A stretch of 64,000 nt of DNA from Crossiella equi (GTDB taxonomy: Bacteria > Actinomycetota > Actinomycetes > Mycobacteriales > Pseudonocardiaceae): NCBI RefSeq assembly GCF_017876755.1, contig NZ_JAGIOO010000001.1:8231786-8295785 (forward strand), in the 5' to 3' direction. Below the pieces are notes generated by a model, which saw nothing but the letters and a program-made list of their open reading frames with translations, ran no database searches and was not told the DNA's origin. A program made the translations under genes and the position numbers. This document shows positions 1-64,000 of the stretch, in pieces. Each line of letters opens with the position of its first letter. Position 1 is the first letter of the stretch.

Positions 1-375
1 AGCAGCGGCTGGGCCGAACTGTCCGCCGTGGACGACGCCGCGGACACCTTCGTGGTCGGCGAGGTCAACCAGCAGGCGCTGTTCGGCCGGGTGGCCGCGG
101 TGGTGCACCACGGTGGTGCGGGGACCACCACCACGGCCGCGCGGGCCGGGGTGCCGCAGGTGCTGGTGCCCCGGATCGCCGACCAGCCGTACTGGGCGGA
201 CCGCGTGGTGGCCCTGGGCATCGGGGCCGCGCACCACGACCGGGAGCCCACGGTGGACTCGCTGTCCGCCGCGCTCGGTACCGCGCTGGCGGCCGGGGAG
301 CGGGCGCGGGAGGTGGCGGGGCACGTCCGCACCGACGGCGCGGCCACCGCGGCGAAGCTGATCCTGGACTGGTAG
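1..375 (+). CDS. Glycosyltransferase family 1 (MGT/UGT type), C-terminal part
   Basis: Only the last 124 codons are in the window; the start lies upstream. The segment carries the C-terminal nucleotide-sugar-binding signature of GT-B fold family 1 enzymes: [18 protein letters not shown] followed by P-x4-DQ and W-A-x-RV-x2-LG. This matches macrolide, glycopeptide and sterol glycosyltransferases, which move a sugar from an NDP donor to a small hydrophobic acceptor. The reading frame ends in TAG at 373-375. The acceptor cannot be guessed, because the N-terminal acceptor domain is missing. The next gene, a flavin monooxygenase, is 131 bp downstream on the same strand. Confidence 0.93.
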
Positions 376-506
376 CCCAGGCCGGGATGGCGGGGCCGGC
401 GGGGTGGTCCGGGGCCGAGCGGCCCGCGGTCGGCGGGCCGCTGCGCGTGGACGAGCACGCCAGCGGCGTGTTGCCGTACCCGCCGCCGCGGTAGCGTCCG
501 AGGGTT

Positions 507-1949
507 GTGCGACTGGCGATCATCGGAGCGGGCCCGGCCGGTCTGGCCACCGCCCGCGCGGCCCTGGCCCACGGCCTGACACCCGTGCTCTTCGAGCGCG
601 AGCCGGTGCTGGGCGGGGTGTGGCGGCCGGGCACCGGGGCGGCGTGGGCCAGCATGACCACCAACCTGTCCCACCACCTGTGCTCCTTCTCCGAGCAGCT
701 CTGGCCGGAGCACACCCCGGACTTCCCGTACCAGGGCCAGGTGCACGACTACCTCACCGCCTACGCCGCCGGGCTGGCGCCCCGGTACGGGTGCGCGGTC
801 ACCGAGGTGGCACCGGTGGGCGAGGGCTGGCGGGTGCGGTGGCGGGAGGAGTCGGGGGAGCATTCCGAGGACTTCGCCCGCGTGGTGATCGCCACCGGCG
901 GGTTCGCCCGGCCCTGGGTGCCGCCGGTGCCGGGGGAGTTCGGGGGGCAGGCCCGGCACGCCCGCGACTACCGGGGCCCCGGGGAGTTCCTCGGGAAACG
1001 GGTGGCCGTGGTGGGCATGTCCTTCAGCGGCACGGAGATCACCGCCGAGCTGGCCGAGGCCGGGGTCGAGGTCACCGGGGTGACCGGCAGGCCGTTCTGG
1101 CTGCTGTCCCGCTACCAGGACGGCGTGCCGCGCGACCTCCTCGCCTACACCCGCGAGCGCGGGCACCAGCGCGCGCTGCTGCCACCGGCGCAGGCCAACC
1201 GCGCGGCCAACCGGCGCTACCACGACCTCGGCGCCAACCCCGGCCGCTACGACCCGCGCCTGGCCCTGGACCCGGACGCCACCGCGCCCCCGCACGTCGT
1301 GCTCTCCGACCGCGTGCCCGCCGCGCTGGCCTCCGGTGCGCTGCGCCTGGCCGCCGGGCACGTCACCCGCCTGCTGCCCGGCGGCCTGGAGCTGGCCGAC
1401 GGCAGCGCGGTGCCCTGCGAGGAGGTCATCTGGGCCACCGGGTACCGGCCCGACCTGCCGCTGCCGCCCGCCCTGCTGGCCGCCGTCGGCGCCAGCGACG
1501 ACTGGCTCCAGCCGGTGCTGCTGCACGGCTGCACCTTCCACCCCGACCTGCCCGGACTCGCCTGCGTCGGCGTGTACCGGGGCCCGTTCTTCGCCGTGAT
1601 CGAGCTGCAGGCGCGGTGGGCGGTCGCGGTGCTGTCCGGGGCCGTGCCCACCCCCGGCGCGGGCGTGATGCGGGCCGGTATCGAGGCGGAGACCGCCATC
1701 CGGCAGGCGCGGCCCCGGCCCCAGTACCCGCACGGGGACTACGTGGCCTTCGCCGACCGGCTGGCCGGGGAGTTCGGCGTGCTCCCACCGCTCACCCCCG
1801 GTGGCGAGCACCACGAGGAGCTGTGGCGGGGACCGGTGCTGGCCGCGCACTACCGCCTCACCGGCCCCGGCGCGGACCCCGGCACGGCGCTGCGGCAGAT
1901 ACGATCGGCTGGTGCACGCAGAGGAGCTGTTCGCGGCCCTGCCCGGTGA
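507..1949 (+). CDS. FMO-type FAD/NADPH monooxygenase
   Basis: 480 aa, the usual size for bacterial flavin-containing monooxygenases. An N-terminal FAD Rossmann motif (IIGAGPAGLATA, residues 5-16) is followed by the FMO fingerprint F-G-G-x3-H-x3-Y at 145-155 and an NADPH motif GMSFSG at 170-175. A late AT-G-Y segment near residue 310 is typical of the family. Expected chemistry is NADPH- and O2-dependent oxygenation of a soft nucleophile (N or S) or a ketone. The GTG start at 507 puts the dinucleotide fold at the very N-terminus. Its 3' end overlaps the DUF6314 gene by 38 bp in another frame, so the two are probably co-transcribed. Substrate unknown. Confidence 0.9.
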   Translation: MRLAIIGAGPAGLATARAALAHGLTPVLFEREPVLGGVWRPGTGAAWASMTTNLSHHLCSFSEQLWPEHTPDFPYQGQVHDYLTAYAAGLAPRYGCAVTEVAPVGEGWRVRWREESGEHSEDFARVVIATGGFARPWVPPVPGEFGGQARHARDYRGPGEFLGKRVAVVGMSFSGTEITAELAEAGVEVTGVTGRPFWLLSRYQDGVPRDLLAYTRERGHQRALLPPAQANRAANRRYHDLGANPGRYDPRLALDPDATAPPHVVLSDRVPAALASGALRLAAGHVTRLLPGGLELADGSAVPCEEVIWATGYRPDLPLPPALLAAVGASDDWLQPVLLHGCTFHPDLPGLACVGVYRGPFFAVIELQARWAVAVLSGAVPTPGAGVMRAGIEAETAIRQARPRPQYPHGDYVAFADRLAGEFGVLPPLTPGGEHHEELWRGPVLAAHYRLTGPGADPGTALRQIRSAGARRGAVRGPAR

Positions 1950-2337
1950 GTGGCGCTTCGACCGGGTGATCACCGGCCAGGGCACGGCCGCCGGCACCGC
2001 CGTGTTCCGCCCCGGTGGCACCGACGAGCTGCACTACCGCGAGGACGGCACGCTCACCCTGGACACCGGCTACACCGGCGCGGCCTACCGCGAGTACCGG
2101 TACGTGCTGGCGGGGGAGGAGCTGCGGGTGTGCTTCCCGGACGGCCGCCTGATGCACGCCCTGCGCCCGGCCGGGCAGGACCCGGAGGCCACCGACACGC
2201 ACCTGTGCGGCGCGGACGTCTACACCGGGCACTACGCCCTGGACGGCCCGGACACCCTCCGGATCTCCTACGACGTGCGCGGTCCGAAGAAGGACTTCAC
2301 CATCAGCACGGTGCTGCACCGGGTCATCCCCGGCTGA
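1912..2337 (+). CDS. DUF6314 family protein
   Basis: 141 aa. The sequence follows the DUF6314 pattern: an N-terminal L-P-G-E-W-R-F-D-R, a L-H-Y-R-E-D-G strand, F-P-D-G-R-L-M-H, H-L-C-G-x-D-x-Y-x-G-H-Y and a closing V-x-G-P-K-K-D-F-T-I. This suggests a small lipocalin-like beta barrel; the function of the family is not established. The GTG at 1912 is chosen because the conserved region begins five residues later. It sits inside the 3' end of the upstream monooxygenase gene, so translation is probably coupled. A strong hairpin follows the stop codon, making this the last gene of the unit. Confidence 0.82.
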   Translation: MHAEELFAALPGEWRFDRVITGQGTAAGTAVFRPGGTDELHYREDGTLTLDTGYTGAAYREYRYVLAGEELRVCFPDGRLMHALRPAGQDPEATDTHLCGADVYTGHYALDGPDTLRISYDVRGPKKDFTISTVLHRVIPG

Positions 2338-2344
2338 GCGCCGT

Positions 2345-2386
2345 CCGCTCCAGGTGACTGAACACCCGTTTGGTCACCTGGAGCGG
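2345..2386. terminator. 14-bp perfect inverted repeat after DUF6314
   Basis: Arms CCGCTCCAGGTGAC (2345-2358) and its exact complement (2373-2386) flank a 14-nt loop. The hairpin begins 8 bp after the DUF6314 stop codon, so it most likely ends the FMO-DUF6314 transcript. There is no T-run, which is normal in this GC-rich group. It also abuts a truncated TetR relic, so it could mark a rearrangement junction. Confidence 0.7.
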
Positions 2387-2388
2387 TG

Positions 2389-2602
2389 GGTGACAAGGTC
2401 GACAAGCGGGGCGAGGGGCACCAGCTGCGCGAGGTGATCGCGCGCGGAGGCCTTGAGCGCGGACCCCGAACGCGACGCCACCGCGCTGTGGACCGGCCTG
2501 CACGGTGTCGTGGGCCTGGTGGGCACACTGCCGCGGTTCCCGTGGCCGGAGGCCCCGGACCTGGTGCGCATGCTGGTGGACCGCCTGGCCTGCCTCGGCT
2601 GA
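2389..2602 (+). pseudogene. TetR-family regulator relic (C-terminal end, frameshifted)
   Basis: Reading 2389-2449 gives a segment ending QLREVIARG. After a one-base frame change near 2445-2452 the adjacent frame gives LSADPERDATALW, then TGLHGVVGL, FPWPEAP and LVRMLVDRLACLG, stopping at 2600-2602. Joined, this is a recognisable TetR ligand-domain tail (the ALW-x2-LHG helix and closing L-V-x3-L-V-D-R-L-A). No DNA-binding domain is present; the sequence before it is the hairpin at 2345-2386. I read it as a truncated, frameshifted remnant. The link to TetR rests on this short tail only. Confidence 0.5.
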
Positions 2603-2603
2603 G

Positions 2604-3020
2604 TCAGCGGCGGCGGTCGAAGAACGCGCGCACGTCCCCGGCGAGCTGCCGCAGGCCCTCCCCGGCCTCGACCCAGGTGAACAGGGACAGCTCCCAGGCG
2701 TCCTCGTACGGCGGGGTTGGCCGGACCGTCCACTTCAGACGGATGTGCCCGCCGCTGTGGAAGGTCGCGGCCAGGTCCAGGTGCTCGCCCTGCCAGCGGC
2801 GTTCGCCGGTCCAGCCGGTGAAATCGGCCAGCAGGCCGTCGACCAGCCCGGGCAGTCCGTCGATGTCCCAGGGCTGGAACTCGACGGCGTGCACGTGCAC
2901 GTCCAGCTCGTCGTCCCGGACGTCCACGCAGAACCGGAGCGTCATGTCGTCGAGCTCCCGCTCGCTGAGCGTGAGGTGGCGCCGGGGCGCGTGGGTGCAG
3001 CGGACAGTCAGCTCGGTCAC
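2604..3020 (-). CDS. DUF6228-like protein
   Basis: 138 aa, soluble, no signal peptide. Conserved-looking features are a central GWTGERRWQGEHLDL strand pair and a C-terminal WELSLFTWVEAGEGLRQLAGD, which resemble the actinobacterial DUF6228 family as I remember it. Function unknown. The composition (alternating strands, many His/Asp/Arg) suggests a small beta-rich protein. It starts with ATG at 3020 and ends 30 bp upstream of nothing else on its strand; the P450 stop at 3053 lies just before its promoter. The family name should be checked by profile search. Confidence 0.7.
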   Translation of the reverse strand: MTELTVRCTHAPRRHLTLSERELDDMTLRFCVDVRDDELDVHVHAVEFQPWDIDGLPGLVDGLLADFTGWTGERRWQGEHLDLAATFHSGGHIRLKWTVRPTPPYEDAWELSLFTWVEAGEGLRQLAGDVRAFFDRRR

Positions 3021-3052
3021 GAGCCGAGGCTAGCCGCCCGCCGCGCCCGCTC

Positions 3053-4264
3053 CTACCAAGTCACCGGCAGGCTGTGCATGCCGTAGATGACCGCGTCGTC
3101 CTTGTACTGCAACGACTCCTCCGGTGCGGCCAGCGCGAGTGTGGGGAAGCGCGCGAACAGCGTGTCGAAGACGATCTGCAGCTCCATCCGTGCCAGGTTC
3201 TGGCCAAGGCACTGGTGCGGGCCGTAGCCGAAGGCCACGTGGGTGCGGGCGCTGCGGTCCGGGTCGAAGGTGTCCGGGTCGGTGAAGGCGGCCGGGTCGT
3301 GGTTGGCGGTGTGGCCCAGCGCGATGACCGGTTCGCCCGCGCGGATCAGCGTGCCGCCCACCTCGATGTCGGTCAGTGCCACGCGGGAGGTCACCGTCTC
3401 CACGATGGTCAGCAGGCGCAGCAGCTCCTCGACCGCGGCCGGGGTGCGGGAGGGGTCCTCGCGGAGCGCGGCCAGCTGCCCCGGGTTCCGCAGTAGCGTC
3501 AGCGTGCCCAGGGAGATCATGTTGGCCGTGGTCTCGTGGCCCGCGATCAGCAGCAGCGCGGCCATCGCCACCAGGTCGTCGTGGTCGCGGAAGCCGTCCT
3601 CGCGCTGCTTGAGCACCTGGCGGCTGAGCAGGTCCTCGCCCGGGTTCCGCTCCTTCGAGGTGACCAGCTGGTCCAGGTAGTCCTGGAGCTCCTGGAAGTT
3701 CTGCTGGCGCACCTCGTTCGGGGTGGTGCGGTTGAGCAGGGTCGCGGTGCGCTCCTGGAAGAAGTCGTGGTCGCTGTAGGGCACGCCCAGCAGTTCGCAG
3801 ATCACCAGGGACGGCACCGGCAGGGCCAGCGCGCCCACCAGGTCGGCCGGGCGCGGGCCCGCCGCCATCGCGTCCAGGCACTCGTCCACGATCTCCTGGA
3901 TGCGCGGGCGCAGCGCCTGCATGCGGCGCACGGTGAACTCGCCCAGCACCGCGCGCCGGTGCCGGCCGTGCTCGGGCGCGTCCATGGAGATCATCGAGAC
4001 CTTGCCGTTGAATCCGGGCGCGCGCTGGCCGGGGTTGAGGAACGGGAAGTTCGGGTGCCTGCGGTCGGCGGTGAAGCTCGGGTCGGACAGCACCGTGCGC
4101 ACGTCCTGGTGCCGGGTGACCACCCAGGCCTGCTTCCCGGCCGGGGTCGTGACCTGGCTGACCGGCTCGTGCTCGCGCAGCTCCGCGTAGGCCGCTGGCG
4201 GAGCGTACGGACAGGTACGGGTAACCGGGAACGCCGTCACGGGCTGCTCGGCAACCTCGGTCAT
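3053..4264 (-). CDS. Cytochrome P450 (CYP105/107-like)
   Basis: 403 aa, normal for a soluble bacterial class I P450. Diagnostic motifs are present: oxygen-binding I-helix AGHETT at 241-246, the K-helix ExxR (E280-R283) and the heme loop FGYGPHQCLG at 345-354 with the proximal thiolate Cys352. ATG at 4264 is preceded by a good ribosome site (GGAGGTG). It should need a ferredoxin and a reductase, and no ferredoxin gene is adjacent. It is divergent from a TetR regulator 106 bp away, the usual arrangement for a substrate-inducible P450. Natural substrate unknown. Confidence 0.95.
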   Translation of the reverse strand: MTEVAEQPVTAFPVTRTCPYAPPAAYAELREHEPVSQVTTPAGKQAWVVTRHQDVRTVLSDPSFTADRRHPNFPFLNPGQRAPGFNGKVSMISMDAPEHGRHRRAVLGEFTVRRMQALRPRIQEIVDECLDAMAAGPRPADLVGALALPVPSLVICELLGVPYSDHDFFQERTATLLNRTTPNEVRQQNFQELQDYLDQLVTSKERNPGEDLLSRQVLKQREDGFRDHDDLVAMAALLLIAGHETTANMISLGTLTLLRNPGQLAALREDPSRTPAAVEELLRLLTIVETVTSRVALTDIEVGGTLIRAGEPVIALGHTANHDPAAFTDPDTFDPDRSARTHVAFGYGPHQCLGQNLARMELQIVFDTLFARFPTLALAAPEESLQYKDDAVIYGMHSLPVTW

Positions 4265-4283
4265 CGGACACCTCCGAAGCGAT

Positions 4284-4302
4284 GTGGAAGAACTTCCTCC
4301 AC
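4284..4302. promoter_or_regulatory. Candidate TetR operator in the P450/TetR intergenic region
   Basis: An imperfect dyad, GTGGAAGAACTTCCTCCAC, lies between the divergent P450 and TetR genes; GTGGA/TCCAC and GGAAG/CTTCC are overlapping arms. The octamer TCCACTTA occurs at 4298-4305 and again at 4339-4346, close to the TetR start. Such paired half-sites suit a TetR dimer controlling both promoters. Inferred from position and symmetry only. Confidence 0.4.
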
Positions 4303-4370
4303 TTACCCTCTTCACCGTACTGAAACGGAAGGAGACCGTCCACTTAAGTTCGGCATGGGAGAATCGGACA

Positions 4371-5030
4371 ATGACCGCGGATCTCACGGGCACGACGGGC
4401 GAGGCGCCCCTGCGCGCTGACGCGCGCCGCAACCGCGACCAGATCATCAGCGCGGCCAAAACGATCTTCGCCAGCGACGGCCCGGACGTCCCGATGGAGG
4501 ACATCGCCCGCCTGGCCGGTGTGGGTGTGGGCACCCTCTACCGCCGCTTCCCGGACCGCGAGGCCCTCATCCGGGCCGTGGCCAGGGACAACTTCGCCAG
4601 CGCGCTGGCCCACGCCCGCGCCTCGGAGGCCGAGGAGCCCACCGGCTGGCAGGCCCTGGTCCGCCTGCTGGGCCACTCCGAGGAGCTGGAGCTCAGCGTC
4701 CGCCTGGCCATGCTCTCGCCCGGCGCGTGGGTGGTGATCAAACACGACCCGGTCACCGAGGAGCTGCGCCGGGAACTGCTGGAGGTCCTGGACCGGGTCC
4801 TGCGCGCCGGTCAGGCCGAGGGCACGCTGCGCCCGGACGTCGGCGCCGGTGATGTGGCCATCCTGTTCATCATGCTGCTGCGCCGCCCGCGCGAGCACGC
4901 CACCGACACCGGCCGGGTGGCGGCCCGCCGGGCCCTGGCGATCATGCTGGACGGGCTGCGCGTGCGCCCGGACCCCACGGAGCTGCCGGGGCATCCGATG
5001 CAGACCAGCGACCTGCGACCAGAGCGCTAG
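4371..5030 (+). CDS. TetR/AcrR family regulator
   Basis: 219 aa. The N-terminal helix-turn-helix is clear: ADARRNRDQIISAAKTIF followed by PMEDIARLAGVGVGTLYRRFPDREALI (residues about 18-68). The C-terminal half is the ligand domain, with the A-W-V-V-I segment seen in the SCO4008-like group. ATG at 4371 is chosen over upstream in-frame starts because those would add unrelated residues reaching into the shared promoter. It is divergent from the P450 and is the obvious candidate repressor for it, with possible sites at 4284-4346. Confidence 0.92.
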   Translation: MTADLTGTTGEAPLRADARRNRDQIISAAKTIFASDGPDVPMEDIARLAGVGVGTLYRRFPDREALIRAVARDNFASALAHARASEAEEPTGWQALVRLLGHSEELELSVRLAMLSPGAWVVIKHDPVTEELRRELLEVLDRVLRAGQAEGTLRPDVGAGDVAILFIMLLRRPREHATDTGRVAARRALAIMLDGLRVRPDPTELPGHPMQTSDLRPER

Positions 5031-5115
5031 CCGCCTCGGCCAGCGCCTCGCGGATCACGTGCCGGGAGCTGGCCACCAGTGCCGGGTGGGTGTCGCGGAC
5101 CAGGAGGTTGCCCGG

Positions 5116-6126
5116 TCACAGCGCCAGGCCGTGCACCCGGTCGCCCAGCACCGTGGCCGCGGTCGCCCGCTCCGACTCCGCGCTGAACACCCGCGTCAGC
5201 CTCGGCTCCCGCAGGGCGGCCAGCGTGTCCTCCTCGACCAGGTCCGCGTTGAGGTGCGTGCCCGCCATCACGCCGCCCGCCGCCGCCAGCGCCACGCCCG
5301 CCATGGGGTCGGTGAGGTTGCCCGCCACCCACACGCCCGGGACGTCGGTCTTCCCGCCCGGGCCGGAGGCCACCGAGACCCCCGCCGGGCCTTCGGTCAG
5401 CGGCAGTCCCAGGTCGGTGAGGAACCCGCCCCGGGCCACCAGGCGGGACTGGGTCATCACCGCGTCCACCGCGTGCTCCTCGCCGTCCACCCGGACCGCG
5501 GTCAGGCGGTCCTCCCGCACCACCAGGCCCTCGATCGCACCCGGTACGACGCGGGTGCCGCGGGCGTCCAGGCGGGCGCGCTGGTCGGCGGTCAGGTCGA
5601 AGGTGCCGGTGAAGACCGTCAGGTGCGGGCTCCACTGGCGGAGCAGCTGGGCGTGGTGGAACCAGCCCTCGCGCAGCGCCAGCACGCCCAGGCGGCGGTC
5701 GCGGACCTCCCAGCCGTGGCAGTACGGGCAGTGCAGGACGTCCCGGCCCCAGCGCTCGCGCAGGTTCGGCAGGTCCGGCAGCTCGTCGGTGACGCCCGTG
5801 GCCACCAGCAGGCGCCGGGCCCGCAGCACCCGGCCGCCCTCGGTCTCGACCGCGAAGCCGGAGTCCGTGCGCCGGGCGGTGGTCACCCGGTCGGTCAGCA
5901 CCCGGCCGCCGTAGCCCTCGACCTCCGCGCGGCCCCGGCGCAGCAGCTCCAGCGGCGGCACGCCCTCCTGGCCCAGCAGCATGTGCGCGCCCTCGGCCGG
6001 GGCGTTGCGCGGCGAGCCCGCGTCCACGACCACCACCGAGCGACGTGCCCTGGTCAGCGCCAACGCGCCCGACAGGCCCGCCGCGCCACCGCCGACAACT
6101 ACGACATCCGTTTTCATGTCTGTCAT
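5116..6126 (-). CDS. Thioredoxin-reductase-like FAD oxidoreductase
   Basis: 336 aa. An N-terminal FAD motif (VVVGGGAAGLSGAL) and an NADPH domain surround the redox motif CPYC within HCPYCHGWE, as in low-molecular-weight thioredoxin reductases and the related small-molecule dithiol oxidases of the GliT/HlmI type. A VAGNLTDP-type segment near the end matches the family FAD-binding GD motif, with N in place of D. Two ATGs lie close together; the upstream one (6126) is used. No thioredoxin gene is adjacent, so the partner could be a thioredoxin elsewhere or a small disulfide. Confidence 0.88.
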   Translation of the reverse strand: MTDMKTDVVVVGGGAAGLSGALALTRARRSVVVVDAGSPRNAPAEGAHMLLGQEGVPPLELLRRGRAEVEGYGGRVLTDRVTTARRTDSGFAVETEGGRVLRARRLLVATGVTDELPDLPNLRERWGRDVLHCPYCHGWEVRDRRLGVLALREGWFHHAQLLRQWSPHLTVFTGTFDLTADQRARLDARGTRVVPGAIEGLVVREDRLTAVRVDGEEHAVDAVMTQSRLVARGGFLTDLGLPLTEGPAGVSVASGPGGKTDVPGVWVAGNLTDPMAGVALAAAGGVMAGTHLNADLVEEDTLAALREPRLTRVFSAESERATAATVLGDRVHGLAL

Positions 6127-6187
6127 GCGGCCACTGTGTGCCGGGGGTGGCGAACCGGGCAACGTTTGTTGCCGAACCGGCAAACGG

Positions 6188-6766
6188 TCAGCGGAACCGC
6201 TGGGCCGTCCGCTCCAGCCGGTCCCGGTACTCCGGCCAGCGGTCCTGCGCGCCCGGCGGCAGGTTGCCCTTGCCGGGCAGGCGGCCCACCTCGCCGTCGA
6301 GCAGCTCGCGCACGATGTCGGCGTGGCCCGCGTGCCGGGAGGTCTCGGTGACCAGGTGCACCAGGACGAAGTGCAGCGTCACCGAGGCCCGTTCCTCCGG
6401 CCAGTGCGGGACGCGCCCGGTGGCGTCCAGGTTGAGGGAGGTGATGGTGGCGTCGGAGTGCGCCCACACCCGGCGGTACAGGCCGGTGATGAACTCGCGC
6501 GACTCGGTCTCGGTGGCCCACATGTCGACGTCGGGGTCGCTGTCGGTGTCCCGCAGCCAGGCGGGCTCGTCCGGCAGCGGGCGGCCGAAGGTCCAGCCGA
6601 AGTAGCCGATCTCGCAGCCCGCGACGTGCTTGACCAGGCCGAGCAGGTTGGTGCCGGTGGGGGTCAGCGGGCGGCGCACGTCGTACTCGGAGAGCCCGTC
6701 GAGCTTCCACAACAGCGCCTCGCGCGCGTCCTGGAGGTACCGGTGCAGCGTCGCCTTCGGATCCAT
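6188..6766 (-). CDS. DinB/DUF664 family protein
   Basis: 192 aa. It has the DinB four-helix-bundle pattern with the putative metal-binding histidines: H47 in LVKHVAGCE, and H145/H148 in E-T-S-R-HAGHAD. This matches the mycothiol/bacillithiol-dependent DUF664 branch. Members are thiol S-transferases or of unknown function, and in actinobacteria the likely cosubstrate is mycothiol. It starts at ATG 6766. It lies 62 bp upstream of the FAD oxidoreductase on the same strand, and a joint redox role is possible but not shown. Confidence 0.85.
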   Translation of the reverse strand: MDPKATLHRYLQDAREALLWKLDGLSEYDVRRPLTPTGTNLLGLVKHVAGCEIGYFGWTFGRPLPDEPAWLRDTDSDPDVDMWATETESREFITGLYRRVWAHSDATITSLNLDATGRVPHWPEERASVTLHFVLVHLVTETSRHAGHADIVRELLDGEVGRLPGKGNLPPGAQDRWPEYRDRLERTAQRFR

Positions 6767-6830
6767 GTCCGCCAGCCTCGCACGTCCGGGCGGGGGAGGC
6801 GGCCGGAATCCCCGGACGCCTCCCCGGTGC

Positions 6831-7532
6831 TCACACCCCGGCGATGGACTTGATCCACTCGCGGTAGGCGCCCACGTGCGTGTACTGGCAGCTGCGGCCG
6901 TCGCCGGTGGACAGCACGCCGACCTGGGTGCCGTTCGGGGCGAACATCGGGCCGCCGGAGTCACCCGAGCCGCACACGCCGTTGATCTGCGCGCCGTTGA
7001 CGGCCCGGCCGTCGTAGGCGTCGCGCGCGCTGAGGTTGGTGACCTTCAGCTTGGCGTTCTTCAGCCGGGGCGACTGCGTCCCGGCCTCGGTCTGGCCCCA
7101 GCCGTGGATGGTGACGGTCTGGTTGACCGCCACGTCGGCCAGGGTGCCCAGCCGCACGCGCTGCGCCGAGGCCGGGACCGGCTTGGCGAGCTTGGCCAGC
7201 GCCAGGTCGGCGTTCGGGTGGATGGTGATCCCGCCGGGCACCACGTCGACGTAGGTGCCCTTGGCGTGCTCGACGTCGCCGATCCGGAAACCCCACTGGT
7301 GGTCGCCGCCGATGCAGTGGCGGGCGGTGATGATCCAGCTGTCCGCGATCACGGTCGCGGTGCAGTAGCCGTCCTTGCCGTCCTGGTAGAGCCGCGCGCT
7401 CCACGGTGCGGACGCGGTGAACTCGCCCTTGACGATCAGCGCCTCCGCACTGTCGGCGGCCGCCGGGGTGGCCAGGCCCGCCAGTGCGGCGGCGCCGGTG
7501 AGCACCGCGGCGAGCAGGGACCGAGCGCGCAT
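6831..7532 (-). CDS. Secreted trypsin-like serine protease (S1)
   Basis: 233 aa with a Sec signal peptide (residues 1-26, cut after ATPAAA). The chymotrypsin-fold triad is complete: His72 in TARHC, Asp109 in NADLAL, Ser192 in CGSGDSGGP. Cys pairs flank the His and the Ser as usual. The mature enzyme is about 205 aa with almost no propeptide, the compact streptogrisin/trypsin-like size. It is transcribed away from the 270-bp intergenic region at 7533-7802, which holds its promoter and that of the VOC gene. I saw no other distinct signal in that gap. Confidence 0.93.
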   Translation of the reverse strand: MRARSLLAAVLTGAAALAGLATPAAADSAEALIVKGEFTASAPWSARLYQDGKDGYCTATVIADSWIITARHCIGGDHQWGFRIGDVEHAKGTYVDVVPGGITIHPNADLALAKLAKPVPASAQRVRLGTLADVAVNQTVTIHGWGQTEAGTQSPRLKNAKLKVTNLSARDAYDGRAVNGAQINGVCGSGDSGGPMFAPNGTQVGVLSTGDGRSCQYTHVGAYREWIKSIAGV

Positions 7533-7802
7533 CGAACCTCCTCAGGTCTCCCGGCGTCGGCAGCCGGGTCGGGCGGGACGTTATGGGCGGTTTCCCCCGT
7601 CCGAACACCCGACGAAAGACGTGCGGCGTTCAGTTTGCGAGCGAGCCCAACCACGACGCAGTCGTCGATCACCCGGGAGGTACGGTGATCGCCGGGGACG
7701 GACCGCATCTCACCCCCTGTCACGAACCGACCCCGGTCCGTGCTGAGAAGATGTGCGCCAAGAACGGGCACGCACGACCGCACGATCACCAGGAGCACAA
7801 CG

Positions 7803-8546
7803 ATGGGCATCGGCTCAGTGGAACCGGGCACCCCAGGCTGGATAGACGTGAGCTCACCCGATCTCACGAAGACCCGGTCGTTCTACATGGGGCTGTTCGA
7901 CTGGTCGGCCCGCGTGGCGCCCGCGGACCAGGGCGGGTACACCGTGTTCACCAAGGGCGGCAAGGCCGTCGCCGGGGCCGGGCCGCTGCTGTGCGAGGAG
8001 CAGCCCACCGCGTGGCGCACCTTCGTGATCGTCGACGACGCCGAGGCCACCAGCGCGCGGGTGGAACCCGCTGGCGGCCAGGTCGTGGTCCCGGTCGGCG
8101 AGCTGGAGGGCACCGCCCGCATGGGTGTGTTCACCGACCGGGCGGGCGCGCAGGTCGGGGTGTGGGAACCGGGCGAGGTGCCGGGCTGCGAGCTGTTCAA
8201 CGAGTCCGGCACGCTGTGCTGGAACGAGCTGACCACGGCCGACTCGGCGGGCTCCAAGGCCTTCTACGGCGAGGTCTTCGGCTGGGAGGCCCGCGACCGC
8301 CCACTGGGCGACATGGCCTACACGCAGTGGCGACTGGAACGCCGCACGGTCGCGGGCATGCGCCCGGCGGCCAACGGCCTCCCGCACTGGATGGCCTACT
8401 TCGCGGTCCGCGACTGCGACACCTCCGCCGCGATCGCCGAACAGCTGGGCGGCCAGGTCCGGGTGGCGCCGATGGACACCGTGCTGGGCCGCGCGGCGGT
8501 GCTCGCCGACCCGCACGGCGCGGAGTTCACCATCATCACCATGTGA
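7803..8546 (+). CDS. Two-domain VOC (glyoxalase/bleomycin-resistance fold) protein
   Basis: 247 aa made of two VOC modules. The first (about 10-125) starts PGWIDVSSPDLTKTRSFYMGLF; the second (about 130-247) starts CWNELTTADSAGSKAFYGEVF. This architecture matches the CFP30B (27-kDa antigen) group of actinobacterial proteins; enzyme activity is unproven in that group. ATG at 7803 follows AGGAG at the proper distance. A perfect hairpin lies directly after the stop codon. Confidence 0.9.
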   Translation: MGIGSVEPGTPGWIDVSSPDLTKTRSFYMGLFDWSARVAPADQGGYTVFTKGGKAVAGAGPLLCEEQPTAWRTFVIVDDAEATSARVEPAGGQVVVPVGELEGTARMGVFTDRAGAQVGVWEPGEVPGCELFNESGTLCWNELTTADSAGSKAFYGEVFGWEARDRPLGDMAYTQWRLERRTVAGMRPAANGLPHWMAYFAVRDCDTSAAIAEQLGGQVRVAPMDTVLGRAAVLADPHGAEFTIITM

Positions 8547-8548
8547 GC

Positions 8549-8578
8549 CGGGGGCGACGGGCCGGCCCGTCGCCCCCG
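8549..8578. terminator. 30-bp perfect palindrome, bidirectional terminator
   Basis: The sequence from 8549 to 8578 is self-complementary over 15 bp on each side (left arm CGGGGGCGACGGGCC). It sits 3 bp after the VOC stop and 8 bp before the 3' end of the convergent ALF/AbfB gene. It is well placed to stop transcription from both sides. Confidence 0.85.
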
Positions 8579-8585
8579 CCACGGC

Positions 8586-10124
8586 CTACCTGGGCTGCGG
8601 TGCCCAGGGGTCGGTGACCTTCCAGGTCGTGTCCTCGGTGAACATGTGCCCGCTGTCGAACTCGTGCGCACCCGAGGTGTCGGCCAGCCAGATCTCGCCG
8701 CGGAAGTGCCGCAGGTAGCGGCCCTTCATGTTCAGCGACTCCAGGCGCGAGCCGGTCTGGGTCTTGGCCGCGCAGAACGTGGCGTCCTCGGCGAAGACCT
8801 GCGAGCCGTCCTGGTCGGCGAGCTTGATCCGGAAGCTCTGGTGCCGCAGGTAGGCACCGGGGATGTTCGCCGACTCCAGGGAGTAGCAGTCCTTGTCGGC
8901 CAGACCAGGCTTGACCACGAAGGTGCTGTCCTGCTTGTCCAGCTCGGAGCTGCTGCCGTCGACCGGGCTGATCGCGCCCAGGCCCTGCGCGTGCCGCACG
9001 AACAGCGTGCCGGGCAGGCCGGGCGTGGTGACCTGGAAGGACTGGCGCAGCACGGTGAACTGACCGGTCTCCACGAAGCGGCGGAGGTCGGCCTGGGAGC
9101 CGTCCAGCGCCTTCTGACCGGCCGCGTACAGCGCCGGGTTCATGCCCGTGGTGCGGGTCCTCTCGATCCTCCGCAGGATCGCGATCCGCAGGTCGTCGCC
9201 GATCTGGGCCTGGTCCCGCTTGGTCTCCTCGGTCCGCGCCAGGTGGATCCCCTCCGCCAGGAACTTCCGCAGCACCGCCGGGTCGTTGCTGTCCAGGGTC
9301 CGGCGCAGCTCGATCGCCAGCGGACCGCCCGGTGCGGCCTTGGTCAGCAGGATGCTGAGGTAGCTCCAGTCGTGGTGCTCCAGCAGCGCCGGGAAGGCCA
9401 CCGCGCCGAACACCGCGGCCGCCCGCAGGCGTGCCTCGCGCTCGAGCCGCGCCGGGCGTTCGGCCTCGGGCAACGCCTCGCGGGCGGTGTCCTGATCGGC
9501 GAATACGGCCTGCCACATCGCGCCGTCGAAGAACGTGCGCCACTCCTCGTGGCCGCCGTGCGCGGCGGTGAGCAGGGCCTTCCGGGTCTCGGCGCCGGTG
9601 GTGCGCTGCCACAGGGCGAGGAGGAAGTCCCGGGTGTTCAGGCGGAGCAGCTCGGGCGTGGCCACGACCCCGAGCAGAGCGGTGGCGCGGCGGCGGTCGT
9701 CCCGGTCCACCCGCGTCACACGGGTGTCCCCGGCCTGCGCCTTGTCCCGCGCGGCGGCCTCGCGCACGCCGGTGCGGATGACCCGGCCGAACTCACCGGG
9801 TGAGTCGACCTGCATGGCCAGTTCGACCGCGGCCCGGACCTCGGGGCCGACGGGCGCGCGCCACAGCTCGACCAGGAACGGCTTGTCCTCCAGGCGGGCC
9901 AGCCGCCAGGCGTCGTCACCGAGACCGGCGGCCTCAGCGGCGCGCAGCCGCTCGTCGAAGGTGGCGGGCTGCTCGTCGCGGGCCCCCGCGGCGGGCTTGG
10001 CACCCGGTGCGGCCAGCGCGGTGCCGGGCACGACGGCCAGGCCGCAGGCCAGCAGGGCGACGGCCGCGGTGAAGCGGACGAGCCGGGTGCGGACAGACTT
10101 CTGGACAGCACGGTGCTGCGACAT
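8586..10124 (-). CDS. Secreted ALF-repeat / AbfB-domain protein
   Basis: 512 aa with a Sec signal (residues 1-38, ending GTALA-APG). The middle (about 50-380) is alpha-helical with short alanine/leucine-rich ALF-type repeats such as LLGVVATPELLRLNTRDFL and LDGSQADLRRFVETG. The C-terminal ~120 residues are an AbfB-like beta-trefoil, with repeated G-x-Y-L-R-H units (GAYLRHQSF, GRYLRHFRG) that bind arabinose side chains in arabinofuranosidases. No catalytic domain is seen, so it is more likely a carbohydrate-binding secreted protein than an enzyme. ATG 10124 gives the best signal peptide. Confidence 0.82.
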   Translation of the reverse strand: MSQHRAVQKSVRTRLVRFTAAVALLACGLAVVPGTALAAPGAKPAAGARDEQPATFDERLRAAEAAGLGDDAWRLARLEDKPFLVELWRAPVGPEVRAAVELAMQVDSPGEFGRVIRTGVREAAARDKAQAGDTRVTRVDRDDRRRATALLGVVATPELLRLNTRDFLLALWQRTTGAETRKALLTAAHGGHEEWRTFFDGAMWQAVFADQDTAREALPEAERPARLEREARLRAAAVFGAVAFPALLEHHDWSYLSILLTKAAPGGPLAIELRRTLDSNDPAVLRKFLAEGIHLARTEETKRDQAQIGDDLRIAILRRIERTRTTGMNPALYAAGQKALDGSQADLRRFVETGQFTVLRQSFQVTTPGLPGTLFVRHAQGLGAISPVDGSSSELDKQDSTFVVKPGLADKDCYSLESANIPGAYLRHQSFRIKLADQDGSQVFAEDATFCAAKTQTGSRLESLNMKGRYLRHFRGEIWLADTSGAHEFDSGHMFTEDTTWKVTDPWAPQPR

Positions 10125-10239
10125 GTGCGGTGTTTCCCCCCTTGGCCGACTCTCGGCCAAACCGCCCAACACCGTTTCACACCACCCGCGACCAGGTCAA
10201 AAGTGATGGCGATCACTGCTGTGCCTGGTCAGAGGGGTG

Positions 10240-10407
10240 ATGCGGGCCCTGGTCCTGGGCCGGATGAGCGTGCGGGAGACCGCCGCCCGGCTCGGCATCC
10301 CGGAGGGCCGTGCTCGCGCGGGACGCCGCCGGGATGGCCGCCTGAGCGTGGCGACACTCGGTGCCGCGGGCACCGGGGTCTACGCGGTGTCCGGCTGGCG
10401 GGGCTGA
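10240..10407 (+). pseudogene. Sigma-70 region 4.2-like remnant
   Basis: The frame begins MRALVLGRMSVRETAARLGIP and continues EGRARAGRRRDG. It resembles the helix-turn-helix of ECF sigma factors (V-L-x-R-M-S-V-R-E-x-A-A-x-L-G-I-P-E-G-T), with the residues after PEG already degraded. Only 55 codons remain, there is no region 2, and the 3' end overlaps the convergent AraC gene by 28 bp. It is best read as a sigma-factor fragment; a small DNA-binding peptide is a less likely alternative. Confidence 0.4.
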
Positions 10408-11357
10408 CCGCCGGTGCTCAGGAAGCGCCGCTGGTAACGGGACGGCGAGAGCGACAGCCGCGCCACGAACACCCGGCGCAGCGCCTCCGGCGTGCCGTAA
10501 CCGGCCAGCTGCGCGGTTCTCGTCACCGAGTGCCCGGCGTCCAGGAGCGCCTTGGCCAGGTCGAAGCGCACCAGCTCCACGTACTTCGCCGGGGTGGTGC
10601 CGAGCTCCTCGCGGAACAGGCGGGTGAGGTGGCGCGGGCTGAGGTTGGCCAGCTCGGCGAGGCGGTCCAGGGGGAAGGCGGCGGCCGGGTCGGCCTGGAC
10701 CGCGTCGGTGACCAGCTTGAGCACCGGGGTGCGCGGGGACGGGGCGAGCAGGGCGGCGGAGAACTGGGACTGGCCGCCCGCGCGTTGCATGTACACCACC
10801 AGGGACTTGGCCACCGCGCGCGCCAGGTCCGGGCCGTGGTCGGCCTCCAGGAGGGCCAGGGCCAGGTCGATGCCCGCGGTGACCCCGGCGGAGGTGTAGG
10901 TCCGGCCGTCCCGCACGAAGATCGCGTCCGGCTGCACCCGCGTGGCCGGGTGGCGGGTGGCCAGCGCACGGGTGTGCTTCCAGTGCGTGGTGGCGCGCTT
11001 GCCGTCCAGCAGGCCCGCCGCGCCCAGGACGAACGCGCCGGTGCAGATCGAGGCCAGTCGGGTGCTGGCCGCCGCCAGGGCGCGGGCGGCGGCGACCAGC
11101 TCCGGGGACACCGGGGTGGCCGGGAAGACCTCGCCGCCCGCGACCAGCGCCGTGTCCAGGGGGCCCAGGTCGGCCGGGGCGCCGTCCACCGGGACGCGCA
11201 TGCCGATCGAGGAGCGCACGTCCGCGCCGTCCGGGGACACCAGGCGGACGCGGTAGGCCGCGCCGGACAGGCCCGCCTCGGCGAACACCTCGGCCGGGCC
11301 CGCCACGTCCAGCAGCTTCACCCCGTCGAAGACCAGGAACCCGATCTCACGCACCAC
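10380..11357 (-). CDS. GlxA-type AraC family regulator (DJ-1/PfpI + HTH)
   Basis: 325 aa. The N-terminal ~190 residues form a DJ-1/PfpI-like domain, with IGFLVFDGVKLLDVAGPAEVF and the nucleophile-elbow-like ASICTGAFVLGAAGLLDG. The C-terminal ~110 residues are a two-HTH AraC domain (LDRLAELANLSPRHLTRLF and TRTAQLAGYGTPEALRRVF). Such proteins are transcription activators. The target is unknown; nothing next to it looks like a classic GlxA-regulated catabolic operon. GTG at 11357 starts the domain directly. A copy of the TCCACAGTGGA palindrome lies 19 bp upstream of the start codon. Confidence 0.92.
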   Translation of the reverse strand: MVREIGFLVFDGVKLLDVAGPAEVFAEAGLSGAAYRVRLVSPDGADVRSSIGMRVPVDGAPADLGPLDTALVAGGEVFPATPVSPELVAAARALAAASTRLASICTGAFVLGAAGLLDGKRATTHWKHTRALATRHPATRVQPDAIFVRDGRTYTSAGVTAGIDLALALLEADHGPDLARAVAKSLVVYMQRAGGQSQFSAALLAPSPRTPVLKLVTDAVQADPAAAFPLDRLAELANLSPRHLTRLFREELGTTPAKYVELVRFDLAKALLDAGHSVTRTAQLAGYGTPEALRRVFVARLSLSPSRYQRRFLSTGGQPRQPDTA

Positions 11358-11375
11358 CCGGCCAGTAAAGCCCAG

Positions 11376-11386
11376 TCCACAGTGGA
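11376..11386. repeat. TCCACAGTGGA palindrome, copy 1
   Basis: An exact 11-bp palindrome in the promoter region of the GlxA-type regulator, 19 bp upstream of its start. It is one of six exact TCCACWGTGGA copies in the window and, with 47523-47552, among the intergenic ones. Confidence 0.7.
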
Positions 11387-11473
11387 GCGGTACGGCAGAG
11401 CGGTGGCCGGGGGCGCGGTCCGCCGCACCAGGCCACCCCGCGGCCGGAGCCTGTCCTGTCTGGTGCTGCCTGA

Positions 11474-12262
11474 CTAGAGAAAGCTCGGCCCGCCCGGGCG
11501 CTCGGCCCGCGCCGCCACCACGGTCTGGGCCAGCGCCTCGGCCTCCTCGTCGGAGTAGGCCCGGAAGCCCTCGGCGGTGACGACCGTGAGCTGCGGGTAG
11601 ATCCGCCGGACGAGGTCCGGGCCGCCGGTCGCGGTGTCGTCGTCGGCCGCGTCGTAGAGGGCCTCCAGCGCCGCCCGCGCGGCCTGCGCCTCGGTCAGGT
11701 CCTCGCGGTAGAGCTTCTTCAGCGTGCCCTTGGCGAACAGCGAGCCCGAGCCCTCGGCGGCGTACCGGTGTTCCTCGGTCCGCCCGCCGATCACCTCGTA
11801 GCTGAAGATCCGCCCGATCCCGCGGTCCAGGTCGTACCCGGCGTAGAGCGGGATGGCCACCAGCCCGGCCCGCGCCAGCCCGAAGTTGGCCTTCACCATC
11901 GAGTTCAGCTGGTTGGCCTTGCCCTCCAGCGTCAGCGACACGCCCTCGATCTTCTCGTAGTGCTCCAGCTCCACCTGGAACAGCCGCACCAGCTCCACCG
12001 CGATGCCGACCGTGCCCGCGAAGGCGACCACCGAGTGCTCGTCGGCCTGCCGGACCTTGGCCAGGTCGCGCTGGGCGATCAGGTGCCCGGCGGTGGCCCG
12101 GCGGTCACCCGCCATCAGCACCCCGCCGTCGAAGACCAGCGCCAGCACCGTGGTGCCGTGCGGGGCCTCCACCGGGGACTTCGGCAGGGTGTGCCAGGGC
12201 AGCAGGTGGGGCGCCTCGGCCTGCAGGTACCGGAGGAACGAGGTGTCGGCCATGTCGATCAT
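11474..12262 (-). CDS. Stand-alone 20S proteasome beta subunit (PrcB-like)
   Basis: 262 aa with the full PrcB pattern. A 36-residue propeptide ends APHG, followed by the catalytic Thr37; Asp53 (AGDRR) and Lys69 (DLAKV) are spaced exactly as Thr1/Asp17/Lys33 of active beta subunits. The family segments [26 protein letters not shown] and [23 protein letters not shown] are all present, so it should be an active protease subunit. In actinobacteria prcB normally precedes prcA within the pup-proteasome locus. Here no prcA, pup, dop, pafA or mpa is nearby, so this looks like a second, detached beta subunit. A second possible start is ATG 12253. Confidence 0.9.
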
Positions 12263-12316
12263 CTAACCACCGCGCGGACCAGCGGCGTAGCACCGGTGAC
12301 ATTACGATCGGGGCCT

Positions 12317-13288
12317 GTGGACAAGCGACACGCGAACAGGCTCGGCCGGGACTTCGGCGTGGTGGGGCTGGGCTGCTGGCAGCTCGGCGCGGACTGGGGT
12401 GAGGTGGACGAGCGCGAGGCCCTGGCGCTGCTGCACACCGCCGCCGACACCGGGGTGGACTTCTTCGACACCGCCGACGTCTACGGCGACGGCCGCAGCG
12501 AGACCCTGGTCGGCCGCTTCCTCGCCGAACGCGGCGGCGAGGTCTTCGTGGCCACCAAGATGGGCCGCCGCGCCGAACAGCTGCCGGAGAACTACAACCG
12601 CGCCAACTTCCTCGCCTGGAACGACCGCAGTCGGCGCAACCTCGGCGTGGACACCCTGGACCTGGTCCAGCTGCACTGCCCGCCCACGCCCGTGTACAGC
12701 CAGGACGAGGTCTTCGACACCCTGGACGAGCTGGTCGAGGCCAAGCGGATCGCCGCCTACGGGGTGAGCGTGGAACGGGTCGAGGAGGCCCTGACCGCGA
12801 TCGCCCGGCCCGGCGTGGCCAGCGTGCAGATCATCCTCAACGCCTTCCGCCACAAGCCCCTGGAGCGGGTGCTGCCCGCCGCGCGCGAGGCCGGGGTCGC
12901 GATCATCGCGCGCGTGCCGCTGGCCAGCGGCCTGCTGTCCGGGCGCTACACCAGGGACACGGCCTTCGGGGCCGACGACCACCGCAACTACAACCGCAAC
13001 GGCGAGGCCTTCGACGTCGGTGAGACCTTCTCCGGCGTGCCCTACGAGGTCGGCCTGGCGGCGGTCGAACGGCTGCGCCCGCTGGTGCCCGCCGGGGCGA
13101 GCATGGCCCAGTTCGCGCTGCGCTGGATTGTCGACCAGCCCGGTGTCACCGTGGTCATCCCGGGTGCCCGCAACGCCGACCAGGCCCGTGCCAACGCCGA
13201 GGCCGCCGCGCTCGCGCCGGTGGACGGCGAGGCCGTGCGCGCGGTCTACGACGACCTGGTCCGGCCGCACGTCCACGACCGCTGGTGA
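12317..13288 (+). CDS. Aldo/keto reductase
   Basis: 323 aa TIM-barrel NADPH-dependent oxidoreductase. The catalytic tetrad region is seen as FFDTADVYGDGRSE (Asp and Tyr), ATKMG (Lys) and LVQLHCPP (His). A C-terminal VIPGARNADQARANAEA provides the cofactor-binding loop. It belongs to the YghZ/AKR11-like branch, and its substrate is unknown. GTG 12317 is 54 bp from the divergent prcB start. A small secreted protein gene begins 14 bp downstream. Confidence 0.92.
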   Translation: MDKRHANRLGRDFGVVGLGCWQLGADWGEVDEREALALLHTAADTGVDFFDTADVYGDGRSETLVGRFLAERGGEVFVATKMGRRAEQLPENYNRANFLAWNDRSRRNLGVDTLDLVQLHCPPTPVYSQDEVFDTLDELVEAKRIAAYGVSVERVEEALTAIARPGVASVQIILNAFRHKPLERVLPAAREAGVAIIARVPLASGLLSGRYTRDTAFGADDHRNYNRNGEAFDVGETFSGVPYEVGLAAVERLRPLVPAGASMAQFALRWIVDQPGVTVVIPGARNADQARANAEAAALAPVDGEAVRAVYDDLVRPHVHDRW

Positions 13289-13302
13289 GACAGGAGCACG
13301 GG

Positions 13303-13614
13303 ATGACCAGGTATCGGCTCGCGGGCCTGCTGGGTGCCGCGGTTCTCGGCCTGGGCGTGGTGACCGCGCCGGTGGCGGTGGCCGCACCCCAGGAGGTGTG
13401 CTTCCCCAACCGCGACCAGCTCCGCGCGGACCTGCTGGCCGCGATGCGGGCACAGGACGCGGACAAGGTCAAGGACGCCGTGCTGCGCAACGCCAGCCCG
13501 GGCAAGCGGGACGCGCTGGCGCGGGCGATCACCGAGGCCCTGGCCAAGGGCAGCGTGGAGGAGGCGGCGAGCTCCTTCCGGGCCGCGTTGCGGGTGATCT
13601 GCCCGGAGCTGTAG
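13303..13614 (+). CDS. Small secreted helical protein
   Basis: 103 aa, not assigned to a family. A signal peptide covers about residues 1-28 (ending VAVAA-APQ). The mature ~75 aa has two cysteines (EVCFPN near the start, VICPEL at the end) that could form a disulfide tying the ends, with a charged helical middle (residues about 40-90). ATG 13303 is preceded by CAGGAG at good spacing, and it follows the aldo/keto reductase by 14 bp, so the two are probably co-transcribed. Its stop is 3 bp from that of the convergent FUSC gene. Confidence 0.75.
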   Translation: MTRYRLAGLLGAAVLGLGVVTAPVAVAAPQEVCFPNRDQLRADLLAAMRAQDADKVKDAVLRNASPGKRDALARAITEALAKGSVEEAASSFRAALRVICPEL

Positions 13615-13617
13615 CGC

Positions 13618-15672
13618 CTACGGCCCTGGCCGCAGCCCGAACGGGCGGGCCAGGGCCAGCACCAGCTGGTCGAGGTGGTCGAAGGCGGCGATCACCCGCC
13701 GCGCGGCCAGCTCCCCGCCCGGCGCGGGGGACAGGCCGGTCCCGGCGACCACCTCCCCGGCGGGCTTGGCCTCCTCGGCCAGCACGGCCGCGCGCACCGC
13801 CTCCAGGTTGGCCACGATCCGCTCGGCGGTGCCGGGCAGGCGCCCGTCCGCGCTGAGCATGGCGGGCTCGGCGTGCGCGGCCAGGTTGCGCGCGTAGTAG
13901 GCGCAGCTGTTCAGCACGGTCAGCACCCGCCGCAGCTGCCCGCGCTGGCTGCGGTACGGGCTGGCGGCGTGCGTCATCGGCTCGGCCACCTTGCGCAGCC
14001 CGGCCAGCTTCCGGTCGATCTCGCGGGCCTGCTCGATCAGGTCCACCCGCTCGGCCTCCCCGAGCACCGCGGCGGCGTGCCGGACGAACTCGCGCAGCTG
14101 CTCCAGCAGCCCGGCCAGGTCCTCCCGGATGGTCGCGCGGGTGCTCGTGGGCAGCACCAGCACGGCGGCCACCGCGCCCGCGAGCGCGCCGATGACCGTC
14201 TCCTCCAGGCGCAGCACCAGCAGTTCGGGGGTGAACGTGCCGAGCAGGTTGTAGAGCAGGCCCAGCATCATCGTGGTGAAGAAGGTCATCAGCCCGTAGG
14301 AGACCTGCACGACGTAGGCGGCCAGGCTGATGCAGCCCAGGATCAGCACGAGCAGCAGCAGGTCGTGCCCGGCCAGCACCACGGCCGCGGCCATGCCGAC
14401 CAGGATGCCCAGCAGCGTGCCGACCGTGCGGCGCAGGCCCCGGATGAGGATGTCGCCCCGGGAGGTGGTGTTGGCGAAGACCAGGAACGCGGTGATCACC
14501 GCCCAGTACCAGCGCTGGCCGGAGAGCAGCTCACCGCCCGCGATGGCCAGCAGCGCGCCGATGACCGCCTGGATCGCCTGGCGCGTGGTGGGCCGCAGCT
14601 TCGGGCGGGCCTTGGGCTGTTCGGCGGGTGGCTCCGGTTCGGCCGGTGGTTCCGGGACGGGGACCGGGACCGGCTCCTCTGCCTCGGGCAGGCCGTTCTC
14701 CTGGACCTGGCGGGCGGTGCGGATGTCCTCGGCCAGCTCGCGCATGGCCTTGCGCAGCATCTCCACCGACTCCGGCCCGGCCAGCTCGCCGGTGGGCAGC
14801 GCGGCGGCCACCGGGCGGCGCGCGGTGAACAGGCGCAGCGTGCGCAGCTCGGCCACCAGCTGCTCGCGCACCCCGGGCGGCAGCTCCGGCTCGTCCACCA
14901 CGCGCCGCACGCCGACCGCGACGCGTTCGCCGGACAGCTCCAGGTCGATGACCAGCTGCTGCCACCGGTCGAACTCCTCCTCGGCGACCAGTTCGGCCAG
15001 CTCGGTCTCGATCATCAGCGCGCACTCGTGCAGCCGGGCGAACTTGCGCCGCAGCTGCTCGCGCCGCCGTTCGTCGGGGGTGCGCACGACGTTGGCGGCG
15101 GCGTCCACGACCTGTCCGAGCCTGCTGCGGAAGGCCACCACGATGCGCCGCATGGCCTGGGCGGGCCGCCGGGGCACGAGCACGAAGTGGCTCAGCGCGG
15201 AGGCCCCCAGCCCGACCAGCACGGCCACCGCCAGCACGGGCAGCTGCGGGGGTGTGGCCTGGATGAACAGGGCGAAGAAGTAGGCCATGAACGCGACCAT
15301 GCCGACCGCGGTGCCCCGGGGCGCGAACCGCCGCAGGTAGACCGCGCCGAAGATGACGGCGAGGAAGGCGGCGTTGTCCAGGCGGGGCCAGGGGTGCAGC
15401 AGGCTGGCCGAGGTGACCGAGGTGAACGCGGCCACCGGCAGCAGCAGGAACGTGACCGCCTTGGTCGAGGGCGACCGGTCGTTGACGGTCATCGCCGACA
15501 TCATGGCCAGCACCCCGCCGAGCATGACCGCCGTGGGCGCCACCCCGGCCAGGAGCAGCCCGCCCAGCGCCACCACCACACTCGCCGCGGTGCGCACGGC
15601 CAGCCGCAGCCGCAACGACCCGGGGTCGGCCGCCGCGACCCGGTCCAGCACCGCCCACACCGCAGTTCGCAT
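13618..15672 (-). CDS. FUSC family membrane protein (aromatic-acid-exporter-like)
   Basis: 684 aa with two membrane blocks of about five to six helices each (roughly residues 25-180 and 370-510). They are separated by a cytoplasmic segment that ends in a proline-rich linker (residues about 330-360). A helical C-terminal soluble domain follows. This is the FUSC/YccS/AaeB-like layout; relatives export aromatic acids or other small molecules, but the substrate here is unknown. ATG 15672 lies 11 bp after the epimerase stop; a GTG at 15714 would overlap that gene. Probably the second gene of the epimerase unit and under the same TetR-type operator. Confidence 0.87.
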   Translation of the reverse strand: MRTAVWAVLDRVAAADPGSLRLRLAVRTAASVVVALGGLLLAGVAPTAVMLGGVLAMMSAMTVNDRSPSTKAVTFLLLPVAAFTSVTSASLLHPWPRLDNAAFLAVIFGAVYLRRFAPRGTAVGMVAFMAYFFALFIQATPPQLPVLAVAVLVGLGASALSHFVLVPRRPAQAMRRIVVAFRSRLGQVVDAAANVVRTPDERRREQLRRKFARLHECALMIETELAELVAEEEFDRWQQLVIDLELSGERVAVGVRRVVDEPELPPGVREQLVAELRTLRLFTARRPVAAALPTGELAGPESVEMLRKAMRELAEDIRTARQVQENGLPEAEEPVPVPVPEPPAEPEPPAEQPKARPKLRPTTRQAIQAVIGALLAIAGGELLSGQRWYWAVITAFLVFANTTSRGDILIRGLRRTVGTLLGILVGMAAAVVLAGHDLLLLVLILGCISLAAYVVQVSYGLMTFFTTMMLGLLYNLLGTFTPELLVLRLEETVIGALAGAVAAVLVLPTSTRATIREDLAGLLEQLREFVRHAAAVLGEAERVDLIEQAREIDRKLAGLRKVAEPMTHAASPYRSQRGQLRRVLTVLNSCAYYARNLAAHAEPAMLSADGRLPGTAERIVANLEAVRAAVLAEEAKPAGEVVAGTGLSPAPGGELAARRVIAAFDHLDQLVLALARPFGLRPGP

Positions 15673-15682
15673 CAGTGGATCA

Positions 15683-16645
15683 CTATCCCGGACCGGGCGC
15701 CGGAACGCGCGCACGCACGAGCTCCCGCGCCGCCGTGTCCCAGTCGGGGTACCGGAAACCGAACCCGGCCTCCAGCAGCCGTCCGGGTACCACCCGGCGG
15801 CTCTTGAGCAGCAGCTCGGTGTCCGCCCGCCGCACGAAGGCCCCCACCTCGGCCAGCCACCGCGTCGACGGCACCCCGAGGGGTACGCCCATGGCGTGCC
15901 GGAGCCCGCGCATGAACTCCCGCTGCGGCAGCGGCCGGGGCGCGGCGAGGTTCACCGGCCCGCTGATCGCCTCGTGTTCGAGCAGGAACTCCACGGCGTG
16001 CACGAAGTCCTGCCCGTGGATCCAGGACACGTACTGCCGGCCACCCGCGACGGCCCCACCCACGCCGAGCCGCACGAGCCAGCGCAACGCGTGGAAGACC
16101 CCACCGGACCCGGGACTCATGACCATGGCGGTGCGCAGCAGCACCCGCCGGGTGCGCGGGGTGTCCGCGTTCTCCGCCTCGGCCTCCCAGTTCCGGGCGA
16201 TGTCCACGCTGTACTTCCAGTACGCGGGCACCCCGGGCTCCGCACCCCCGAGGACGCCGGTCGCCTCGTCGTTGGCCCGGTCGAACCGGTGCGCGTAGAT
16301 GGTGGCGGTGCTCATCTGGAGCCAGACCCGAGGCGGCCGCACGGCCCGCGCGATGGCCTGCCCGACGGCCCGGGTGGAGTCGACGCGGGAGTCCATCATC
16401 TCGGGCAGGTTCGCCTCGGTGTACCGGCACCCGACACTGCGCCCGGCGAGGTTGACCACGGCATCGGCCCCGTCGACCTCACCCCACCAGGGGCCGGCCG
16501 ACCGGCCGTCCCAGTGCACCCAGGTCGCCCCGGGCACCTCAACCGGCCGCCGCCCCAGGACCACCACGTGATGCCCCCGGGAGGACAGCTCACGAGCGAG
16601 CAGCCGACCGACATGACCGCTGCCACCAGTCAGGACGAGCTTCAT
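15683..16645 (-). CDS. NAD(P)-dependent epimerase, TIGR01777/YfcH type
   Basis: 320 aa. An atypical short-chain dehydrogenase with TGGSGHVG at residues 6-13, VVNLAGRSVG and a YWKYSVDIARNWE active-site region. The C-terminal DUF1731 tail is present (GLRHAMGVPLGVPSTRWLAEVG to FGFRYPDW). Family members bind NADP but have no firm physiological substrate. It is preceded by a TetR gene on the same strand and by a perfect palindromic operator 22-37 bp before its ATG, so its expression is very likely under that TetR. Confidence 0.88.
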   Translation of the reverse strand: MKLVLTGGSGHVGRLLARELSSRGHHVVVLGRRPVEVPGATWVHWDGRSAGPWWGEVDGADAVVNLAGRSVGCRYTEANLPEMMDSRVDSTRAVGQAIARAVRPPRVWLQMSTATIYAHRFDRANDEATGVLGGAEPGVPAYWKYSVDIARNWEAEAENADTPRTRRVLLRTAMVMSPGSGGVFHALRWLVRLGVGGAVAGGRQYVSWIHGQDFVHAVEFLLEHEAISGPVNLAAPRPLPQREFMRGLRHAMGVPLGVPSTRWLAEVGAFVRRADTELLLKSRRVVPGRLLEAGFGFRYPDWDTAARELVRARVPAPGPG

Positions 16646-16666
16646 GGGGGTGAGGCTACGCCAGTT

Positions 16667-16682
16667 TTGAGCGGTCGCTCAA
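16667..16682. promoter_or_regulatory. TetR operator TTGAGCG-GT-CGCTCAA
   Basis: Two perfect 7-bp arms with a 2-bp centre lie in the 51-bp gap between the TetR gene (ends 16697) and the epimerase start (16645), both on the minus strand. Sequence type and size fit TetR operators. The position suggests repression of the epimerase-FUSC promoter from within the gene string. Confidence 0.7.
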
Positions 16683-16696
16683 TTTCGTGGCCGACC

Positions 16697-17341
16697 TCAC
16701 CGCGCCCCGGCTGGGCCCCGCAGGTAGGCGAGCGCCAGCGCGACCGTCTCGGCGGCCCACGTGTCCCAGGTCAGGTCGTCGGGCCAGTACCGGCAGGTCG
16801 CGGCGCGGTGCACGCAGGCGCCGATGACGGTCCGGGCGGTCATCCGGACCGCCGCTTCGGGGTCAGCTCGGGAGACCTCCCCGAGGTGCGGGATGACGGC
16901 CTCGACGAAGATGCCCTGGATCGCGGCCAGGGCCTGGAGGCCACGGTCGCGTCCCTCGGCGCGCTGGCCGTCGAGCAGCTCGGGAAAGATCCGGCTGTGG
17001 CGGGCGAAGGTGTCCGCCAGGGCCCGGGTGAAAGCGCCGACGACCTCGTCCAGTGCGTGTGCCGGTGGGCGGAGCGCCTCGTCGACGCTGGTCTCCAACC
17101 GCCCGAGCAGCTGGTCCTTCACCGCGTGCAGCAGCTGGTCCTTGCCCGTGAACCGGCGGTAGATCGCGCCCACTGACAGTCTCGCCTGCTCGGCGACCGC
17201 CGCGACGGTGAACTCCTCGTGGCCCTGGTGGGCCAGCACGTGCTCGGCGGCGGCCAGCACCTTCTGCAGCGACTCCCGGCTGCGGGCTTGCTGTGGCGGG
17301 TGGAAGCCCTGCTCGGCGGATCGCGCACTCACCGGCCGCAC
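16697..17341 (-). CDS. TetR family regulator
   Basis: 214 aa. N-terminal HTH: QQARSRESLQKVLAAAEHVLA, then FTVAAVAEQARLSVGAIYRRFTGKDQLLHAV (residues about 18-72). A helical ligand domain follows, with H-R-A-A-T-C-R-Y and WAAETVALALAYLRG near the end. It starts with GTG 17341 (a GTG three codons later is equally possible). It sits upstream of the epimerase and FUSC genes with an operator between; a role as their repressor is inferred from this context. Confidence 0.9.
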   Translation of the reverse strand: MRPVSARSAEQGFHPPQQARSRESLQKVLAAAEHVLAHQGHEEFTVAAVAEQARLSVGAIYRRFTGKDQLLHAVKDQLLGRLETSVDEALRPPAHALDEVVGAFTRALADTFARHSRIFPELLDGQRAEGRDRGLQALAAIQGIFVEAVIPHLGEVSRADPEAAVRMTARTVIGACVHRAATCRYWPDDLTWDTWAAETVALALAYLRGPAGAR

Positions 17342-17377
17342 GTTACCGCGCGCCCGGGGGTGCCCGGACGGCGGTAG

Positions 17378-17403
17378 ATGCGAATGATAACTTCTGTTCG
17401 CAT
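17378..17403. promoter_or_regulatory. 7-bp inverted repeat in front of the ABC ATPase gene
   Basis: ATGCGAA (17378-17384) and TTCGCAT (17397-17403) flank an AT-rich 12-bp centre, TGATAACTTCTG. Such low-GC sequence is rare here and probably contains promoter elements. The regulator is unknown. It lies 27 bp upstream of the chosen start and 36 bp from the divergent TetR start. Confidence 0.4.
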
Positions 17404-17430
17404 ATGCTGGTCGAGTGTGAGGAGGAGCGA

Positions 17431-18201
17431 GTGGTCGGCATCGAGGTGCGGGGCGCCTACGTCGATTTCCCGATCTTCGACGCGAGGACCCGGTCGCTGA
17501 AGAAACAGGTCTTCGGCAAGGTGGGCGGCAAGATCGGTGCCGGGGCGAAGGTCCCGGTCATCGAGGCCCTGCGGGACATCACCCTGTCCCTGACCGAAGG
17601 TGACCGGGTCGCCCTGGTCGGGCACAACGGCGCGGGCAAGTCCACGCTGCTGCGGTTGCTGTCCGGCATCCACGAGCCGACGCGAGGCAGCGCGCACATC
17701 ACCGGCAAGGTGGCTCCCGTGTTCGACCTCGGCGTGGGCATGGACCCCGAGGTGTCGGGTTACGAGAACGTCCTGATCCGGGGCCTGTTCCTCGGCATGA
17801 CCCGCAGGCAGATGAAGGCGCGGCTGGACGACATCGCGGAGTTCACCGAGCTGGGCGACTACCTGGCCCTGCCCCTGCGCACCTACTCCGCCGGCATGCG
17901 GGTACGGCTGGCCATCGGTGTGGTGACCACCATCGACCCCGAGATCCTCATCCTGGACGAGGGGCTCGGTGCGGTCGACGCGGCGTTCATCGCCAAGGCC
18001 CGCCAGCGGCTGGTGGACCTCGCCCAGCGCTCCGGGCTCCTGGTGTTCGCCTCGCACGTGGAGGAGCTGCTGCGGGAGCTGTGCACCACCGCGATCTGGA
18101 TGGACGAGGGCCGGGTGCTCCGGCACGGCCCGCTGGAGGAGGTCCTCGCCGCCTACCGGGGCCAGGGGAGCCGCGAGCCCGTCGACGCGGCCCACCCCTG
18201 A
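17431..18201 (+). CDS. Wzt/RfbE-like ABC exporter ATPase (Rv3781-like)
   Basis: 256 aa ABC ATPase. Walker A GHNGAGKST (64-72), signature YSAGM (152-156), Walker B ILILDE (172-177). The opening G-x-Y-V-D-F-P-I-F-D-A-R-T-R-S-L-K-K and the stretch PVFDLGVGMDPEVSGYEN closely match mycobacterial Rv3781, the ATPase that exports lipid-linked galactan. GTG 17431 follows AGGAGGAG and matches the start of that protein (M-V-x-V-E-V); an ATG at 17404 would place the ribosome site inside the gene. The partner permease (Rv3783/Wzm) and galactofuranosyltransferase are not next to it, so this copy is an orphan. Confidence 0.9.
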   Translation: MVGIEVRGAYVDFPIFDARTRSLKKQVFGKVGGKIGAGAKVPVIEALRDITLSLTEGDRVALVGHNGAGKSTLLRLLSGIHEPTRGSAHITGKVAPVFDLGVGMDPEVSGYENVLIRGLFLGMTRRQMKARLDDIAEFTELGDYLALPLRTYSAGMRVRLAIGVVTTIDPEILILDEGLGAVDAAFIAKARQRLVDLAQRSGLLVFASHVEELLRELCTTAIWMDEGRVLRHGPLEEVLAAYRGQGSREPVDAAHP

Positions 18202-18222
18202 CCGCGTCGACGGCGCGCCGCC

Positions 18223-19077
18223 TCACACCGCGGGCGGCCCCTGCTCGATCCGGCGCAGCACCGGCCCGAGCTTGTCCAGCTCCGCACTCGTCTGCACCTG
18301 CCGCTCGTCCCACCACGTCGCCCCGGCCTCGGCCAGCGGCCCGATGACCTCCGCCGCCCGCCCCGGCTCGGTGGCACCGCCGAGCACCACCTCGAACGGC
18401 CCCGCCGCCCGGTGTTCCCGCACGTACGCCACGAGATCCCGGACCTCCTGGGCAGCCGGGGGGTGGCCGTGCCTGGCGGTCTCGAACAGCGGGACGACGC
18501 CGTCCCAGCGGGCCGCCCGGCGGAAGGGGCGGCGGTTGGGCCAGAAGCCGCCCACCCAGACCGGGACGCGGGGGCGTTGGACGGTGGCGGGAAGAAGGGT
18601 GACGTCGTGGACGCGGAAGTGCCTGCCCTCGTGGTTGACCGGTTCGCCCGACCAGTAGCGGGCCAGCAGCTCCAGGCCCTCGTCCAGGCGCTGGGCCAGG
18701 ACGACCGGGTCGGTGGGTTCGCCGAAGCTGCCGAACTCGTCCTCGACCGGTCCGCCCAGACCCGCGCCGAAGATCACCCGGCCGCCGGTGAGCGCGTCCA
18801 GGGTCGCGACCTGGCGGGCCAGCTGTTCCGGGCGGCGGCGGGCCACCGGGGTGACCAGGGTGCCCAGGCGGAGGCGGGAGGTGGCCAGGGCCGCCGCGGT
18901 CAGGAGCATCCAGGGGTCCCCGAACGGCTGGCCCCGGCGCTCCCGCTTGTCGTGCACGACGTGGTCCCAGACGAACAGCCCGTCCCACCCGGCCTCCTCC
19001 GCCGCCCGGGCCACCTTCGCGACCGTGTGGGCGTCGGCGAAGTCGCCGAAGTTCGGGATGTTGATGGAGAAGCGCAT
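18223..19077 (-). CDS. LLM-class F420/FMN-dependent oxidoreductase
   Basis: 284 aa luciferase-like monooxygenase fold. Start MRFSINIPNFGDFAD, then FVWDHVVHDK, RLGTLVTPVARRRPEQLARQ and the flavin-loop region GLGGPVEDEFGSFGEP. In actinobacteria many such proteins use coenzyme F420. ATG 19077 starts at the first beta strand; an upstream GTG would add only unrelated residues. Reaction unknown. It is 41 bp downstream of the PP2C gene on the same strand and could share its transcript. Confidence 0.88.
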   Translation of the reverse strand: MRFSINIPNFGDFADAHTVAKVARAAEEAGWDGLFVWDHVVHDKRERRGQPFGDPWMLLTAAALATSRLRLGTLVTPVARRRPEQLARQVATLDALTGGRVIFGAGLGGPVEDEFGSFGEPTDPVVLAQRLDEGLELLARYWSGEPVNHEGRHFRVHDVTLLPATVQRPRVPVWVGGFWPNRRPFRRAARWDGVVPLFETARHGHPPAAQEVRDLVAYVREHRAAGPFEVVLGGATEPGRAAEVIGPLAEAGATWWDERQVQTSAELDKLGPVLRRIEQGPPAV

Positions 19078-19118
19078 ACCGGCCAGCGTTGTGCCGCCGG
19101 AAGGACCCGGCAACCCGA

Positions 19119-19844
19119 TTACCGCTCCGGGAACACCACCAGCGCGGTGGCGTTGTCCGCGTCCGGGCCCGCCTCGGCCACCGCGGCCGCCACCAGGTGC
19201 TCGGCGCAGTGCTGCGGGTCGGCCGCGTGCTCGTCCAGCAGCGCCACGATGTCCTCATCCGGCAGCACCTTGCCGATGCCGTCCGAGCACAGCAGCAGGG
19301 CGTCGAAGTCGTCGTCGGTGCTCACCCGGTCGTGGCCGTCGCGGCGGGCCGTGGCGACCGTGGTGGTCACGATGTGGTCGTAGCGGTGCGCCCGCGCCAC
19401 CCGGTCCGGGTCGCCGCTGCGGCGCATCCACTCCCCGGCGGTGTGGTCGCGGGTGAGCAGGGTCAGTTCGCCCGCGGCGTAGCGGTAGCAGCGCGCGTCA
19501 CCCGCCCAGGCGATGTCGATGCGGCCGCCCGAGCGCTGCGCGGCGACCACCAGCACGCAGTTGGCGCGCGGCCACTCCACGTCCGGGTCGGCCAGCGCGT
19601 CGGCGGCGGCCAGCAGGCCCGCGCCCGCGCCGTCCACCACGCCGCAGCGGGCTGACGTGGTGGCCGCGGTGTGGGCGGCCTCGCCCGCGTCCAGGCGGTC
19701 GCCGATGCCGTCGGCCACCGCCCAGCACGACATGCCGGTCTCGGGATCGGTGTCGTGCGCGCTGGAGTCGGCGTTGTGCCTGCGACTGCCCGGGTGGGTG
19801 GCGGCCCCTTGGCAGACGGCACGGGGAGGGTCGGGCTCGGACAA
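19119..19844 (-). CDS. PP2C-family (PPM) protein phosphatase
   Basis: 241 aa. The phosphatase core shows the usual acidic metal-binding motifs: N-x-D near HNADSSAHD, the VADGIGDRLDAGEAA motif, IAWAGDARCYRY, LLCSDGIGKVLPDEDI and a closing DADNATALVVF. It should remove phosphate from Ser/Thr residues in a Mn2+-dependent way, opposing Ser/Thr kinases; no kinase gene is adjacent. No signal peptide or membrane helix, so cytosolic. TTG at 19844 is chosen because an AGGAGAG ribosome site lies at the correct distance. It is divergent from the MFS gene. Confidence 0.88.
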   Translation of the reverse strand: MSEPDPPRAVCQGAATHPGSRRHNADSSAHDTDPETGMSCWAVADGIGDRLDAGEAAHTAATTSARCGVVDGAGAGLLAAADALADPDVEWPRANCVLVVAAQRSGGRIDIAWAGDARCYRYAAGELTLLTRDHTAGEWMRRSGDPDRVARAHRYDHIVTTTVATARRDGHDRVSTDDDFDALLLCSDGIGKVLPDEDIVALLDEHAADPQHCAEHLVAAAVAEAGPDADNATALVVFPER

Positions 19845-19985
19845 GTCGTCTCTCCTCGGCGGGCTGGGGCGGCGGAGCTGCCCGTGATCTTCTCACTGCG
19901 GGCGGTGGAGTGTCGGGTGACCGCCACCGGCAAAACCTCGATACGGATCGGGGACGGCCGACTGTGACGGCGCACACTCCGCGAC

Positions 19986-21386
19986 ATGGCCCGTACCGAG
20001 AGCACCCGGCACCTGGTCGTACTGGTCGCGCTGGCACCCCTGCTGGCCAACGCGGACGCGGGCATCGTCGCGCTGGCCACCCCCGACCTGCAGCGCGACC
20101 TGGGCCTCAGCTTCGCGGGCGCGCACTGGGTGACCACGGTCTACGTGCTGCTCGTCGGCGGTCTCCAGCTGCTCGGCGGCCGCCTGGGCGACGTGGTCGG
20201 TCCGCGCCGCCTGTTCCTGTCCAGCCTGCTCGCCTTCGGCTTCACCTCCCTGGCCTGCGGCCTGGCCCCGAGCGGGGAGCTGCTCATCGCCGCCCGCGCC
20301 GGGCAGGCCGTGGCCGCCGCCGCGCTCGTGCCCGCCGCGATGTCCATCATGATCGCCGCCGCGGACCGCCCCGTCACCCGTGCCAAGGCCCTCGCGCTGT
20401 GGGCCGCGGTCGCCGGGATCGGCTCGGTGGCGGGCGTGCTGGTCGGCGGCCTCGTGGTGACCGGCCTGAGCTGGCGCTGGGCGTTCCTGCTCAACGTGCC
20501 CGTGGTCGCCTGGACCTACTGGCGCTCCCGGGTGGTCTGCCCGCCGGACCGCGCCACCGAACGCGCCCGCCTGGACGTCGCCAGCGCCTTCGGTCTCACC
20601 GGCGGCCTGCTCGCCCTGGTCTACGGCCTGGTGCGCATCCCCCAGCTCGGCGGCGACGCGGTGACGCTGACCGCGTTCGCGGCCGCCGCGCTGGCCCTGG
20701 CCGGGTTCGCCGCCCGCCAGCTGCGCGCCCGCAACCCGCTGCTGCCGCCGAGCGTGCTGCGGGACCGCGGCCTGGTCCTCGGCTCGGCGGGCATCCTCTG
20801 CGTCTCGGCCGCGACCGCACCGGTGGTGTTCCTCGGTGGCCTCTACCTCCAGCAAGTCCACGGCATGAGCGCCCTGGCGGCGGGCTGGGCGCTGCTGCCG
20901 ATGGTGGCCGGGGTGATGGTGGTGGGCCGCTCCTGCGCCCGCCTGCTCGCCACCCGGGGCCCGCGCCCGCCGTACGTCCTGGGCGTGCTGCTGACCGCGG
21001 CCGGGCTGCTCCTGCTGTCCGGGCTGGCCAGGTTCTCCAGCTACACCCTGGGCCTGCTGCCGGGCCTGGTCCTGGTCGGGCTGGGCCTGCCGATGGTGTG
21101 GATGGCGGCCGAGACGGCGGCCCTGGCCAAGGCCACCGGCACCCACCTGGGCCTGGCCACGGGCGTGGTGCAGTCGGCGGGCCAGATCGGCAGCGCCCTG
21201 GGCCTGGCCATCGCGGTCACGCTGGCCAGCACGGACCTGTCGGTGGGCATCGGCCCGGCCTTCCTGGTGGCGGCCCTGCTCCTGCTGCCCGCCCTGCTGG
21301 CCGCGGGCCTGGGCGTGCGCCCTCAACCGGCAGGGTGGACCTCAAGGCAGTTGTCGGTCCCGAGCACGACCCGCCGCCCGGGATAG
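19986..21386 (+). CDS. MFS drug/metabolite exporter (DHA2/EmrB-QacA type)
   Basis: 466 aa with about 12-14 membrane helices. The MFS motif GGRLGDVVGPRRLFL lies in the first intracellular loop, and the WRWAFLLNVP motif of DHA2 exporters is present. This family pumps drugs or secondary metabolites out with proton antiport. ATG 19986 gives a short cytoplasmic N-terminus. The last 64 bp overlap a convergent small gene, so the extreme C-terminus (about the last 20 residues) is outside the membrane domain. Confidence 0.92.
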   Translation: MARTESTRHLVVLVALAPLLANADAGIVALATPDLQRDLGLSFAGAHWVTTVYVLLVGGLQLLGGRLGDVVGPRRLFLSSLLAFGFTSLACGLAPSGELLIAARAGQAVAAAALVPAAMSIMIAAADRPVTRAKALALWAAVAGIGSVAGVLVGGLVVTGLSWRWAFLLNVPVVAWTYWRSRVVCPPDRATERARLDVASAFGLTGGLLALVYGLVRIPQLGGDAVTLTAFAAAALALAGFAARQLRARNPLLPPSVLRDRGLVLGSAGILCVSAATAPVVFLGGLYLQQVHGMSALAAGWALLPMVAGVMVVGRSCARLLATRGPRPPYVLGVLLTAAGLLLLSGLARFSSYTLGLLPGLVLVGLGLPMVWMAAETAALAKATGTHLGLATGVVQSAGQIGSALGLAIAVTLASTDLSVGIGPAFLVAALLLLPALLAAGLGVRPQPAGWTSRQLSVPSTTRRPG

Positions 21387-21547
21387 GCCCGCGCGGCGAT
21401 CTGGACGTCCCGCTCGTCGAAGAAGCCCTGGAAGATCAGCACCCCGTCGTACAGCTCGGCCTTCTCCACCCCGGTCGGCCAGCGGTGCCGGTAGACGTCG
21501 ACGTCGATGGGCTCCGACGGCGGCGGCAGGTCCGGACCTTGTGGCAT
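21323..21547 (-). CDS. Small conserved actinobacterial protein
   Basis: 74 aa, not assignable to a named family by me. It reads PIDVDVYRHRWPTGVEKAELYDGVLIF, FDERDVQIAARAYPGRRVVL, then a CLEVHPAG end, a compact alpha/beta pattern. I recall similar short proteins in actinobacteria, some near Uma2-type genes. ATG at 21547. It overlaps the convergent MFS gene by 64 bp; coding is supported by its own well-ordered sequence rather than by position. Confidence 0.68.
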   Translation of the reverse strand: MPQGPDLPPPSEPIDVDVYRHRWPTGVEKAELYDGVLIFQGFFDERDVQIAARAYPGRRVVLGTDNCLEVHPAG

Positions 21548-21657
21548 TCACCCAGTATCAACCGCCTGTCCACCCTCCGCCAGGGCACGCCCCCGGCCGA
21601 GTGCGGTGGCGACAACCGGCCAGCCACCCAGGCCCGGCGCGCGGTTACGGTGCGACC

Positions 21658-23145
21658 GTGAGGTCCTCCCGCGTCTTCCCCCGGCTCCTGGCCACCGCGC
21701 TGCTGTGCGCCGCGACCGTCCTCAGCCCGGTGGCCCGGGCGGAGGCGAGCGGGCGGCCCGACTTCCGCACGGCGGAGGCGGGCAACCCGTTCGTCGACGG
21801 CTGGTACGCCGACCCGGATGTGGCCGTGCACGGCGACACCTACTGGGTCTACCCGACCAGCTCGCGGCCCTACGCCGAGCAGACCTACCTCGACGCGTTC
21901 TCCTCCAAGGACCTGGTGCACTGGACCAAGCACCCCAACGTCCTCACCACCGAGTCCGTCAGCTGGGCGAAGTACGCGGTGTGGGCCCCCGCCCCGGTCG
22001 CGCGCAACGGCAAGTACTACCTGTACTTCGCGGCCAACGACATCCAGGGCGACGACGAGCTCGGCGGCATCGGCGTGGCCGTCGCGGACCACCCGGCCGG
22101 GCCGTACCGCGATGCCCTCGGACACCCGCTGGTCGGGAAGTTCCACAACGGCGCCCAGCCCATCGACCAGGACGTCTTCGTCGACGACGACGGGCAGGCC
22201 TACCTGTACTACGGCGGCTGGGGCCACGCCAACGTGGTCAAGCTCAACGCCGACATGACCAGCCTCGGCACCTTCCCCGACGGCAGCACCTACCGCGAGA
22301 TCACGCCCGCGCCCGAGTACGTCGAGGGCTCGCAGCTGTTCAAGCGCGGCGGCAAGTACTACCTGATGTGGTCCGAGGGCGGCTGGACCGGGCCCGACTA
22401 CTCGGTCTCCTACGGCATGGCCGACTCGCCCACCGGGCCCTTCACCCGCCTGGACAAGGTGCTCGCGCAGGACCCGGCCATCGCGCGCGGATCCGGGCAC
22501 AACTCGGTGCTCAACGTGCCCGGCACCGACATCTGGTACATCGTCTACCACCGCCGTCCGCTCAGCACGAACAACGGCAACCACCGGCAGCTGGCCTACG
22601 ACCGCATGCGCTTCAACGCCGACGGCACCATCGCGCGCGTGACCATGGCCGTCGAGGACAACTTCGCCGACGGCGACACCACCGGCTGGCGTACCGCCGG
22701 GGGCGGGTGGCAGGCAGTCGGCGGGCGGTTGCGGGCCGACCGCACGGCCGAGGCGAGTGCGCTGCTGGACACCAACTTCCGCGACCTCACCCAGGACACC
22801 GAGGTGCGCCTGGACAGCGGCCGGGGCGAGGCCGGGCTGCTCGTCCGGAGCACCGCCGCGGGCGGCTACTTCGCCGGGCTCACCGGCACCGGGCGGGTTG
22901 TGCTGCGCCGCGCGGGCGGCGGCACGTGGACCGAGCTGGCCTCGGCACCGCTGCGGCACGCGACCGGCCGGTCGCACCGGGTGCGGGTCACCGCCGTCGG
23001 CCCGGAACTGCGGGTCTACGTCGACGACCTGGCCACGCCGAAGCTCCGGGTCACCGACCCGACCCACCTGACCGGCGCGAACGGGGTCCGGGTGGCCGGT
23101 GCCGGGGCTCTCTTCGACGACCTGGCGGTGCGCCCGGCGGGGTGA
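21658..23145 (+). CDS. Secreted glycoside hydrolase family 43
   Basis: 495 aa. Signal peptide at about 1-29. The five-bladed propeller domain of GH43 (residues 40-335) has the inverting triad in family positions: Asp52 in WYADPDV (general base), Asp170 in IDQDVFVDDDG (pKa modulator) and Glu223 in VEGSQLF (general acid). The C-terminal ~160 residues, from VEDNFADGDTTGW, form a concanavalin-like/DUF1080-type beta-sandwich. Expected activity is alpha-L-arabinofuranosidase or beta-xylosidase on plant polysaccharide. GTG 21658 is the first start giving a proper signal peptide. The GH16 gene follows at 133 bp behind its own promoter. Confidence 0.92.
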   Translation: MRSSRVFPRLLATALLCAATVLSPVARAEASGRPDFRTAEAGNPFVDGWYADPDVAVHGDTYWVYPTSSRPYAEQTYLDAFSSKDLVHWTKHPNVLTTESVSWAKYAVWAPAPVARNGKYYLYFAANDIQGDDELGGIGVAVADHPAGPYRDALGHPLVGKFHNGAQPIDQDVFVDDDGQAYLYYGGWGHANVVKLNADMTSLGTFPDGSTYREITPAPEYVEGSQLFKRGGKYYLMWSEGGWTGPDYSVSYGMADSPTGPFTRLDKVLAQDPAIARGSGHNSVLNVPGTDIWYIVYHRRPLSTNNGNHRQLAYDRMRFNADGTIARVTMAVEDNFADGDTTGWRTAGGGWQAVGGRLRADRTAEASALLDTNFRDLTQDTEVRLDSGRGEAGLLVRSTAAGGYFAGLTGTGRVVLRRAGGGTWTELASAPLRHATGRSHRVRVTAVGPELRVYVDDLATPKLRVTDPTHLTGANGVRVAGAGALFDDLAVRPAG

Positions 23146-23173
23146 TCATCGAGTGGGCCAGCCGGTCGAGGGG

Positions 23174-23203
23174 TTGACTCCGACGGGCCCAACGGTTTGC
23201 ATA
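23174..23203 (+). promoter_or_regulatory. Likely promoter of the GH16 gene
   Basis: TTGACT (23174-23179) and TGCATA (23198-23203) are separated by 18 bp, acceptable for a housekeeping sigma factor. The LacI-type operator begins 19 bp downstream, where it would block the start of transcription. Confidence 0.5.
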
Positions 23204-23221
23204 GGGGTCCGCCGCCGCGTT

Positions 23222-23233
23222 GAGAGCGCTCTC
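23222..23233. promoter_or_regulatory. LacI-family operator GAGAGCGCTCTC
   Basis: A perfect 12-bp palindrome with the central GCGC common to CebR/LacI-type sugar-utilisation operators (consensus close to TGGGAGCGCTCCCA in actinobacteria). It sits between the predicted promoter and the GH16 start, the expected position for repression relieved by a sugar. No LacI gene is in this window, so the regulator acts from elsewhere. Confidence 0.7.
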
Positions 23234-23277
23234 TCGCATCTTCGCCTGAGAGCTCCCTGCTTCTCCCTGGAGGCTGC

Positions 23278-24138
23278 ATGTCAACGAGGACGGGCCGTCG
23301 GTCCAGAGTGACCGTCGCGCTGGCCACCCTCCTGACCGCCCTGAGCGCCGCGTCGTTCCTGCCCGCCGCCAGCGCCGCGCCCGCGGCCTGGGCGCAGGTG
23401 TGGAGCGATGAGTTCAACGGCCCGAACGGGGGCGGGGTCGACCGGAACAAGTGGAACTTCGACCTCGGCAACGGTTCGGGCGGCTGGGGCAACAACGAGC
23501 TCCAGTCCTACACCGACCGCACGTCCAACGCCGCCACCGACGGCGCGGGCAACCTGGTGATCACCGCCCGCCGTGAGACCAACGGCAACTGCTGGAACGG
23601 CCGCCCCTGTGACTACACCTCGGCCCGCCTGCTCACCCGCGGCAAGTTCGAGCGCGCCTACGGCCGCTTCGAGGCCCGCATGAAGCTGCCGTCCGGGCAG
23701 GGCATCTGGCCCGCGTTCTGGATGCTGGGCAACAACTTCGGCAGCGCCGGGTGGCCCAACTGCGGCGAGATCGACATCATGGAGAACGTCGGCAAGGAGC
23801 CGAACACCGTGCACGGCACGATCCACGGCCCCGGCTACTCCGGCGGCTCGGGCATCGGCGCGGCCAAGAACTCCCCGGACGGGCGCCCGTACTCGGAGAA
23901 CTTCCACACCTTCGCCATCGAGTGGTCGCCCACCGACATCAAGTGGTTCGTCGACGGCCAGCAGTACCAGCGCCGCACGCCCGCGGACCTGGGCGGCAAC
24001 CGCTGGGTGTTCGACCACCCGTTCTTCATGATCCTCAACCTGGCGGTCGGCGGGAACTGGCCGGGCAACCCCAACGCCAGCACGGTGTTCCCGCAGCGCC
24101 TGAGCGTGGACTACGTGCGCGTGTTCGAGTGGCGGTGA
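23278..24138 (+). CDS. Secreted GH16 endo-beta-1,3-glucanase (laminarinase-like)
   Basis: 286 aa with signal peptide (1-33, ending ASAA-APA). The GH16 beta-jelly-roll has the retaining-enzyme motif GEIDIMEN at 163-170: Glu164 nucleophile, Asp166, Glu169 acid/base. The methionine between I167 and E169 marks the bacterial laminarinase (1,3-glucanase) branch. Supporting segments are WSDEFNG, NELQSYTDR, GIWPAFWMLG and the final LSVDYVRVFEWR. No carbohydrate-binding module follows. Regulation appears to be by a LacI-type repressor at 23222-23233. Confidence 0.95.
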   Translation: MSTRTGRRSRVTVALATLLTALSAASFLPAASAAPAAWAQVWSDEFNGPNGGGVDRNKWNFDLGNGSGGWGNNELQSYTDRTSNAATDGAGNLVITARRETNGNCWNGRPCDYTSARLLTRGKFERAYGRFEARMKLPSGQGIWPAFWMLGNNFGSAGWPNCGEIDIMENVGKEPNTVHGTIHGPGYSGGSGIGAAKNSPDGRPYSENFHTFAIEWSPTDIKWFVDGQQYQRRTPADLGGNRWVFDHPFFMILNLAVGGNWPGNPNASTVFPQRLSVDYVRVFEWR

Positions 24139-24169
24139 GCCCGCTCGGGTAAGCGCTGTCCGCCAGCGA

Positions 24170-24209
24170 CGACGAGGGCCCGCCGGACTCACCCGGCGGG
24201 CCCTCGTCG
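24170..24209. terminator. 17-bp stem terminator between GH16 and OsmC
   Basis: A perfect 17-bp stem (24170-24186 with 24193-24209) around a 6-nt loop ACTCAC lies between the stop codons of the convergent GH16 and OsmC genes. It should work in both directions. Confidence 0.9.
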
Positions 24210-24216
24210 CGGTGGA

Positions 24217-24642
24217 TCAGGCCAGCTCGGCCGTCAGCGTGATCTCGGTCCCGGCCAGTGCCTGGCTCACCGGGCAGTTCGCCTTGGCGCCCTCGGCGGC
24301 CTTCTGGAAGTCCTCGGCGGACAGGCCGGGCACCTCACCGCGCACGGTGAGGTGGATGCCGGTGATGCCGGTGCCGGGCTTGAAGGTGACCTCGGCCTTG
24401 GTGTCCAGCTGGGTGGGCGGGGTGCCCGCGCCGGTCAGGCCGTGCGAGAGGGCCATGGAGAAGCAGCTGGAGTGCGCCGCCGCGATGAGCTCCTCGGGGC
24501 TGGTCTTGCCGTTGGCCTGCTCCGCGCGGGAGGGCCAGGACACCTCGAAGGTCCCGACGCCGGAGGAGTCGAGGGTGACGTTGCCGCTGCCGTCCATCAG
24601 CGAGCCGGTCCACACGGTGTGCGCGGTGCGCGTAGTCGCCAC
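24217..24642 (-). CDS. OsmC/Ohr-type peroxiredoxin
   Basis: 141 aa, the usual length for OsmC. The two redox cysteines are present: Cys60 in AAHSSCFSMAL and Cys123 in AKANCPVSQAL. They reduce organic hydroperoxides, with electrons from lipoylated proteins or small thiols. The start TTRTAHTVWTGSL and the G-x-V-T-L-D-S strand are typical of the OsmC branch. ATG 24642 is preceded by a plausible GGAG. Likely induced by oxidative or osmotic stress; I cannot identify an OhrR site. Confidence 0.93.
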   Translation of the reverse strand: MATTRTAHTVWTGSLMDGSGNVTLDSSGVGTFEVSWPSRAEQANGKTSPEELIAAAHSSCFSMALSHGLTGAGTPPTQLDTKAEVTFKPGTGITGIHLTVRGEVPGLSAEDFQKAAEGAKANCPVSQALAGTEITLTAELA

Positions 24643-24692
24643 TGGGGCTCCTTAGTCAGGTTGATCTACGTTGCACCGCGCACCCTAGTGCC

Positions 24693-25763
24693 TCAGGTGC
24701 CCAGCTGCGGGTGACCGTTGCTCATCTGACCCGGTCCGGCGACCTGCCAGGGGCTCGGCTTGCCCGGCTTCGGCTTCTGCTCGCGCTCGGCCAGCTCCTG
24801 GTGCAGCTGCCGCAGCAGGCCGCGTTCCCGGTCGGTCAGCTTGGCCTCGGCCGCGCTGGCCGAGGTCGGCGCGGGCGCGGGCGGGATCTCCGGCAGCGGC
24901 GGCGGCACTGGCAGGTCCAGCTCCGAACCGCCCGACACGATCGGGTCCATCGCGTGGATCGTCGTGCTGGTCAAGGCGTTCTCGTCCGGCCGCGAGACCT
25001 CCGCGTGCGAGACGGGGGGAGGCGCGGGGGAGAACTCCGGCTCGGCCACCGGCGGCGGCTCCGGGGCGGGCGGGGGCGGCGGTGCCGCGCTCACCGGCGG
25101 TGCCGGTGGGGGTTCGACTCGCGCGCGGCGGGACACCGGCCTCTCCCGGATCGCCTCCGCGTCGTGGCCGGGGACCTCGATCCGCCGGGCCGTGGCCAGC
25201 GCCTTCTCGTGGTACTCCGGCAGCTCCTCGCCGGTGCGGAAGACCTCGACCGAGGCCCGCACGCCCGCACCGCGCAGCGCCCGGTTCAGCTGGTACACCA
25301 CGGCCGAGGGGTAGGCCTCCGAGCCGACCTCCAGCAGCAGCACCTGGTGCGGCACCGCGCCCGCGGCCGCTCCGGCCGGGGTGGTCCGCCAGGTGCCCCA
25401 CACCGAGCGCAGCGCGGGCAGGCGGCGCGCGGTGGCCGCCAGCGCCCGGTCCACCCCCGCGATCGGGTCGGTGCCGCTGTTGAACCGGTGCCCGTCACCC
25501 AGGCGCACCTCCGAGACCACGACCTGGTCGGCCAGCGCCGGGTCGATGCGCACCGCCTCCAGCACATGCCGCAGCCGGTACTGCTCGGACGGGGTGATCG
25601 AGATCCGCCCGGCCAGCAGGCAGCCCAGGACCAGCTCGGCCGCCCGCTCGTACTCCAGCAGCGCGGCGTGCTCGCGCGCCGCTAGCACCGCGTCGTCGTC
25701 GATCCGGCCCGCCAGCTCCAGCAGCAGCTGGTGGATCCGGTCCGCCAGGTTCACGCCGTCCAT
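24693..25763 (-). CDS. Unknown protein, paralogue A (Pro-rich linker)
   Basis: 356 aa, not recognised. Residues 1-200 share order and motifs with the upstream gene at 25751-26374: an N-terminal LLLELAGRIDDD, a central LRHVLEAVRIDPALADQVV, then a strand HQVLLLEVGSEAYPSAVVYQLNRALRGAG and the hallmark ELPEYHEKALATARRI. Residues 210-310 are a proline/alanine-rich low-complexity linker. The C-terminal 45 residues (LTDRERGLLRQLHQELAEREQKPKPG) form a charged helix. No signal or membrane segment, so probably cytoplasmic. It overlaps the upstream paralogue by 13 bp, so the two are co-translated. Confidence 0.75.
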   Translation of the reverse strand: MDGVNLADRIHQLLLELAGRIDDDAVLAAREHAALLEYERAAELVLGCLLAGRISITPSEQYRLRHVLEAVRIDPALADQVVVSEVRLGDGHRFNSGTDPIAGVDRALAATARRLPALRSVWGTWRTTPAGAAAGAVPHQVLLLEVGSEAYPSAVVYQLNRALRGAGVRASVEVFRTGEELPEYHEKALATARRIEVPGHDAEAIRERPVSRRARVEPPPAPPVSAAPPPPPAPEPPPVAEPEFSPAPPPVSHAEVSRPDENALTSTTIHAMDPIVSGGSELDLPVPPPLPEIPPAPAPTSASAAEAKLTDRERGLLRQLHQELAEREQKPKPGKPSPWQVAGPGQMSNGHPQLGT

Positions 25764-26374
25764 GACGCCACGCCTCCCTCGACCCCGACGCACACCAGCT
25801 CGGCCGCTTCCCAGGCCGCGTGGTGGTAGTCGGGAAGCTCCATCCCCGACGGCAGCACCTCGACGCACGGTTCGTGCTCGCCGAGGGCGCGCAGCACGCG
25901 CTGCACCTCTCCGGTCAGCCCGGCCAGCTCCGAGGAGGCGGTGACCAGGACGACCCGCTTGCCCGCCTCACCCGGGCGCTGCCCGCGCCGCCAGGTGCAG
26001 CGGACCTCCCGCACCCCGGCGCGGCTGCGCAGCGAGGCGGCCAGGACGACCGAGACCGCGTCGCCACCGGCGGGGGTGTCCGGGTGGTCGACGCTGAACT
26101 TCGCGCTGGTCCTCGGCACCTCGTCGACGACGAGCATGGCCTGCAGGGCCGCGCGGTCGGCGCCGAAGGGGGTGAGCGAGTCCGACAGCAGCCGGTGCTC
26201 GCGCTCGGTCAGGGCGATCCGGTGCTGCAGCAGGCTGGCCGGCAACGCCCGGGACAGCACCACCTGCGCTCCACTGGCGAGCCAGTCGCGGAATCGCCAC
26301 AGCTGGGCGTCGGGCAACCGGCCTGCCAGCCGGAGGAGCAGCTCGTGACAGTCGAGCTCGGCAACCTCATGCAT
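25751..26374 (-). CDS. Unknown protein, paralogue B
   Basis: 207 aa, not recognised. The layout is the same as in the next gene without the proline linker: LLLRLAGRLPDAQLWRFRDWL, LTEREHRLLSDSLTPFGADRAALQAML, then RVVLVTASSELAGLTGEVQRVLRALG and ELPDYHHAAWEAAELV. The L-P-[DE]-Y-H motif followed by an A-rich helix is the best signature for the pair. Its first half reads as a helical adaptor-like region and its second half as an alpha/beta domain. ATG 26374 is 85 bp downstream of the SLATT gene. Function unknown. Confidence 0.75.
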   Translation of the reverse strand: MHEVAELDCHELLLRLAGRLPDAQLWRFRDWLASGAQVVLSRALPASLLQHRIALTEREHRLLSDSLTPFGADRAALQAMLVVDEVPRTSAKFSVDHPDTPAGGDAVSVVLAASLRSRAGVREVRCTWRRGQRPGEAGKRVVLVTASSELAGLTGEVQRVLRALGEHEPCVEVLPSGMELPDYHHAAWEAAELVCVGVEGGVASWTA

Positions 26375-26459
26375 GGCCCGCAGCCTAGACCGAAGGGGTC
26401 AACCTTTCAGTCGTTCGGGGGGTCAAGCAGTCAAAAACCCGACGGATTACGGGTATCTG

Positions 26460-26984
26460 TTACTGGCCTTCCGGCTTCTTTGCGGGTTCGATACCAGGCT
26501 TCTGGGGGAACTTGAGGGCGTCGAAGTAACTCTCCGATTCCTTCCCTCGGATGACACTGGCCTTGTCCAGCAGGGACTTCGTCGCGTCGTAGCGCTTCTG
26601 CTCCTTGTTGGGCCCGTCCACCAGTGACTGTGCGTGCAACATCTCCAGCTCCCACGCCGAGTACGCCTCGGTGAGCTTGAAGTCGCTGCGCCGGAGCAGG
26701 CCCCAGTTCTTGTCCCACTGGTAGAAGGAGTGCAGCCCGGTGCACAGCGCGATCGCCACGCCGATCACCGCGATCGTCAGGTCCTTGTACGGGAAGACGA
26801 GCACCGTGATCAGCGGCAGGCTGATGCTCAGCACGATCACCAGGATGCCGGTGAGGCGGAAGAACCGCCGGTTCCAGCGGGCGCGGAAGCGATAGCGGTC
26901 GCGCAGGTCGATCACGTACTGCCGGGCCACCCGGCCGTACTCGCCGTGGTCGGTCTTCGCCGCGGACTTGTCTGTGCCAGCCAC
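26460..26984 (-). CDS. DUF4231/SLATT-domain membrane protein
   Basis: 174 aa. Two adjacent membrane helices (about 45-63 and 68-86, ILVIVLSISLPLITVLVF and LTIAVIGVAIALCTGLHSF) are followed by the family tryptophan/tyrosine segment FYQWDKNWGLLRRSDFKLTEAY and a long charged C-terminal helix. This is the DUF4231 type of the SLATT superfamily, which has been proposed to form pores in nucleotide-signalled conflict systems. It starts 15 bp after the GDPD stop, so the two are in one operon. The gene is less GC-rich than its neighbours, which hints at transfer. Confidence 0.82.
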   Translation of the reverse strand: MAGTDKSAAKTDHGEYGRVARQYVIDLRDRYRFRARWNRRFFRLTGILVIVLSISLPLITVLVFPYKDLTIAVIGVAIALCTGLHSFYQWDKNWGLLRRSDFKLTEAYSAWELEMLHAQSLVDGPNKEQKRYDATKSLLDKASVIRGKESESYFDALKFPQKPGIEPAKKPEGQ

Positions 26985-26999
26985 CGGTACCGCCCTGGG

Positions 27000-27743
27000 T
27001 CATTGCTCGCTGTCGGGGACGAACCCGGAGAATATGATGTTGTCGGCCGATTCGTGAGCCCTTCTCGCCTGAGCGGCCGAACACACCGGCCAGGCCAGCA
27101 CCGGGCAGCCGCGCCGCCGCCAGCACGCCACCGCGGCGCAGGGCAGCCCGTCCAGCTCGTAGCTCACGAAGTCCGGCCTGGTCAGGAAGTTGGTGATCAT
27201 CGACCGTCCGATGATCCGGCTGACCGGGTCGGCCGAGCGCAGCAGTCCCGAGATCTGCCCGAGTGGGCAGCGGGCACCCAGACGGCGCAACCGCAGCACG
27301 GCCACCGGGTCGAAGGAGTGCACGGCCACCTCGCCCCGGTAGCCGGACAGCCGGGACAGCAGCGCGCGCTCGATGCCGCGCCCGTCCAGCGGGTGGGCGT
27401 GCTTGGTCTCGACCAGCAGCGGCACGCGTCCGTCGACCAGGTCCAGGACCTCGGCCAGGGTGGGCACGCCGTGCCCGGTGCCGAGCAGGCTGACCCGGCC
27501 CAGGGCGGCGGCGGTGTGCTGGCGCACCGCGCCGGGGGTGCCGGTGAGGCGGCCCAGGTCGGCGTCGTGGATGACCACCAGCTGCTCGTCGGCGGACAGC
27601 CGCACGTCCAGCTCGCACGGGAAGCCCTGCCGGATGGCGGCCTCGAAGGCGGCCAGGGAGTTCTCCGGCACGCCGGCGGCGTTGTCGTGGAGCCCGCGGT
27701 GGGCGATCGGCACGGCGGTCAGCCACTGCGGCAACACAACCAT
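27000..27743 (-). CDS. Glycerophosphodiester phosphodiesterase
   Basis: 247 aa TIM-barrel GDPD. The catalytic set is present: H15-R16 in IAHRGLHD, E27 in VPENS, E44/D46 in ELDVR, H59-D60 in VIHD, and a later VETK strand. It would hydrolyse glycerophosphodiesters to glycerol-3-phosphate and an alcohol, or a related phosphodiester. No signal peptide, so cytoplasmic. The C-terminal part (FLTRPDFVSYELDGLPCAAVACWRRRGCPVLAWPV) carries the last barrel strands. Immediately followed by the SLATT protein gene. Confidence 0.92.
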   Translation of the reverse strand: MVVLPQWLTAVPIAHRGLHDNAAGVPENSLAAFEAAIRQGFPCELDVRLSADEQLVVIHDADLGRLTGTPGAVRQHTAAALGRVSLLGTGHGVPTLAEVLDLVDGRVPLLVETKHAHPLDGRGIERALLSRLSGYRGEVAVHSFDPVAVLRLRRLGARCPLGQISGLLRSADPVSRIIGRSMITNFLTRPDFVSYELDGLPCAAVACWRRRGCPVLAWPVCSAAQARRAHESADNIIFSGFVPDSEQ

Positions 27744-27820
27744 GGTCGCAAGGCTATGGCGTCGGCCCAGCGTGCGGGCGGTGCGACACCCGGGCGGACG
27801 CGGCAGGCAGGATACGGGGC

Positions 27821-28663
27821 ATGGACGCCGCAGAGGTGCTGCACTACGCCGCCTTCACCGCCGACCCCCGAGGGGGCAACCCGGCGGGCATCGTGCCGGA
27901 CGCCACCGACTTCACCCCGGAGGGCATGCGGCGCGTCGCCGAGCTGCTGGGCTACTCCGAGACCGCGTTCGTCTTCCCGGGGCCGGACCCGAGGCGGCCG
28001 CTGGTGCGCTACTTCAGCCCCAAGGCCGAGGTCCCCTTCTGCGGCCACGCGACGATCGCCACCGGCGCGGCGCTGGCGGCCCGGCTGGGCGCGGGCGAGT
28101 TCGTCTTCACCACCCGCGCGGGCGAGGTCCCGGTGCACACCGAGCTGTCCGGCGGTGTGGCCAGCGCGACCCTGACCAGCGTGCCCGCCACCTTCGCCCC
28201 GGTGCGCCCGGCGGTGCTGGCCGAGGCGCTGACCTACCTCAACTACTCCCGCGAGGACCTGGACCCGGTGCGCGGCCCGCTGGTCGGCTACGCGGGCGCG
28301 CACCACCTGGTGCTGCCGGTGGCCACGCGCGAACGCCTGGCGGAGCTGTCCTACGAGTTCGGCTCCCTGGCCAGCCTGATGGCCCAGGAGGACTGGACCA
28401 CGGTCCAGCTGGTGTGGTTCGCCCCGGACGGCACGGTCCACAGCCGCAACCCCTTCCCGGTGGGCGGCGTGGTGGAGGACCCGGCCACCGGTGCGGCCGC
28501 CGCGGCCCTCGGCGGCTGCCTGCGCCCGGGCCTGACCGCCCCGGCGCGGCTGACCGTCCGCCAGGGCGAGGACATGGGCCGCCCGAGCTTGCTGTTGGTA
28601 GACATCGACCCAGCGGATCCCCGCATCCGCGTGACCGGCCAGGCGGTTCCCCTTGCACACTGA
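27821..28663 (+). CDS. PhzF-family isomerase/epimerase-like protein
   Basis: 280 aa with the two-lobed diaminopimelate-epimerase fold. The catalytic glutamate is Glu47 in LGYSETAFVF, and the signatures PRGGNPAGIV, FCGHATIATG and the C-terminal VVEDPATGAAAAALGG are all present. PhzF itself isomerises a dihydro-anthranilate in phenazine formation, but most homologues, including this one without other phz genes, have unknown substrates. Divergent from the GDPD gene. Its 3' end overlaps the GNAT gene by 11 bp. Confidence 0.9.
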   Translation: MDAAEVLHYAAFTADPRGGNPAGIVPDATDFTPEGMRRVAELLGYSETAFVFPGPDPRRPLVRYFSPKAEVPFCGHATIATGAALAARLGAGEFVFTTRAGEVPVHTELSGGVASATLTSVPATFAPVRPAVLAEALTYLNYSREDLDPVRGPLVGYAGAHHLVLPVATRERLAELSYEFGSLASLMAQEDWTTVQLVWFAPDGTVHSRNPFPVGGVVEDPATGAAAAALGGCLRPGLTAPARLTVRQGEDMGRPSLLLVDIDPADPRIRVTGQAVPLAH

Positions 28664-29288
28664 GCTGTCCACCCTGCTCGCCGAAGCGGCCGCGGGCCGT
28701 CCCCCGGCCGCGGACGGCGGCCTGACGATCCTGCCCCAGGGCAAGGAACGCCTGCCCGCGGTCCTGGGCTTCACCGCCCACCACGTCATCGTGGCCGACG
28801 TGGACCCGGACTGGGTCCGCGCCCAGCTCCCGGAGGGCGACCTGGGCGCCCCGATGAACCCCCCGTTCCTGGCGGCCCTGTGCGAGGCCACGGGCGGTCG
28901 CGAGGTCCACTTCCCGGACGCGGTCCTGGCGGCCCCACCCCTGGCCGGACCCCCGGAACTGACCCTGCGCCCGGCCGACTCCTCCACCCACGACCGCGTC
29001 CGCCGAGCGGAGAGCTTCCGCACCGAGGTCCAGATCTGGACCTGCGAGGGCGGCCTGCTCCTCCTGGGCCGGGGTGTTGGCGACCGCCTGGAGGTCGCCG
29101 CCGAGGTCGACCCCGCGGCTCGTGGGCGCGGCTTGGGGCGGGCGTTGTTCACGGCCGCGCGGGCGCTGGCCGAGGAGCCGGTGTGGGCTCAGGTGGCGCC
29201 GGGCAACGTGGCCTCGTTCCGCGCGGTGCTGGCGGCGGGGTTCACGCCGGTGTGCGCGGAGGCGCTGCTGGTCAACGGCGCTGGATGA
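28653..29288 (+). CDS. GNAT-family N-acetyltransferase
   Basis: 211 aa. The acetyl-CoA motif A is RGRGLGRALFTAAR with the preceding strand LEVAAEVDP, followed by VAPGNVASFRAVLAAGFTPV, in the C-terminal half. The N-terminal ~100 residues have their own order and may bind the acceptor. TTG at 28653 overlaps the end of the PhzF gene and fits translational coupling. Substrate unknown. The last 17 bp overlap the convergent Uma2 gene. Confidence 0.85.
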   Translation: MHTELSTLLAEAAAGRPPAADGGLTILPQGKERLPAVLGFTAHHVIVADVDPDWVRAQLPEGDLGAPMNPPFLAALCEATGGREVHFPDAVLAAPPLAGPPELTLRPADSSTHDRVRRAESFRTEVQIWTCEGGLLLLGRGVGDRLEVAAEVDPAARGRGLGRALFTAARALAEEPVWAQVAPGNVASFRAVLAAGFTPVCAEALLVNGAG

Positions 29289-29883
29289 GCTTGGCCAGGT
29301 CCACGACGACGGGCACCGGCGCCGCGCTGATGGTGTGGTCGCCGGGCTCTTCGAGCTTCTGGTCGACCTCGTACCTGCCGTCGACCAGCCGGTAGGCGGT
29401 CAGCACGGGCAGGGCGCGCAGGTCGTCGGGCTGGTCGACGGTCCACAGGAACGGCACTCCGGCAGCGGCGTAGGAGGTCAGCTTGGTCTCGCGTTCGGCG
29501 AGCTTGTTCCCGGGGGACCAGATCTCGACCACGAGCTGGAGGTCCGCCGCGTTGATGTAGACGCTTCCCGCCTCGGTGTTGAGAACCACCAGATCCGGGA
29601 TCAGCGCGGTGCGCAAACCCGCTGAGACGCACACGTTCACCGCCTGCGCGAAATCCAGGTCGGGCCGCTCGGCCGCGTCGAGGGCGGCTTCCAGTGTTTT
29701 GGCAAGCCGGTAGGAGGCCTGCTGGTGCTCCCTGCTGGGAGCGGGCGTCATCACGAAGTACCCCAAGCTCAGCTCAACGACCGCCCCATCCGCCCGCGGG
29801 TCCAGGGCCAGCCAGTTCTCAACGGTGTGCGGGCCGATCCTGGGCTCGTCTTCCCTGTCGTCGTCGAGAGCTGCTGCGGACAC
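29272..29883 (-). CDS. Uma2-family (DUF820) putative nuclease, copy 1
   Basis: 203 aa restriction-endonuclease-like fold. The PD-(D/E)xK-type core is LIPDLVVLN, LVVEIWSPGNK and the Lys/Glu run LAERETKLTSYAAAGVPFLWTVD. The N-terminal GPHTVENWLALDP is the family opening. Uma2 proteins are common in actinobacteria and cyanobacteria, often in many copies, and their biological role is unclear. GTG 29883 follows CTGGAGGTAGAG. The neighbouring gene (30048-30635) is a close paralogue with the same leader sequence. Confidence 0.88.
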   Translation of the reverse strand: MSAAALDDDREDEPRIGPHTVENWLALDPRADGAVVELSLGYFVMTPAPSREHQQASYRLAKTLEAALDAAERPDLDFAQAVNVCVSAGLRTALIPDLVVLNTEAGSVYINAADLQLVVEIWSPGNKLAERETKLTSYAAAGVPFLWTVDQPDDLRALPVLTAYRLVDGRYEVDQKLEEPGDHTISAAPVPVVVDLAKLIQRR

Positions 29884-29942
29884 GGCTCTACCTCCAGCTC
29901 CGGCTTGCGGCCGAGTATGTCGTCGCGTGCCTGGTCAGCGTA
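29881..29942. repeat. Duplicated leader of Uma2 copy 1
   Basis: The ~60 bp upstream of this Uma2 start nearly repeats the 60 bp before copy 2 (30633-30695). Shared blocks include CACGGCTCTACCTCCAGCT, CGGCTTG, CCGAGTAT and CCTGGTCAGCG, read on the plus strand. It contains the ribosome site and probably the promoter. Confidence 0.65.
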
Positions 29943-30047
29943 GGCGAGCAGACCACAACCAGCCTCCGGTGTGGCGCCGGACTGGCAATACGCCGTAGCG
30001 CGAGGCTCGCCGCCAGTCGCTGTGGCGAACTGCCGCAGGTCTTCTGG

Positions 30048-30635
30048 TCAGGAGTCCAGTTCAACCAGGTCGATGGGGACCGGTACCGGTGCCGCGGTGA
30101 TGGTGGCGGCGCCGGTCTTCTCGATCTTCTGTTCGACCTGGTACTTGCCGTCCACGAGCCGGTACGCGGTCAGCGTCGGGACCGTGTGGAGGTCGTTGGG
30201 CTGCTCGACGGTCCACACGAACGGGACTTCGGCGCCCGCGTAGGCGGCCAGCTTGGTCTCGCGTTCGGCGAGCTTGTTCGCCGGTGACCAGATCTCGACC
30301 GCCAGCACCACGTCCCGCGGGTCGAAGTAGGTTCCGACCGCCTTGCGGTTGAGGACGACCAGGTCCGGGATCAAGGCGGTGCGCCAGGCGGTCGAGATGC
30401 GGACGTTCACCTCGGGCACCACGTGCAGGTCGGTGCGTCCCGCCGCACGGACCGCCGCTCGGGTCAGGAAGGCGAGGTTCATCATGGCCGTCTGGTGCTC
30501 ACCGGAGGGCGCTGGCGTCATGTAGAGGTATCCATAGATCAGTTCGACGACCGACCCGTCCACCGGAGGGTCCAGAGCCAGCCAATCCTCGACGGTGTGC
30601 GGGCCGATCATGGGGTCGTTGAGAGCTGTGGACAC
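30048..30635 (-). CDS. Uma2-family (DUF820) putative nuclease, copy 2
   Basis: 195 aa paralogue of the preceding Uma2 gene. It has the same opening (GPHTVEDWLALDPPVDGSVVEL), core (ALIPDLVVLNRKA, AVEIWSPANKLAERETKLAAYAGAEVPFVWTV) and ending. The putative catalytic acidic residues and Lys are kept in both copies, so neither looks inactivated. GTG 30635. The two copies differ most in the helical stretch after the first strand (residues about 55-80). The origin by tandem duplication is supported by the repeated leader. Confidence 0.88.
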   Translation of the reverse strand: MSTALNDPMIGPHTVEDWLALDPPVDGSVVELIYGYLYMTPAPSGEHQTAMMNLAFLTRAAVRAAGRTDLHVVPEVNVRISTAWRTALIPDLVVLNRKAVGTYFDPRDVVLAVEIWSPANKLAERETKLAAYAGAEVPFVWTVEQPNDLHTVPTLTAYRLVDGKYQVEQKIEKTGAATITAAPVPVPIDLVELDS

Positions 30636-30695
30636 GGCTCTACCTCCAGCTTCGGCTTGTTCCCGAGTATCTCACAACGGGCCTGGTCAGCGAGG
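30633..30695. repeat. Duplicated leader of Uma2 copy 2
   Basis: Partner of the repeat at 29881-29942; see there. Differences are short substitutions rather than indels, consistent with an old tandem duplication that included the promoter. Confidence 0.65.
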
Positions 30696-30745
30696 GCCAG
30701 CGGCACGGTGGCTGTAGCCCGCCTGCCGTTGGCCCGTCGCCCGCC

Positions 30746-31672
30746 TCAGCCCAGTTCCAGCACCGCCTTGCCGTGCAGCCGCCTCTCCAGCAGCGCGCCG
30801 ATCGCCTCGTCGGCGTCCTTCCAGCTGCCCCGCCAGGTGATGCCCGGGTCCAGGGTGCCCTCGTGGACCAGGCGGGCCAGCCAGGTGAGGTCCGGGCCCA
30901 GGCCGGTGTGGTGCAGGAGGAAGAAGGTGGTGATCTTGCGGTCGCGGGCGCCCGTGCCGTTGAAGGCGTCCAGGGGGAAGTGTTCCGGCTGGCCGGAGGC
31001 GTGGCCGATGGAGATCAGGGTGCCGTGGTCGGCCAGGTGGGCGAAGGCCTCGGTCAGGGCCGGGCCGCCGACCTGGTCCAGGACCGCGTTGACCGGGGCG
31101 GTGAGGTCGGCGGGGCTGGACAGGACCTCGTGGGCGCCCAGGGCGTGCAGGGTCTCCGCGTGGCGGGACGGGTCGCCCGTGGTGGCGATGACGTGGGCGC
31201 CGCCCAGGCGGGCCAGCTGCACCGCGTAGCGGCCCACGCCGCCCGTCGCGCCGGTGACCAGGACCCGGCGGCCCAGCAGGGGGCCCACGCCGTGCAGGGC
31301 GCGCAGCGCCGTCAGGCCCGCGACCGGGAGCGTGCTGGCCGCGCCCGGGTCGGCGCCCTCGGGCAGGGTGCCCAGCATCGTGGTGTCGACCGCCCGGAGC
31401 TCGGCCCAGCCCTCCTGCCAGCCCAGCGTGACCACCGGGGTGCCCTCGGCCGGGCCGGAGCCGTCGGCGGCGGCGCGTTCGACCACGCCCGCCGCGTCGA
31501 AGCCCAGGACCGCACCAGGCTCCGCCTCCGGGAGCAGGTACTTCAGCTCGCCCAGGTTCAGCGAGATCGCCGTGATGCGGACCAGGGCCTGGTTGGCGGC
31601 CGGGACGGGGTCCGGGGCCTCGGCCAGGTGCAGACCGTGCGGGGCGGTGGGGTCGACGACAAGAGCGCGCAT
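30746..31672 (-). CDS. Zn-independent quinone oxidoreductase (MDR family)
   Basis: 308 aa. An N-terminal GroES-like domain lacks zinc ligands (AISLNLGELKYLL), and the NADPH Rossmann motif VLVTGATGGVGRYAVQLARLGGA is followed by DQVGGPALTEAF. This is the NADPH:quinone-reductase/crotonyl-reductase branch of MDR enzymes. ATG 31672 follows GGGAGGAC. It is divergent from a TetR regulator across an 80-bp gap with two inverted repeats, the layout of an inducible detoxification enzyme. Confidence 0.92.
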   Translation of the reverse strand: MRALVVDPTAPHGLHLAEAPDPVPAANQALVRITAISLNLGELKYLLPEAEPGAVLGFDAAGVVERAAADGSGPAEGTPVVTLGWQEGWAELRAVDTTMLGTLPEGADPGAASTLPVAGLTALRALHGVGPLLGRRVLVTGATGGVGRYAVQLARLGGAHVIATTGDPSRHAETLHALGAHEVLSSPADLTAPVNAVLDQVGGPALTEAFAHLADHGTLISIGHASGQPEHFPLDAFNGTGARDRKITTFFLLHHTGLGPDLTWLARLVHEGTLDPGITWRGSWKDADEAIGALLERRLHGKAVLELG

Positions 31673-31693
31673 GAAAGTCCTCCCAGGAGCAAG

Positions 31694-31730
31694 TGCCACT
31701 CAGTGGCAAAAGCGTATCAGAGGCTTTTGC
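31694..31730. promoter_or_regulatory. Overlapping inverted repeats between QOR and TetR genes
   Basis: TGCCACT-C-AGTGGCA (31694-31708, 7-bp arms) overlaps GCAAAAGC-9 nt-GCTTTTGC (31706-31730, 8-bp arms). Both are perfect and lie between the divergent starts. The first is a good TetR operator; the second may hold a promoter or a second site. Confidence 0.6.
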
Positions 31731-31752
31731 GCTCCGGGATACACTGCCTCCC

Positions 31753-32388
31753 ATGAGCAGTTCCGTGGACCGGTTGCCGCTGCGTGAGCGGAAGAAGCAG
31801 CGCACCCGCGAGGCGCTGATCACCACCGGGCTGCGCCTGTTCGAGGAGCGCGGGTTCGCCGCGACCACCCTCGACGAGCTGTGCGAGGCGGTGGAGGTCT
31901 CCAAGCGCACCTTCTTCCGCACCTTCGCCAGCAAGGAGGACGTCGCGGTCGCCCCGCTGCACGACCTGTGGGTTCTGTTCCTGGAGGACCTGGAGGTGCT
32001 CGAACCGGTCGACGGCGAGCCGCTGACGCGCTTCCTGCAGCGCGTGCTGCTGTCCGCGCTGGCCGAACAGCGCGAACCGGACTGGCCGCGCCGCGCCCTG
32101 CTGGCCCTGCGCCTGCACGTGGAGAACCCGTCCGTGCAAGCCCACTGCCTCTACTTCTGCCACCACACCACCGACACCGCGGCCCGCGTGCTGTGCAGCC
32201 GCTTCGACCTGCCCGACGAGCTGCCGGTGCTGCTCACCGTCGACCTGATCGTGTCCACCCTCCGCCGCGCGCAGGACCGCTGGGCCGCCGCGCCCGGCCC
32301 GCACAGCCACACCGGGCTGCACGAGCACGCGGTGACCGCCTTCGCCGCGCTGCCGGAGGTGCTGACCCTCCAGGCCCGCCCGCGCTGA
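31753..32388 (+). CDS. TetR family regulator
   Basis: 211 aa. HTH region [52 protein letters not shown] at about 10-60. The C-terminal region, with [23 protein letters not shown], is the ligand pocket and includes two Cys and two His. ATG 31753. Divergent from the quinone oxidoreductase, with palindromes in the 80-bp spacer, so it is the likely repressor of that gene and of itself. Ligand unknown, perhaps an electrophile or quinone. Confidence 0.92.
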
Positions 32389-32442
32389 CCGGGCTGACCA
32401 GTTCGCCCGCACCGGCCCGCCGCGCCTCCTATCCTGGCGCCG

Positions 32443-33765
32443 GTGAAGATCGCGCTCGTCTCGGGTGACGGCCTGCCCGCCAGTGGCCTGCTCACCGTGT
32501 TCCGCTCCGTGCTGGGCCTGCTCGGCGACCGGGTGGACTACCCGGTGCCCGCCGACCTGGGCTACTCCTGGCGCCCGGACAAGCCCGCCTACTTCCCGGC
32601 GGGCCCGGCGGATCCGGTGACCCCGGACTGGCTTCTGGTCTCCAGCGAGGTGCCGGTGCCCGACAGTGAGGCCGAGCTGCTGGCCATCCGCGACGCGGTG
32701 GCCCGGGCCGCGACCCTGTCCGAGCACGCCAGAACCCTGCTGCGCCAACGGATCGAGGCGCTGGCCGCACCGTACGAGCGCTACTTCCGCGCCTGGCTGG
32801 ACCGGCATCGCCCGGACTGGGTGGTCGCGGTCAACCTGACCCTCTCCGACGCCGTCCCGGTGACCCTGGCCCTGCACCGGGCGATCGCGGCGAGCCGGGC
32901 GAACCTGCTGTGCTGGGACCACGACCTCTTCGGCAGCTGTGCGGTCTTCGAGCACGGCGAACGCGTATACCCGCTGCGCCCCAACGAGTTCACCCCGCTG
33001 CCCGGTCCGGAGCACCGCTGGGCGGTGGTCTCCGGGGCGCTGGCCGATGAGGCCGAGGGCTACGGCACCGGCACCCGCCCGGTGGTCGTCCCGAACGTGC
33101 TGCCCCAGATACCGTCCACAGTGGACAAGCTCCATCACGACTTCCGCACCGCGCACGAGCTGGCCCCGGACCGCCCGGTGCTGCTGGCCCCGGTGCGCGT
33201 GTTCCGGGTCAAGGGCGTGGAGCTGTCCGTGCGCTTGTTCGCGCAGGTGCGCGAGGCCGCCCGCCGCCGCGGCGAACCCGAGCCGTACCTGCTGGTCTTC
33301 GGCGCCCTGGACGAGGACCCGGACTACGCCCGCACGGTCCTGACCGAGGTCCGCGCCACCGGCACCGGCGCGGACATCCGCTTCCTCAACGGCGTCCCGC
33401 TGGGCAGCGGCTACGTCGGCGGCACCCCGCGCCTGGCCGAGACCGACCTGCTGGCCCTGGCCGACGCGGTGCTGTTCACCCCGAGCCGACCGGACGTGGA
33501 GACCATCGGCCTGGGCCCGGCCCTGGCCGCCGCGGCGGGCATCCCGTGCGCGGTCACGCCCTACGACGCCTACCACGAGGTGTACGGTCCGGACTTCCAC
33601 GCCGTCCACGTCGGGCAGGAGGGCGCCCCGGACCGGCTGCTGGACCTGCTGGCCGCCCGCCGTTCCGGCGCGGCCTGGTACACCGAGCAGGTGGCGGCCA
33701 ACCGGGAGCTGGTCGCGCGGGTGTTCCCGGAGCAGCCGTGGCGGGCGCTGCTGGCCTCGCTGTGA
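32443..33765 (+). CDS. GT-B glycosyltransferase (GT4-like)
   Basis: 440 aa. N-terminal Rossmann half starts MKIALVSGDGLPASGLLTVF; the C-terminal half has the GT4-type donor site: APVRVFRVKGVELSVRLF, then YLLVFGALDEDPDYA and the late acidic segment FTPSRPDVETIGLGPALAAAAGIPCAV (an E-x2-G-L-x2-A-L variant). No membrane helix. GTG 32443. It looks like a retaining sugar transferase for a cell-surface or small-molecule acceptor; the substrates cannot be read from sequence. The next gene encodes a surface protein, but nothing ties the two functionally. Confidence 0.82.
   Translation: MKIALVSGDGLPASGLLTVFRSVLGLLGDRVDYPVPADLGYSWRPDKPAYFPAGPADPVTPDWLLVSSEVPVPDSEAELLAIRDAVARAATLSEHARTLLRQRIEALAAPYERYFRAWLDRHRPDWVVAVNLTLSDAVPVTLALHRAIAASRANLLCWDHDLFGSCAVFEHGERVYPLRPNEFTPLPGPEHRWAVVSGALADEAEGYGTGTRPVVVPNVLPQIPSTVDKLHHDFRTAHELAPDRPVLLAPVRVFRVKGVELSVRLFAQVREAARRRGEPEPYLLVFGALDEDPDYARTVLTEVRATGTGADIRFLNGVPLGSGYVGGTPRLAETDLLALADAVLFTPSRPDVETIGLGPALAAAAGIPCAVTPYDAYHEVYGPDFHAVHVGQEGAPDRLLDLLAARRSGAAWYTEQVAANRELVARVFPEQPWRALLASL
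33114..33126. repeat. GTCCACAGTGGAC palindrome, copy 2 (within a CDS)
   Basis: A 13-bp perfect palindrome inside the glycosyltransferase gene, encoding part of P-S-T-V-D-K. Listed because the same element recurs six times in the window. Confidence 0.7.
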
Positions 33766-33848
33766 GGCTTCCCCGAACGGGTCACATCGTCACCCGGGCA
33801 GGGGACCGACGGCGCGCGGCGCGCTGAGCCGGCGCACAGACTGGGGCC

Positions 33849-35135
33849 ATGACCCGCCTGCTCGTCCTCCTCGGGGCGCTGGCCCTGGCCGTGCTGCCCG
33901 TGCCCGCCTCCGCCGACCCGCTGCCGGGCGGCCTGGGTCCGTGCGTCGGACCGGCGTGCCCGGAGCGGTTCCCGGCCATCAACAACGGTCCGTTCGCCGG
34001 GCGCGACGACGCGGTCAGCGTCTTCGCCGCCGGGGACTTCCGGGTGCGCGGCGGCGCGGCCGAGGCCGAGGGCCGGGTGGTCGTGGGCGGCAGCTTCGAC
34101 CAGGACAAGGCGCGCGGCGCGTCCTCGGTCTACAACGTCGGCATCGTGGGCGTGGGCTCGCGCGTCCCGCCGCCCGAGGGCTCGGACTTCCTCGTCACCG
34201 GCGGCGAGGTCCGGGTGGCGCCGGGGCAGCGGCTGCTCGCCGACGGCGGGGTGGTGCGGCACGCGGGCACGCTGACCGGCACCGTCACCGGCACCCGGCG
34301 GCCCGACCCGAAGGCCTTCGAGCCCTACCGGGGCCTGGCGGCGCAGCTCACCGCCGCCAGCACCTGCTACGCCAAGGCCGCCACCACCGGCCGGGCGGTC
34401 AACCAGGACCACCAGACCCTGTTCACCGGCGACGGCACGTCCAAGCTCCAGGTCTTCACCGTGGACTTCGACCTCGTCACGACCGGCGGCGGCGCGCAGG
34501 GCCTGGCCTTCCAGGGCGTCCCGGCGGGCGCGACCGTGCTGGTGAACCTGGTCGGCCCGGCGCGGCGGATCGCCACCTACACCGGCGAGATCCAGGACGG
34601 CGGGCAGCTCAACGGCCTGCGCGAGCGGCTGCTGTGGAACTTCCCGGAGGCCAGCACGGTGGCGCTGGCCGGGTCGGCGCAGTTCCAGGGCAGCGTGCTG
34701 GTGGGCAGGGCGGGCAGCGAGACCGTGGTCACCGCGCCCGGTACCAGCGGCCGGTTCTTCACCGCCGGTTCGCTGACGCACGGCTCACCGGAGGTGCGCA
34801 CCGGCAACGAGTTCCACGCCTACCCCTTCACCGGCGACCTGCCGAGCTGCGCGGGCCCCACCACCACGACCACCACGCCGACGACCACCACCGGGCCGAC
34901 CACCACGACCGGGCCGACCACAACCGGTCCCACCACCACGACCGGTCCCACGACCAGCACCGCGCCGACCACGGCGACCGCGCCGACCACGACCCCGGTG
35001 GCACCGGTCACGACCACCCCCGGCGGCCTGGCCAGCACCGGCGGCGACATCGGCTCGTTCCTGCTGGCGGGCGTCCTGCTGCTGGCCGGGGGCGGCGCGC
35101 TCCTGCTGCTTGCCCGGGCCCGCCGCCGGAGCTGA
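33849..35135 (+). CDS. Choice-of-anchor A surface protein with LAXTG sorting signal
   Basis: 428 aa. Signal peptide 1-22. Residues about 40-335 form a choice-of-anchor A domain ([20 protein letters not shown], then [23 protein letters not shown] and [10 protein letters not shown]). A Thr-rich linker of T-T-T-G-P repeats spans about 338-390, probably glycosylated. The C-terminus has [10 protein letters not shown], a membrane helix and the tail RARRRS; LASTG fits the LAXTG signal used by class E sortases, so the protein should be attached to peptidoglycan. Role (adhesin or envelope protein) unknown. Confidence 0.88.
34858..35010 (+). repeat. ACC/CCGACC-rich repeat coding the Thr-Pro linker
   Basis: Short imperfect repeats of ACCACCACGACCGGTCC-like units encode T-T-T-T-G-P modules of the surface protein. 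Length may vary between strains by slippage. Confidence 0.7.
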
Positions 35136-35136
35136 G

Positions 35137-35724
35137 TCAGCTGCCGGTCGCGCTCGGCAGCAGCGCCGGGCAGCCCGCGGTGTAGGCGGGGTCGTACTCG
35201 AAGTGCCACTGCTCGTTCTGGTAGCGGCGGCACCAGCCGAGCACGCCGCCGTTGCGCTCCACCCACACCGCCGAGTTGAACGGCTGGATGTCCACCGCGA
35301 TCCCGCGCACGTGGTTGGACTTCTGCGGTGAGAGCACGTACTTGCTCGCCAGCTCGGCGGTGCCGAAGCGCTTGACCGCCTCGTCGAACTCCTTCTGCTG
35401 CTGGTCCCGGCTGCGCTTGCCGTCCTGCACGCACAGCTGCACGCTGGCTTCCCTGGCCTTGGCCTTCAGGCGCTGCCACGCCTGCTCGACCTCCGGGCGC
35501 AGCCCCTTGGGGTCCTCGTCCACGTACCGCTTGTCCACCGGGCAGGTGGGACCGGTGTCCGGGCCCGGCACGTCCTCCGGGACGTCGACCGCCAGCCCGG
35601 TCACCGGATCGGGCACGAACTTGACCTGACCGGCGTAACCGAGCGTCCCGAGCGCGACGGGGACGAGGATCAGGGCCACGAGCAGGCCGATCAGGGTGCG
35701 GTTCGTGGTGGGCTTGTCGGACAC
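35137..35724 (-). CDS. VanY/M15-type D,D-carboxypeptidase (membrane-anchored)
   Basis: 195 aa. One N-terminal membrane helix (about 11-30) anchors an extracytoplasmic M15 peptidase domain. Zinc ligands are His138 and Asp145 in SNHVRGIAVD and His174 in EQWHFEY, with Glu171 as the base. Upstream DGKRSRDQQQKEFDEA is the usual R-S-x2-Q-Q helix. It should trim the terminal D-Ala of peptidoglycan stem peptides. Three cysteines suggest a disulfide. It starts at ATG 35724 and lies 77 bp upstream of nothing related on its strand except the beta-lactamase before it, which also handles the cell wall/beta-lactam interface. Confidence 0.9.
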   Translation of the reverse strand: MSDKPTTNRTLIGLLVALILVPVALGTLGYAGQVKFVPDPVTGLAVDVPEDVPGPDTGPTCPVDKRYVDEDPKGLRPEVEQAWQRLKAKAREASVQLCVQDGKRSRDQQQKEFDEAVKRFGTAELASKYVLSPQKSNHVRGIAVDIQPFNSAVWVERNGGVLGWCRRYQNEQWHFEYDPAYTAGCPALLPSATGS

Positions 35725-35801
35725 CGGACAAAACTACCGACGCCCGCGCGGCCCGCCCCAGCGTTGGTGACCTTGCCCATAACCGGGCAACCTGCCGGAG
35801 C

Positions 35802-36701
35802 TCAGGCGAACGCCCTGGTCACGGCAGTGGCCGCCTCGGCGAGCAACGCCTGGTCGTAGGCGGCGTCCTTGGTGGCCTTGCTGGACATCAGCGCGATCAG
35901 GATCGGCGCCCCGTCGGGCGGCCACACCAGGGCGAAGTCGTTGGCGGTGCCGTAGTCGCCGGTGCCGGTCTTGTCCGCGGCCCGCCAGCCCGGCGGCAGG
36001 CCCGCCCGGATGCGCTTGTCCCCGGTCGTGTTGCGCTCCAGCAGGTCCCGCAGCACCGCGCGCTTGTCCGGCGGCAGCGCGTCACCGAGCACGACCTTCT
36101 CGAAACAGCGGCCGAACGCGCGCGGGGTGGTGGTGTCGCGCGGATCGCCGGGCGTGGCCTCGGTGATGAACGGCTCCACGCGGTCCATGCGGGTCAGGTC
36201 GTCCCCGAGGGAGCGCGCGTACGCGGTGAGCTCGGCCGGGCCGCCGAGGTCGCGCAGCAGCAGGTTGCCCGCGGCGCCGTCGCTGAACCGGACCGCGGCG
36301 TCGGCCAGCTCACGGATGGTCATGCCGCGCTCGACGTTGCGGGCGGTGATCGGCCCGTTCCGCATCAGGTCGCCCTTGCCGTACCGGATGAGGGTGTCCA
36401 GGTGGGACAACGGGTTCCGGTGCAGCACGGCCGCGGTGGCCAGGGCCTTGAACGTGGAGCAGAAGGCGAACCGCTCGTCCGCCCGGTGCGCCAGCTCGGC
36501 ACCGGTCCCGGTGTGCCGCGCGTACACCCCGAGCCGGGCGTCGAACTCGCGCTCCAGCGCGTCGAAGGCCGCGGTGCTCGGCGAGGGCGGTGGCGGTGGC
36601 GGGGGAGTGGTGCCCGGCGGGACGGGTGGCGTCGGTTCGGCGGTGCAGGCGGCCAGGGGCAGGGCGGCCACCAGGCCGAGCAGGGCGCGGCGGGTGATCA
36701 T
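35802..36701 (-). CDS. Class A beta-lactamase, lipoprotein, BlaC-like
   Basis: 299 aa. Twin-arginine-type start MITRRALLGLVAALPLAACTAE with a lipobox LAAC (Cys19), so a membrane-anchored lipoprotein probably exported folded by Tat. A proline-rich spacer precedes the enzyme. Catalytic motifs: S82-T-F-K85; S140-D141-G142 (SDN loop with Gly, as in M. tuberculosis BlaC); Glu176 (Ambler 166) in V-E-P-F-I-T; K244-T-G (Ambler 234-236). All residues for activity are present. The SDG variant lowers clavulanate inhibition in BlaC. No BlaI/BlaR pair is adjacent. Confidence 0.95.
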   Translation of the reverse strand: MITRRALLGLVAALPLAACTAEPTPPVPPGTTPPPPPPPSPSTAAFDALEREFDARLGVYARHTGTGAELAHRADERFAFCSTFKALATAAVLHRNPLSHLDTLIRYGKGDLMRNGPITARNVERGMTIRELADAAVRFSDGAAGNLLLRDLGGPAELTAYARSLGDDLTRMDRVEPFITEATPGDPRDTTTPRAFGRCFEKVVLGDALPPDKRAVLRDLLERNTTGDKRIRAGLPPGWRAADKTGTGDYGTANDFALVWPPDGAPILIALMSSKATKDAAYDQALLAEAATAVTRAFA

Positions 36702-36751
36702 GCCGATCAGCTAACCGGATGGCGCGGGCGGCAAACCCGCGCCCCCCGGTC

Positions 36752-37741
36752 TCACGAGCAGGGCAGGCTGCCCCGGCGCAGGGCGTTGCCGCCGGTGTTG
36801 CCGTCATCGGCCCACACCACCGTCCGGCGGCCCGAGACGCAGGCCGGGGACAGGGCGAAGCCCTCGTTGTTGAGGTTGGCCATCCTGCCCGGGCGGTCGT
36901 AGGTGGCGGTGGTGGTGAACTTCCCGCCGGTGAGCGCCAGGGTGGTCGAGCGGCCGTCGCAGTGGTTGTCGCAGGTGGCCCACAGCCTGCCGGTGGCGGC
37001 CTCGAACTCCAGGTCCATGATCTCGGGCAGGCCGCTGGCGATGGTGGCCACCCGGGTGAAGGAGCCGCCGGACTGGGTGAGCGCGTAGGCGTAGATCGTG
37101 CCGTTGTCCTCCAGGCCGAGGAAGTACAGGCCGGTGCCGTGCCCGGGGTAGGAGGCCGGGTCGTACGGCGCGCCGGTGCGCTCGTCGCGGAAGCCCGCGG
37201 CGGTGAGCACGCTGTCCGGCACCCAGCTGATGGCCTCGGGGCCGCTGTTGGGCGCGACCTCCGGCAGGTCGGCGGTGACGTCCCACTCGGCGGTGGCGTT
37301 AAGCGTGCGGGCGGTGGAGGCCGGGTCGTAGCGCAGGATCTTGGCCGAGCTCACGTCGCCGTCGTTGTTGTCGCGCTCGGTGGCCACGACGACCCCGTCC
37401 GGGGTGGCCACCACGGCCTCGGCGTCGGGTTCGCCGCCGCCGTCGCGGTAGCGCAGGGACTTGCCCTTGGCCCAGCCGTTGCCGGGGTCGGGGCGCCACC
37501 GGGTGCCGTCGGGCACCAGGCGGTACAGCGTGCTCGGTCCGTTCCTGACCGCCCAGAGCACACCGGCGCCCTGGAAGGACAGGCCGCTGACGTTGGTGCC
37601 GAGGACGTTCGTGCTGTCGGCGGTGCTGACCTGGGTCTCGCCCGGCCACGTGCTGCTCGGCGCGGCCAGCGCGGGGGTGGCCGCCCCGCCCACGGCCAGC
37701 ACGGACAGGGCGGCGAGGGACAGTCTGGTGGGAACGCGCAT
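36752..37741 (-). CDS. Secreted beta-propeller-like protein
   Basis: 329 aa with a signal peptide (1-26, ending TPALA-APS). The mature part has repeated strands such as VLWAVRNGPSTLYRLVPDG, EAVVATPDGVVVATERDN, GPEAISWVPDSVL and LEFEAATGRLWATCDN, in the spacing of a beta-propeller similar to SdiA-regulated or phytase-like esterase families. There are several Cys (CDNHC, SPAC, final C). No clear catalytic motif. ATG 37741 follows GGAGAG. Its promoter region holds a 21-bp AT-rich dyad (37784-37804), unusual for this genome. Confidence 0.72.
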   Translation of the reverse strand: MRVPTRLSLAALSVLAVGGAATPALAAPSSTWPGETQVSTADSTNVLGTNVSGLSFQGAGVLWAVRNGPSTLYRLVPDGTRWRPDPGNGWAKGKSLRYRDGGGEPDAEAVVATPDGVVVATERDNNDGDVSSAKILRYDPASTARTLNATAEWDVTADLPEVAPNSGPEAISWVPDSVLTAAGFRDERTGAPYDPASYPGHGTGLYFLGLEDNGTIYAYALTQSGGSFTRVATIASGLPEIMDLEFEAATGRLWATCDNHCDGRSTTLALTGGKFTTTATYDRPGRMANLNNEGFALSPACVSGRRTVVWADDGNTGGNALRRGSLPCS

Positions 37742-37783
37742 GGGGACTCTCCTTGACGCAGGGGACGGCAAGGTGCGAGAAAC

Positions 37784-37804
37784 AGTTAGGAAAGTTTTTT
37801 AACT
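37784..37804. promoter_or_regulatory. AT-rich 21-bp dyad upstream of the secreted propeller gene
   Basis: AGTTAGGAAAGTTTTTTAACT has 8 of 10 complementary positions around a central G; the other two are G-T pairs. It lies 43 bp upstream of the start of the minus-strand secreted protein. Similar TTAGGAAA-TTTCCTAA dyads occur upstream of secreted protein genes in actinobacteria as I recall, but I cannot name the regulator. Confidence 0.5.
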
Positions 37805-37856
37805 AAAGAGACTGTAGCCGCCCCGCTACCGCTCGTCCACCCGTGCGCGTGCTGGA

Positions 37857-37894
37857 GGGGCGGCGCCGGCGCCCGGATGTGCCGACGCCGCCCC
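37857..37894. terminator. Hairpin after the ribA-like gene
   Basis: GGGGCGGCG (37857-37865) pairs with CGCCGCCCC (37886-37894); CGGC/GCCG extend the stem inside after one mismatch. It begins 19 bp after the stop of the minus-strand cyclohydrolase gene, so it should end that transcript. Confidence 0.65.
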
Positions 37895-37912
37895 GGCGGG
37901 CCCGCCCGCGGT

Positions 37913-38560
37913 CTACAACGCCTTCGCCTGGGCCAGCGCGCTCTCGGTGAACGGTGTCACCTGCGGCAGGTCGTGCCCCAGCCGGTCGCGCTTGGCGCGC
38001 AGGTAGGCGATGTTGTGCTGGTTGGCGGGCACCACCAGCGGCACCCGGCCGACCACGGGGATCCCGTTCTCGGTCAGCGCCGCCAGCTTGTCGGGGTTGT
38101 TGGACAGCAGCCGCACCGAGCGCACACCCAGGTGGTGCAGGACCAGGGCGGCCGGGCTGTAGTCGCGGATGTCGACCGGGAAGCCGAGCGCGGTGGCCGA
38201 GTCGATGGTGTCCAGACCCTGGTCCTGCAGCACGTGCGTGCGCACCTTGGCCACCAGGCCGATGCCCCGGCCCTCGTGGCCGCGCAGGTAGACCAGGACC
38301 CCGGCGCCCTCCCGGACGAGGGCGTCGAGGGAGCCCGCCAGCTGCTCACCGCACTCGCACCGCATCGCGCCGAAGACGTCCCCGGTCAGGCATTCCGAGT
38401 GCACCCGCACCAGCACGCCGCTGCGCCCGCGGACCTGGCCGCGGACCAGTGCCATGTGCTCGTGCCCGTCCGCGCGGAAGGCGACCGACCGGAAGGTGCC
38501 CCGGCGCGTGACCAGTTCGGACTCCGCGACGTCCTCGCCGCGCAAGCTCTGCTCGTTCAT
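37913..38560 (-). CDS. GTP cyclohydrolase II variant (RibA-like, Tyr to His)
   Basis: 215 aa, single-domain GCH II (no RibB fusion). Zinc cysteines C57, C68 and C70 are in HSECLTGDVFGAMRCECG; the substrate loop RGHEGRGIGL and SNNPDK are present. GCH II opens GTP and releases formate and pyrophosphate. E. coli RibA has Tyr105 in KIRAYALQDQG; here the aligned residue is His109 (KVRTHVLQDQG). In Streptomyces SCO6655 a change at this Tyr (to Met) makes the enzyme stop at the formylated product FAPy. So this may not serve riboflavin. ATG 38560 follows GAGGAGG; divergent from the QueD-like gene. Confidence 0.9.
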   Translation of the reverse strand: MNEQSLRGEDVAESELVTRRGTFRSVAFRADGHEHMALVRGQVRGRSGVLVRVHSECLTGDVFGAMRCECGEQLAGSLDALVREGAGVLVYLRGHEGRGIGLVAKVRTHVLQDQGLDTIDSATALGFPVDIRDYSPAALVLHHLGVRSVRLLSNNPDKLAALTENGIPVVGRVPLVVPANQHNIAYLRAKRDRLGHDLPQVTPFTESALAQAKAL

Positions 38561-38646
38561 GACCCTCCTCATCCCCAACCGGCCGGGGCAGCACTACCCT
38601 CGGCCGGAGGCCGCACGTTCCCTCTTCCCGTACCCCGGAGGTCGCC

Positions 38647-39045
38647 CTGTTCAGCATCACCGTTCGTGACCACGTGATGGTCGCCCACAGTTTCCGAGGT
38701 GCGGTCTTCGGTCCGGCACAACGCCTGCATGGAGCTACGTTCGTGGTGGACGCCAGGTTCAGCCGCGCCGAGCTCGATTCGGACAACATCGTCGTGGACA
38801 TCGGGCTGGCCACCGAGCAGCTCAAGGACGTGCTGGCCCCGCTGAACTACCAGAACCTCGACGAGCTGCCCCAGTTCGCCGGGACCAACACCTCCACCGA
38901 GTTCCTGGCCAAGCACATCGCCGACACACTGGCCGAGCGCGTGCACGCCGGGGCGCTGGGCGAGGGCGCCCGCGGCCTGGCCGGGATCGAGGTCTCACTG
39001 CACGAGTCGCACGTGGCCTGGGCCTCCTACCAGCGTGCCCTCTGA
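38647..39045 (+). CDS. QueD/PTPS-like protein with altered active site, CTG start
   Basis: 132 aa T-fold protein. It opens [17 protein letters not shown], continues [16 protein letters not shown] and closes with [11 protein letters not shown], the pterin-binding Glu strand. In PTPS/QueD enzymes three His bind zinc and a Cys is catalytic (C-x2-L-H-G-H). Here His14 and His28 remain, but the Cys is Ala24 and the third His is Ala30, so canonical chemistry is unlikely. The start is probably CTG 38647: GGAGG lies at 38637-38641 with a 5-nt spacer, and the domain begins at the next codon. The first ATG (38674) would remove the first strand. Confidence 0.8.
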
Positions 39046-39057
39046 CCGCCCACTCCG

Positions 39058-40050
39058 GTGACCGTCCACTTCGTCGTACCCGACCCGGCGGTGCCCAGCG
39101 GCGGCAACGCCTACGACCGCCGGGCCGGGCACGCGCTCGGCCTCGCCCGGACCGTGCTGCCCGGCCCCTGGCCCCACCCGGACGGGGCAGCCCGTGCCGC
39201 GTTGGCACAACTGCTCACCGACTACCCCGACGGCGACGTCGTGCTGCTGGACGGCCTGATCGCCTGTGCGGTCCCGGACCTGCTCCAGCCGCACGCCGAC
39301 CGCCTGCGGCTGGCGGTCCTGGTGCACCTGCCCCTGGCCGACGAGACCGGCCTGGACCCGTCCACCGCGGCCCGGCTGGCCGCCGCCGAACGGCGCAGCC
39401 TGCACCTGGCGCACGCGGTCGTGGCCACCAGCCCGGCCGCCGCCCGCGACCTGGCGGCCCGGCACGGCCTGCCCCGCGTGCACGTGGCCGAACCGGGCGT
39501 GGACCCCGAGGACCTGGCCGAGGGCACGGACGGCGTCTCGCGGCTGCTGTGCGTGGCCTCGGTGACCCCGCGCAAGGGCCACGACCTGCTGATCCGCGCC
39601 CTGGCCGCGGCCCCGGGCCCGTGGCGGCTGCGCTGCGTGGGCCCGCTCCCACCCACCCCGCACACCGAGCACGTGCGCGCGCTCAGCCGCGACCTGCCGG
39701 TGCACTGGCTCGGCCCGCGCACCGGGGAGGCCCTGGCCGCCGAGTACCGTGCCGCCGACCTGTTCGTGCTTGCCTCGCACACCGAGACCTACGGCATGGT
39801 GGTCACCGAGGCACTCGCCCGCGGCCTGCCGGTGCTCGCCAGCGCCGTGCCGGACGCCCTGGGCGAGGGTGGCCTGCTGCTCCCCCCGGGTGATCTCGCC
39901 GCCTGGACCGCGGCGCTGCGCCGCTGGTGCACCGACCCGGAGCTGCGCCACGACCTGCGCACCGCCGCCCGCGCCCGCCGCGCGCGGCTGTCCACGTGGG
40001 ACACGACCGCACGACAGCTCGGCGAGGTCCTGGCTACCCTGCGCGCATGA
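39058..40050 (+). CDS. GT4-family glycosyltransferase
   Basis: 330 aa GT-B enzyme. The donor half has LLCVASVTPRKGHDLLIRALA, then the E-x7-E motif TETYGMVVTEALARGLPVLAS (retaining GT4). The N-terminal half begins VHFVVPDPAVPSGGNAYDRR, close to mycothiol/PIM-type transferases. No membrane helix. GTG 39058 is 12 bp after the QueD-like stop. The stop overlaps the methyltransferase ATG (ATGA), so both are translated together. In this cluster it is the likely sugar-adding step. Confidence 0.9.
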   Translation: MTVHFVVPDPAVPSGGNAYDRRAGHALGLARTVLPGPWPHPDGAARAALAQLLTDYPDGDVVLLDGLIACAVPDLLQPHADRLRLAVLVHLPLADETGLDPSTAARLAAAERRSLHLAHAVVATSPAAARDLAARHGLPRVHVAEPGVDPEDLAEGTDGVSRLLCVASVTPRKGHDLLIRALAAAPGPWRLRCVGPLPPTPHTEHVRALSRDLPVHWLGPRTGEALAAEYRAADLFVLASHTETYGMVVTEALARGLPVLASAVPDALGEGGLLLPPGDLAAWTAALRRWCTDPELRHDLRTAARARRARLSTWDTTARQLGEVLATLRA

Positions 40051-40835
40051 GCTACAGCCCGGAATGGTTGGCACTGCGCGAGAACGCCGATGCCGAAGCC
40101 CGTGCCACCGACCTGCTCACCCCCCTGCGCGCGGCCCTGGCGGGCCAGGACCGGCCGGTGGTCCGCGACCTGGGCTGCGGCACCGGCTCGCTCGCGCGCT
40201 GGCTCGCCCCGCACCTGCCCGGCCCCGCGCACTGGGTCCTGCACGACGTGGACGCCGACCTGCTCGCCCACGCCGAGGCCGATCTGCGCGGCCGGGGCTT
40301 CTCGGTGGAGACCAGGCTGGGCGACCTCGCCGACCTGCGCGCGGAGCACTTCGCGGGCACCTCGCTGGTGGCCGCCTCCGCGCTGCTGGACATCCTGACC
40401 GAGCCGGAGGTGAACGGACTCGCCGCCGCCATCGTAGGAAGCGGTGTGCCTGCCTACTTCTGCCTCTCGGTGTCGGGGAAGACCCCCCTGGACCCGGCCG
40501 AGCCCCTGGACACCGCGTTCCAGGAGGCCTTCAACGACCACCAGCGGCGCGAGCACGACGGCCGCCGCCTGCTGGGCCCGGACGCGCCCGAGGCCGCCAC
40601 GCGCGCCTTCGAACGGCTCGGCGCCCGCGTGCACACCAGCCCCAGCCCCTGGCGCCTGGGCCCGGACAAGCCGGAGCTGACCGGGACCTGGCTGCGCAAC
40701 TGGGTGGCCGCGGCCGTCGAGCAGGAGCCCGCGCTGGCCGCCGACGCCCCCGCCTACCTGGCCCGCCGCGCCGCCACCCCGCACACCGCCGAGGTCGGCC
40801 ACGTCGACCTGCTGGCCCTGCCCGGGGCGGCGTGA
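40047..40835 (+). CDS. Class I SAM-dependent methyltransferase
   Basis: 262 aa. SAM motif I is VVRDLGCGTGSLARWL, followed by the acidic strand end WVLHDVDADLLAHAEADL and a motif II region SLVAASALLDILTEPEV. The C-terminal half (AFNDHQRREHDGRRLLGPDAPEA) is the acceptor lid and is typical of this cluster type. Starts at ATG 40047, overlapping the glycosyltransferase stop by 4 bp. Probably methylates the intermediate made by the neighbouring enzymes; the position (O, N or C) cannot be told. Confidence 0.9.
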   Translation: MSYSPEWLALRENADAEARATDLLTPLRAALAGQDRPVVRDLGCGTGSLARWLAPHLPGPAHWVLHDVDADLLAHAEADLRGRGFSVETRLGDLADLRAEHFAGTSLVAASALLDILTEPEVNGLAAAIVGSGVPAYFCLSVSGKTPLDPAEPLDTAFQEAFNDHQRREHDGRRLLGPDAPEAATRAFERLGARVHTSPSPWRLGPDKPELTGTWLRNWVAAAVEQEPALAADAPAYLARRAATPHTAEVGHVDLLALPGAA

Positions 40836-41761
40836 TGCGCGGCCTCTGGCCCTGGCTGCGGCTGCTCGCCGCCCTCGCCGTGATCACGCTGCTGGCCGTG
40901 CGCCTGGGCACGGACGCCGTGTTGGACGGTCTGCGCGCGGTGAGCGCCCCGGCCGCCTTCGCCGCGCTCGGGCTGGGCCTGCTGACCACGGTGGCCTGCG
41001 CGTACCGGTGGCGGCTGGTGGCCAGGGGCCTGGGCCTGCCGCTCACGCTCGGCCAGGCGGTCGGCGACTACTACCGGGGCCTGCTGCTCAACTCGGTGCT
41101 GCCCGCCGGGATCCTCGGCGACCTGCACCGCGCGCTCAGCCACGGCCGCCAGTCCGGCGACCTCGGCAAGGGTGTGCGCGCGGTGGTGCTGGAACGCTTC
41201 GCCGGGCAGGCCGTGCTGATCACGATCGGCCTGGGCGTGCTGGCCACCACCAGCGTGCCCGGCCTGGACCTCGGGCCCACCCTGCTGTGGCTGGTGCCGC
41301 TGCTCGCGGTCGCGCTGCTCCTCCCGCCGGTGCGCCGGGTGCTGACCCGCACCCTCACCGACGCCCGCGCGCTGGCCACCCGCGACACCCTGCCCGGTGT
41401 GCTCGGACTCTCCGCCGCGGCGGTCGCCGGGCACGTGCTGCTGTTCCTGCTCGCCGCGCACCTGGCGGGCGTGCGGGCCGGGGTGTTGGAGCTGGTGCCG
41501 CTGGCCGTGCTGACCCTGCTGGTGATGGCGGTCCCGGTCAACGTGGGCGGGTTCGGTCCGCGCGAGGCCTTCCTCGCGGTGGCCTTCGGCGCGGCCGGGT
41601 TCGGCGCGGAGCAGGGCCTGACTACCGGCGTGGTGTACGGCGTGCTGGCCCTGGTGTCCGCGCTGCCCGGGATCCTGCCGCTACTCCTGCCGCAGCGCGG
41701 AGAGGGTCAGCCCGAACGCCTCGACCAGCCCCGCGAGCACGTCCTCGCCCTTGCGCGCTGA
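40835..41761 (+). CDS. Lysylphosphatidylglycerol synthase-type TM protein (YbhN/UPF0104)
   Basis: 308 aa with about seven to eight membrane helices. It has the family loops YRWRLVARGLGLPLTLGQAVGDYYRGLLLNSVLPAGILGD and VPVNVGGFGPREAFLAVAFGAAG. This is the flippase-like half of MprF proteins without the synthase domain; relatives move lipids or lipid-linked sugars across the membrane. ATG 40835 overlaps the methyltransferase stop by 1 bp (TGATG). The last 81 bp overlap the convergent creatininase gene, so the C-terminal tail after the last helix is dispensable-looking. Confidence 0.88.
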   Translation: MRGLWPWLRLLAALAVITLLAVRLGTDAVLDGLRAVSAPAAFAALGLGLLTTVACAYRWRLVARGLGLPLTLGQAVGDYYRGLLLNSVLPAGILGDLHRALSHGRQSGDLGKGVRAVVLERFAGQAVLITIGLGVLATTSVPGLDLGPTLLWLVPLLAVALLLPPVRRVLTRTLTDARALATRDTLPGVLGLSAAAVAGHVLLFLLAAHLAGVRAGVLELVPLAVLTLLVMAVPVNVGGFGPREAFLAVAFGAAGFGAEQGLTTGVVYGVLALVSALPGILPLLLPQRGEGQPERLDQPREHVLALAR

Positions 41762-42373
41762 GGCCAGCGAGGGCCGCCCGATCACGCCGGAGTCGGTGTA
41801 GGCCGACATCCCCAGCGTCAGCAGGTGCCGCCGCTCGTCGGAGACGTGGTCCGCGCTTTCGTAGCCGGGCCGTACGACCTCGGGGTTGGTGTGCAACAGG
41901 ATCGAGGTCTCGATCTCCCCGGCGTGCATGTCCGAGCGCGAGCTCGTCGCCAGTCCGGCCCGCGCGCGGGCGTCCGCCCAGTCGGGGGAGCCGGGGAACA
42001 GCGCCAGCCCGGTGCCCTCCTGGACCACGTTGGACAGCACGTAGTTGCCGCCGTGTCCGTTGACCAGCACCAGGTTCGGCACGCCGTCGCGGCGCAGCGA
42101 CCCGGCGATGTCACGCACCACCGCGTACAGCGTGGGCGCGGAGATGCTGACCGTGCCGGGCCAGGCGTTGTGCTCGTGGGAGCAGGAGATGGTCAGCGGC
42201 GGCAGCAGCCGCACCGGGTAGGCCCGCGCCAGTGCCCGGGCGATCGCGCAGGCGATGAGCGTGTCGGTGGCCAGCGGCAGGTGCGGCCCGTGCTGTTCGT
42301 GGCTGCCCACCGGCAGCAGCGCGACCGTGGCCCCGGCCGCGCGCACGTCCTCGGTGGTGTCAGTCGGCAACAT
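41681..42373 (-). CDS. Creatininase-family amidohydrolase (ArfB/MftE-like)
   Basis: 230 aa. Metal sites: E25-x-H27 in GSHEQHGPHLPLATDT, the NGHGGN motif and MHAGEIETS. The family includes creatininase, the mycofactocin peptidase MftE and the archaeal formamide hydrolase ArfB, which deformylates FAPy. With no mycofactocin genes here and a FAPy-type cyclohydrolase in the same cluster, an ArfB-like role is the best guess. ATG 42373 overlaps the upstream dehydrogenase end by 14 bp, so they share a minus-strand transcript. Assignment of substrate is inference. Confidence 0.87.
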   Translation of the reverse strand: MLPTDTTEDVRAAGATVALLPVGSHEQHGPHLPLATDTLIACAIARALARAYPVRLLPPLTISCSHEHNAWPGTVSISAPTLYAVVRDIAGSLRRDGVPNLVLVNGHGGNYVLSNVVQEGTGLALFPGSPDWADARARAGLATSSRSDMHAGEIETSILLHTNPEVVRPGYESADHVSDERRHLLTLGMSAYTDSGVIGRPSLASARKGEDVLAGLVEAFGLTLSALRQE

Positions 42374-43331
42374 AGTCGATCCGGTGGCACAGGGCGGGGA
42401 TCTCCCCGCTGGCGATCCTGGGAAAGACCTCGGGCAGCTCGTCGAAGAGGCTGTGCCCGGTGAGCAGCGCGTCGAACCTGTTGTCGGCCAACAACTCCAG
42501 GGTCAGCGCCATCCGTTCGGCGTAGCTGCGGTCCGGGCGGGCGACGGTACCGACCTGGCTGGCGCGCAGCCGCAGCCGCCGCGAGTGGAAGAACTCGCCG
42601 AGCGGTACGCGCACCTGGCGGTCGCCGTACCAGCTGAGCTCGACCACCCGCCCCTCCGGCGCGAGCAGGCCCAGCGAGGTGGCCAGGCCCGCCTCGGAGG
42701 CGCTGGCGTGCACCACGAGATCGCAGTTCCCGGCGGCTTCCCCGGGGCTGGCGAACGGTACGCCCAGGGCCTGCGCGAGCGCGGCGCGGGCGGGGTCGGC
42801 GTCCACCAGCTGGAGCCGCACGCCCGGGAAACGCGCCAGCAGCGCGGCCACCGAGCCGCCGACCATGCCGCCGCCCACCACCGCGATCCGGTCGCCGAGC
42901 AGCGGGGCCGCGTCCCACACCGCGTTCACCGCGGTCTCCACGGTGCCCGCCAGCACCGCCCGCTCCGGCGGCACCCCGTCCGGGACCACGGTCACCGCGC
43001 TGGCCGGGACGACGTAGCGGGTCTGGTGCGGGTACAGGCAGAACACGGTGCGCCCGGCCAGCTCCGCCGGACCCTCCTCAACCACGCCCACGTTGAGGTA
43101 GCCGTACTTCACCGGCCACGGGAACCCGCCCTCCTGGAAGGGCGCCCGCATCCCGTCGTACTGGCTGGCGGGCACGCCGCCGCGCAGCACCAGCGTCTCG
43201 GTACCCCGGCTGATCCCGGTGTGGAGGGTGCGCACGAGCACCTCGTCGCCGCACCGCTCGGGCAGCTCCACATCACGAATCGAAGTTTTCCCGGAATCGA
43301 TGACCCAAAGTGCCCTTGCCCAACGTTTCAC
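42360..43331 (-). CDS. Medium-chain dehydrogenase, BchC-like, no catalytic zinc
   Basis: 323 aa MDR enzyme. The N-terminal HTGISRGTETLVLRG replaces the usual Cys-containing zinc motif, as in BchC-like proteins. The NAD(P) site is VVGGGMVGGSVAALLARFPGV followed by VDADPARAALA. It ends LTGHSLFDELPEVFPRIASGEI. GTG 43331 follows GGAGG; 33 bp separate it from the divergent CDP-alcohol transferase. Its 3' end overlaps the creatininase. It probably oxidises or reduces an alcohol or side chain of the cluster product. Confidence 0.85.
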   Translation of the reverse strand: MKRWARALWVIDSGKTSIRDVELPERCGDEVLVRTLHTGISRGTETLVLRGGVPASQYDGMRAPFQEGGFPWPVKYGYLNVGVVEEGPAELAGRTVFCLYPHQTRYVVPASAVTVVPDGVPPERAVLAGTVETAVNAVWDAAPLLGDRIAVVGGGMVGGSVAALLARFPGVRLQLVDADPARAALAQALGVPFASPGEAAGNCDLVVHASASEAGLATSLGLLAPEGRVVELSWYGDRQVRVPLGEFFHSRRLRLRASQVGTVARPDRSYAERMALTLELLADNRFDALLTGHSLFDELPEVFPRIASGEIPALCHRIDYVAD

Positions 43332-43364
43332 CAGAGGAACCTCCGAGACAGCGGTGAGGGACCG

Positions 43365-44096
43365 ATGATCACACTCCACCACACCACGGCGTCCGCGGTA
43401 CGCGAGCACGCCGCGTGGGCAGCGACTCACATCCTCGTACTGGGCATCCTGAACAGCACGGTCGGCCTCGGCCCGGGTGGCTGGATCGCCGGAATGGCCT
43501 ACACCGTTGCCACGGTGGCACTGGTTGCCGGTGCCCTCGCCCGCTCGGGCGGACGGCTGGGACCCGCGGACCGCGTCACCCTGGGCCGGGGTGTGCTCGT
43601 CGCGGCGGTCACCGCGCTCATCGTCGACCGGCTCGGCCAGGACGTGCCGACCGCGCTGCTGGTGGCCCTGGCCGCGGTCGCGCTCACCGGGGACTTCGTG
43701 GACGGCCAGGTCGCCCGCCGCACCGGCACCGCGACCGCGTTCGGGGCGCGCTTCGACATGGAGGTCGACGCGTTCCTCATCCTGGCGCTGAGCGTGCAGG
43801 TCTCCCTCACCCACGGCCCGTGGGTGCTGGTGATCGGCGGCATCCGCTACGCCTTCGTCGCCGCCTCCTGGTGGCTGACCTGGCTGCGCGCACCGCTGCC
43901 GCACAGCATGGCCCGCAAGGTCGTCGCGGCCGTGCAGGGCGTGGTGCTGACCATCGCGGCCGCCGGGATCGTGCCCCTGTCCGGGCTGCTCGTGGAGCTG
44001 GCCCTGCTCTCCCTGTTGTGGTCATTCGGCCGCGACACCGCCTGGCTGTGGCGGCGTGCGGTCGCAACCCTGGAAGGATCCACCAGCCATGTCTGA
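43365..44096 (+). CDS. CDP-alcohol phosphatidyltransferase
   Basis: 243 aa with about six membrane helices. The family signature D-G-x2-A-R-x8-G-x3-D-x3-D is complete in DFVDGQVARRTGTATAFGARFDMEVD. Such enzymes join a CDP-activated alcohol (usually CDP-diacylglycerol) to a hydroxyl acceptor at the inner membrane. The acceptor here is unknown. ATG 43365. The stop overlaps the next start by 8 bp. Within this cluster it suggests a phospholipid-like or phosphodiester-linked final product. Confidence 0.9.
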   Translation: MITLHHTTASAVREHAAWAATHILVLGILNSTVGLGPGGWIAGMAYTVATVALVAGALARSGGRLGPADRVTLGRGVLVAAVTALIVDRLGQDVPTALLVALAAVALTGDFVDGQVARRTGTATAFGARFDMEVDAFLILALSVQVSLTHGPWVLVIGGIRYAFVAASWWLTWLRAPLPHSMARKVVAAVQGVVLTIAAAGIVPLSGLLVELALLSLLWSFGRDTAWLWRRAVATLEGSTSHV

Positions 44097-44538
44097 CGCC
44101 GCCACCACCGCCCGCACCGGGGGGATCGCCCGCACCATCGGGCTCACCCTGCTCTGGCTCGTGCAGATCGCGCTCGGCGCGTACCTCGCCTACTCCGGCT
44201 ATCTCCTGTTCGGCCCCAACTTCGTGGGCAAGTTCGACAAGATCGGCTTCGGCCAGTGGCTGCGCTACGTCACCGGTGTGCTGGAGATGGCGGGCGGGGT
44301 CGGCCTGCTCGTCCCGCGCGTGTGCGGGTTCGCCGCGCTGCTGGTGACCGCCGTGATGGGCGGGGCCGCGTTCACCGAGCTGGTGCTGCTGGGCGACAAC
44401 GGCGGCGCGGTGCTGCCCGCGCAGCTGGCCGGGGTGGCGCTGCTGGTGGCGCTGCTGCGCGGGCGGGAGACGGTGGCGACGGTCAGCCGTCTCGTTTCGG
44501 GAAGTAGCGCAGCACGGCCACGTCCCCGAGCTTCGTGA
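44089..44538 (+). CDS. DoxX-like membrane protein
   Basis: 149 aa with four membrane helices. TIGLTLLWLVQIALGAYLAYSG, then F-D-x-I-G-F-G-Q-W-L-R-Y-V-T-G-V-L-E-M-A-G-G-V as a DoxX signature, and two more hydrophobic spans. Family members often accompany membrane redox enzymes; no direct activity is known. ATG 44089 overlaps the CDP-alcohol transferase stop. The last 56 bp overlap the convergent RibD-C gene, after the last helix. Confidence 0.85.
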   Translation: MSDAATTARTGGIARTIGLTLLWLVQIALGAYLAYSGYLLFGPNFVGKFDKIGFGQWLRYVTGVLEMAGGVGLLVPRVCGFAALLVTAVMGGAAFTELVLLGDNGGAVLPAQLAGVALLVALLRGRETVATVSRLVSGSSAARPRPRAS

Positions 44539-45160
44539 CCTCCTCCAGGTGGAACCGGCGGGCCGGGCCGCCCGGGAACTCCGCCGGGTGCAGGAACCGG
44601 GGTGCGAGCGCCTGGCCGATGAACATGGGCGCCACGGCCAGGCGGATCTCGTCGGCCAGGCCCTGGGCGAGGAAGGCGGTGTGCACCTGACCGCCGCCTT
44701 CCACCATGAGCCTGCGCACGCCCCGCGCACCGAGGTCGTCCAGCACGGCCCCGAAGCTCAGCTCGGGGCCAAGCGGCACGACTTCGGCCAGCCCGCCCAC
44801 CGCCGCGGTCGCGGGCTGGAAGCCGGAGTCGGTGGTGTAGACGAGCTTCCGGTCGCCGCAGTGCCAGAACTTCGACTCCGGTGCCAGGTCGCCGGAGCTG
44901 GTCACGGTGACCTTCAGCGGGTACTCGGGCTGACCGGCCGCGACCCGCGCCGCCCGGCGGTGCTCGCGGTTGACCAACAGGCGGGGGTTGTCGCGGCGTA
45001 CCGTGGCGGCCCCGACCAGGATGGCGTCGGACTCGGCACGCACCTGGTCGACCTGGTCGAAGTCCTCGGTGTTGGACAGCGGGAACCGTTGTGCGCTCAC
45101 GTCATCGAGGAAGCCGTCCACACTGACGGCAACGCTCAACAGCACATGCGGACGCGTCAT
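44483..45160 (-). CDS. RibD C-terminal-type reductase (ArfC/HTP reductase-like)
   Basis: 225 aa dihydrofolate-reductase-fold protein. It has HVLLSVAVSVDGFLDDVS, DAILVGAATVRRDNPRLLV, the NADPH turn LMVEGGGQVHTAFLAQGLADEIRLAVAP and a closing L-E-E-V-T-K-L-G-D-V-A-V-L-R-Y. No deaminase domain is attached, as in archaeal/fungal reductases that act before the deaminase. It would reduce a ribosylamino-pyrimidine to the ribitylamino form. ATG 45160 starts right at the first strand; longer forms would cover the sulfatase promoter. With the GCH II variant and creatininase it completes an ArfA-B-C-like set. Confidence 0.88.
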   Translation of the reverse strand: MTRPHVLLSVAVSVDGFLDDVSAQRFPLSNTEDFDQVDQVRAESDAILVGAATVRRDNPRLLVNREHRRAARVAAGQPEYPLKVTVTSSGDLAPESKFWHCGDRKLVYTTDSGFQPATAAVGGLAEVVPLGPELSFGAVLDDLGARGVRRLMVEGGGQVHTAFLAQGLADEIRLAVAPMFIGQALAPRFLHPAEFPGGPARRFHLEEVTKLGDVAVLRYFPKRDG

Positions 45161-45201
45161 TGCCGTGACGTTACCCGCGCACTGGGGAAAGGACGACGTC
45201 C

Positions 45202-46806
45202 ATGCCGGGGGAACCGAGCCAGCTCCGCCGTGCCCTGGGGTGGGCCGGGACCGCGCTGGCGGCGCTGCTGGTGCTGTTCGCACTGCTGTCCCCGCACGAC
45301 GCGGACGAGTTCACCGCCTCGGCCTTCGCCCGACTGCCGGTGGAGGGCCTGCTGGGCGTGCTCGTGCTGCTGGTGCTGCCGGGCCGCTGGCGCCGGATCA
45401 CCGGGCTGGCCGCGGGTGCGCTGCTCGGCCTGGTGACCGTGGTGAAGCTGCTGGACCTGGGCTTCGACGCGGTGCTGTTCCGGCCGTTCGACCTGGTGCT
45501 GGACTGGCCGCTGCTGGGTCCGGCGGTGGACTTCGTGCGGACCACGATGGGCCGCCCGGTGGCGATCCTGGTGCAGGCCTTGGCTATCGCGCTCGTGGCG
45601 GGCCTGGTGGCGCTGTGCGCCCTGGCGGTCCGGCACCTGGCGGTCCTGCTGGCCCGCCGCCGCGCGGCGGTCATCCGGGTGGTCGCCGCGCTGGCCGTGC
45701 TGTGGCTGCTGGGCGCGGTCCCGGCCTCGACCGGCGGGGTGACCGCCTTCCTCGCCCAGCACGCGGTCCAGGTGCGGAAAGGCTTGGCGGACAGGGAGGA
45801 GTTCGCCCGCCAGACCGCGGTGGACCCCTTCCGCGCCACGCCGGGCGGTGAGCTGCTGGGCGCGTTGCGGGGCAAGGACGTGCTGGTGGTCTTCGTGGAG
45901 AGCTACGGCCGCGACGCCCTGGACAACCCGGCCCTGGCCCCGGCCATCACCCCGTTGCTGGACAACGGTTCCCGCGAGCTGGCCGAGCTGGGCTACCGCT
46001 CCCGCAGCGGTTTCCTGACCTCCCCGACGGCGGGCGGCGGCAGCTGGCTGGCCCAGGCGACCCTGTTGTCGGGCCTGTGGATCGACAACCAGCAGCGCTA
46101 CCAGACCCTGGTCGCCAGCGACCGCCGCACCCTCACCTCGGCCTTCCACGACGCGGGCTGGCGTTCGATCGGCGTGGTCCCGGGCATCACCCGGGCCTGG
46201 CCGGAGGGGGAGTTCTTCGGCTACGACCGCATCTACGCGGCGGCCGACCTGGGCTACCGGGGCCCGCGCTTCGGGTTCGCCACCGCCCCGGACCAGTTCA
46301 CCCTGTCGACCTTCCAACGCGCCGAACGCACCCCGGGCGACCGGACCCCGGTGATGGCGGCGATCCCGCTGGTGACCAGCCACGTGCCGTGGACCCCGAC
46401 CCCGGCCCTGCTGCCGTGGGACGGCCTCGGCGACGGCTCGGTCTATGACTCGATGCCCTCCGGCGGCGGCCCCCCGGCGGGCCTGCTCGGCCGTTCCCAG
46501 GAGCAGGTCCGCGCGGACTACCGCACCTCGCTGTCCTACACGCTGTCCACGCTGGTGTCCTACGTGCGCACCCACGGCGACGACGACCTGGTCCTGCTGT
46601 TCCTGGGTGACCACCAGCCCAACCAGGCCGTCACCGGCACCGGCGCCTCGCGGGACGTGCCGGTCACGGTGGTGTCGAAGGTGCCGGTGGTCGAAGCGCG
46701 CAGCGCGGAGTGGGGCTGGACGGAGGGCCTGCGGCCGGGCGCGGGGGCCCCGGTGTGGCCCATGCACACCTTCCGGGACCGCTTCCTGGCCGCGTTCGGC
46801 CGGTGA
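45202..46806 (+). CDS. LTA-synthase-like membrane sulfatase/phosphoglycerol transferase
   Basis: 534 aa. Four to five N-terminal membrane helices (to about residue 170) precede an extracytoplasmic sulfatase-fold domain starting KDVLVVFVESYGRD. The nucleophile region SPTAGGGSWLAQATLLSGLW carries a Thr, as in phosphotransferases of the LtaS/OpgB type rather than Cys sulfatases. Metal sites continue in VTSHVPWTP and LLFLGDHQPN. It may transfer or remove a phospho-alcohol group outside the membrane. ATG 45202 is 41 bp from the divergent RibD-C start. Last gene of the putative cluster. Confidence 0.85.
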   Translation: MPGEPSQLRRALGWAGTALAALLVLFALLSPHDADEFTASAFARLPVEGLLGVLVLLVLPGRWRRITGLAAGALLGLVTVVKLLDLGFDAVLFRPFDLVLDWPLLGPAVDFVRTTMGRPVAILVQALAIALVAGLVALCALAVRHLAVLLARRRAAVIRVVAALAVLWLLGAVPASTGGVTAFLAQHAVQVRKGLADREEFARQTAVDPFRATPGGELLGALRGKDVLVVFVESYGRDALDNPALAPAITPLLDNGSRELAELGYRSRSGFLTSPTAGGGSWLAQATLLSGLWIDNQQRYQTLVASDRRTLTSAFHDAGWRSIGVVPGITRAWPEGEFFGYDRIYAAADLGYRGPRFGFATAPDQFTLSTFQRAERTPGDRTPVMAAIPLVTSHVPWTPTPALLPWDGLGDGSVYDSMPSGGGPPAGLLGRSQEQVRADYRTSLSYTLSTLVSYVRTHGDDDLVLLFLGDHQPNQAVTGTGASRDVPVTVVSKVPVVEARSAEWGWTEGLRPGAGAPVWPMHTFRDRFLAAFGR

Positions 46807-46808
46807 GG

Positions 46809-47393
46809 TCAGTGCGTCTCGTACCCGGCCATGCACCTGGCCAGCTCGTCCCGGTCCCGGGAGGGCGGCAGGTGGCTGTCGGCGGGCGCGGTGCCGGAGC
46901 GGAGCACCTCGGCCACGAAGGCGGCCACCCGGGCCGGCGCGGGGGCCAGCTCCGCACCGAGGCGGGCGAGCACCCGGGGCAGCTCGTGCGGCTGGGTCTC
47001 CACCGACAGCGCCCAGCCCTGGCGCTCGCTCCAGGTCAGCATGAGGTCGTGCCCCGGGTGGACCACGCAGCGCGAGGTGAGCGCCAGGTAGGCGGTGGCG
47101 GTGTCGGTGACCTCGGAGGACGTGCCCTCCGAGGCGGTGCCGGTGAGCCGGGCGACCGCCCGCACGTAGGCGGGCAGCACCTCGGCCAGGGTGCGCGTGC
47201 GGGGCTGTTGGCCGGGGGCTTCCAGCCCGAGCATCGCCAGCAGTTCTCGCTGGTCAGCTGGGTCGGACACGCTTCGGGTCACGGTGTCGGCGGCCCTGCG
47301 GCGCAGATCCGATTCCACCCGGCCCACCTCCGCGCGTATCCGGGCGAACTGTCCCGACTCGTGCTTGGTGCCGCTCTGGGTGGCTGAGGTCAT
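46809..47393 (-). CDS. DUF6292 family protein
   Basis: 194 aa. The conserved part (about 85-190) reads LPAYVRAVARLTG, E-V-T-D-T-A-T-A-Y-L-A-L, HDLMLTWSERQGWALSVETQP and VLARLGAELAPAPARVAAFVAEVL, the DUF6292 pattern of Pseudonocardiales. The N-terminal 80 residues are polar with a helical segment containing RARIRAEVGRVESDLRRRA-like charge. Function unknown. ATG 47393 follows GGAGA. It ends 3 bp after the convergent sulfatase stop. Confidence 0.78.
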   Translation of the reverse strand: MTSATQSGTKHESGQFARIRAEVGRVESDLRRRAADTVTRSVSDPADQRELLAMLGLEAPGQQPRTRTLAEVLPAYVRAVARLTGTASEGTSSEVTDTATAYLALTSRCVVHPGHDLMLTWSERQGWALSVETQPHELPRVLARLGAELAPAPARVAAFVAEVLRSGTAPADSHLPPSRDRDELARCMAGYETH

Positions 47394-47522
47394 GCTGTCT
47401 CCGAGCACTCGGATCGCCGAAGACCACGTCGGCTGACTGCCGGCGCGCGAGGATTCGGCCCCTTGACCGTACCCGTCCGGACCTGCTGAGACCAGTGTCC
47501 GGGCGGAAACGAGACCGGGCAT

Positions 47523-47552
47523 CCACAGTGGACACCTATGTCCACTGTGGAC
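47523..47552. terminator. Double palindrome TCCACAGTGGACA/TGTCCACTGTGGA after the helicase
   Basis: Two copies of the TCCACWGTGGA palindrome (47523-47533 and 47542-47552) form a perfect 13-bp inverted repeat with a CCTA loop. It begins 5 bp after the helicase stop (minus strand), so it can act as its terminator, but it is also made from the dispersed palindrome of this genome. It lies about 130 bp upstream of the DUF6292 start. Confidence 0.7.
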
Positions 47553-47557
47553 TCAAC

Positions 47558-49159
47558 TCAGCGGCCCCGGCGGCTGCCCGCCCGGCTCCGGGCCGAAAAC
47601 GCGGCCGCACTGGTGGTGGGCGCTGCGGTCGCCGGGGCCGCGGCGTCGTCCCGGCCGGCCTTCGCCGCGGTCCGGGCACCTCGCTGCCCGGCGGGCTTGT
47701 CGCTCCGCTGGCCCGTCGCGCGGCCACCGGCCTTGTCGGCCCGCTGGCCGCTGGCACGTCCGCCCGGCTTGCCGGACCGCTGGCCGGTGGCTCGCCCGCC
47801 TGCCTTGTCGGTCCGCTGGCCTGCGGCCTTCTCCGTTCGCTGGCCGGTGGCGCGTCCGCCTGCCTTGTCGGCCCGTTGGCCACCGGCCTTGTCGGTCCGC
47901 TGGCCGCCGCCCCGCGCGCCAGCCCTGCCCCGGCCGCCCGAGCGCGGCGCCCCGGGGGCGGTGGGCGCGACGAAGGCCCGTTCCCCCGGCGCCAGCTCAC
48001 CCAGCAGCGGGTGCTCCGGCGTGGCCTTCGTGGTGCGCGGCTTGATGCCCGCCTTCGCGGCCAGGTCCCGCACGTCGGGCGCCTGCTCGGCGGTCATCAG
48101 CGTGACCACGGTGCCCTCCGCGCCCGCCCGCGCGGTGCGGCCGGAGCGGTGCAGGTAGGCCTTGTGCTCCACCGGCGGGTCGGCGTGCACCACCAGGGAC
48201 ACGTCGTCGACGTGGATGCCCCGGGCCGCGATGTCGGTGGCCACCAGCGTGCGCACCTCGCCCCGGGCGAAGGCCGCCAGGTTGCGGGTGCGCGCGGACT
48301 GGCCGAGGTTGCCGTGCAGCTCCACGGCGGGCACCCCGGAGTCGACGAGCTGGCGGGTCAGGCGGGTGGCACCGCGCTTGGTGCGGGTGAACACCACCGT
48401 GCGGCCCGGCGCGGCGGTCAGGTCGACCAGCACCGGCAGCCGGTGCTCCGCGCGAACCTGGAGCAGGTGGTGCGTCATCTTGGCCACCGGCGACTTCGCC
48501 GAGTCGACGCTGTGGGTGACCGGGTTGGTCAGGAACCGGCGCACCAGCACGTCCACGCCGCTGTCCAGCGTCGCGGAGAACAGCAGGCGCTGCCCGGTGG
48601 CCGGGGTGGCCTCCAGCAGGCGCCGCACCACGGGCAGGAAGCCCAGGTCGGCCATGTGGTCGGCCTCGTCCAGCACGGTGATCTCCACCGCGTCCAGGCT
48701 GGCGTCCCCGGCGCCCATGTGGTCGGCCAGACGGCCTGGGCACGCGATGAGCACGTCGAGCCCGGCGCGCAGGGCGTTGCGCTGCGGACCGGCGGCGACC
48801 CCGCCGAACACGGTGTGCGAGCGCAGCCGCAGGGCCTTGGCCAGCGGAGCCAGCGCCTGCCCGATCTGCCCGGCCAGCTCGCGGGTGGGCGCGAGGATGA
48901 GCGCCTTCGGCCTGCCCGGCCGACGGGGGGTGCCGCTGGCGGCGAGCCGGGCCAGCACCGGCAGCAGGAACGCGTAGGTCTTGCCGGACCCCGTGCGGCC
49001 CCGGCCGAGCACGTCCCGCCCGGCCAGCGAGTCGGGCAGCGTGGCGGCCTGGATGGGGAACGGCGAGTCGACCCCGGCCGCGGCCAGCGCGGTGACCAGC
49101 GCGGCGGGCAGCCCGAGTTCGGCGAAGGAAGGCGTGTGGTGTGGGCGGCGAGCCGCCAT
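47558..49159 (-). CDS. DEAD-box RNA helicase with repetitive basic tail
   Basis: 533 aa. Complete DEAD-box core in the first ~390 residues: Q-motif region FAELGLPAALVTAL-FPIQ, GRTGSGKT (Walker A), PTRELAGQ, LDEADHMADLGF, FSATL and HRSGRTARAG. It would unwind RNA for ribosome assembly or cold adaptation, like RhlE/CsdA. The C-terminal ~120 residues are a Gly/Arg/Lys tail with eight G-Q-R-x2-K modules, probably for RNA contact. ATG 49159 is used; an upstream start at 49213 is possible. Confidence 0.94.
   Translation of the reverse strand: MAARRPHHTPSFAELGLPAALVTALAAAGVDSPFPIQAATLPDSLAGRDVLGRGRTGSGKTYAFLLPVLARLAASGTPRRPGRPKALILAPTRELAGQIGQALAPLAKALRLRSHTVFGGVAAGPQRNALRAGLDVLIACPGRLADHMGAGDASLDAVEITVLDEADHMADLGFLPVVRRLLEATPATGQRLLFSATLDSGVDVLVRRFLTNPVTHSVDSAKSPVAKMTHHLLQVRAEHRLPVLVDLTAAPGRTVVFTRTKRGATRLTRQLVDSGVPAVELHGNLGQSARTRNLAAFARGEVRTLVATDIAARGIHVDDVSLVVHADPPVEHKAYLHRSGRTARAGAEGTVVTLMTAEQAPDVRDLAAKAGIKPRTTKATPEHPLLGELAPGERAFVAPTAPGAPRSGGRGRAGARGGGQRTDKAGGQRADKAGGRATGQRTEKAAGQRTDKAGGRATGQRSGKPGGRASGQRADKAGGRATGQRSDKPAGQRGARTAAKAGRDDAAAPATAAPTTSAAAFSARSRAGSRRGR
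47675..47930 (-). repeat. Imperfect repeats coding the helicase tail
   Basis: On the coding strand, repeats of 24-36 bp encode G-Q-R-[TAS]-[DEG]-K-[AP] followed in several units by GG-R-A-[TS]. Eight copies of the GQR core can be counted. The repeat number is likely to vary between strains. Confidence 0.75.
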
Positions 49160-49361
49160 GAAGTCTCCGAGGGTTGAGGGGTCTGCCCACCCGGCGCGGC
49201 GTGTCCGCGGCACGTGGCGGGCGACCAGGGGAGAGGAGGCCCGGAACGGGCCATCGGCACCAGCTTACCTGGAGGACCGTCCACTTCTCGACAGTCCACC
49301 TATTGGAGGTTGTTCAACTCTGCGTGATCCCGTTCGATGATGTCGGATCTTGGAGGTTTTG

Positions 49362-51002
49362 ATGCGCAGAACCCTGTCCGCTCTGCTCGCGACCGCCCTG
49401 GCCGCCACCGGCCTGACCGTGCTGGCCAGCCCGGCCGTCGCACTGGACAACGGCCTCGCCCTCACCCCGCCCATGGGGTTCAACAACTGGAACTCCACGC
49501 ACTGCCGCGCGGAGTTCAACGAGGAGATGGTCAAGGGCATCGCCGACCTGTTCGTCTCCCGTGGTCTCAGGGACGCGGGCTATGAGTACGTCAACCTCGA
49601 CGACTGCTGGGCCGAACCGCGGCGCGGCCCGGACGGCAACCTGGTGCCCAACCGTGTGCGCTTCCCCCACGGCATTAAGGCCGTCGCCGACTACGTGCAC
49701 GCCAAGGGCCTGAAGTTCGGCATCTACACCAGCGCGGGCACCAAGACCTGTGACGCGCAGGGCTTCCCGGGCGGGATCAACCACGAGGAGCAGGACGCGC
49801 GCCTGTTCGCCTCCTGGGGCGTGGACTACCTCAAGTACGACAACTGCGGCGACCACCTCGGGCAGAGCGCCCAGCTGCGCTACACCAAGATGCGCGACGC
49901 GCTGCGCGCCACCGGCCGCCCGATCCTGTTCTCGCTGTGCGAGTGGGGCGAGAACCGGCCCTGGGAGTGGGCACAGCCGGTCGGCAACAGCTGGCGCACC
50001 ACCGGTGACATCACCGACACCTGGGGCAGCGCCCTGGACATCTTCAAGCGCAACATCGCGCTGTCCCACCTGGGCCAGCGTGGCGCGTGGAACGACCCGG
50101 ACATGCTGGAGGTCGGCAACGGCGGCATGACCGACACCGAGTACCGCAGCCACTTCTCGCTGTGGGCGATGATGAACGCGCCCCTGCTGATCGGCACCGA
50201 CCTGCGCAAGGCCAGCCAGGCCACCTACGACATCCTGACCAACCGCGAGGTCATCGCGCTCAACCAGGACGCCCTCGGCATCTCCGCCCGCGAGCTCGGC
50301 AACGCCGACGGCAGGCACGTGCTGGTCAAGCCGCTGGACAACGGGGACGTGGCGGTGGCGCTGTTCAACGAGTCCGGCAGCGCGCAGACCTTCGGCACCA
50401 CCGCCGCCGAGGCCGGTCTCGGCAACGCCACCGGCTACCGCCTGCGTGACCTGTGGACCGGCCGTGAGTCCACTTCGGACGGTGCCATCAGCGCCACCGT
50501 GCCCGCGCACACCACCGTGGTCTACCGCGTGAGCCGCCAGGGCACGTTCAGCACCCCACCCCCGGGCAGCACGCAGCTCTCGGCCACCGCGCCCAGCCTG
50601 GCCGCCAGTGCTTGGGGCCCGGTGGAGGTCGACCGCAGCAACGGGGAACAGGCCGGGGGCGACGGCCGCCCGCTGACCGTCGGCGGGACCACCTACCGGC
50701 ACGGGCTCGGCGTGCACGCGCGCAGCGAGGTCCGCTACCACCTCGGCGGCCGGTGCACCCGGCTCACCACCACGGTCGGCGTGGACGACGAGGTGGGCGA
50801 CCGCGGCTCGGTGACCATGGAGATCTGGGCGGGCGGCAGGCAGCTGGCCACCAGCGGGAGACTGACCGGGGCGGACGGGCCGAAGCAGCTGGCCGTCGAC
50901 CTCACCGGCCAGCAGTACGTGCACCTCGCGGTGCTGCCCACCGAGGACGGCGTCGCCCACGACCACGCCGACTGGGCTGAGACTGTGATCACGTGTAACT
51001 GA
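49362..51002 (+). CDS. Secreted GH27 alpha-galactosidase with NPCBM domain
   Basis: 546 aa. Signal peptide 1-27 (SPAVA-LDN). GH27 barrel with LALTPPMGFNNWN, the nucleophile Asp160 in YLKYDNCG and the acid/base Asp216 in SWRTTGDI. A beta-sandwich follows, and the C-terminal ~140 residues, from LAASAWGPVEVDRSNGEQ, are an NPCBM carbohydrate-binding domain (HGLGVHARSEVRYHLGG). It releases terminal alpha-galactose (or beta-L-arabinopyranose in some members) from plant galactomannans or raffinose sugars outside the cell. ATG 49362 follows TTGGAGG. Confidence 0.95.
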   Translation: MRRTLSALLATALAATGLTVLASPAVALDNGLALTPPMGFNNWNSTHCRAEFNEEMVKGIADLFVSRGLRDAGYEYVNLDDCWAEPRRGPDGNLVPNRVRFPHGIKAVADYVHAKGLKFGIYTSAGTKTCDAQGFPGGINHEEQDARLFASWGVDYLKYDNCGDHLGQSAQLRYTKMRDALRATGRPILFSLCEWGENRPWEWAQPVGNSWRTTGDITDTWGSALDIFKRNIALSHLGQRGAWNDPDMLEVGNGGMTDTEYRSHFSLWAMMNAPLLIGTDLRKASQATYDILTNREVIALNQDALGISARELGNADGRHVLVKPLDNGDVAVALFNESGSAQTFGTTAAEAGLGNATGYRLRDLWTGRESTSDGAISATVPAHTTVVYRVSRQGTFSTPPPGSTQLSATAPSLAASAWGPVEVDRSNGEQAGGDGRPLTVGGTTYRHGLGVHARSEVRYHLGGRCTRLTTTVGVDDEVGDRGSVTMEIWAGGRQLATSGRLTGADGPKQLAVDLTGQQYVHLAVLPTEDGVAHDHADWAETVITCN

Positions 51003-51104
51003 TTTGATCTCTCCTCGTCGGCCTGGTTAGCCTGTCGGCGGGGGGAGTCACACGTTCGTCTTGCCGTACCCCCGCGCACCCGCAGTTCGACGCCGGAGGT
51101 CGGT

Positions 51105-51557
51105 ATGTCCGTCAAGCTCCACGCCCTCGTCCTCGCCGCCGCCACGGCGTTCATCCTCTCCGCCTGCGCCAGCCCGGCCTCGCCGAAGAACTGCGACCAG
51201 TAGCAGGGCGCGGTCGCCGCCGCCGAACCGAAGATCGCCGAGACCGAGCGGGCGGCGAAGGAGGCCGAGGCCAAGTCGGCCGCGGAGGAGAAGGCCACCG
51301 GCGAGCTCAAGGCCGAGGCGGACCGGCTGGAGGCGGCTTCGGGCAAGGAGTCCGCCCGGGGCGACCGCAGCGCTACCGGGGCGGCCCGGTCGGCCGAGGC
51401 CATCGCCAAGGCCGCGGAGGCGGGGGCGCGCTACACCCGGGCCGTGGCGGAGGGCATCGAGGTCCAGCTGCAGTCCGTGCGGGCCCGCCGGGCCGCCGAC
51501 GAGGCCGTGAAGGCCCTGGCCGAGGCCAAGAAGCAGCTTGAGGACTGCCGGAAGTGA
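51105..51557 (+). pseudogene. Lipoprotein gene interrupted by an in-frame TAG
   Basis: A ribosome site (GGAGG, 51094-51098) and ATG 51105 start a lipoprotein signal: MSVKLHALVL, then FILSACAS with lipobox Cys21. After K-N-C-D-Q a TAG at 51201-51203 stops translation. The same frame then runs on for 117 codons as a charged alanine-rich coiled coil (ETERAAKEAEAKSAAEEKAT and similar) to DCRK-TGA at 51555-51557, followed by a strong terminator. The context CAG-TAG-CAG suggests a CAG-to-TAG nonsense mutation. Cysteines before (Cys30) and near the end (DC) would have paired. Either a recent pseudogene or readthrough; a sequencing error must be excluded. Confidence 0.78.
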
Positions 51558-51563
51558 CGTGGT

Positions 51564-51596
51564 CGGGGCGGCCGGGCAACACACCCGGCCGCCCCG
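51564..51596. terminator. 13-bp stem terminator
   Basis: CGGGGCGGCCGGG (51564-51576) pairs exactly with 51584-51596 around CAACACA, followed by TTCT. It starts 7 bp after the TGA of the interrupted lipoprotein gene, supporting that gene as one full-length unit. The rest of the gap to 51911 shows no further gene. Confidence 0.85.
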
Positions 51597-51911
51597 TTCT
51601 CCCTCGCTCAGCCGCAGTTCTCGCGGCCCACGCCGCCGCGCCGACACGCGCCGAGCACAGCGGCTGCCCGCCGGGGCGATGGTCAGCAGGGGTAAGGCCG
51701 CGATGACGCCGACGGGCCGGGGAGCTGCGCGAACGCGCTGAACTGCACGTTTGGGCACGCCCGTCACCCGGCCCGGTGAACCCGTGGGCGTGACCCGGAT
51801 CTCGCCCGTCAGCCGGGACCGCACTTGGCCAAGGAAATTCACCTCTGGCCGGATCGCCAGAAACCACCGGGTTCTCGCCACCGTGCTCCGGACTGCCCTA
51901 CCGTGGAGGAC

Positions 51912-52862
51912 GTGCACACCGTCGCCGTGCTGGCCTTGGACAAGGTGGTTCCGTTCGACCTGGCCACCCCGGTCGAGACCTTCACCCGCACCCGCCTGCC
52001 CAACGGGCGCCCGCCCTACCGGGTGCGCGTGTGCGGCCTGGGCTCGGAGGTGGACGCGGGCACCTTCACGCTCAACCCCAAGTGGGGCTTGGGGGCCTTG
52101 GCGGAGGCGGACACGATCGTGCTGCCGGGCTGCGAGGACGTGCACGCGCCGGTGCCGGAGCAGGTGGTGGCCGCGCTGCGGGCGGCGGCCGCACGGGGCA
52201 CGCGCATCGCCTCGGTGTGCACGGGCGCGTTCGTCCTGGCGGCGACGGGCCTGCTCGACGGTCTGCGGGTGACCACGCACTGGCTGGCCGCGGCCGAGCT
52301 GGCGGCGCGCTTCCCGCGCGTGCGGGTGGACCCGGACGTGCTGTACGTGGACAACGGCCAGCTGCTGACCTCGGCGGGCGCGGCGGCGGGGCTGGACCTG
52401 TGCCTGCACCTGGTGCGCCGCGACTACGGCTCGGCGGTGGCGGCGGACGCGGCCCGCCTGTCGGTGATGCCCCTGGAACGGGAAGGCGGTCAGGCGCAGT
52501 TCATCGTGCACGACCTGCCGCCCACGCCGCAGGGCTCCCTGCTGGAACCCCTGCTGCACTGGCTGGAGGACAACGCGGCCCAGGACCTGACCCTGGCCGA
52601 CATCGCGGCCAAGGCGGGCATGAGCACCAGGACCCTGAACCGCCGCTTCCGGGACCAGATCGGCACGACACCGCTGCAGTGGCTGCTGCGGGCGCGGATC
52701 CGCCAGGCGCAGTACCTGCTGGAGGCGACGAACCGCTCGGTGGATCTGGTCGCGGCCCAGGTCGGCTTCGGTTCCCCGACCGCCTTCCGGGACCGCTTCA
52801 AACGCGTGGTGGGCACAACCCCGAACGCCTACCGGACGGCCTTCACCACGAGGAACGCCTAG
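51912..52862 (+). CDS. GlxA-type AraC family regulator (second copy)
   Basis: 316 aa. DJ-1/PfpI domain with VAVLALDKVVPFDLATPVETF and RIASVCTGAFVLAATGLLDG (Cys in the elbow), then an AraC domain with LTLADIAAKAGMSTRTLNRRF and VDLVAAQVGFGSPTAFRDRFKRVVGTTPNAYR. It belongs to the same family as the regulator at 10380-11357 but is clearly diverged from it. GTG 51912 fits the domain start; GTG 51903 is nearly as good. Target genes not evident. A possible 54-codon gene overlaps its last 4 bp on the other strand. Confidence 0.9.
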   Translation: MHTVAVLALDKVVPFDLATPVETFTRTRLPNGRPPYRVRVCGLGSEVDAGTFTLNPKWGLGALAEADTIVLPGCEDVHAPVPEQVVAALRAAAARGTRIASVCTGAFVLAATGLLDGLRVTTHWLAAAELAARFPRVRVDPDVLYVDNGQLLTSAGAAAGLDLCLHLVRRDYGSAVAADAARLSVMPLEREGGQAQFIVHDLPPTPQGSLLEPLLHWLEDNAAQDLTLADIAAKAGMSTRTLNRRFRDQIGTTPLQWLLRARIRQAQYLLEATNRSVDLVAAQVGFGSPTAFRDRFKRVVGTTPNAYRTAFTTRNA

Positions 52863-53023
52863 GCGGCTTCCGGGTGCCCGTCCACAATGGACTGGGCGGG
52901 CACGAACGGCTCGCGGAACAGCACCTGGTGCTCCCACTGCCGCGCGCCCTCGAACTCGACGGCCCGCTGCGGCCGCGCCGCCTCGAGGTGGCTGAACTCA
53001 ACACCGATACGCTGGATTGACAT
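52859..53023 (-). CDS. Possible small protein, 54 aa
   Basis: ATG 53023 (or 53029, giving two more residues) opens MSIQRIGVEFSHLEAARPQR and ends VDGHPEAA with TAG sharing 4 bp with the convergent regulator. The middle, AVEFEGARQWEHQVLFREPFVP, looks like normal globular protein rather than frame noise. No family recognised. It may be a small gene or the end of a decayed longer one. Coding status uncertain, since the ribosome site is weak. Confidence 0.4.
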   Translation of the reverse strand: MSIQRIGVEFSHLEAARPQRAVEFEGARQWEHQVLFREPFVPAQSIVDGHPEAA

Positions 53024-53185
53024 GAGCATTTCCGATCTGCCCGCCATGCCGCACGACCCAGAGAGGTCAGTGCGAAGGGGGCGGAGATGAATGAGGAGTC
53101 GCTCTCCTCGCCACCCACCATACACGTGATCGTCCCCGGCGCACGGCATTTCGCCCCAAGAGCCCAACCCCAACCCCAACTCGGC

Positions 53186-53315
53186 CGCCCCCGCACGGCG
53201 TGTTGGCCGCCCCCGTACCTCGTGTTTGCCGATCCCGTACCCCGTGTTGGTCGTCCCCGCACGGCGCGTTGGCTGGCCCCGTACCCGTGTTGGCCGCCCC
53301 GCCGCCCGTGTTGAC
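53186..53315. repeat. 22-bp imperfect tandem repeat, six units
   Basis: Units of 22, 22, 22, 22, 21 and 21 bp, with consensus close to CGNCCCCGTACCNCGTGTTGGC, run without gaps from 53186 to 53315. Each carries the GTGTTGGC core; copies differ at a few places (GCACGG or GTACCC/T). It lies in the ~320-bp gap at 53024-53340, between the 3' end of the EAL-CBS-GGDEF gene and the small minus gene. No coding function is seen. Confidence 0.85.
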
Positions 53316-53323
53316 CGATCCGG

Positions 53324-53342
53324 GATCCCGGGCCCCGGGATC
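53324..53342. terminator. 9-bp inverted repeat at the 3' end of the c-di-GMP gene
   Basis: GATCCCGGG (53324-53332) and CCCGGGATC (53334-53342) are separated by one base and reach into the stop codon of the minus-strand gene. It could be a terminator stem, although the 1-nt loop means the inner pairs must open. It directly follows the tandem repeat block. Confidence 0.4.
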
Positions 53343-55059
53343 AGCCGATGTGCTGCCGCGCCGGCTGCGGCGGGACCTTCGGTTCCCTCGGCCGCCCCCG
53401 CAGCACGTCCACGCGCGCCGACCCCGGCCGGCCCAGCACCCAGCTCGACCCCAGCAGCGACTTGGCCTGCTGCTTCAGCGGCGCCAGCAGCCGACTGGCC
53501 TCCCGGTGGTCGCCGACGCTGCCCGCCGCGCAGACCAGCGTGGCCATCGACAGCGTGATCGACCTGCCCTGCACCCGCCGGTCCGGTTCCAGGATCGCGG
53601 TGGCCACGCGGACCAGGTCGTCCAGCTCGCAGACGATGAGGAAGTCGTCGCCGCCCACGTGGCCGACCGTGGCCGCCCGCAGGCCCGTCGCCACGTCGGT
53701 GAGGGTGCGGCCCACGTGGCGGATGAGGTCGTCGCCCTCGGTGAAGCCCGCGTTGTCGTTGACCCACTTGAAGCCGTCCACGTCCAGCCAGCTCACCGCG
53801 AAGATCTGGCCGGTGGCGATGCGCTGCTGGATGGTCCGGGCCACCGCGTCGCTGCCCGGCAGCCGGGTCAGCGGGTTCAGCGCCGCGGCCTGCTCGACCT
53901 TCATCTCGGCCATGCCCCGGAACAGGTCCGACAGCCGCACCACGCCCAGGCAGCGGCCCGCCTCGTCCAGGACGACCAGGTCGTCGTACAGGCGGTCCGA
54001 GCTGCCGCCCGCCATCAGGTTCAGCGCCTCCATGGCCGTGGCGTCGGTGCCCATCGCGCGCGGCTCGTCGGCCAGGCGCGAGGCCGGGCGCTTGGCGTTG
54101 AGGGCGTGGCCGTACGGGCCGGTCACCGCCAGCAGGAAGCGGTTCCGGTCAATAGTCCACTGTGGACGTTCTTCGTCGTCGACCAGGACGATGCTGGTGA
54201 TGTCCGGGCGGTCGGCGAAGATCCGGCGGGCCTGTTCGGCCGTGCTGTCCTCGGTGAGCATCGTCGCCGGGCACAGGTACTCGGTGATGCGCGGGCCCGC
54301 CGTGGCCACCGGCAGCACCACCGCGCCCACATCGGAAAGCTCGCTCAGCGCCCGGCCCAGTGTCACCCGCGTGTTCGGGCGGCGGGCCGGAGGCGCGATC
54401 AGGTCGCCCTGGACGAGGTGGATGCCCGCTCCGCGCACCGCCTGCAGCTGCTCCCGCGTCTCCACGCCCTGGGCGATGATCGTCGCGCCCGCCTGGCGGC
54501 AGGTGTGCGCCAGGCCCTCCAGCAGCGCCTGCCTGCGTGAGTCCTCTGGCAGCCCGGCGAGCACCTGGCGGTCGAGTTTGACCAGGTTGGGCTGGGCGTC
54601 CAGCAGGAAGGTCAGCGGGATGTCCCCGCCGCCGATGCCGTCCAGCGCCACCAGGAAGCCCACCGTGCGCAACCGGTGCAGCCGTTCCAGCAGCAACGGC
54701 TGGTCCAGGTGGGAGACCGGGTCGCCGATCTCCAGCACCACCTCGCGCGGGCGGCGCCCGGTGGCCCGCAGCGCCCCGAACAGGGCCTCCATGCCCGCCG
54801 GGTCCTCCACCACGGTGTCGGCCAGGATGTTCAGGTGCAGTGGCAGCAGCGTCTCGTGCTCGGAGGCGAACTGCACGGCCAGCACCGCCAGTTCGATGTC
54901 GAGCTCGGTGAGGCGGCCCGCTTCGGCGGCCGCGCGGAACAGGTCGTGGACGTGGCCGCGGAGGGGCCGGGTGAGGGCCTCGACCGCGACCACACCGCCG
55001 GTGTTGGTATTGACCAGCGGCTGGAAGGCGACATGCACTTGGTCCAGCAGCGACGGCAC
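53341..55059 (-). CDS. EAL-CBS-CBS-GGDEF protein (cyclic-di-GMP related)
   Basis: 572 aa, cytosolic. Residues 1-235 are EAL-like (VEALTR motif present), but the second metal motif DDFGxG is DGIGGGD and E-x-T-E is EIGDP, so phosphodiesterase activity is doubtful. Residues about 250-385 hold a CBS pair (TEYLCPATMLTEDSTAEQARRIFADRPDITSIVLVDDE), a possible nucleotide sensor. The C-terminal GGDEF domain (from LNPLTRLPGSDAVARTI) has GGDDF, a possibly active variant. The order EAL-CBS-GGDEF suggests a sensor rather than a simple synthase. GTP/c-di-GMP binding is inferred. Confidence 0.88.
   Translation of the reverse strand: MPSLLDQVHVAFQPLVNTNTGGVVAVEALTRPLRGHVHDLFRAAAEAGRLTELDIELAVLAVQFASEHETLLPLHLNILADTVVEDPAGMEALFGALRATGRRPREVVLEIGDPVSHLDQPLLLERLHRLRTVGFLVALDGIGGGDIPLTFLLDAQPNLVKLDRQVLAGLPEDSRRQALLEGLAHTCRQAGATIIAQGVETREQLQAVRGAGIHLVQGDLIAPPARRPNTRVTLGRALSELSDVGAVVLPVATAGPRITEYLCPATMLTEDSTAEQARRIFADRPDITSIVLVDDEERPQWTIDRNRFLLAVTGPYGHALNAKRPASRLADEPRAMGTDATAMEALNLMAGGSSDRLYDDLVVLDEAGRCLGVVRLSDLFRGMAEMKVEQAAALNPLTRLPGSDAVARTIQQRIATGQIFAVSWLDVDGFKWVNDNAGFTEGDDLIRHVGRTLTDVATGLRAATVGHVGGDDFLIVCELDDLVRVATAILEPDRRVQGRSITLSMATLVCAAGSVGDHREASRLLAPLKQQAKSLLGSSWVLGRPGSARVDVLRGRPREPKVPPQPARQHIG
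54155..54167. repeat. GTCCACTGTGGAC palindrome copy (within a CDS)
   Basis: A 13-bp perfect palindrome inside the CBS region of the EAL-CBS-GGDEF gene. One of the six TCCACWGTGGA copies. Confidence 0.7.
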
Positions 55060-55157
55060 GCCGCAGATGGTGCCGTGAAAACCCGCGCCCGTGTGGTCCG
55101 TTCACCACATGTTCACCGACTCTCAGCGGCATCGACGCACAACGGGCACAGCCGCGC

Positions 55158-56327
55158 TCACAAACCCCCAAGAAACGCCATGCGGGTGCGCGTGGTCCAC
55201 GGCGCGTTGCGGAACAGCCCGGCCATGGCCGCCGCTGTGCCGCGCACGTCCTCCCGGCTGGACAGGTAGTGCTGCTGCAGCTGCGCCGACATGCCGAAGA
55301 ACAGCTCGAAGAACGCGGGCACCTCGGCGGGCGGCAGCGACAGCAGCACCCGCAAACCGCTGCGCCGCAACGCGTGCACGGCCTTGGCCGCCGGGGACCA
55401 CAGCACCCGCCACCCGGCGTGGGCCGCGGCGTGCGGGCCCGCGGGCAGGGCGGCGTGCACCACCTCCGCCAGCCGCGGCGCCAGGGACAGGGCGGTGGCC
55501 ACGCTGAAACCGGTCGCGGGATGGATCAGCCCGGCGGCGGAGCCGAACGGCAGCAGGCCGCGCACGTTGGGCAGCGGATCGTCCACCCGGAACCGGACGC
55601 GCTCCTCGGTCTCGTTGCCGGACAACGAGATCCCGTGCGCGGCCAGCCGGTCCACGAGCTTGCGCCGCAGCTCCGGCAGGCCCAGCCCCGGCCGCCGCGC
55701 CAGCGAGGTCTCCTCCAGCAGCACCCGGCCGCCGCGCAGCGGCATCGCGTAGAGGAAGGTCGGCCAGTCCGACGGGCCGTTGCTGGCGTCCCGCCAGTCC
55801 ATGAACACCGCCTCACCCGGCGTCACCAGCGGCGCGGCCACCTCGGCGGGCAGCACCACACCGAGCGCGGTCTGCTCGGCGGCGGGGCGCTTGGGCCGCC
55901 CGCCGCACAGCACCCGCCGGTCCCCGGAGGCGTCCACCACCAGCCGCGCGCCGATCGTGCCGCCCCCGGCCAGCTGCACCAGGCTGCCGTCGCAGGTGTG
56001 CGCCACGGTCACCGCGCTGCCCTGCCGCACCTCCAGGGACGGGTGGGCCAAGTGGGCGCGCAGGGCGACGTTGTCCAGCAGCGCGTACTGGCGGGTCAGC
56101 TCGAAGCGGGTCCGCGCGACCGCGACCGTGCGCGCCGGGATCCCGGCCAGCACGGTGGGCGGCAGGTCCGGCGGCAGCTCGTCGGTCCAGGCCGCGTAGG
56201 TCTGCCGCCACGGGCGGCCGGGCGCGGGGTCGAGCACGGTGGTGCGCAGCCCGAGCCGCGCACACGCCCCGGCCAGCGCGAACCCGGCCGGACCACCACC
56301 GACGACGAGAACGTCCTGCACGTCCAT
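55158..56327 (-). CDS. Lycopene cyclase family protein (CrtY/CrtL type)
   Basis: 389 aa FAD/NAD(P)-fold cyclase. N-terminal VLVVGGGPAGFALAGACARLGLRT, then the W-x-D-E pattern in YAAWTDELP, the LLDNVALRAHL segment, RLVVDASGDR and the M-D-W-R-D region typical of lycopene beta-cyclases. It would close the end rings of lycopene to form carotene in the membrane. No other carotenoid genes (crtE, crtB, crtI) are adjacent, so it is isolated. ATG 56327 is the first start before the FAD motif. RNase Z lies 14 bp upstream on the same strand. Confidence 0.87.
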   Translation of the reverse strand: MDVQDVLVVGGGPAGFALAGACARLGLRTTVLDPAPGRPWRQTYAAWTDELPPDLPPTVLAGIPARTVAVARTRFELTRQYALLDNVALRAHLAHPSLEVRQGSAVTVAHTCDGSLVQLAGGGTIGARLVVDASGDRRVLCGGRPKRPAAEQTALGVVLPAEVAAPLVTPGEAVFMDWRDASNGPSDWPTFLYAMPLRGGRVLLEETSLARRPGLGLPELRRKLVDRLAAHGISLSGNETEERVRFRVDDPLPNVRGLLPFGSAAGLIHPATGFSVATALSLAPRLAEVVHAALPAGPHAAAHAGWRVLWSPAAKAVHALRRSGLRVLLSLPPAEVPAFFELFFGMSAQLQQHYLSSREDVRGTAAAMAGLFRNAPWTTRTRMAFLGGL

Positions 56328-56341
56328 CACCGAATCATGCG

Positions 56342-57256
56342 CTACCGCCTCGCCGGTACCGCGATCCGGTCCAGATCCGAGGCCACCACGATCTCCCCGT
56401 CGAAGTGCGCGGCGGCCTGCTCGCGGAAGGGCTGGAGGTCGGGGTAACGCTGCGAGAAGTGCGTGAGCACCAGGGTGCGCACCCCGCTCTCGGCGGCCAC
56501 GAACCCTGCCTGACCTGCGGTGAGGTGTCCGACCTGCCCGGCCAGCGCGGTTTCGGAATCGAGGAAGGTGGACTCGATGACGAGCATGTCCACCCCTTCG
56601 CTGAGCGCGAACACGTTCTCGCACAGCGCGGTGTCCATCACGAACGCGAACGCCTGCCCGGGCCGGGGCTTGCTGACCTGCGCCAGCTCCACCCGGCGCC
56701 CGTCGACGTCCAGGAACCCGTCGGCGAGCAGCCCGCGCACCGCGGGCCCGCGCACCCCGGCCTCGGCCAGCCGCTCCGGCAGCAGGCGCACCGAGGTGGG
56801 CTCCTGCAGCCGGTAGCCGAAGGCCTCGACGGGGTGGTTCAGCCGCCGCGCGGACAGCGTGCCGAAGGACCCGGTGGCCAGCACGCCGTCGGTGCGCACC
56901 GGCTCCTCGACGAGCGTGGCGACCTCGTGGAAGGCGGTGGCGTGCCGCAGCCGCGCGAAGTACTCGGCCCCGGAGGCGGGGAAGTGCGCGTGCACCGGGT
57001 GCGCGACCTTGTCCAGGGACAGCCGCTGCACGATGCCGGGCACGCCGAGGCAGTGGTCACCGTGGAAGTGGGTGAGGCACAGCCGGGTGATCTGGCTGGC
57101 CGCGACTCCACTGTGGACCATCTGGCGCTGCGTGCCCTCGCCCGGGTCGAACAGGAAGCCCTGGTCATCCCAGCGCAGCAGGTAGCCGTTGTGGTTGCGC
57201 TGCCGGGTGGGCACCTGGCTGGCGGTGCCCAGGACGATCAGCTCGCGGTTCGACAC
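56342..57256 (-). CDS. rnz: Ribonuclease Z (tRNA 3' processing)
   Basis: 304 aa metallo-beta-lactamase fold, long enough for the bacterial tRNase Z. The zinc motif HxHxDH is H63-F-H65-G-D67-H68 in [11 protein letters not shown]. Further ligands are in the [10 protein letters not shown] strand and LTHFSQRY. It cuts tRNA precursors at the 3' end. GTG 57256 is chosen because the core begins three residues later ([10 protein letters not shown]). It is upstream of the lycopene cyclase, 14 bp away, and probably co-transcribed with it. Confidence 0.93.
57107..57117. repeat. TCCACTGTGGA palindrome copy (within rnz)
   Basis: An exact 11-bp palindrome inside the RNase Z gene. One of the six TCCACWGTGGA copies. 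Confidence 0.7.
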
Positions 57257-57301
57257 AGGCGCACTGTAGGGCCCGGGGCACCGCCCCGGCACGCCGATGT
57301 C

Positions 57302-57958
57302 TCAGGCGTGCCGCAGGTAGGTGAGCACCGCCGCCACCCGCCGGTGCACCTGCGGCTCCTCGGCCAGCCCGAGCTTGGCGAAGGTCGAGTTCACGTGCTT
57401 CTCGATCGTGGACTCCGAGAGCGTGAGCTGCTCGGCGATCGCCCGGTTGGTGCGGCCCTGCGCCATGTGCCGCAACACCTCCAGCTCCCGGGGACTGAGC
57501 CGGGTCAGCGGCGCGTCGGCGGCCTTGGCCCGGCTGCCCAGCAGCACCTCCACGATGCGCGGGTCGATCACCGAGCGCCCGGCCCGCACCTCGTGCAGCG
57601 CCCGCAGCAGCTCGTCGACCTCGCCGATGCGCTCCTTGAGCAGGTAGGCCAGCCCGTCGGTGCCGTGCTGGAACAGGGCGAAGGCGTACTGCTCGTTGGC
57701 GTGCTGGGACAGCACCACCACTCCGACCTCCGGGTGGTGGGTGCGCAGGTGGTGCGCGGCCGCGATGCCCTCGGTGTTGTGCCCGGGCGGCATGCGGATG
57801 TCGGTGATCACCGCGTCCGGCTGGAACCGGCCGACCGCGTCGAGCAGCTCCTCGGCGTTGCCGACCGCGGCCACCACCTGCACCTCGCCGCTGTCCTCGA
57901 GCAGCCTGCGGGTGCCTTCGCGGACCAGGTAGTGGTCCTCGGCGATGATGATGCGCAT
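57302..57958 (-). CDS. NarL/FixJ response regulator
   Basis: 218 aa. Receiver domain with acidic pocket IIIAEDH and phospho-acceptor Asp53 in AVITDIRMPP, then a LuxR-type HTH (LSPRELEVLRHMAQGRTNRAIAEQLTLSESTIEKHVNSTFAKLGL, about 152-196). ATG 57958 overlaps the kinase stop (TGATG), so the two are translated together and form a pair. The output genes are unknown. Confidence 0.94.
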   Translation of the reverse strand: MRIIIAEDHYLVREGTRRLLEDSGEVQVVAAVGNAEELLDAVGRFQPDAVITDIRMPPGHNTEGIAAAHHLRTHHPEVGVVVLSQHANEQYAFALFQHGTDGLAYLLKERIGEVDELLRALHEVRAGRSVIDPRIVEVLLGSRAKAADAPLTRLSPRELEVLRHMAQGRTNRAIAEQLTLSESTIEKHVNSTFAKLGLAEEPQVHRRVAAVLTYLRHA

Positions 57959-60039
57959 CAGATCCCCACGGTGTCGGCCCGGCTGTCCGGCCCCGACGAT
58001 ACGGGCAGGCGTGCGGCCACCGTGGTGCCCCGTCCCGGCGCGCTGGTGATGGTCAGGTCCCCGCCGCAGGTCTGCGCCCGGTCGCGCATGCCGGTGATCC
58101 CCAGACCACCGGTCCCGTCGGTGAACCCGCGACCGTCGTCGCGCACCTCCACGCGTAAGGTCTCGCCCGCGAGTCCGAAGCGGATGGTCGCCGACGAGGC
58201 CTGCGCGTGTTTGAGCACGTTGGCCAGGGCCTCGGAGACCAGGAAGAACGCCGACTCCTCGACGTCCACGCTGAACCGGGCGGTGCGCAGCGCGTCCGGG
58301 CAGTGCAGCTGCACCGGGATGGGCAGCCGCCGCGCCTTGGAGCTGACCGCGGCCACCAGGCCCTGGTCGGTGAGCACCGGCGGGTGGATGCCGTGGGCGA
58401 GCTCGCGCAGCTCGTCGATGACCCGGTAGGTGTCGTCCTGGATCTCCCCGAGCGTGGCCCCGGCCACCTCGGCATCGCGTTTGAGCTGGTTGCGGGCCAG
58501 CGCGAGCTTGGCCACCAGCGCGACCAGCTCCTGCTGGATGCCGTCGTGCAGCTGCCGCTCGATGCGCCGCCGCGCGGTGTCCTGGGCCTGCACGATGCGC
58601 GTGCGCGAGGCGGCCAGCTCCCGCGCCTGCCCGGCCAGCTCGGTGGCCAGGTTGGCGTTGTGCACCGCCAGCGCGGTCTGCCGCGCCAGGCTCTCGACCA
58701 GGTCGTGGTCCTTGCGGGTGAACCGGCCGTCGACCTTCGGCCCGTACTCGATCATGCCCAGCACCTCCTCGCCGTGCCGCAGTGAGAACCGGGTGGGCCG
58801 GTCCGCCGTGAGCTCCCCGGCCAGGCACACCACGGGCTGGCGGTCCGGGGGACCGAGTGAGACCCGCGCCCACCGCAGGCCCAGCCCGTCGCGCAGCGCC
58901 AGCGCCAGCCGGGGCGCCAGTCGTGGCAGGTCGTAGGCGGTCTCCAGGGTGGTGCCGAACTGCACGAGCAGCTCGAACCCGGTGAGCCGCTCGCCGTAGA
59001 CCCGGCGCGCGGCGACCTCGTTCAGGCGGCTGCGCAGCGGCCCGAACACCAGCATGGCCAGCGCCGTGACCAGCGTGACCACCCCGACCGGCAGGTAGCG
59101 CCCGGCCGTCCAGCCCAGGGTGATCGCGGTGGCCAGGTACCAGCACACGATGACCACCCACAGCAGCCCGTAGACCACCGGGCGCGGCACCACGATGTCG
59201 ACGCCGAGCAGCCTGCTGCGCAGCGCCGCCACCACCACGAGCACCGGGATCAGCGAGTACGGCAGCACCCCGAGGAAGCGACCCAGGAAGTACAGCAGGC
59301 CGGTGTCGGTGACCGGGCTCCAGTCACGGGCCACGAGCGCGGTGGCGCGCACCAGCATGCCCAGTGTGATCAGCACGGCGACGCCGCGCAGCCACGGCTG
59401 GTGCGCACCACCCCGGCGGGCCAGCTGGCACCGGACCAGCAGCATCACCGCGGCCACCGCGTGCAGCCAGGCGAAGGGCTTCTGCGACCACAGGTACAGC
59501 TGCGTCGTCGGCACACCCAGGGCCGACACCAGCAGCGGCAGTGGCAGCAGCAGCCACAGGGGCCGCAGCAGCACGCGTTCGTAGCGGTGCCGGAACCGCC
59601 CGTCCGGCAGCAGCGCCACGAGGTAGACGACCAGGATGTTCATCACGACCTCAAGGGCCTCGTTGAACACCGCGCCCAGCCACACCAGCGGTGTGGGCGG
59701 GGACCAGTCCTGCCAGGGCGCGCCGAAGTACAGCGCGTAGTTGGTGGACAGCCCGACCGCCATGATGCCGCCGAGCAGCAGCAGCCGCCGGGACACCGGG
59801 TGGTTCGGCGCCGCCCACCAGGCGAACATCCCGGCGAACGCGCAGGGCACGACCGCGACCAGCGCCCAGGAGAGGGTGAGCCGGGCGGGCAGCGCGAAGA
59901 GCGTGACCGGGATGGTGATGGCGAGGCTGACCAGCGAGGCGGCCACGAGCAGCCGCATGCGCAGGTCCTTGCCGTTCACGACAGCCATTCTCAGCCGCCG
60001 CCACCGCTCGCGGGAAGGAAGCTCGCCCCAGACCGACAT
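57958..60039 (-). CDS. NarL-type sensor histidine kinase, multi-TM plus GAF
   Basis: 693 aa. About nine membrane helices fill residues 25-335. A GAF-like domain follows (about 350-460), then the HisKA_3 dimerisation domain with phospho-acceptor His498 in RRRIERQLHDGIQQELV and an HATPase_c domain (N-box EALANVLKHAQ, G-box DDGRGF, GLGITGMRDRA). All catalytic elements are intact. ATG 60039 follows GGAGG. It phosphorylates the response regulator encoded next. The upstream locus (60217-61246) is a decayed relative of this gene. Confidence 0.93.
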   Translation of the reverse strand: MSVWGELPSRERWRRLRMAVVNGKDLRMRLLVAASLVSLAITIPVTLFALPARLTLSWALVAVVPCAFAGMFAWWAAPNHPVSRRLLLLGGIMAVGLSTNYALYFGAPWQDWSPPTPLVWLGAVFNEALEVVMNILVVYLVALLPDGRFRHRYERVLLRPLWLLLPLPLLVSALGVPTTQLYLWSQKPFAWLHAVAAVMLLVRCQLARRGGAHQPWLRGVAVLITLGMLVRATALVARDWSPVTDTGLLYFLGRFLGVLPYSLIPVLVVVAALRSRLLGVDIVVPRPVVYGLLWVVIVCWYLATAITLGWTAGRYLPVGVVTLVTALAMLVFGPLRSRLNEVAARRVYGERLTGFELLVQFGTTLETAYDLPRLAPRLALALRDGLGLRWARVSLGPPDRQPVVCLAGELTADRPTRFSLRHGEEVLGMIEYGPKVDGRFTRKDHDLVESLARQTALAVHNANLATELAGQARELAASRTRIVQAQDTARRRIERQLHDGIQQELVALVAKLALARNQLKRDAEVAGATLGEIQDDTYRVIDELRELAHGIHPPVLTDQGLVAAVSSKARRLPIPVQLHCPDALRTARFSVDVEESAFFLVSEALANVLKHAQASSATIRFGLAGETLRVEVRDDGRGFTDGTGGLGITGMRDRAQTCGGDLTITSAPGRGTTVAARLPVSSGPDSRADTVGI

Positions 60040-60141
60040 GGCGGTAAACCTCCAGTCAGGTCTCCGGTGGGCCTGGTTATGCCAAGCGCCCCGCCCCGGA
60101 AGACTTCTCCGTGCAAGAAGGATGTCGGAAGGTCGAGCCGG

Positions 60142-60172
60142 GTTCCTGGGTCACCTGGGGGTGCCCAGGAAC
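60142..60172. terminator. Hairpin between the kinase relic and the kinase
   Basis: GTTCCTGGG (60142-60150) pairs with CCCAGGAAC (60164-60172); CACC/GGTG inside the loop extend it. It lies 45 bp after the stop of the minus-strand relic and about 100 bp before the kinase start. Confidence 0.6.
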
Positions 60173-60216
60173 ACGGACTACCTCTGGGAGTGTCGCGCGA
60201 TGGGGATCAGGCTCGC

Positions 60217-61246
60217 TCAGCGGGGTTCGGCCAGGCCCCTGGCCAGTGCACGGACCTCCTCGATCACCCGCTGGGTGTCGAGGTGCACCTCGGTCAGGGT
60301 TTCCTTCGCCGCGCTCTCGTCGTCCAGCTGCGTGCGCGCCAGCCGCACCTTGGCCAGCACGCTGGCCAGCTCCTCCGCCAGCCCCTCGCCGGGGCCGCGC
60401 GCGAACTCCACCGCCACGGGCTCGGGACCGTCGGCGAAGCGGGTCAGCACGCGCCGCAGCGGCCCGGCGGCGCACGTGGCGGCGGCCACCGCGATCGCGG
60501 CCATCCCCACCCAGAACCGCTCGGCGGTGGCGGTGTCCAGGAGGGCGGTGGCGGCCAGGTAGAGCACCCCGATCTCCAGCCACAGCAGCCCGTAGAGCAG
60601 GGAGCGGCGCAGCACCACGTGCCGGAACAGCGTGGCCGACACCGCGATGGGGGCGACGGTGGCCGGTACCGCGTCCACCAGCAGCGACAGCGCGGACGCC
60701 GACGGCACGGGCGCGAGCCCGCCCAGGTGGCCCAGGCTGACCAGGAAGAACCCGAGCACCAGGGCCGCCCCGGTGACCAGCACCCACCGCAGCTGCCGCC
60801 GGGCGGCGGGCTCCAGGGCGAAGCAGCGCACGGCCAGCAGCAGCACGGCCGACTGCGCGGTCAGGCGCGGCACGGTGTCCTCGGCGATCAGCCCGAGCAG
60901 CGGCCGCCCGGCCGCCAGCGTGGCCAGGGGCAGCGCCAGCAGCAGCCAGGGCAGGTGCACGAGCACGCGCTCCCCGCGCCACCGGTAGCGCCCGTCGGGC
61001 AGCAACGCGACCAGCCGCAGCGTGCACGCGGTGAACAGGATCTCCAGGGGCACCTCGCCCAGGTAGCGGGGCAGGAACCCCCGGGGGCCGAGCCACTCGA
61101 AGAGCAGCTTGGCCGCCAGGCACAACCCGGCCGCGAGGAAGGTGCGCGACAGGGGGTGCCGGGGCGCGCGCAGGCGGGCGTGCAGGCCGCAGAGCAGGTA
61201 GGGCAGCCCGATGGCCAGGGAGATCCAGGCGGGGGTGTTCAGCGGG
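60217..61246 (-). pseudogene. Truncated histidine kinase copy
   Basis: The frame from 61246 to 60217 matches the membrane region of the adjacent kinase: EVPLEILFTACTLRLVALLPDGRYRWRGERVLV corresponds to EVVMNILVVYLVALLPDGRFRHRYERVLL. Its end (LAKVRLARTQLDDESAAKETL, RVIEEVRALARGLAEPR) matches the second helix of the HisKA_3 domain. The GAF domain, the phospho-accepting His and the whole ATPase domain are missing. The first start codon in frame is a TTG at 61125, inside a membrane helix, and a TGA closes the frame upstream of 61246. So both ends and the middle are lost. Confidence 0.72.
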
Positions 61247-61776
61247 GCTCACCGCCCAGGTCCAGCCGAGGCAGGCGGCCCAGGGCCAGGCCCAGGGCCC
61301 GGACCGGCGCTGGTCGCGCACGTCCTGGACCGCTCGCCGGGCGCCGCCCCGGGGGCCGGCCGCCGCAGCCCTGGCCATCGCAGCCCTGGCCGCCGCCTTG
61401 ACTTCCGCCGCCCTGGCTCCTGGCTCGCGGGCTTCCGGCCCCACTGCCCCGGCCGCCGCTGCCCGGGCCAACACCGTCCTGGCCACCGCGGCGGCTGGAC
61501 TCGGCGACCTCGTCCCACGGCCAGCGGCCGAGCCCGGTCCCCGGCCTGCCGTCCCCGCGGCCCGACAGCCACCGCTCCTGGTCCACCACCCCCACCCGCC
61601 CATTCTCCTCCTCCTCGCCCGAACGGGGGCGGGTCGCCCGGAGGGCTGCCCCAAGGGGCGCTGGCCGGAAACAGCCAGAAACCGGGCCGACGCGTTGACA
61701 CCCGGCCGGGGGCGCCAGAAAGCTCCGATGAATCACCTGATTCCACTGGAGCACCGGAGAGCACCGGGAGGCGGAC
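61247..61776. other. GC-rich low-complexity gap, no convincing gene
   Basis: About 530 bp between the kinase relic and the GH92 gene. It contains short direct repeats such as GCAGCCCTGGCC (twice near 61364-61390) and runs of GCC/CGG. On the minus strand a run of GAGGAGGAGGAG precedes a GTG at 61595, and the following frame starts sensibly (VGVVDQERWLSGRGDG) but soon becomes Gly/Arg-rich repeat and stops at 61239. This may be the frameshifted N-terminus of the kinase relic. I call no gene here. Confidence 0.45.
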
Positions 61777-64000
61777 GTGCGCGTCGGCAGGTTGCTGGGG
61801 GTGGTGGCGGCACTGGTGTGCGCGCTGCCCGCGCTGGCGTCGGCGGAACCAGCCGGGGCGGCCGAGTCGCCCCTCATCGCTGACTCCACCGCGTATGTGG
61901 ACCCGTTCATCGGCACCGGGCTGGCCAACGCGGCCGCCGGGGAGATCAACAACTTCCCCGGGCCGAGTGTGCCGTTCGGCATGGTGCAGTTCTCCCCGGA
62001 CACGCTCGGCTCCTATGCCGGGTACCAGTACCACAACGACAAGATCCGAGGTTTCAGCCTCACGCACGCCAGTGTCGGCTGCAGCGCGTTCGGGGACGTG
62101 CCGATCCTGCCGGTGAGCGGGGAGGTCGGGGCCAAGCCCTGGGACCGGGTCGAGAGGTACCAGCACAGCTCCGAGCAGGCCGAGCCCGGCTACTACGCGG
62201 TGACCCTGGAGGACTCCCGGGTGCGCGCCGAGCTGACCGCGACCACCCGCACCGGTCTGGCCACCTTCACCTTCCCGGCCGACGCCCCCGCGCACGTGCT
62301 GGTCAAAGGCGGTGCCAGCCTTGGCGGCAACTCGCACGCCCAGGTCACGCTGGCGGGGGACCGCACGGTGACCGGGTCGGCGACCTCGGGCAACTTCTGC
62401 GGCAAGAACAACAAGTACACCGTGCACTACGCGATCACCTTCGACCAGCCGTTCACCGCGCACGGCACCTGGGACGGCGGCACCGTCACCCCCGGCGGCA
62501 CCCAGGTCACCGCCACCCGCGCGGGCGCCTACCTGAGCTTCGCCGCCCGCCAGGTCAAGGCCAAGGTAGCGCTGTCCTTCACCGATCTGGACGGCGCGCG
62601 CCGCAACCTGGCCACCGAGGTGCCGCACTGGGATCCCGCGCTGGTGCGCGCGGACACCCGCGCCCGCTGGCAGCGCGAGCTCGGCAGGATCCGGGTCGCG
62701 GGCACCGACACCGGCCAGCTCAAGACCTTCTACACCGCGCTGTACCACTCGCTGATGCACCCCAACACGTTCAACGACGTGGACGGCCGCTACCTGGGCT
62801 TCGACCACCGGGTGCACACGCTGACCGGCGGGCGCACGCAGTACGCGAACTTCTCCGACTGGGACACCTACCGCAGCCTGGCCCCGCTGCACGGCTGGCT
62901 GTGGCCCCGCGAGGCCAGTGACATGGCGCAGTCGCTGGTCAACGACGCCGTGCAGGGCGGCTGGTGGCCGCGCTGGCCGATCGCCAACCAGTCCACCGGG
63001 CAGATGACCGGCGACAACTCGGTACCGCTGATCGCTGCCCTGCACGCCTACGGCGCCCGCGACTTCGACCTGCCGACCGCGTTGCGCTACCTGGTCAAGG
63101 GCGCCACGACCGTGGACACCACGCCCGGCGCCTACCAGGAACGGCCGGGCATCACCGAGTACCTCAAGCACGGCTACCTGCCCAATACCGACGTGGCCAA
63201 GGCCGACCACAACCGCGCGGGCGCCTCGATCACCCTGGAGTGGTCGGTCGACGACTTCGCCATCGCCCAGCTCGCCCAGGCCGCGGGTGACCGGAAGACG
63301 GCGGCGGAGTTCGCGCGGCGCGCGCAGAACTGGCAGAACCTGTTCAACCCGGCCACCAGCCACATCCAGCCGCGCGGCGGTGACGGCCGCTTCCCGGACG
63401 GTCCGGTGGTCATCCCGCCCTCCGGCTTCGGCCAGGACGGCTTCGACGAGGGCAACGCCGTGCAGTACACGTGGATGGTGCCGCACAACCCGGCGGGCCT
63501 GATCACCGCGATGGGCGGCCGCACGGCGGTGGCCTCGCGCCTGGACACCTTCGTCACCAAGCTCAACGCCGGTCCGCTGCAACCGCACCTGTGGGCCGGG
63601 AACGAGCCCGCGTTCGGGATTCCGTGGCTGTACAACCACATCGGGCAGCCGTGGCGCACGCAGGAGGTCGTGCGGCAGGTCATGACCACCCTGTTCAGCC
63701 CGACCCCCGACGGCGAGCCGGGCAACGACGACCTCGGCGCGCAGTCCTCCTGGTATGTGTGGGCGGCGCTGGGCCTGTACCCGGCCACCCCCGCGACCCC
63801 GGAGCTGGCGCTGCACAACCCGCTGTTCCCGCGTGTGGTGCTGGACCTGCCGGGGCGGGACCTGGAGATCCGGGCGCCCAAGGCGGCCAGTGGCGGCAGG
63901 TACGTGCGGGGCATGACCCTGGACGGCCGGCGCTGGGACCGCGGCTCGCTGCCGCGCGAGGTCGTCGTGCGGGGCGGGCGCCTGGACGTGGACCTCGGCA
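61777..64000 (+). CDS. Secreted GH92 alpha-mannosidase, partial (3' end cut off)
   Basis: 741 codons are visible and the frame is open at the window end. Signal peptide about 1-28 (ALASA-EPA). GH92 signatures: YVDPFIGTGLANAAAGEINNFPGPSVPFGM, FSLTHASVGCSAFGDVPILP, FSDWDTYRSLAPLHGW, DGFDEGNAVQYTWMVPH (with the catalytic-region Glu) and GNDDLGAQSSWYVWAALGLYP. GH92 enzymes are Ca2+-dependent inverting exo-alpha-mannosidases acting on mannans or N-glycans outside the cell. GTG 61777 follows GGGAGGCG. The missing end should hold the last beta-sandwich and maybe a binding module. Confidence 0.94.
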   Translation, partial: MRVGRLLGVVAALVCALPALASAEPAGAAESPLIADSTAYVDPFIGTGLANAAAGEINNFPGPSVPFGMVQFSPDTLGSYAGYQYHNDKIRGFSLTHASVGCSAFGDVPILPVSGEVGAKPWDRVERYQHSSEQAEPGYYAVTLEDSRVRAELTATTRTGLATFTFPADAPAHVLVKGGASLGGNSHAQVTLAGDRTVTGSATSGNFCGKNNKYTVHYAITFDQPFTAHGTWDGGTVTPGGTQVTATRAGAYLSFAARQVKAKVALSFTDLDGARRNLATEVPHWDPALVRADTRARWQRELGRIRVAGTDTGQLKTFYTALYHSLMHPNTFNDVDGRYLGFDHRVHTLTGGRTQYANFSDWDTYRSLAPLHGWLWPREASDMAQSLVNDAVQGGWWPRWPIANQSTGQMTGDNSVPLIAALHAYGARDFDLPTALRYLVKGATTVDTTPGAYQERPGITEYLKHGYLPNTDVAKADHNRAGASITLEWSVDDFAIAQLAQAAGDRKTAAEFARRAQNWQNLFNPATSHIQPRGGDGRFPDGPVVIPPSGFGQDGFDEGNAVQYTWMVPHNPAGLITAMGGRTAVASRLDTFVTKLNAGPLQPHLWAGNEPAFGIPWLYNHIGQPWRTQEVVRQVMTTLFSPTPDGEPGNDDLGAQSSWYVWAALGLYPATPATPELALHNPLFPRVVLDLPGRDLEIRAPKAASGGRYVRGMTLDGRRWDRGSLPREVVVRGGRLDVDLG

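Follow-up and report, generated by a model that had tools for sequence, protein, structure and literature searches.

An actinobacterial gene cluster around a PTPS-IV protein with a probable archaea-like opening of GTP

Results

Gene arrangement at the locus

The window, a stretch of 64,000 nucleotides from Crossiella equi, contains the eleven genes listed in Table 1. All eleven families named in the first-pass annotation are present in their places, with weak Pfam matches for the MDR and the LTA-synthase-like proteins.

Table 1 Genes of the cluster with their positions in the window.
Gene product	Position	Strand	Profile match and remarks
GCH II (RibA-like), Tyr-less	37913..38560	-	PF00925 GTP_cyclohydro2, 198 bits; predicted to stop at FAPy
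PTPS-IV (QueD-like, FGPAQ type)	38647..39045	+	PF01242, 76 bits; SCO6650 orthologue
GT4 glycosyltransferase, distantly MshA-like	39058..40050	+	PF13692/PF00534; Glyco_trans_1_4, 84 bits
SAM-dependent methyltransferase	40047..40835	+	PF13649, Methyltransf_25, 39 bits
YbhN / LPG_synthase_TM flippase-like membrane protein	40835..41761	+	PF03706, 86 bits
Creatininase-fold amidohydrolase, predicted FAPy deformylase	41681..42373	-	PF02633, 212 bits
MDR-type dehydrogenase, distantly BchC-like	42360..43331	-	ADH_zinc_N, 22 bits, below cut-off 32
CDP-alcohol phosphatidyltransferase	43365..44096	+	PF01066, 45 bits, above cut-off
DoxX-like membrane protein	44089..44538	+	PF13564 DoxX_2, 42 bits
RibD_C reductase, ArfC (archaeal/fungal) type	44483..45160	-	PF01872, 124 bits
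LTA-synthase/phosphoethanolamine-transferase-like membrane enzyme	45202..46806	+	Sulfatase, 17 bits, below cut-off 25

Several neighbouring genes overlap, as had been claimed and as the sequence confirms. The GT4 stop codon, ending at 40050, overlaps the methyltransferase ATG at 40047, and the methyltransferase stop codon (40833-40835) overlaps the YbhN ATG at 40835. The creatininase and MDR genes have 14 bp in common (42360-42373), the CDP-alcohol phosphatidyltransferase and DoxX genes 8 bp (44089-44096). Further overlaps, tail to tail, join YbhN to the creatininase and DoxX to the RibD_C gene. Because the cluster genes occupy both strands, they do not form a single operon.

The open reading frame of GCH II begins with a TTG at 38578, but we favour the ATG at 38560 as its likely start. 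For PTPS-IV, the start is most likely the CTG at 38647, which has a GGAGGT a short way upstream; of the 37 relatives listed, one (L061) also shows CTG at this site and all others show ATG, GTG or TTG.

Conservation of the gene set in actinobacteria

We collected 158 neighbourhoods around the PTPS-IV gene (158 of 158), which came from many actinobacterial families. The MDR gene was found in 157 of them, GT4 in 156, the CDP-alcohol phosphatidyltransferase in 145, YbhN in 141, the methyltransferase in 132, GCH II in 120 (missing from 38) and the creatininase in 96. The proposed co-occurrence of all eleven families thus held for most of them, but not for the LTA-synthase-like gene (48 loci), the reductase (43) or DoxX (3), which is probably a passenger. 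The genes flanking the cluster in the window (VanY, beta-lactamase, phytase-like, DUF6292 and DEAD) each recur in just one to three of the 158 loci.

MDR, PTPS-IV and GT4 form a near-universal core, and their joint recurrence in nearly all 158 neighbourhoods of many families excludes a chance grouping. The MDR gene is a core gene of the cluster; at an identity of at least 55%, its distribution over 200 genomes of the order coincides with that of PTPS-IV (58 genomes). In four loci (L220-L223) the profiles gave MDR, PTPS and GT4 only, plus GCH II in L222. The MDR protein matches the BchC model with 44 bits and GT4 the MshA model with 61 bits, both far below cut-off. The DlG.GtGs stretch of the methyltransferase is conserved, and in L224 this enzyme lies in one frame with GT4.

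The first-pass annotation had named two observations that would speak against a joint system, the scattering of these genes in related genomes and a cluster GCH II that is the sole copy of its genome and complements riboflavin auxotrophy, with the rest varying freely. Both objections fall, because the genes stay together and because GCH II is present in three copies here and in a further copy in all 13 genomes examined that have a cluster copy.

Membrane enzymes

The motif DxxDGxxARx(8)GxxxDxxxD of CDP-alcohol phosphatidyltransferases is present in the protein from the window and conserved, with conserved stretches D..DG..AR, GARFD and E.DA. Enzymes of the LTA synthase/phosphoethanolamine transferase type have a sulfatase fold with a metal-site Glu, a nucleophilic Ser or Thr and a DH pair. 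In the LTA-synthase-like protein the stretches esyg, sw, sh.pw and gdhqp are conserved at 80% or more; its Sulfatase score lies below cut-off (Table 1), and its match in the PDB is the LTA primase, with an E-value of 0.63. We base this tentative assignment on the conserved motifs and on the single open frame that this domain shares with the CDP-alcohol phosphatidyltransferase in eight relatives.

A core of MDR, PTPS-IV and GT4, together with loci such as L220-L223 in which the genes for the CDP-alcohol phosphatidyltransferase and the LTA-synthase-like enzyme are missing, would fit a secreted product, namely a soluble glycoside of a pteridine or pyrimidine with a role as signal, pigment or redox compound, with the membrane genes serving export only and no lipid involved. 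Such a product is less likely; the presence of the CDP-alcohol phosphatidyltransferase in most loci, its frame sharing and its conserved active-site stretch suggest that a phospholipid step normally belongs to the cluster.

Loss of the GCH II tyrosine and presence of the creatininase

A tyrosine of GCH II, Tyr105 in E. coli, is needed for formate release. Spoonamore and Bandarian reportedly found that replacing it yields FAPy, 2-amino-5-formylamino-6-ribosylamino-pyrimidinone 5'-phosphate. In the GCH II of the window this position is a His, while the zinc cysteines and the equivalent of Arg128 are retained, here and in all 95 Tyr-less copies.

The creatininase adjoins 94 of these 95 cluster GCH II genes and none of the 24 cluster copies that have the tyrosine. 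Where it is adjoining, the site is Met in 71, His in 16, Leu in 5 and Gln in 2 cases; where it is not (n = 25), tyrosine occupies the site 24 times and leucine once, and in the genome with this leucine (G908) a cluster-type creatininase lies about 16 kb from GCH II. As a control, all 24 non-cluster GCH II examined have the tyrosine. At the genome level, a cluster-type creatininase (identity of at least 65%) occurs in 7/7 genomes with a Tyr-less GCH II and in 0/13 others.

On a tree of MDR, PTPS and GT4, the tyrosine site and the creatininase changed together in four of four independent pairs on supported branches (sign test p = 0.125); counting unsupported branches gives six pairs. The Tyr-less GCH II may form a single clade (AU test, p = 0.51), so the coupling reflects few independent events. 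It supports a route from GTP via FAPy to the deformylated pyrimidine; some lineages appear to have swapped the pair of GCH II and creatininase for one complete GCH II.

Of the curated models, MftE (TIGR03964) matches the creatininase best, at 138 bits (cut-off 172); the ArfB model (NF033501) gives 32 bits (cut-off 180). The MftE match would fit an MftE-like peptidase or amidase that acts on a late intermediate rather than as FAPy deformylase. We regard this as unlikely, because a late enzyme is not expected to follow the tyrosine site, which the creatininase tracks almost exactly, being absent where a complete GCH II fills the slot. The creatininase may work like ArfB despite its score.

Three further arrangements fit the proposed pathway less well. 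At one locus (L092) a divergent creatininase (263 bits) occurs with no GCH II within 20 kb, and at another (L080), which lies at the edge of a contig, a creatininase likewise occurs with no GCH II. In the genome of the window, one GCH II that has the tyrosine is encoded about 4 kb away from a different creatininase (36% identity).

An ArfC-like reductase

No deaminase domain was matched in the RibD_C reductase. Among seven matching NCBIfam models the best was TIGR01508 (ArfC), with 129 bits, short of its cut-off of 186, compared with 77 bits for full-length RibD. The nearest solved structures are 5xux, 6p8c and 2azn.

The ArfC-like reductase is encoded in 56 of 58 genomes with PTPS-IV and in 15 of 142 without it, at least three of these 15 being counted by partial matches. 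Of the two PTPS-IV genomes without it at the threshold, G022 and G050, the latter has a divergent fused form (L056). In at least 19 PTPS-IV genomes the reductase sits away from the cluster; in Streptomyces-like genomes it lies elsewhere, next to another GCH II in four of five. In the tree comparison, its presence in the locus did not track that of the creatininase. Four loci (L056, L222, L224, L136) have a Tyr-type GCH II and a RibD_C domain in one open frame. The proposed order of GTP, formylated pyrimidine, deformylation and reduction is therefore backed by the coupling of tyrosine site and creatininase, by the co-occurrence of the ArfC-like reductase and by these fusions.

A PTPS-IV protein without the PTPS catalytic residues

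PTPS and QueD enzymes have a third zinc histidine (in the motif HGH), a catalytic Cys and an Asp-His pair. In 20 aligned PTPS-IV sequences the zinc motif is invariably HGA and lacks the Cys. The DH of DHRNLD/DHKNLD is likewise lost, with Tyr in place of His, or Arg in two sequences. Glu119, which presumably serves as anchor for the pyrimidine ring, is invariant. The second PTPS of the genome retains CxxxHGH and LDH. Because catalytic residues are missing, PTPS or QueD chemistry is ruled out for PTPS-IV, and the earlier idea that the QueD-like protein remodels the pyrimidine in this sense has to be given up. PTPS-IV matches PDB 3d7j, which is SCO6650 of Streptomyces coelicolor, with an E-value of 1.8e-64 and is its orthologue, in line with the SCO6655 neighbourhood that the first-pass annotation had mentioned. 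It also carries the signature FGPAQ (FGPSQ in 2 of the 20 sequences), which the available part of PMC5445326 gives for PTPS-IV of COG0720.

Discussion

Proposed pathway

The locus seems to be a conserved actinobacterial unit that opens GTP in an archaea-like manner and then attaches a sugar, a methyl group and perhaps a lipid or phosphate group to the resulting pyrimidine. Taken as a whole, the data are probably best explained by a conserved biosynthetic cluster with this mode of GTP opening.

The first three steps draw on the comparative evidence above. GCH II without its formate-releasing tyrosine would convert GTP to FAPy 5'-phosphate, the creatininase would take off the formyl group, and the ArfC-like reductase would turn the ribosylamino into a ribitylamino group, yielding 2,5-diamino-6-ribitylamino-4(3H)-pyrimidinone 5'-phosphate. 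Steps four to six are proposals. The core pair of MDR and PTPS-IV might act on the ribityl compound, MDR oxidising a ribityl hydroxyl while PTPS-IV, with its pyrimidine-binding T-fold that lacks the zinc site of PTPS, would hold the substrate and the 5-amino group would close a pterin-like ring; oxidation at C2' would give a product resembling 7,8-dihydroneopterin 3'-phosphate. GT4 could then add a sugar and the methyltransferase a methyl group. Finally, the CDP-alcohol phosphatidyltransferase, the LTA-synthase-like enzyme and YbhN might join the product to a phospholipid, or donate a phospho-alcohol from one, and move it outward.

A tentative candidate for the product is an actinobacterial class of glycosylated, methylated pterin-like compound, linked to a lipid or phospho-alcohol and displayed on the outward side of the membrane. 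It would be made from GTP without GCH I, via an archaeal-type ribitylamino-diaminopyrimidine, ribityl oxidation by MDR and ring closure on a zinc-less PTPS fold.

GCH II and RibD_C are riboflavin enzymes, a pterin could come from the ribityl compound and, according to the accessible part of PMC5041015, some PTPS types act in folate synthesis, all of which would suit a backup supply of riboflavin or folate under special growth conditions, with the other genes as unrelated neighbours. This is improbable: GT4, the methyltransferase, YbhN, MDR and the CDP-alcohol phosphatidyltransferase accompany the set in most of the 158 loci, the second GCH II mentioned above is at hand, and the reductase has no matched deaminase domain. 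A weak further point, from the part of a metabolic-model study at our disposal (PMC2853524), is that expression of SCO6655 (r = -0.61) and SCO2687 (r = -0.52) opposes the predicted flux. Even less credible is a role of PTPS-IV and its neighbours in the synthesis of cofactor F420, proposed in one paper from unpublished work, since the F420 synthase CofH scored above cut-off in every one of 16 genomes examined, of which 8 have PTPS-IV and 8 lack it, and since the recurrent neighbour families, as judged from sequence starts, included no recognisable F420 gene, although F420 is made via a riboflavin intermediate.

On the preferred reading, a biosynthetic cluster with archaea-like GTP opening, the compound should matter to its producers, since many Streptomyces and members of further actinobacterial families have retained the set. 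SCO6655 has reportedly stood so far as an unusual GCH II and SCO6650 as a PTPS without activity; the coupling of tyrosine loss and creatininase, together with the archaeal-type reductase, would tie both to one substrate and to a pathway that lends itself to stepwise tests in vitro. If the lipid arm is true, it would link pterin chemistry to the cell envelope.

Comparison with known systems

The SCO6650-SCO6655 neighbourhood of S. coelicolor is very probably the same cluster, as SCO6650 is orthologous to the PTPS-IV of the window and the set occurs at named Streptomyces loci. Spoonamore and co-workers are said to have found that SCO6655 makes FAPy and that SCO6650 has neither zinc nor PTPS activity. 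In contrast to the Streptomyces loci examined, the locus in the window also includes the genes for the ArfC-like reductase and the LTA-synthase-like enzyme, and its GCH II has His where theirs has Met at the tyrosine site. A few Streptomyces loci also carry an LTA-synthase-like gene.

The system had been called undescribed. The literature searched names no product or compound for the cluster, but its GCH II and RibD_C neighbours are already in print: a network of gene neighbourhoods from 2017 shows, in its cluster 62, PF00925 and RibD_C (PF01872) next to PTPS-IV (PMC5445326), a group that shares both these neighbours and the FGPAQ signature with our cluster. The portion of that paper available to us labels PF00925 as GTP cyclohydrolase I/FolE2 (GCH II in Pfam) and names no product, no GT4, MDR, creatininase, CDP-alcohol phosphatidyltransferase or LTA-synthase-like partner, and no coupling of tyrosine and creatininase.

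A close parallel in chemistry is the ArfA-ArfB-ArfC opening of archaeal riboflavin and F420 synthesis. There, FAPy is formed from GTP, deformylated by a creatininase-fold enzyme and reduced by a RibD_C-only protein before deamination, as proposed here. The cluster differs in that FAPy would come from a Tyr-less GCH II instead of ArfA, in that its creatininase is not ArfB by sequence (see the scores above), and in that it probably leads elsewhere than to riboflavin, which another GCH II could serve. Toxoflavin and fervenulin, azapteridines made from GTP, likewise involve a GCH II, a RibD-like protein and a methyltransferase; compared with their described pathways, the conserved partners here are PTPS-IV, MDR, GT4 and membrane lipid enzymes.

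Gene arrangement and conservation of the cluster

All eleven families that the first-pass annotation had assigned to this region of the Crossiella equi genome (9.44 Mb, one contig) are present in the cluster at the positions given there, as is every overlap of start and stop codons that it had quoted. The MDR and LTA-synthase-like genes are weak by Pfam alone, with ADH_zinc_N and Sulfatase matches, respectively, below the cut-off. Because the genes lie on both strands, we speak of a cluster and not of one operon. The QueD-like protein, here called PTPS-IV, is probably translated from a CTG codon behind a GGAGGT motif; among the relatives listed, the same codon is ATG, GTG or TTG in nearly all. 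Loci in Lentzea and Saccharopolyspora show the same gene order as the window cluster. Riboswitch control was discarded: Rfam yielded no match in the window region and only two tRNAs in seven relatives. No relative was confirmed in viral contigs.

Coordinates of the cluster and of features discussed in the text
Feature	Sequence	Position	Remark
Gene cluster	window	37913-46806	genes on both strands
Region with GGAGGT and start codon, QueD-like gene	window	38637-38649	
Probable start codon, QueD-like gene	window	38647-38649	CTG
Cluster-type creatininase	genome G908, contig C1	3221866-3222537	Leu-bearing GCH II exception
Locus L077	C. equi, contig C1	1571000-1590900	
Second GCH II/creatininase pair	L077	7318-14444	not part of the cluster

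Of 200 genomes from the order to which C. equi belongs, a search with PTPS-IV identified the protein in 58, that of C. equi among them. Neighbourhoods of up to 20 kb each, several of them ending at contig ends, were obtained from 37 of these. We added the 80 best-scoring of 575 confirmed loci on GTDB contigs, mostly from Streptomyces, and 40 further neighbourhoods from 39 of the 57 matching genomes in a class-wide sample (n = 394), yielding, with the window, an uneven sample of 158 loci. Profile searches in these loci detected MDR in 157, GT4 in 156, CDP-alcohol phosphatidyltransferase (CDP-OH) in 145 (including fused copies, which best-hit assignment undercounts), YbhN in 141, the methyltransferase (MT) in 132, GCH II in 120, the creatininase in 96, the LTA-synthase-like gene in 48 and the reductase in 43. 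The suggested co-occurrence across Actinobacteria is thereby borne out, although many loci lack the reductase and the LTA-synthase-like gene. DoxX occurs in just 3 of 158 loci and was rejected as a member; the other window genes outside the cluster recur in 1–3 loci.

MDR, PTPS and GT4 form the core. The open frames of MDR and PTPS are separated by a median of 4 bases, and by more than 1 kb in 6 of 157 loci; for PTPS and GT4 the median is 0 bases, and the distance exceeds 1 kb in 1 of 156. At ≥55% identity, the set of genomes with MDR is identical to that with PTPS-IV (58 of 200), a count that excludes MDR relatives of 36–41% identity in five further genomes. An MFS transporter (7 of 41 loci) and the remaining, rarer recurrent families are ruled out as core members by their low counts; one recurrent family (9 loci) and several others resemble wrong-strand open frames.

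Two MDR matches, in L056 (genome G050) and L047 (G188), contain one in-frame TGA each, due to decay, a frameshift or sequencing error. The fragmented genome G586 carries two PTPS-IV cores on separate contigs (L194, L195).

The tyrosine site of GCH II is coupled to the creatininase

In the proposed early chemistry, a GCH II lacking a particular tyrosine would convert GTP to FAPy, the creatininase would deformylate it and the RibD_C reductase would form a ribitylamino compound. Where the solved GCH II 2bz0, the E. coli enzyme, has Tyr105, the window GCH II has His. SCO6655, studied by Spoonamore and colleagues, reportedly has Met at this site and yields FAPy with no release of formate. All 95 Tyr-less and all 24 Tyr-bearing cluster GCH II proteins retain three zinc cysteines and the equivalent of Arg128.

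In a smaller set, Tyr was missing from all 78 cluster GCH II proteins encoded beside a creatininase and present in all 14 without one, the latter counted after removal of a fifteenth row, the non-cluster GCH II of C. equi itself (L079). In a larger set, all 94 with an adjoining creatininase were Tyr-less (Met 71, His 16, Leu 5, Gln 2), and the 25 without comprised 24 with Tyr and one with Leu. The genome of this Leu exception, G908, does encode a cluster-type creatininase, located ~13 kb from PTPS-IV and ~16 kb from GCH II, beyond the 20 kb extracted. L070, omitted from the larger set because its GCH II frame is continuous with YbhN, combines Met with a creatininase in the smaller one. As a control, all 24 non-cluster GCH II proteins (2 from C. 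equi, 22 from other genomes) bear Tyr, and none of the 8 cluster GCH II proteins in the control set does. A creatininase without GCH II in the same stretch was found at a contig edge (L080) and in L092, whose creatininase is divergent (263 bits).

All Tyr-less GCH II proteins may form one clade (AU test p 0.51), and the Tyr-type cluster proteins fall mostly in another, well-supported one. This suggests a picture of replacement, in which a Tyr-less GCH II is paired with a creatininase and a complete GCH II stands by itself. Six changes at the Tyr site and six in the creatininase were counted on an MDR, PTPS and GT4 tree, computed by a quick method from 129 of the 158 loci thinned to 81. Creatininases were scored at a threshold of 300 bits, so that L092 counts as lacking one; L211 was scored by hand as having one, and L070 as Met. 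The two traits change together in four of four independent pairs on supported branches (sign test, p 0.125), or in six pairs when unsupported branches are included.

Elsewhere in the C. equi genome, a Tyr-type GCH II gene lies ~4 kb from another creatininase of 36% identity, with genes for an AbgT transporter and MarR nearby. This pair does not belong to the cluster and perhaps represents a separate pterin or folate-breakdown locus.

A partner reductase found genome-wide

Pfam detected no deaminase domain in the RibD_C protein. It scored highest against TIGR01508, the model of the archaeal reductase (129 bits, cut-off 186), compared with 77 for full-length RibD, and 5xux, 6p8c and 2azn are among its closest solved relatives. 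The gene is often outside the cluster, lying away from it in at least 19 PTPS-IV genomes. Counted genome-wide at E 1e-25 in the order sample, a reductase is present in 56 of 58 PTPS-IV genomes versus 15 of 142 without PTPS-IV. The two misses are G050, in which a divergent RibD_C is fused to GCH II (L056), and G022, without a reductase at E 1e-25. Further GCH II-RibD_C fusions occur in the cluster neighbourhoods L222, L224 and L136. Four of five Streptomyces-like genomes (family f18) encode the reductase next to a further GCH II outside the cluster (L298-L301), presumably corresponding to the SCO2687 region; in the fifth (L302) it has no adjoining GCH II.

The presence of a reductase within the locus showed no consistent relation to the creatininase on the MDR, PTPS and GT4 tree, and a tie between the two was discarded. 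Of the 15 PTPS-IV-negative reductase loci, six were inspected (L312-L317), and in none of the six were other cluster genes present; such genomes may harbour another pathway using the same intermediate. We read one shared early product from these data, 2,5-diamino-6-ribitylamino-4(3H)-pyrimidinone 5′-phosphate, and consider the three early steps taken together likely.

Predicted binding by PTPS-IV and proposed later steps

A solved orthologue of the QueD-like protein is SCO6650 (PDB 3d7j), also studied by Spoonamore and colleagues and reportedly without zinc and without activity. In 20 diverse PTPS-IV rows, HGA stands in place of the HGH motif of PTPS, the Cys is missing and the Asp-His pair is not retained, with Tyr (Arg in two) at the His site. 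All 20 rows retain the Glu by which PTPS binds the ring. The other PTPS of C. equi retains CxxxHGH and LDH. With the catalytic residues replaced and Glu kept, PTPS-IV should bind a pyrimidine or pterin but would not be expected to catalyse the PTPS or QueD reaction, and normal PTPS/QueD function was rejected on these residues, also for the remodelling first ascribed to the QueD-like protein.

Since MDR and PTPS-IV are nearly inseparable, we assign both to the same intermediate, on which they would act together. Oxidation at C2′ of the ribityl chain, other positions being possible, would allow a dihydropterin ring to form through the 5-amino group, a chemically reasonable, putative route; we propose this ring closure tentatively and consider it rather unlikely.

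Decoration would fall to GT4 and MT, which are fused in L224 and likewise in L121, which ends at a contig edge. CDP-OH and the LTA-synthase-like protein share one open frame in eight loci (L052, L057, L061, L190, L193, L203, L206, L216). Pfam confirmed the CDP-OH half in all four fusions scanned (L052, L061, L190, L216), and the LTA-synthase-like half of these four had no match at E 0.001. The motifs of both proteins are conserved, which together with the fusions supports a predicted phospholipid-linked step; the product could be lipid-anchored, phospho-alcohol-decorated or merely exported. The lipid arm as a whole seems doubtful to us.

Comparison with described systems

A link of PTPS-IV to F420 is mentioned in PMC5041015 with reference to unpublished work. 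CofH occurs both with and without PTPS-IV, including all eight PTPS-IV-negative genomes tested; this argues against PTPS-IV being generally needed for F420, and we rejected F420 as the cluster product.

The suggestion of an undescribed system holds in part. Within the open PMC literature, we found neither the cluster product nor the coupling of Tyr and creatininase, the genome-wide partner reductase, the strict MDR-PTPS-GT4 core or the fusions. The pathway is real, conserved and only partly described: the QueD-like protein bears FGPAQ, given as the PTPS-IV signature in PMC5445326, and that paper already places PTPS-IV in a gene neighbourhood with PF00925 and RibD_C, labelling PF00925 as GTP cyclohydrolase I/FolE2.
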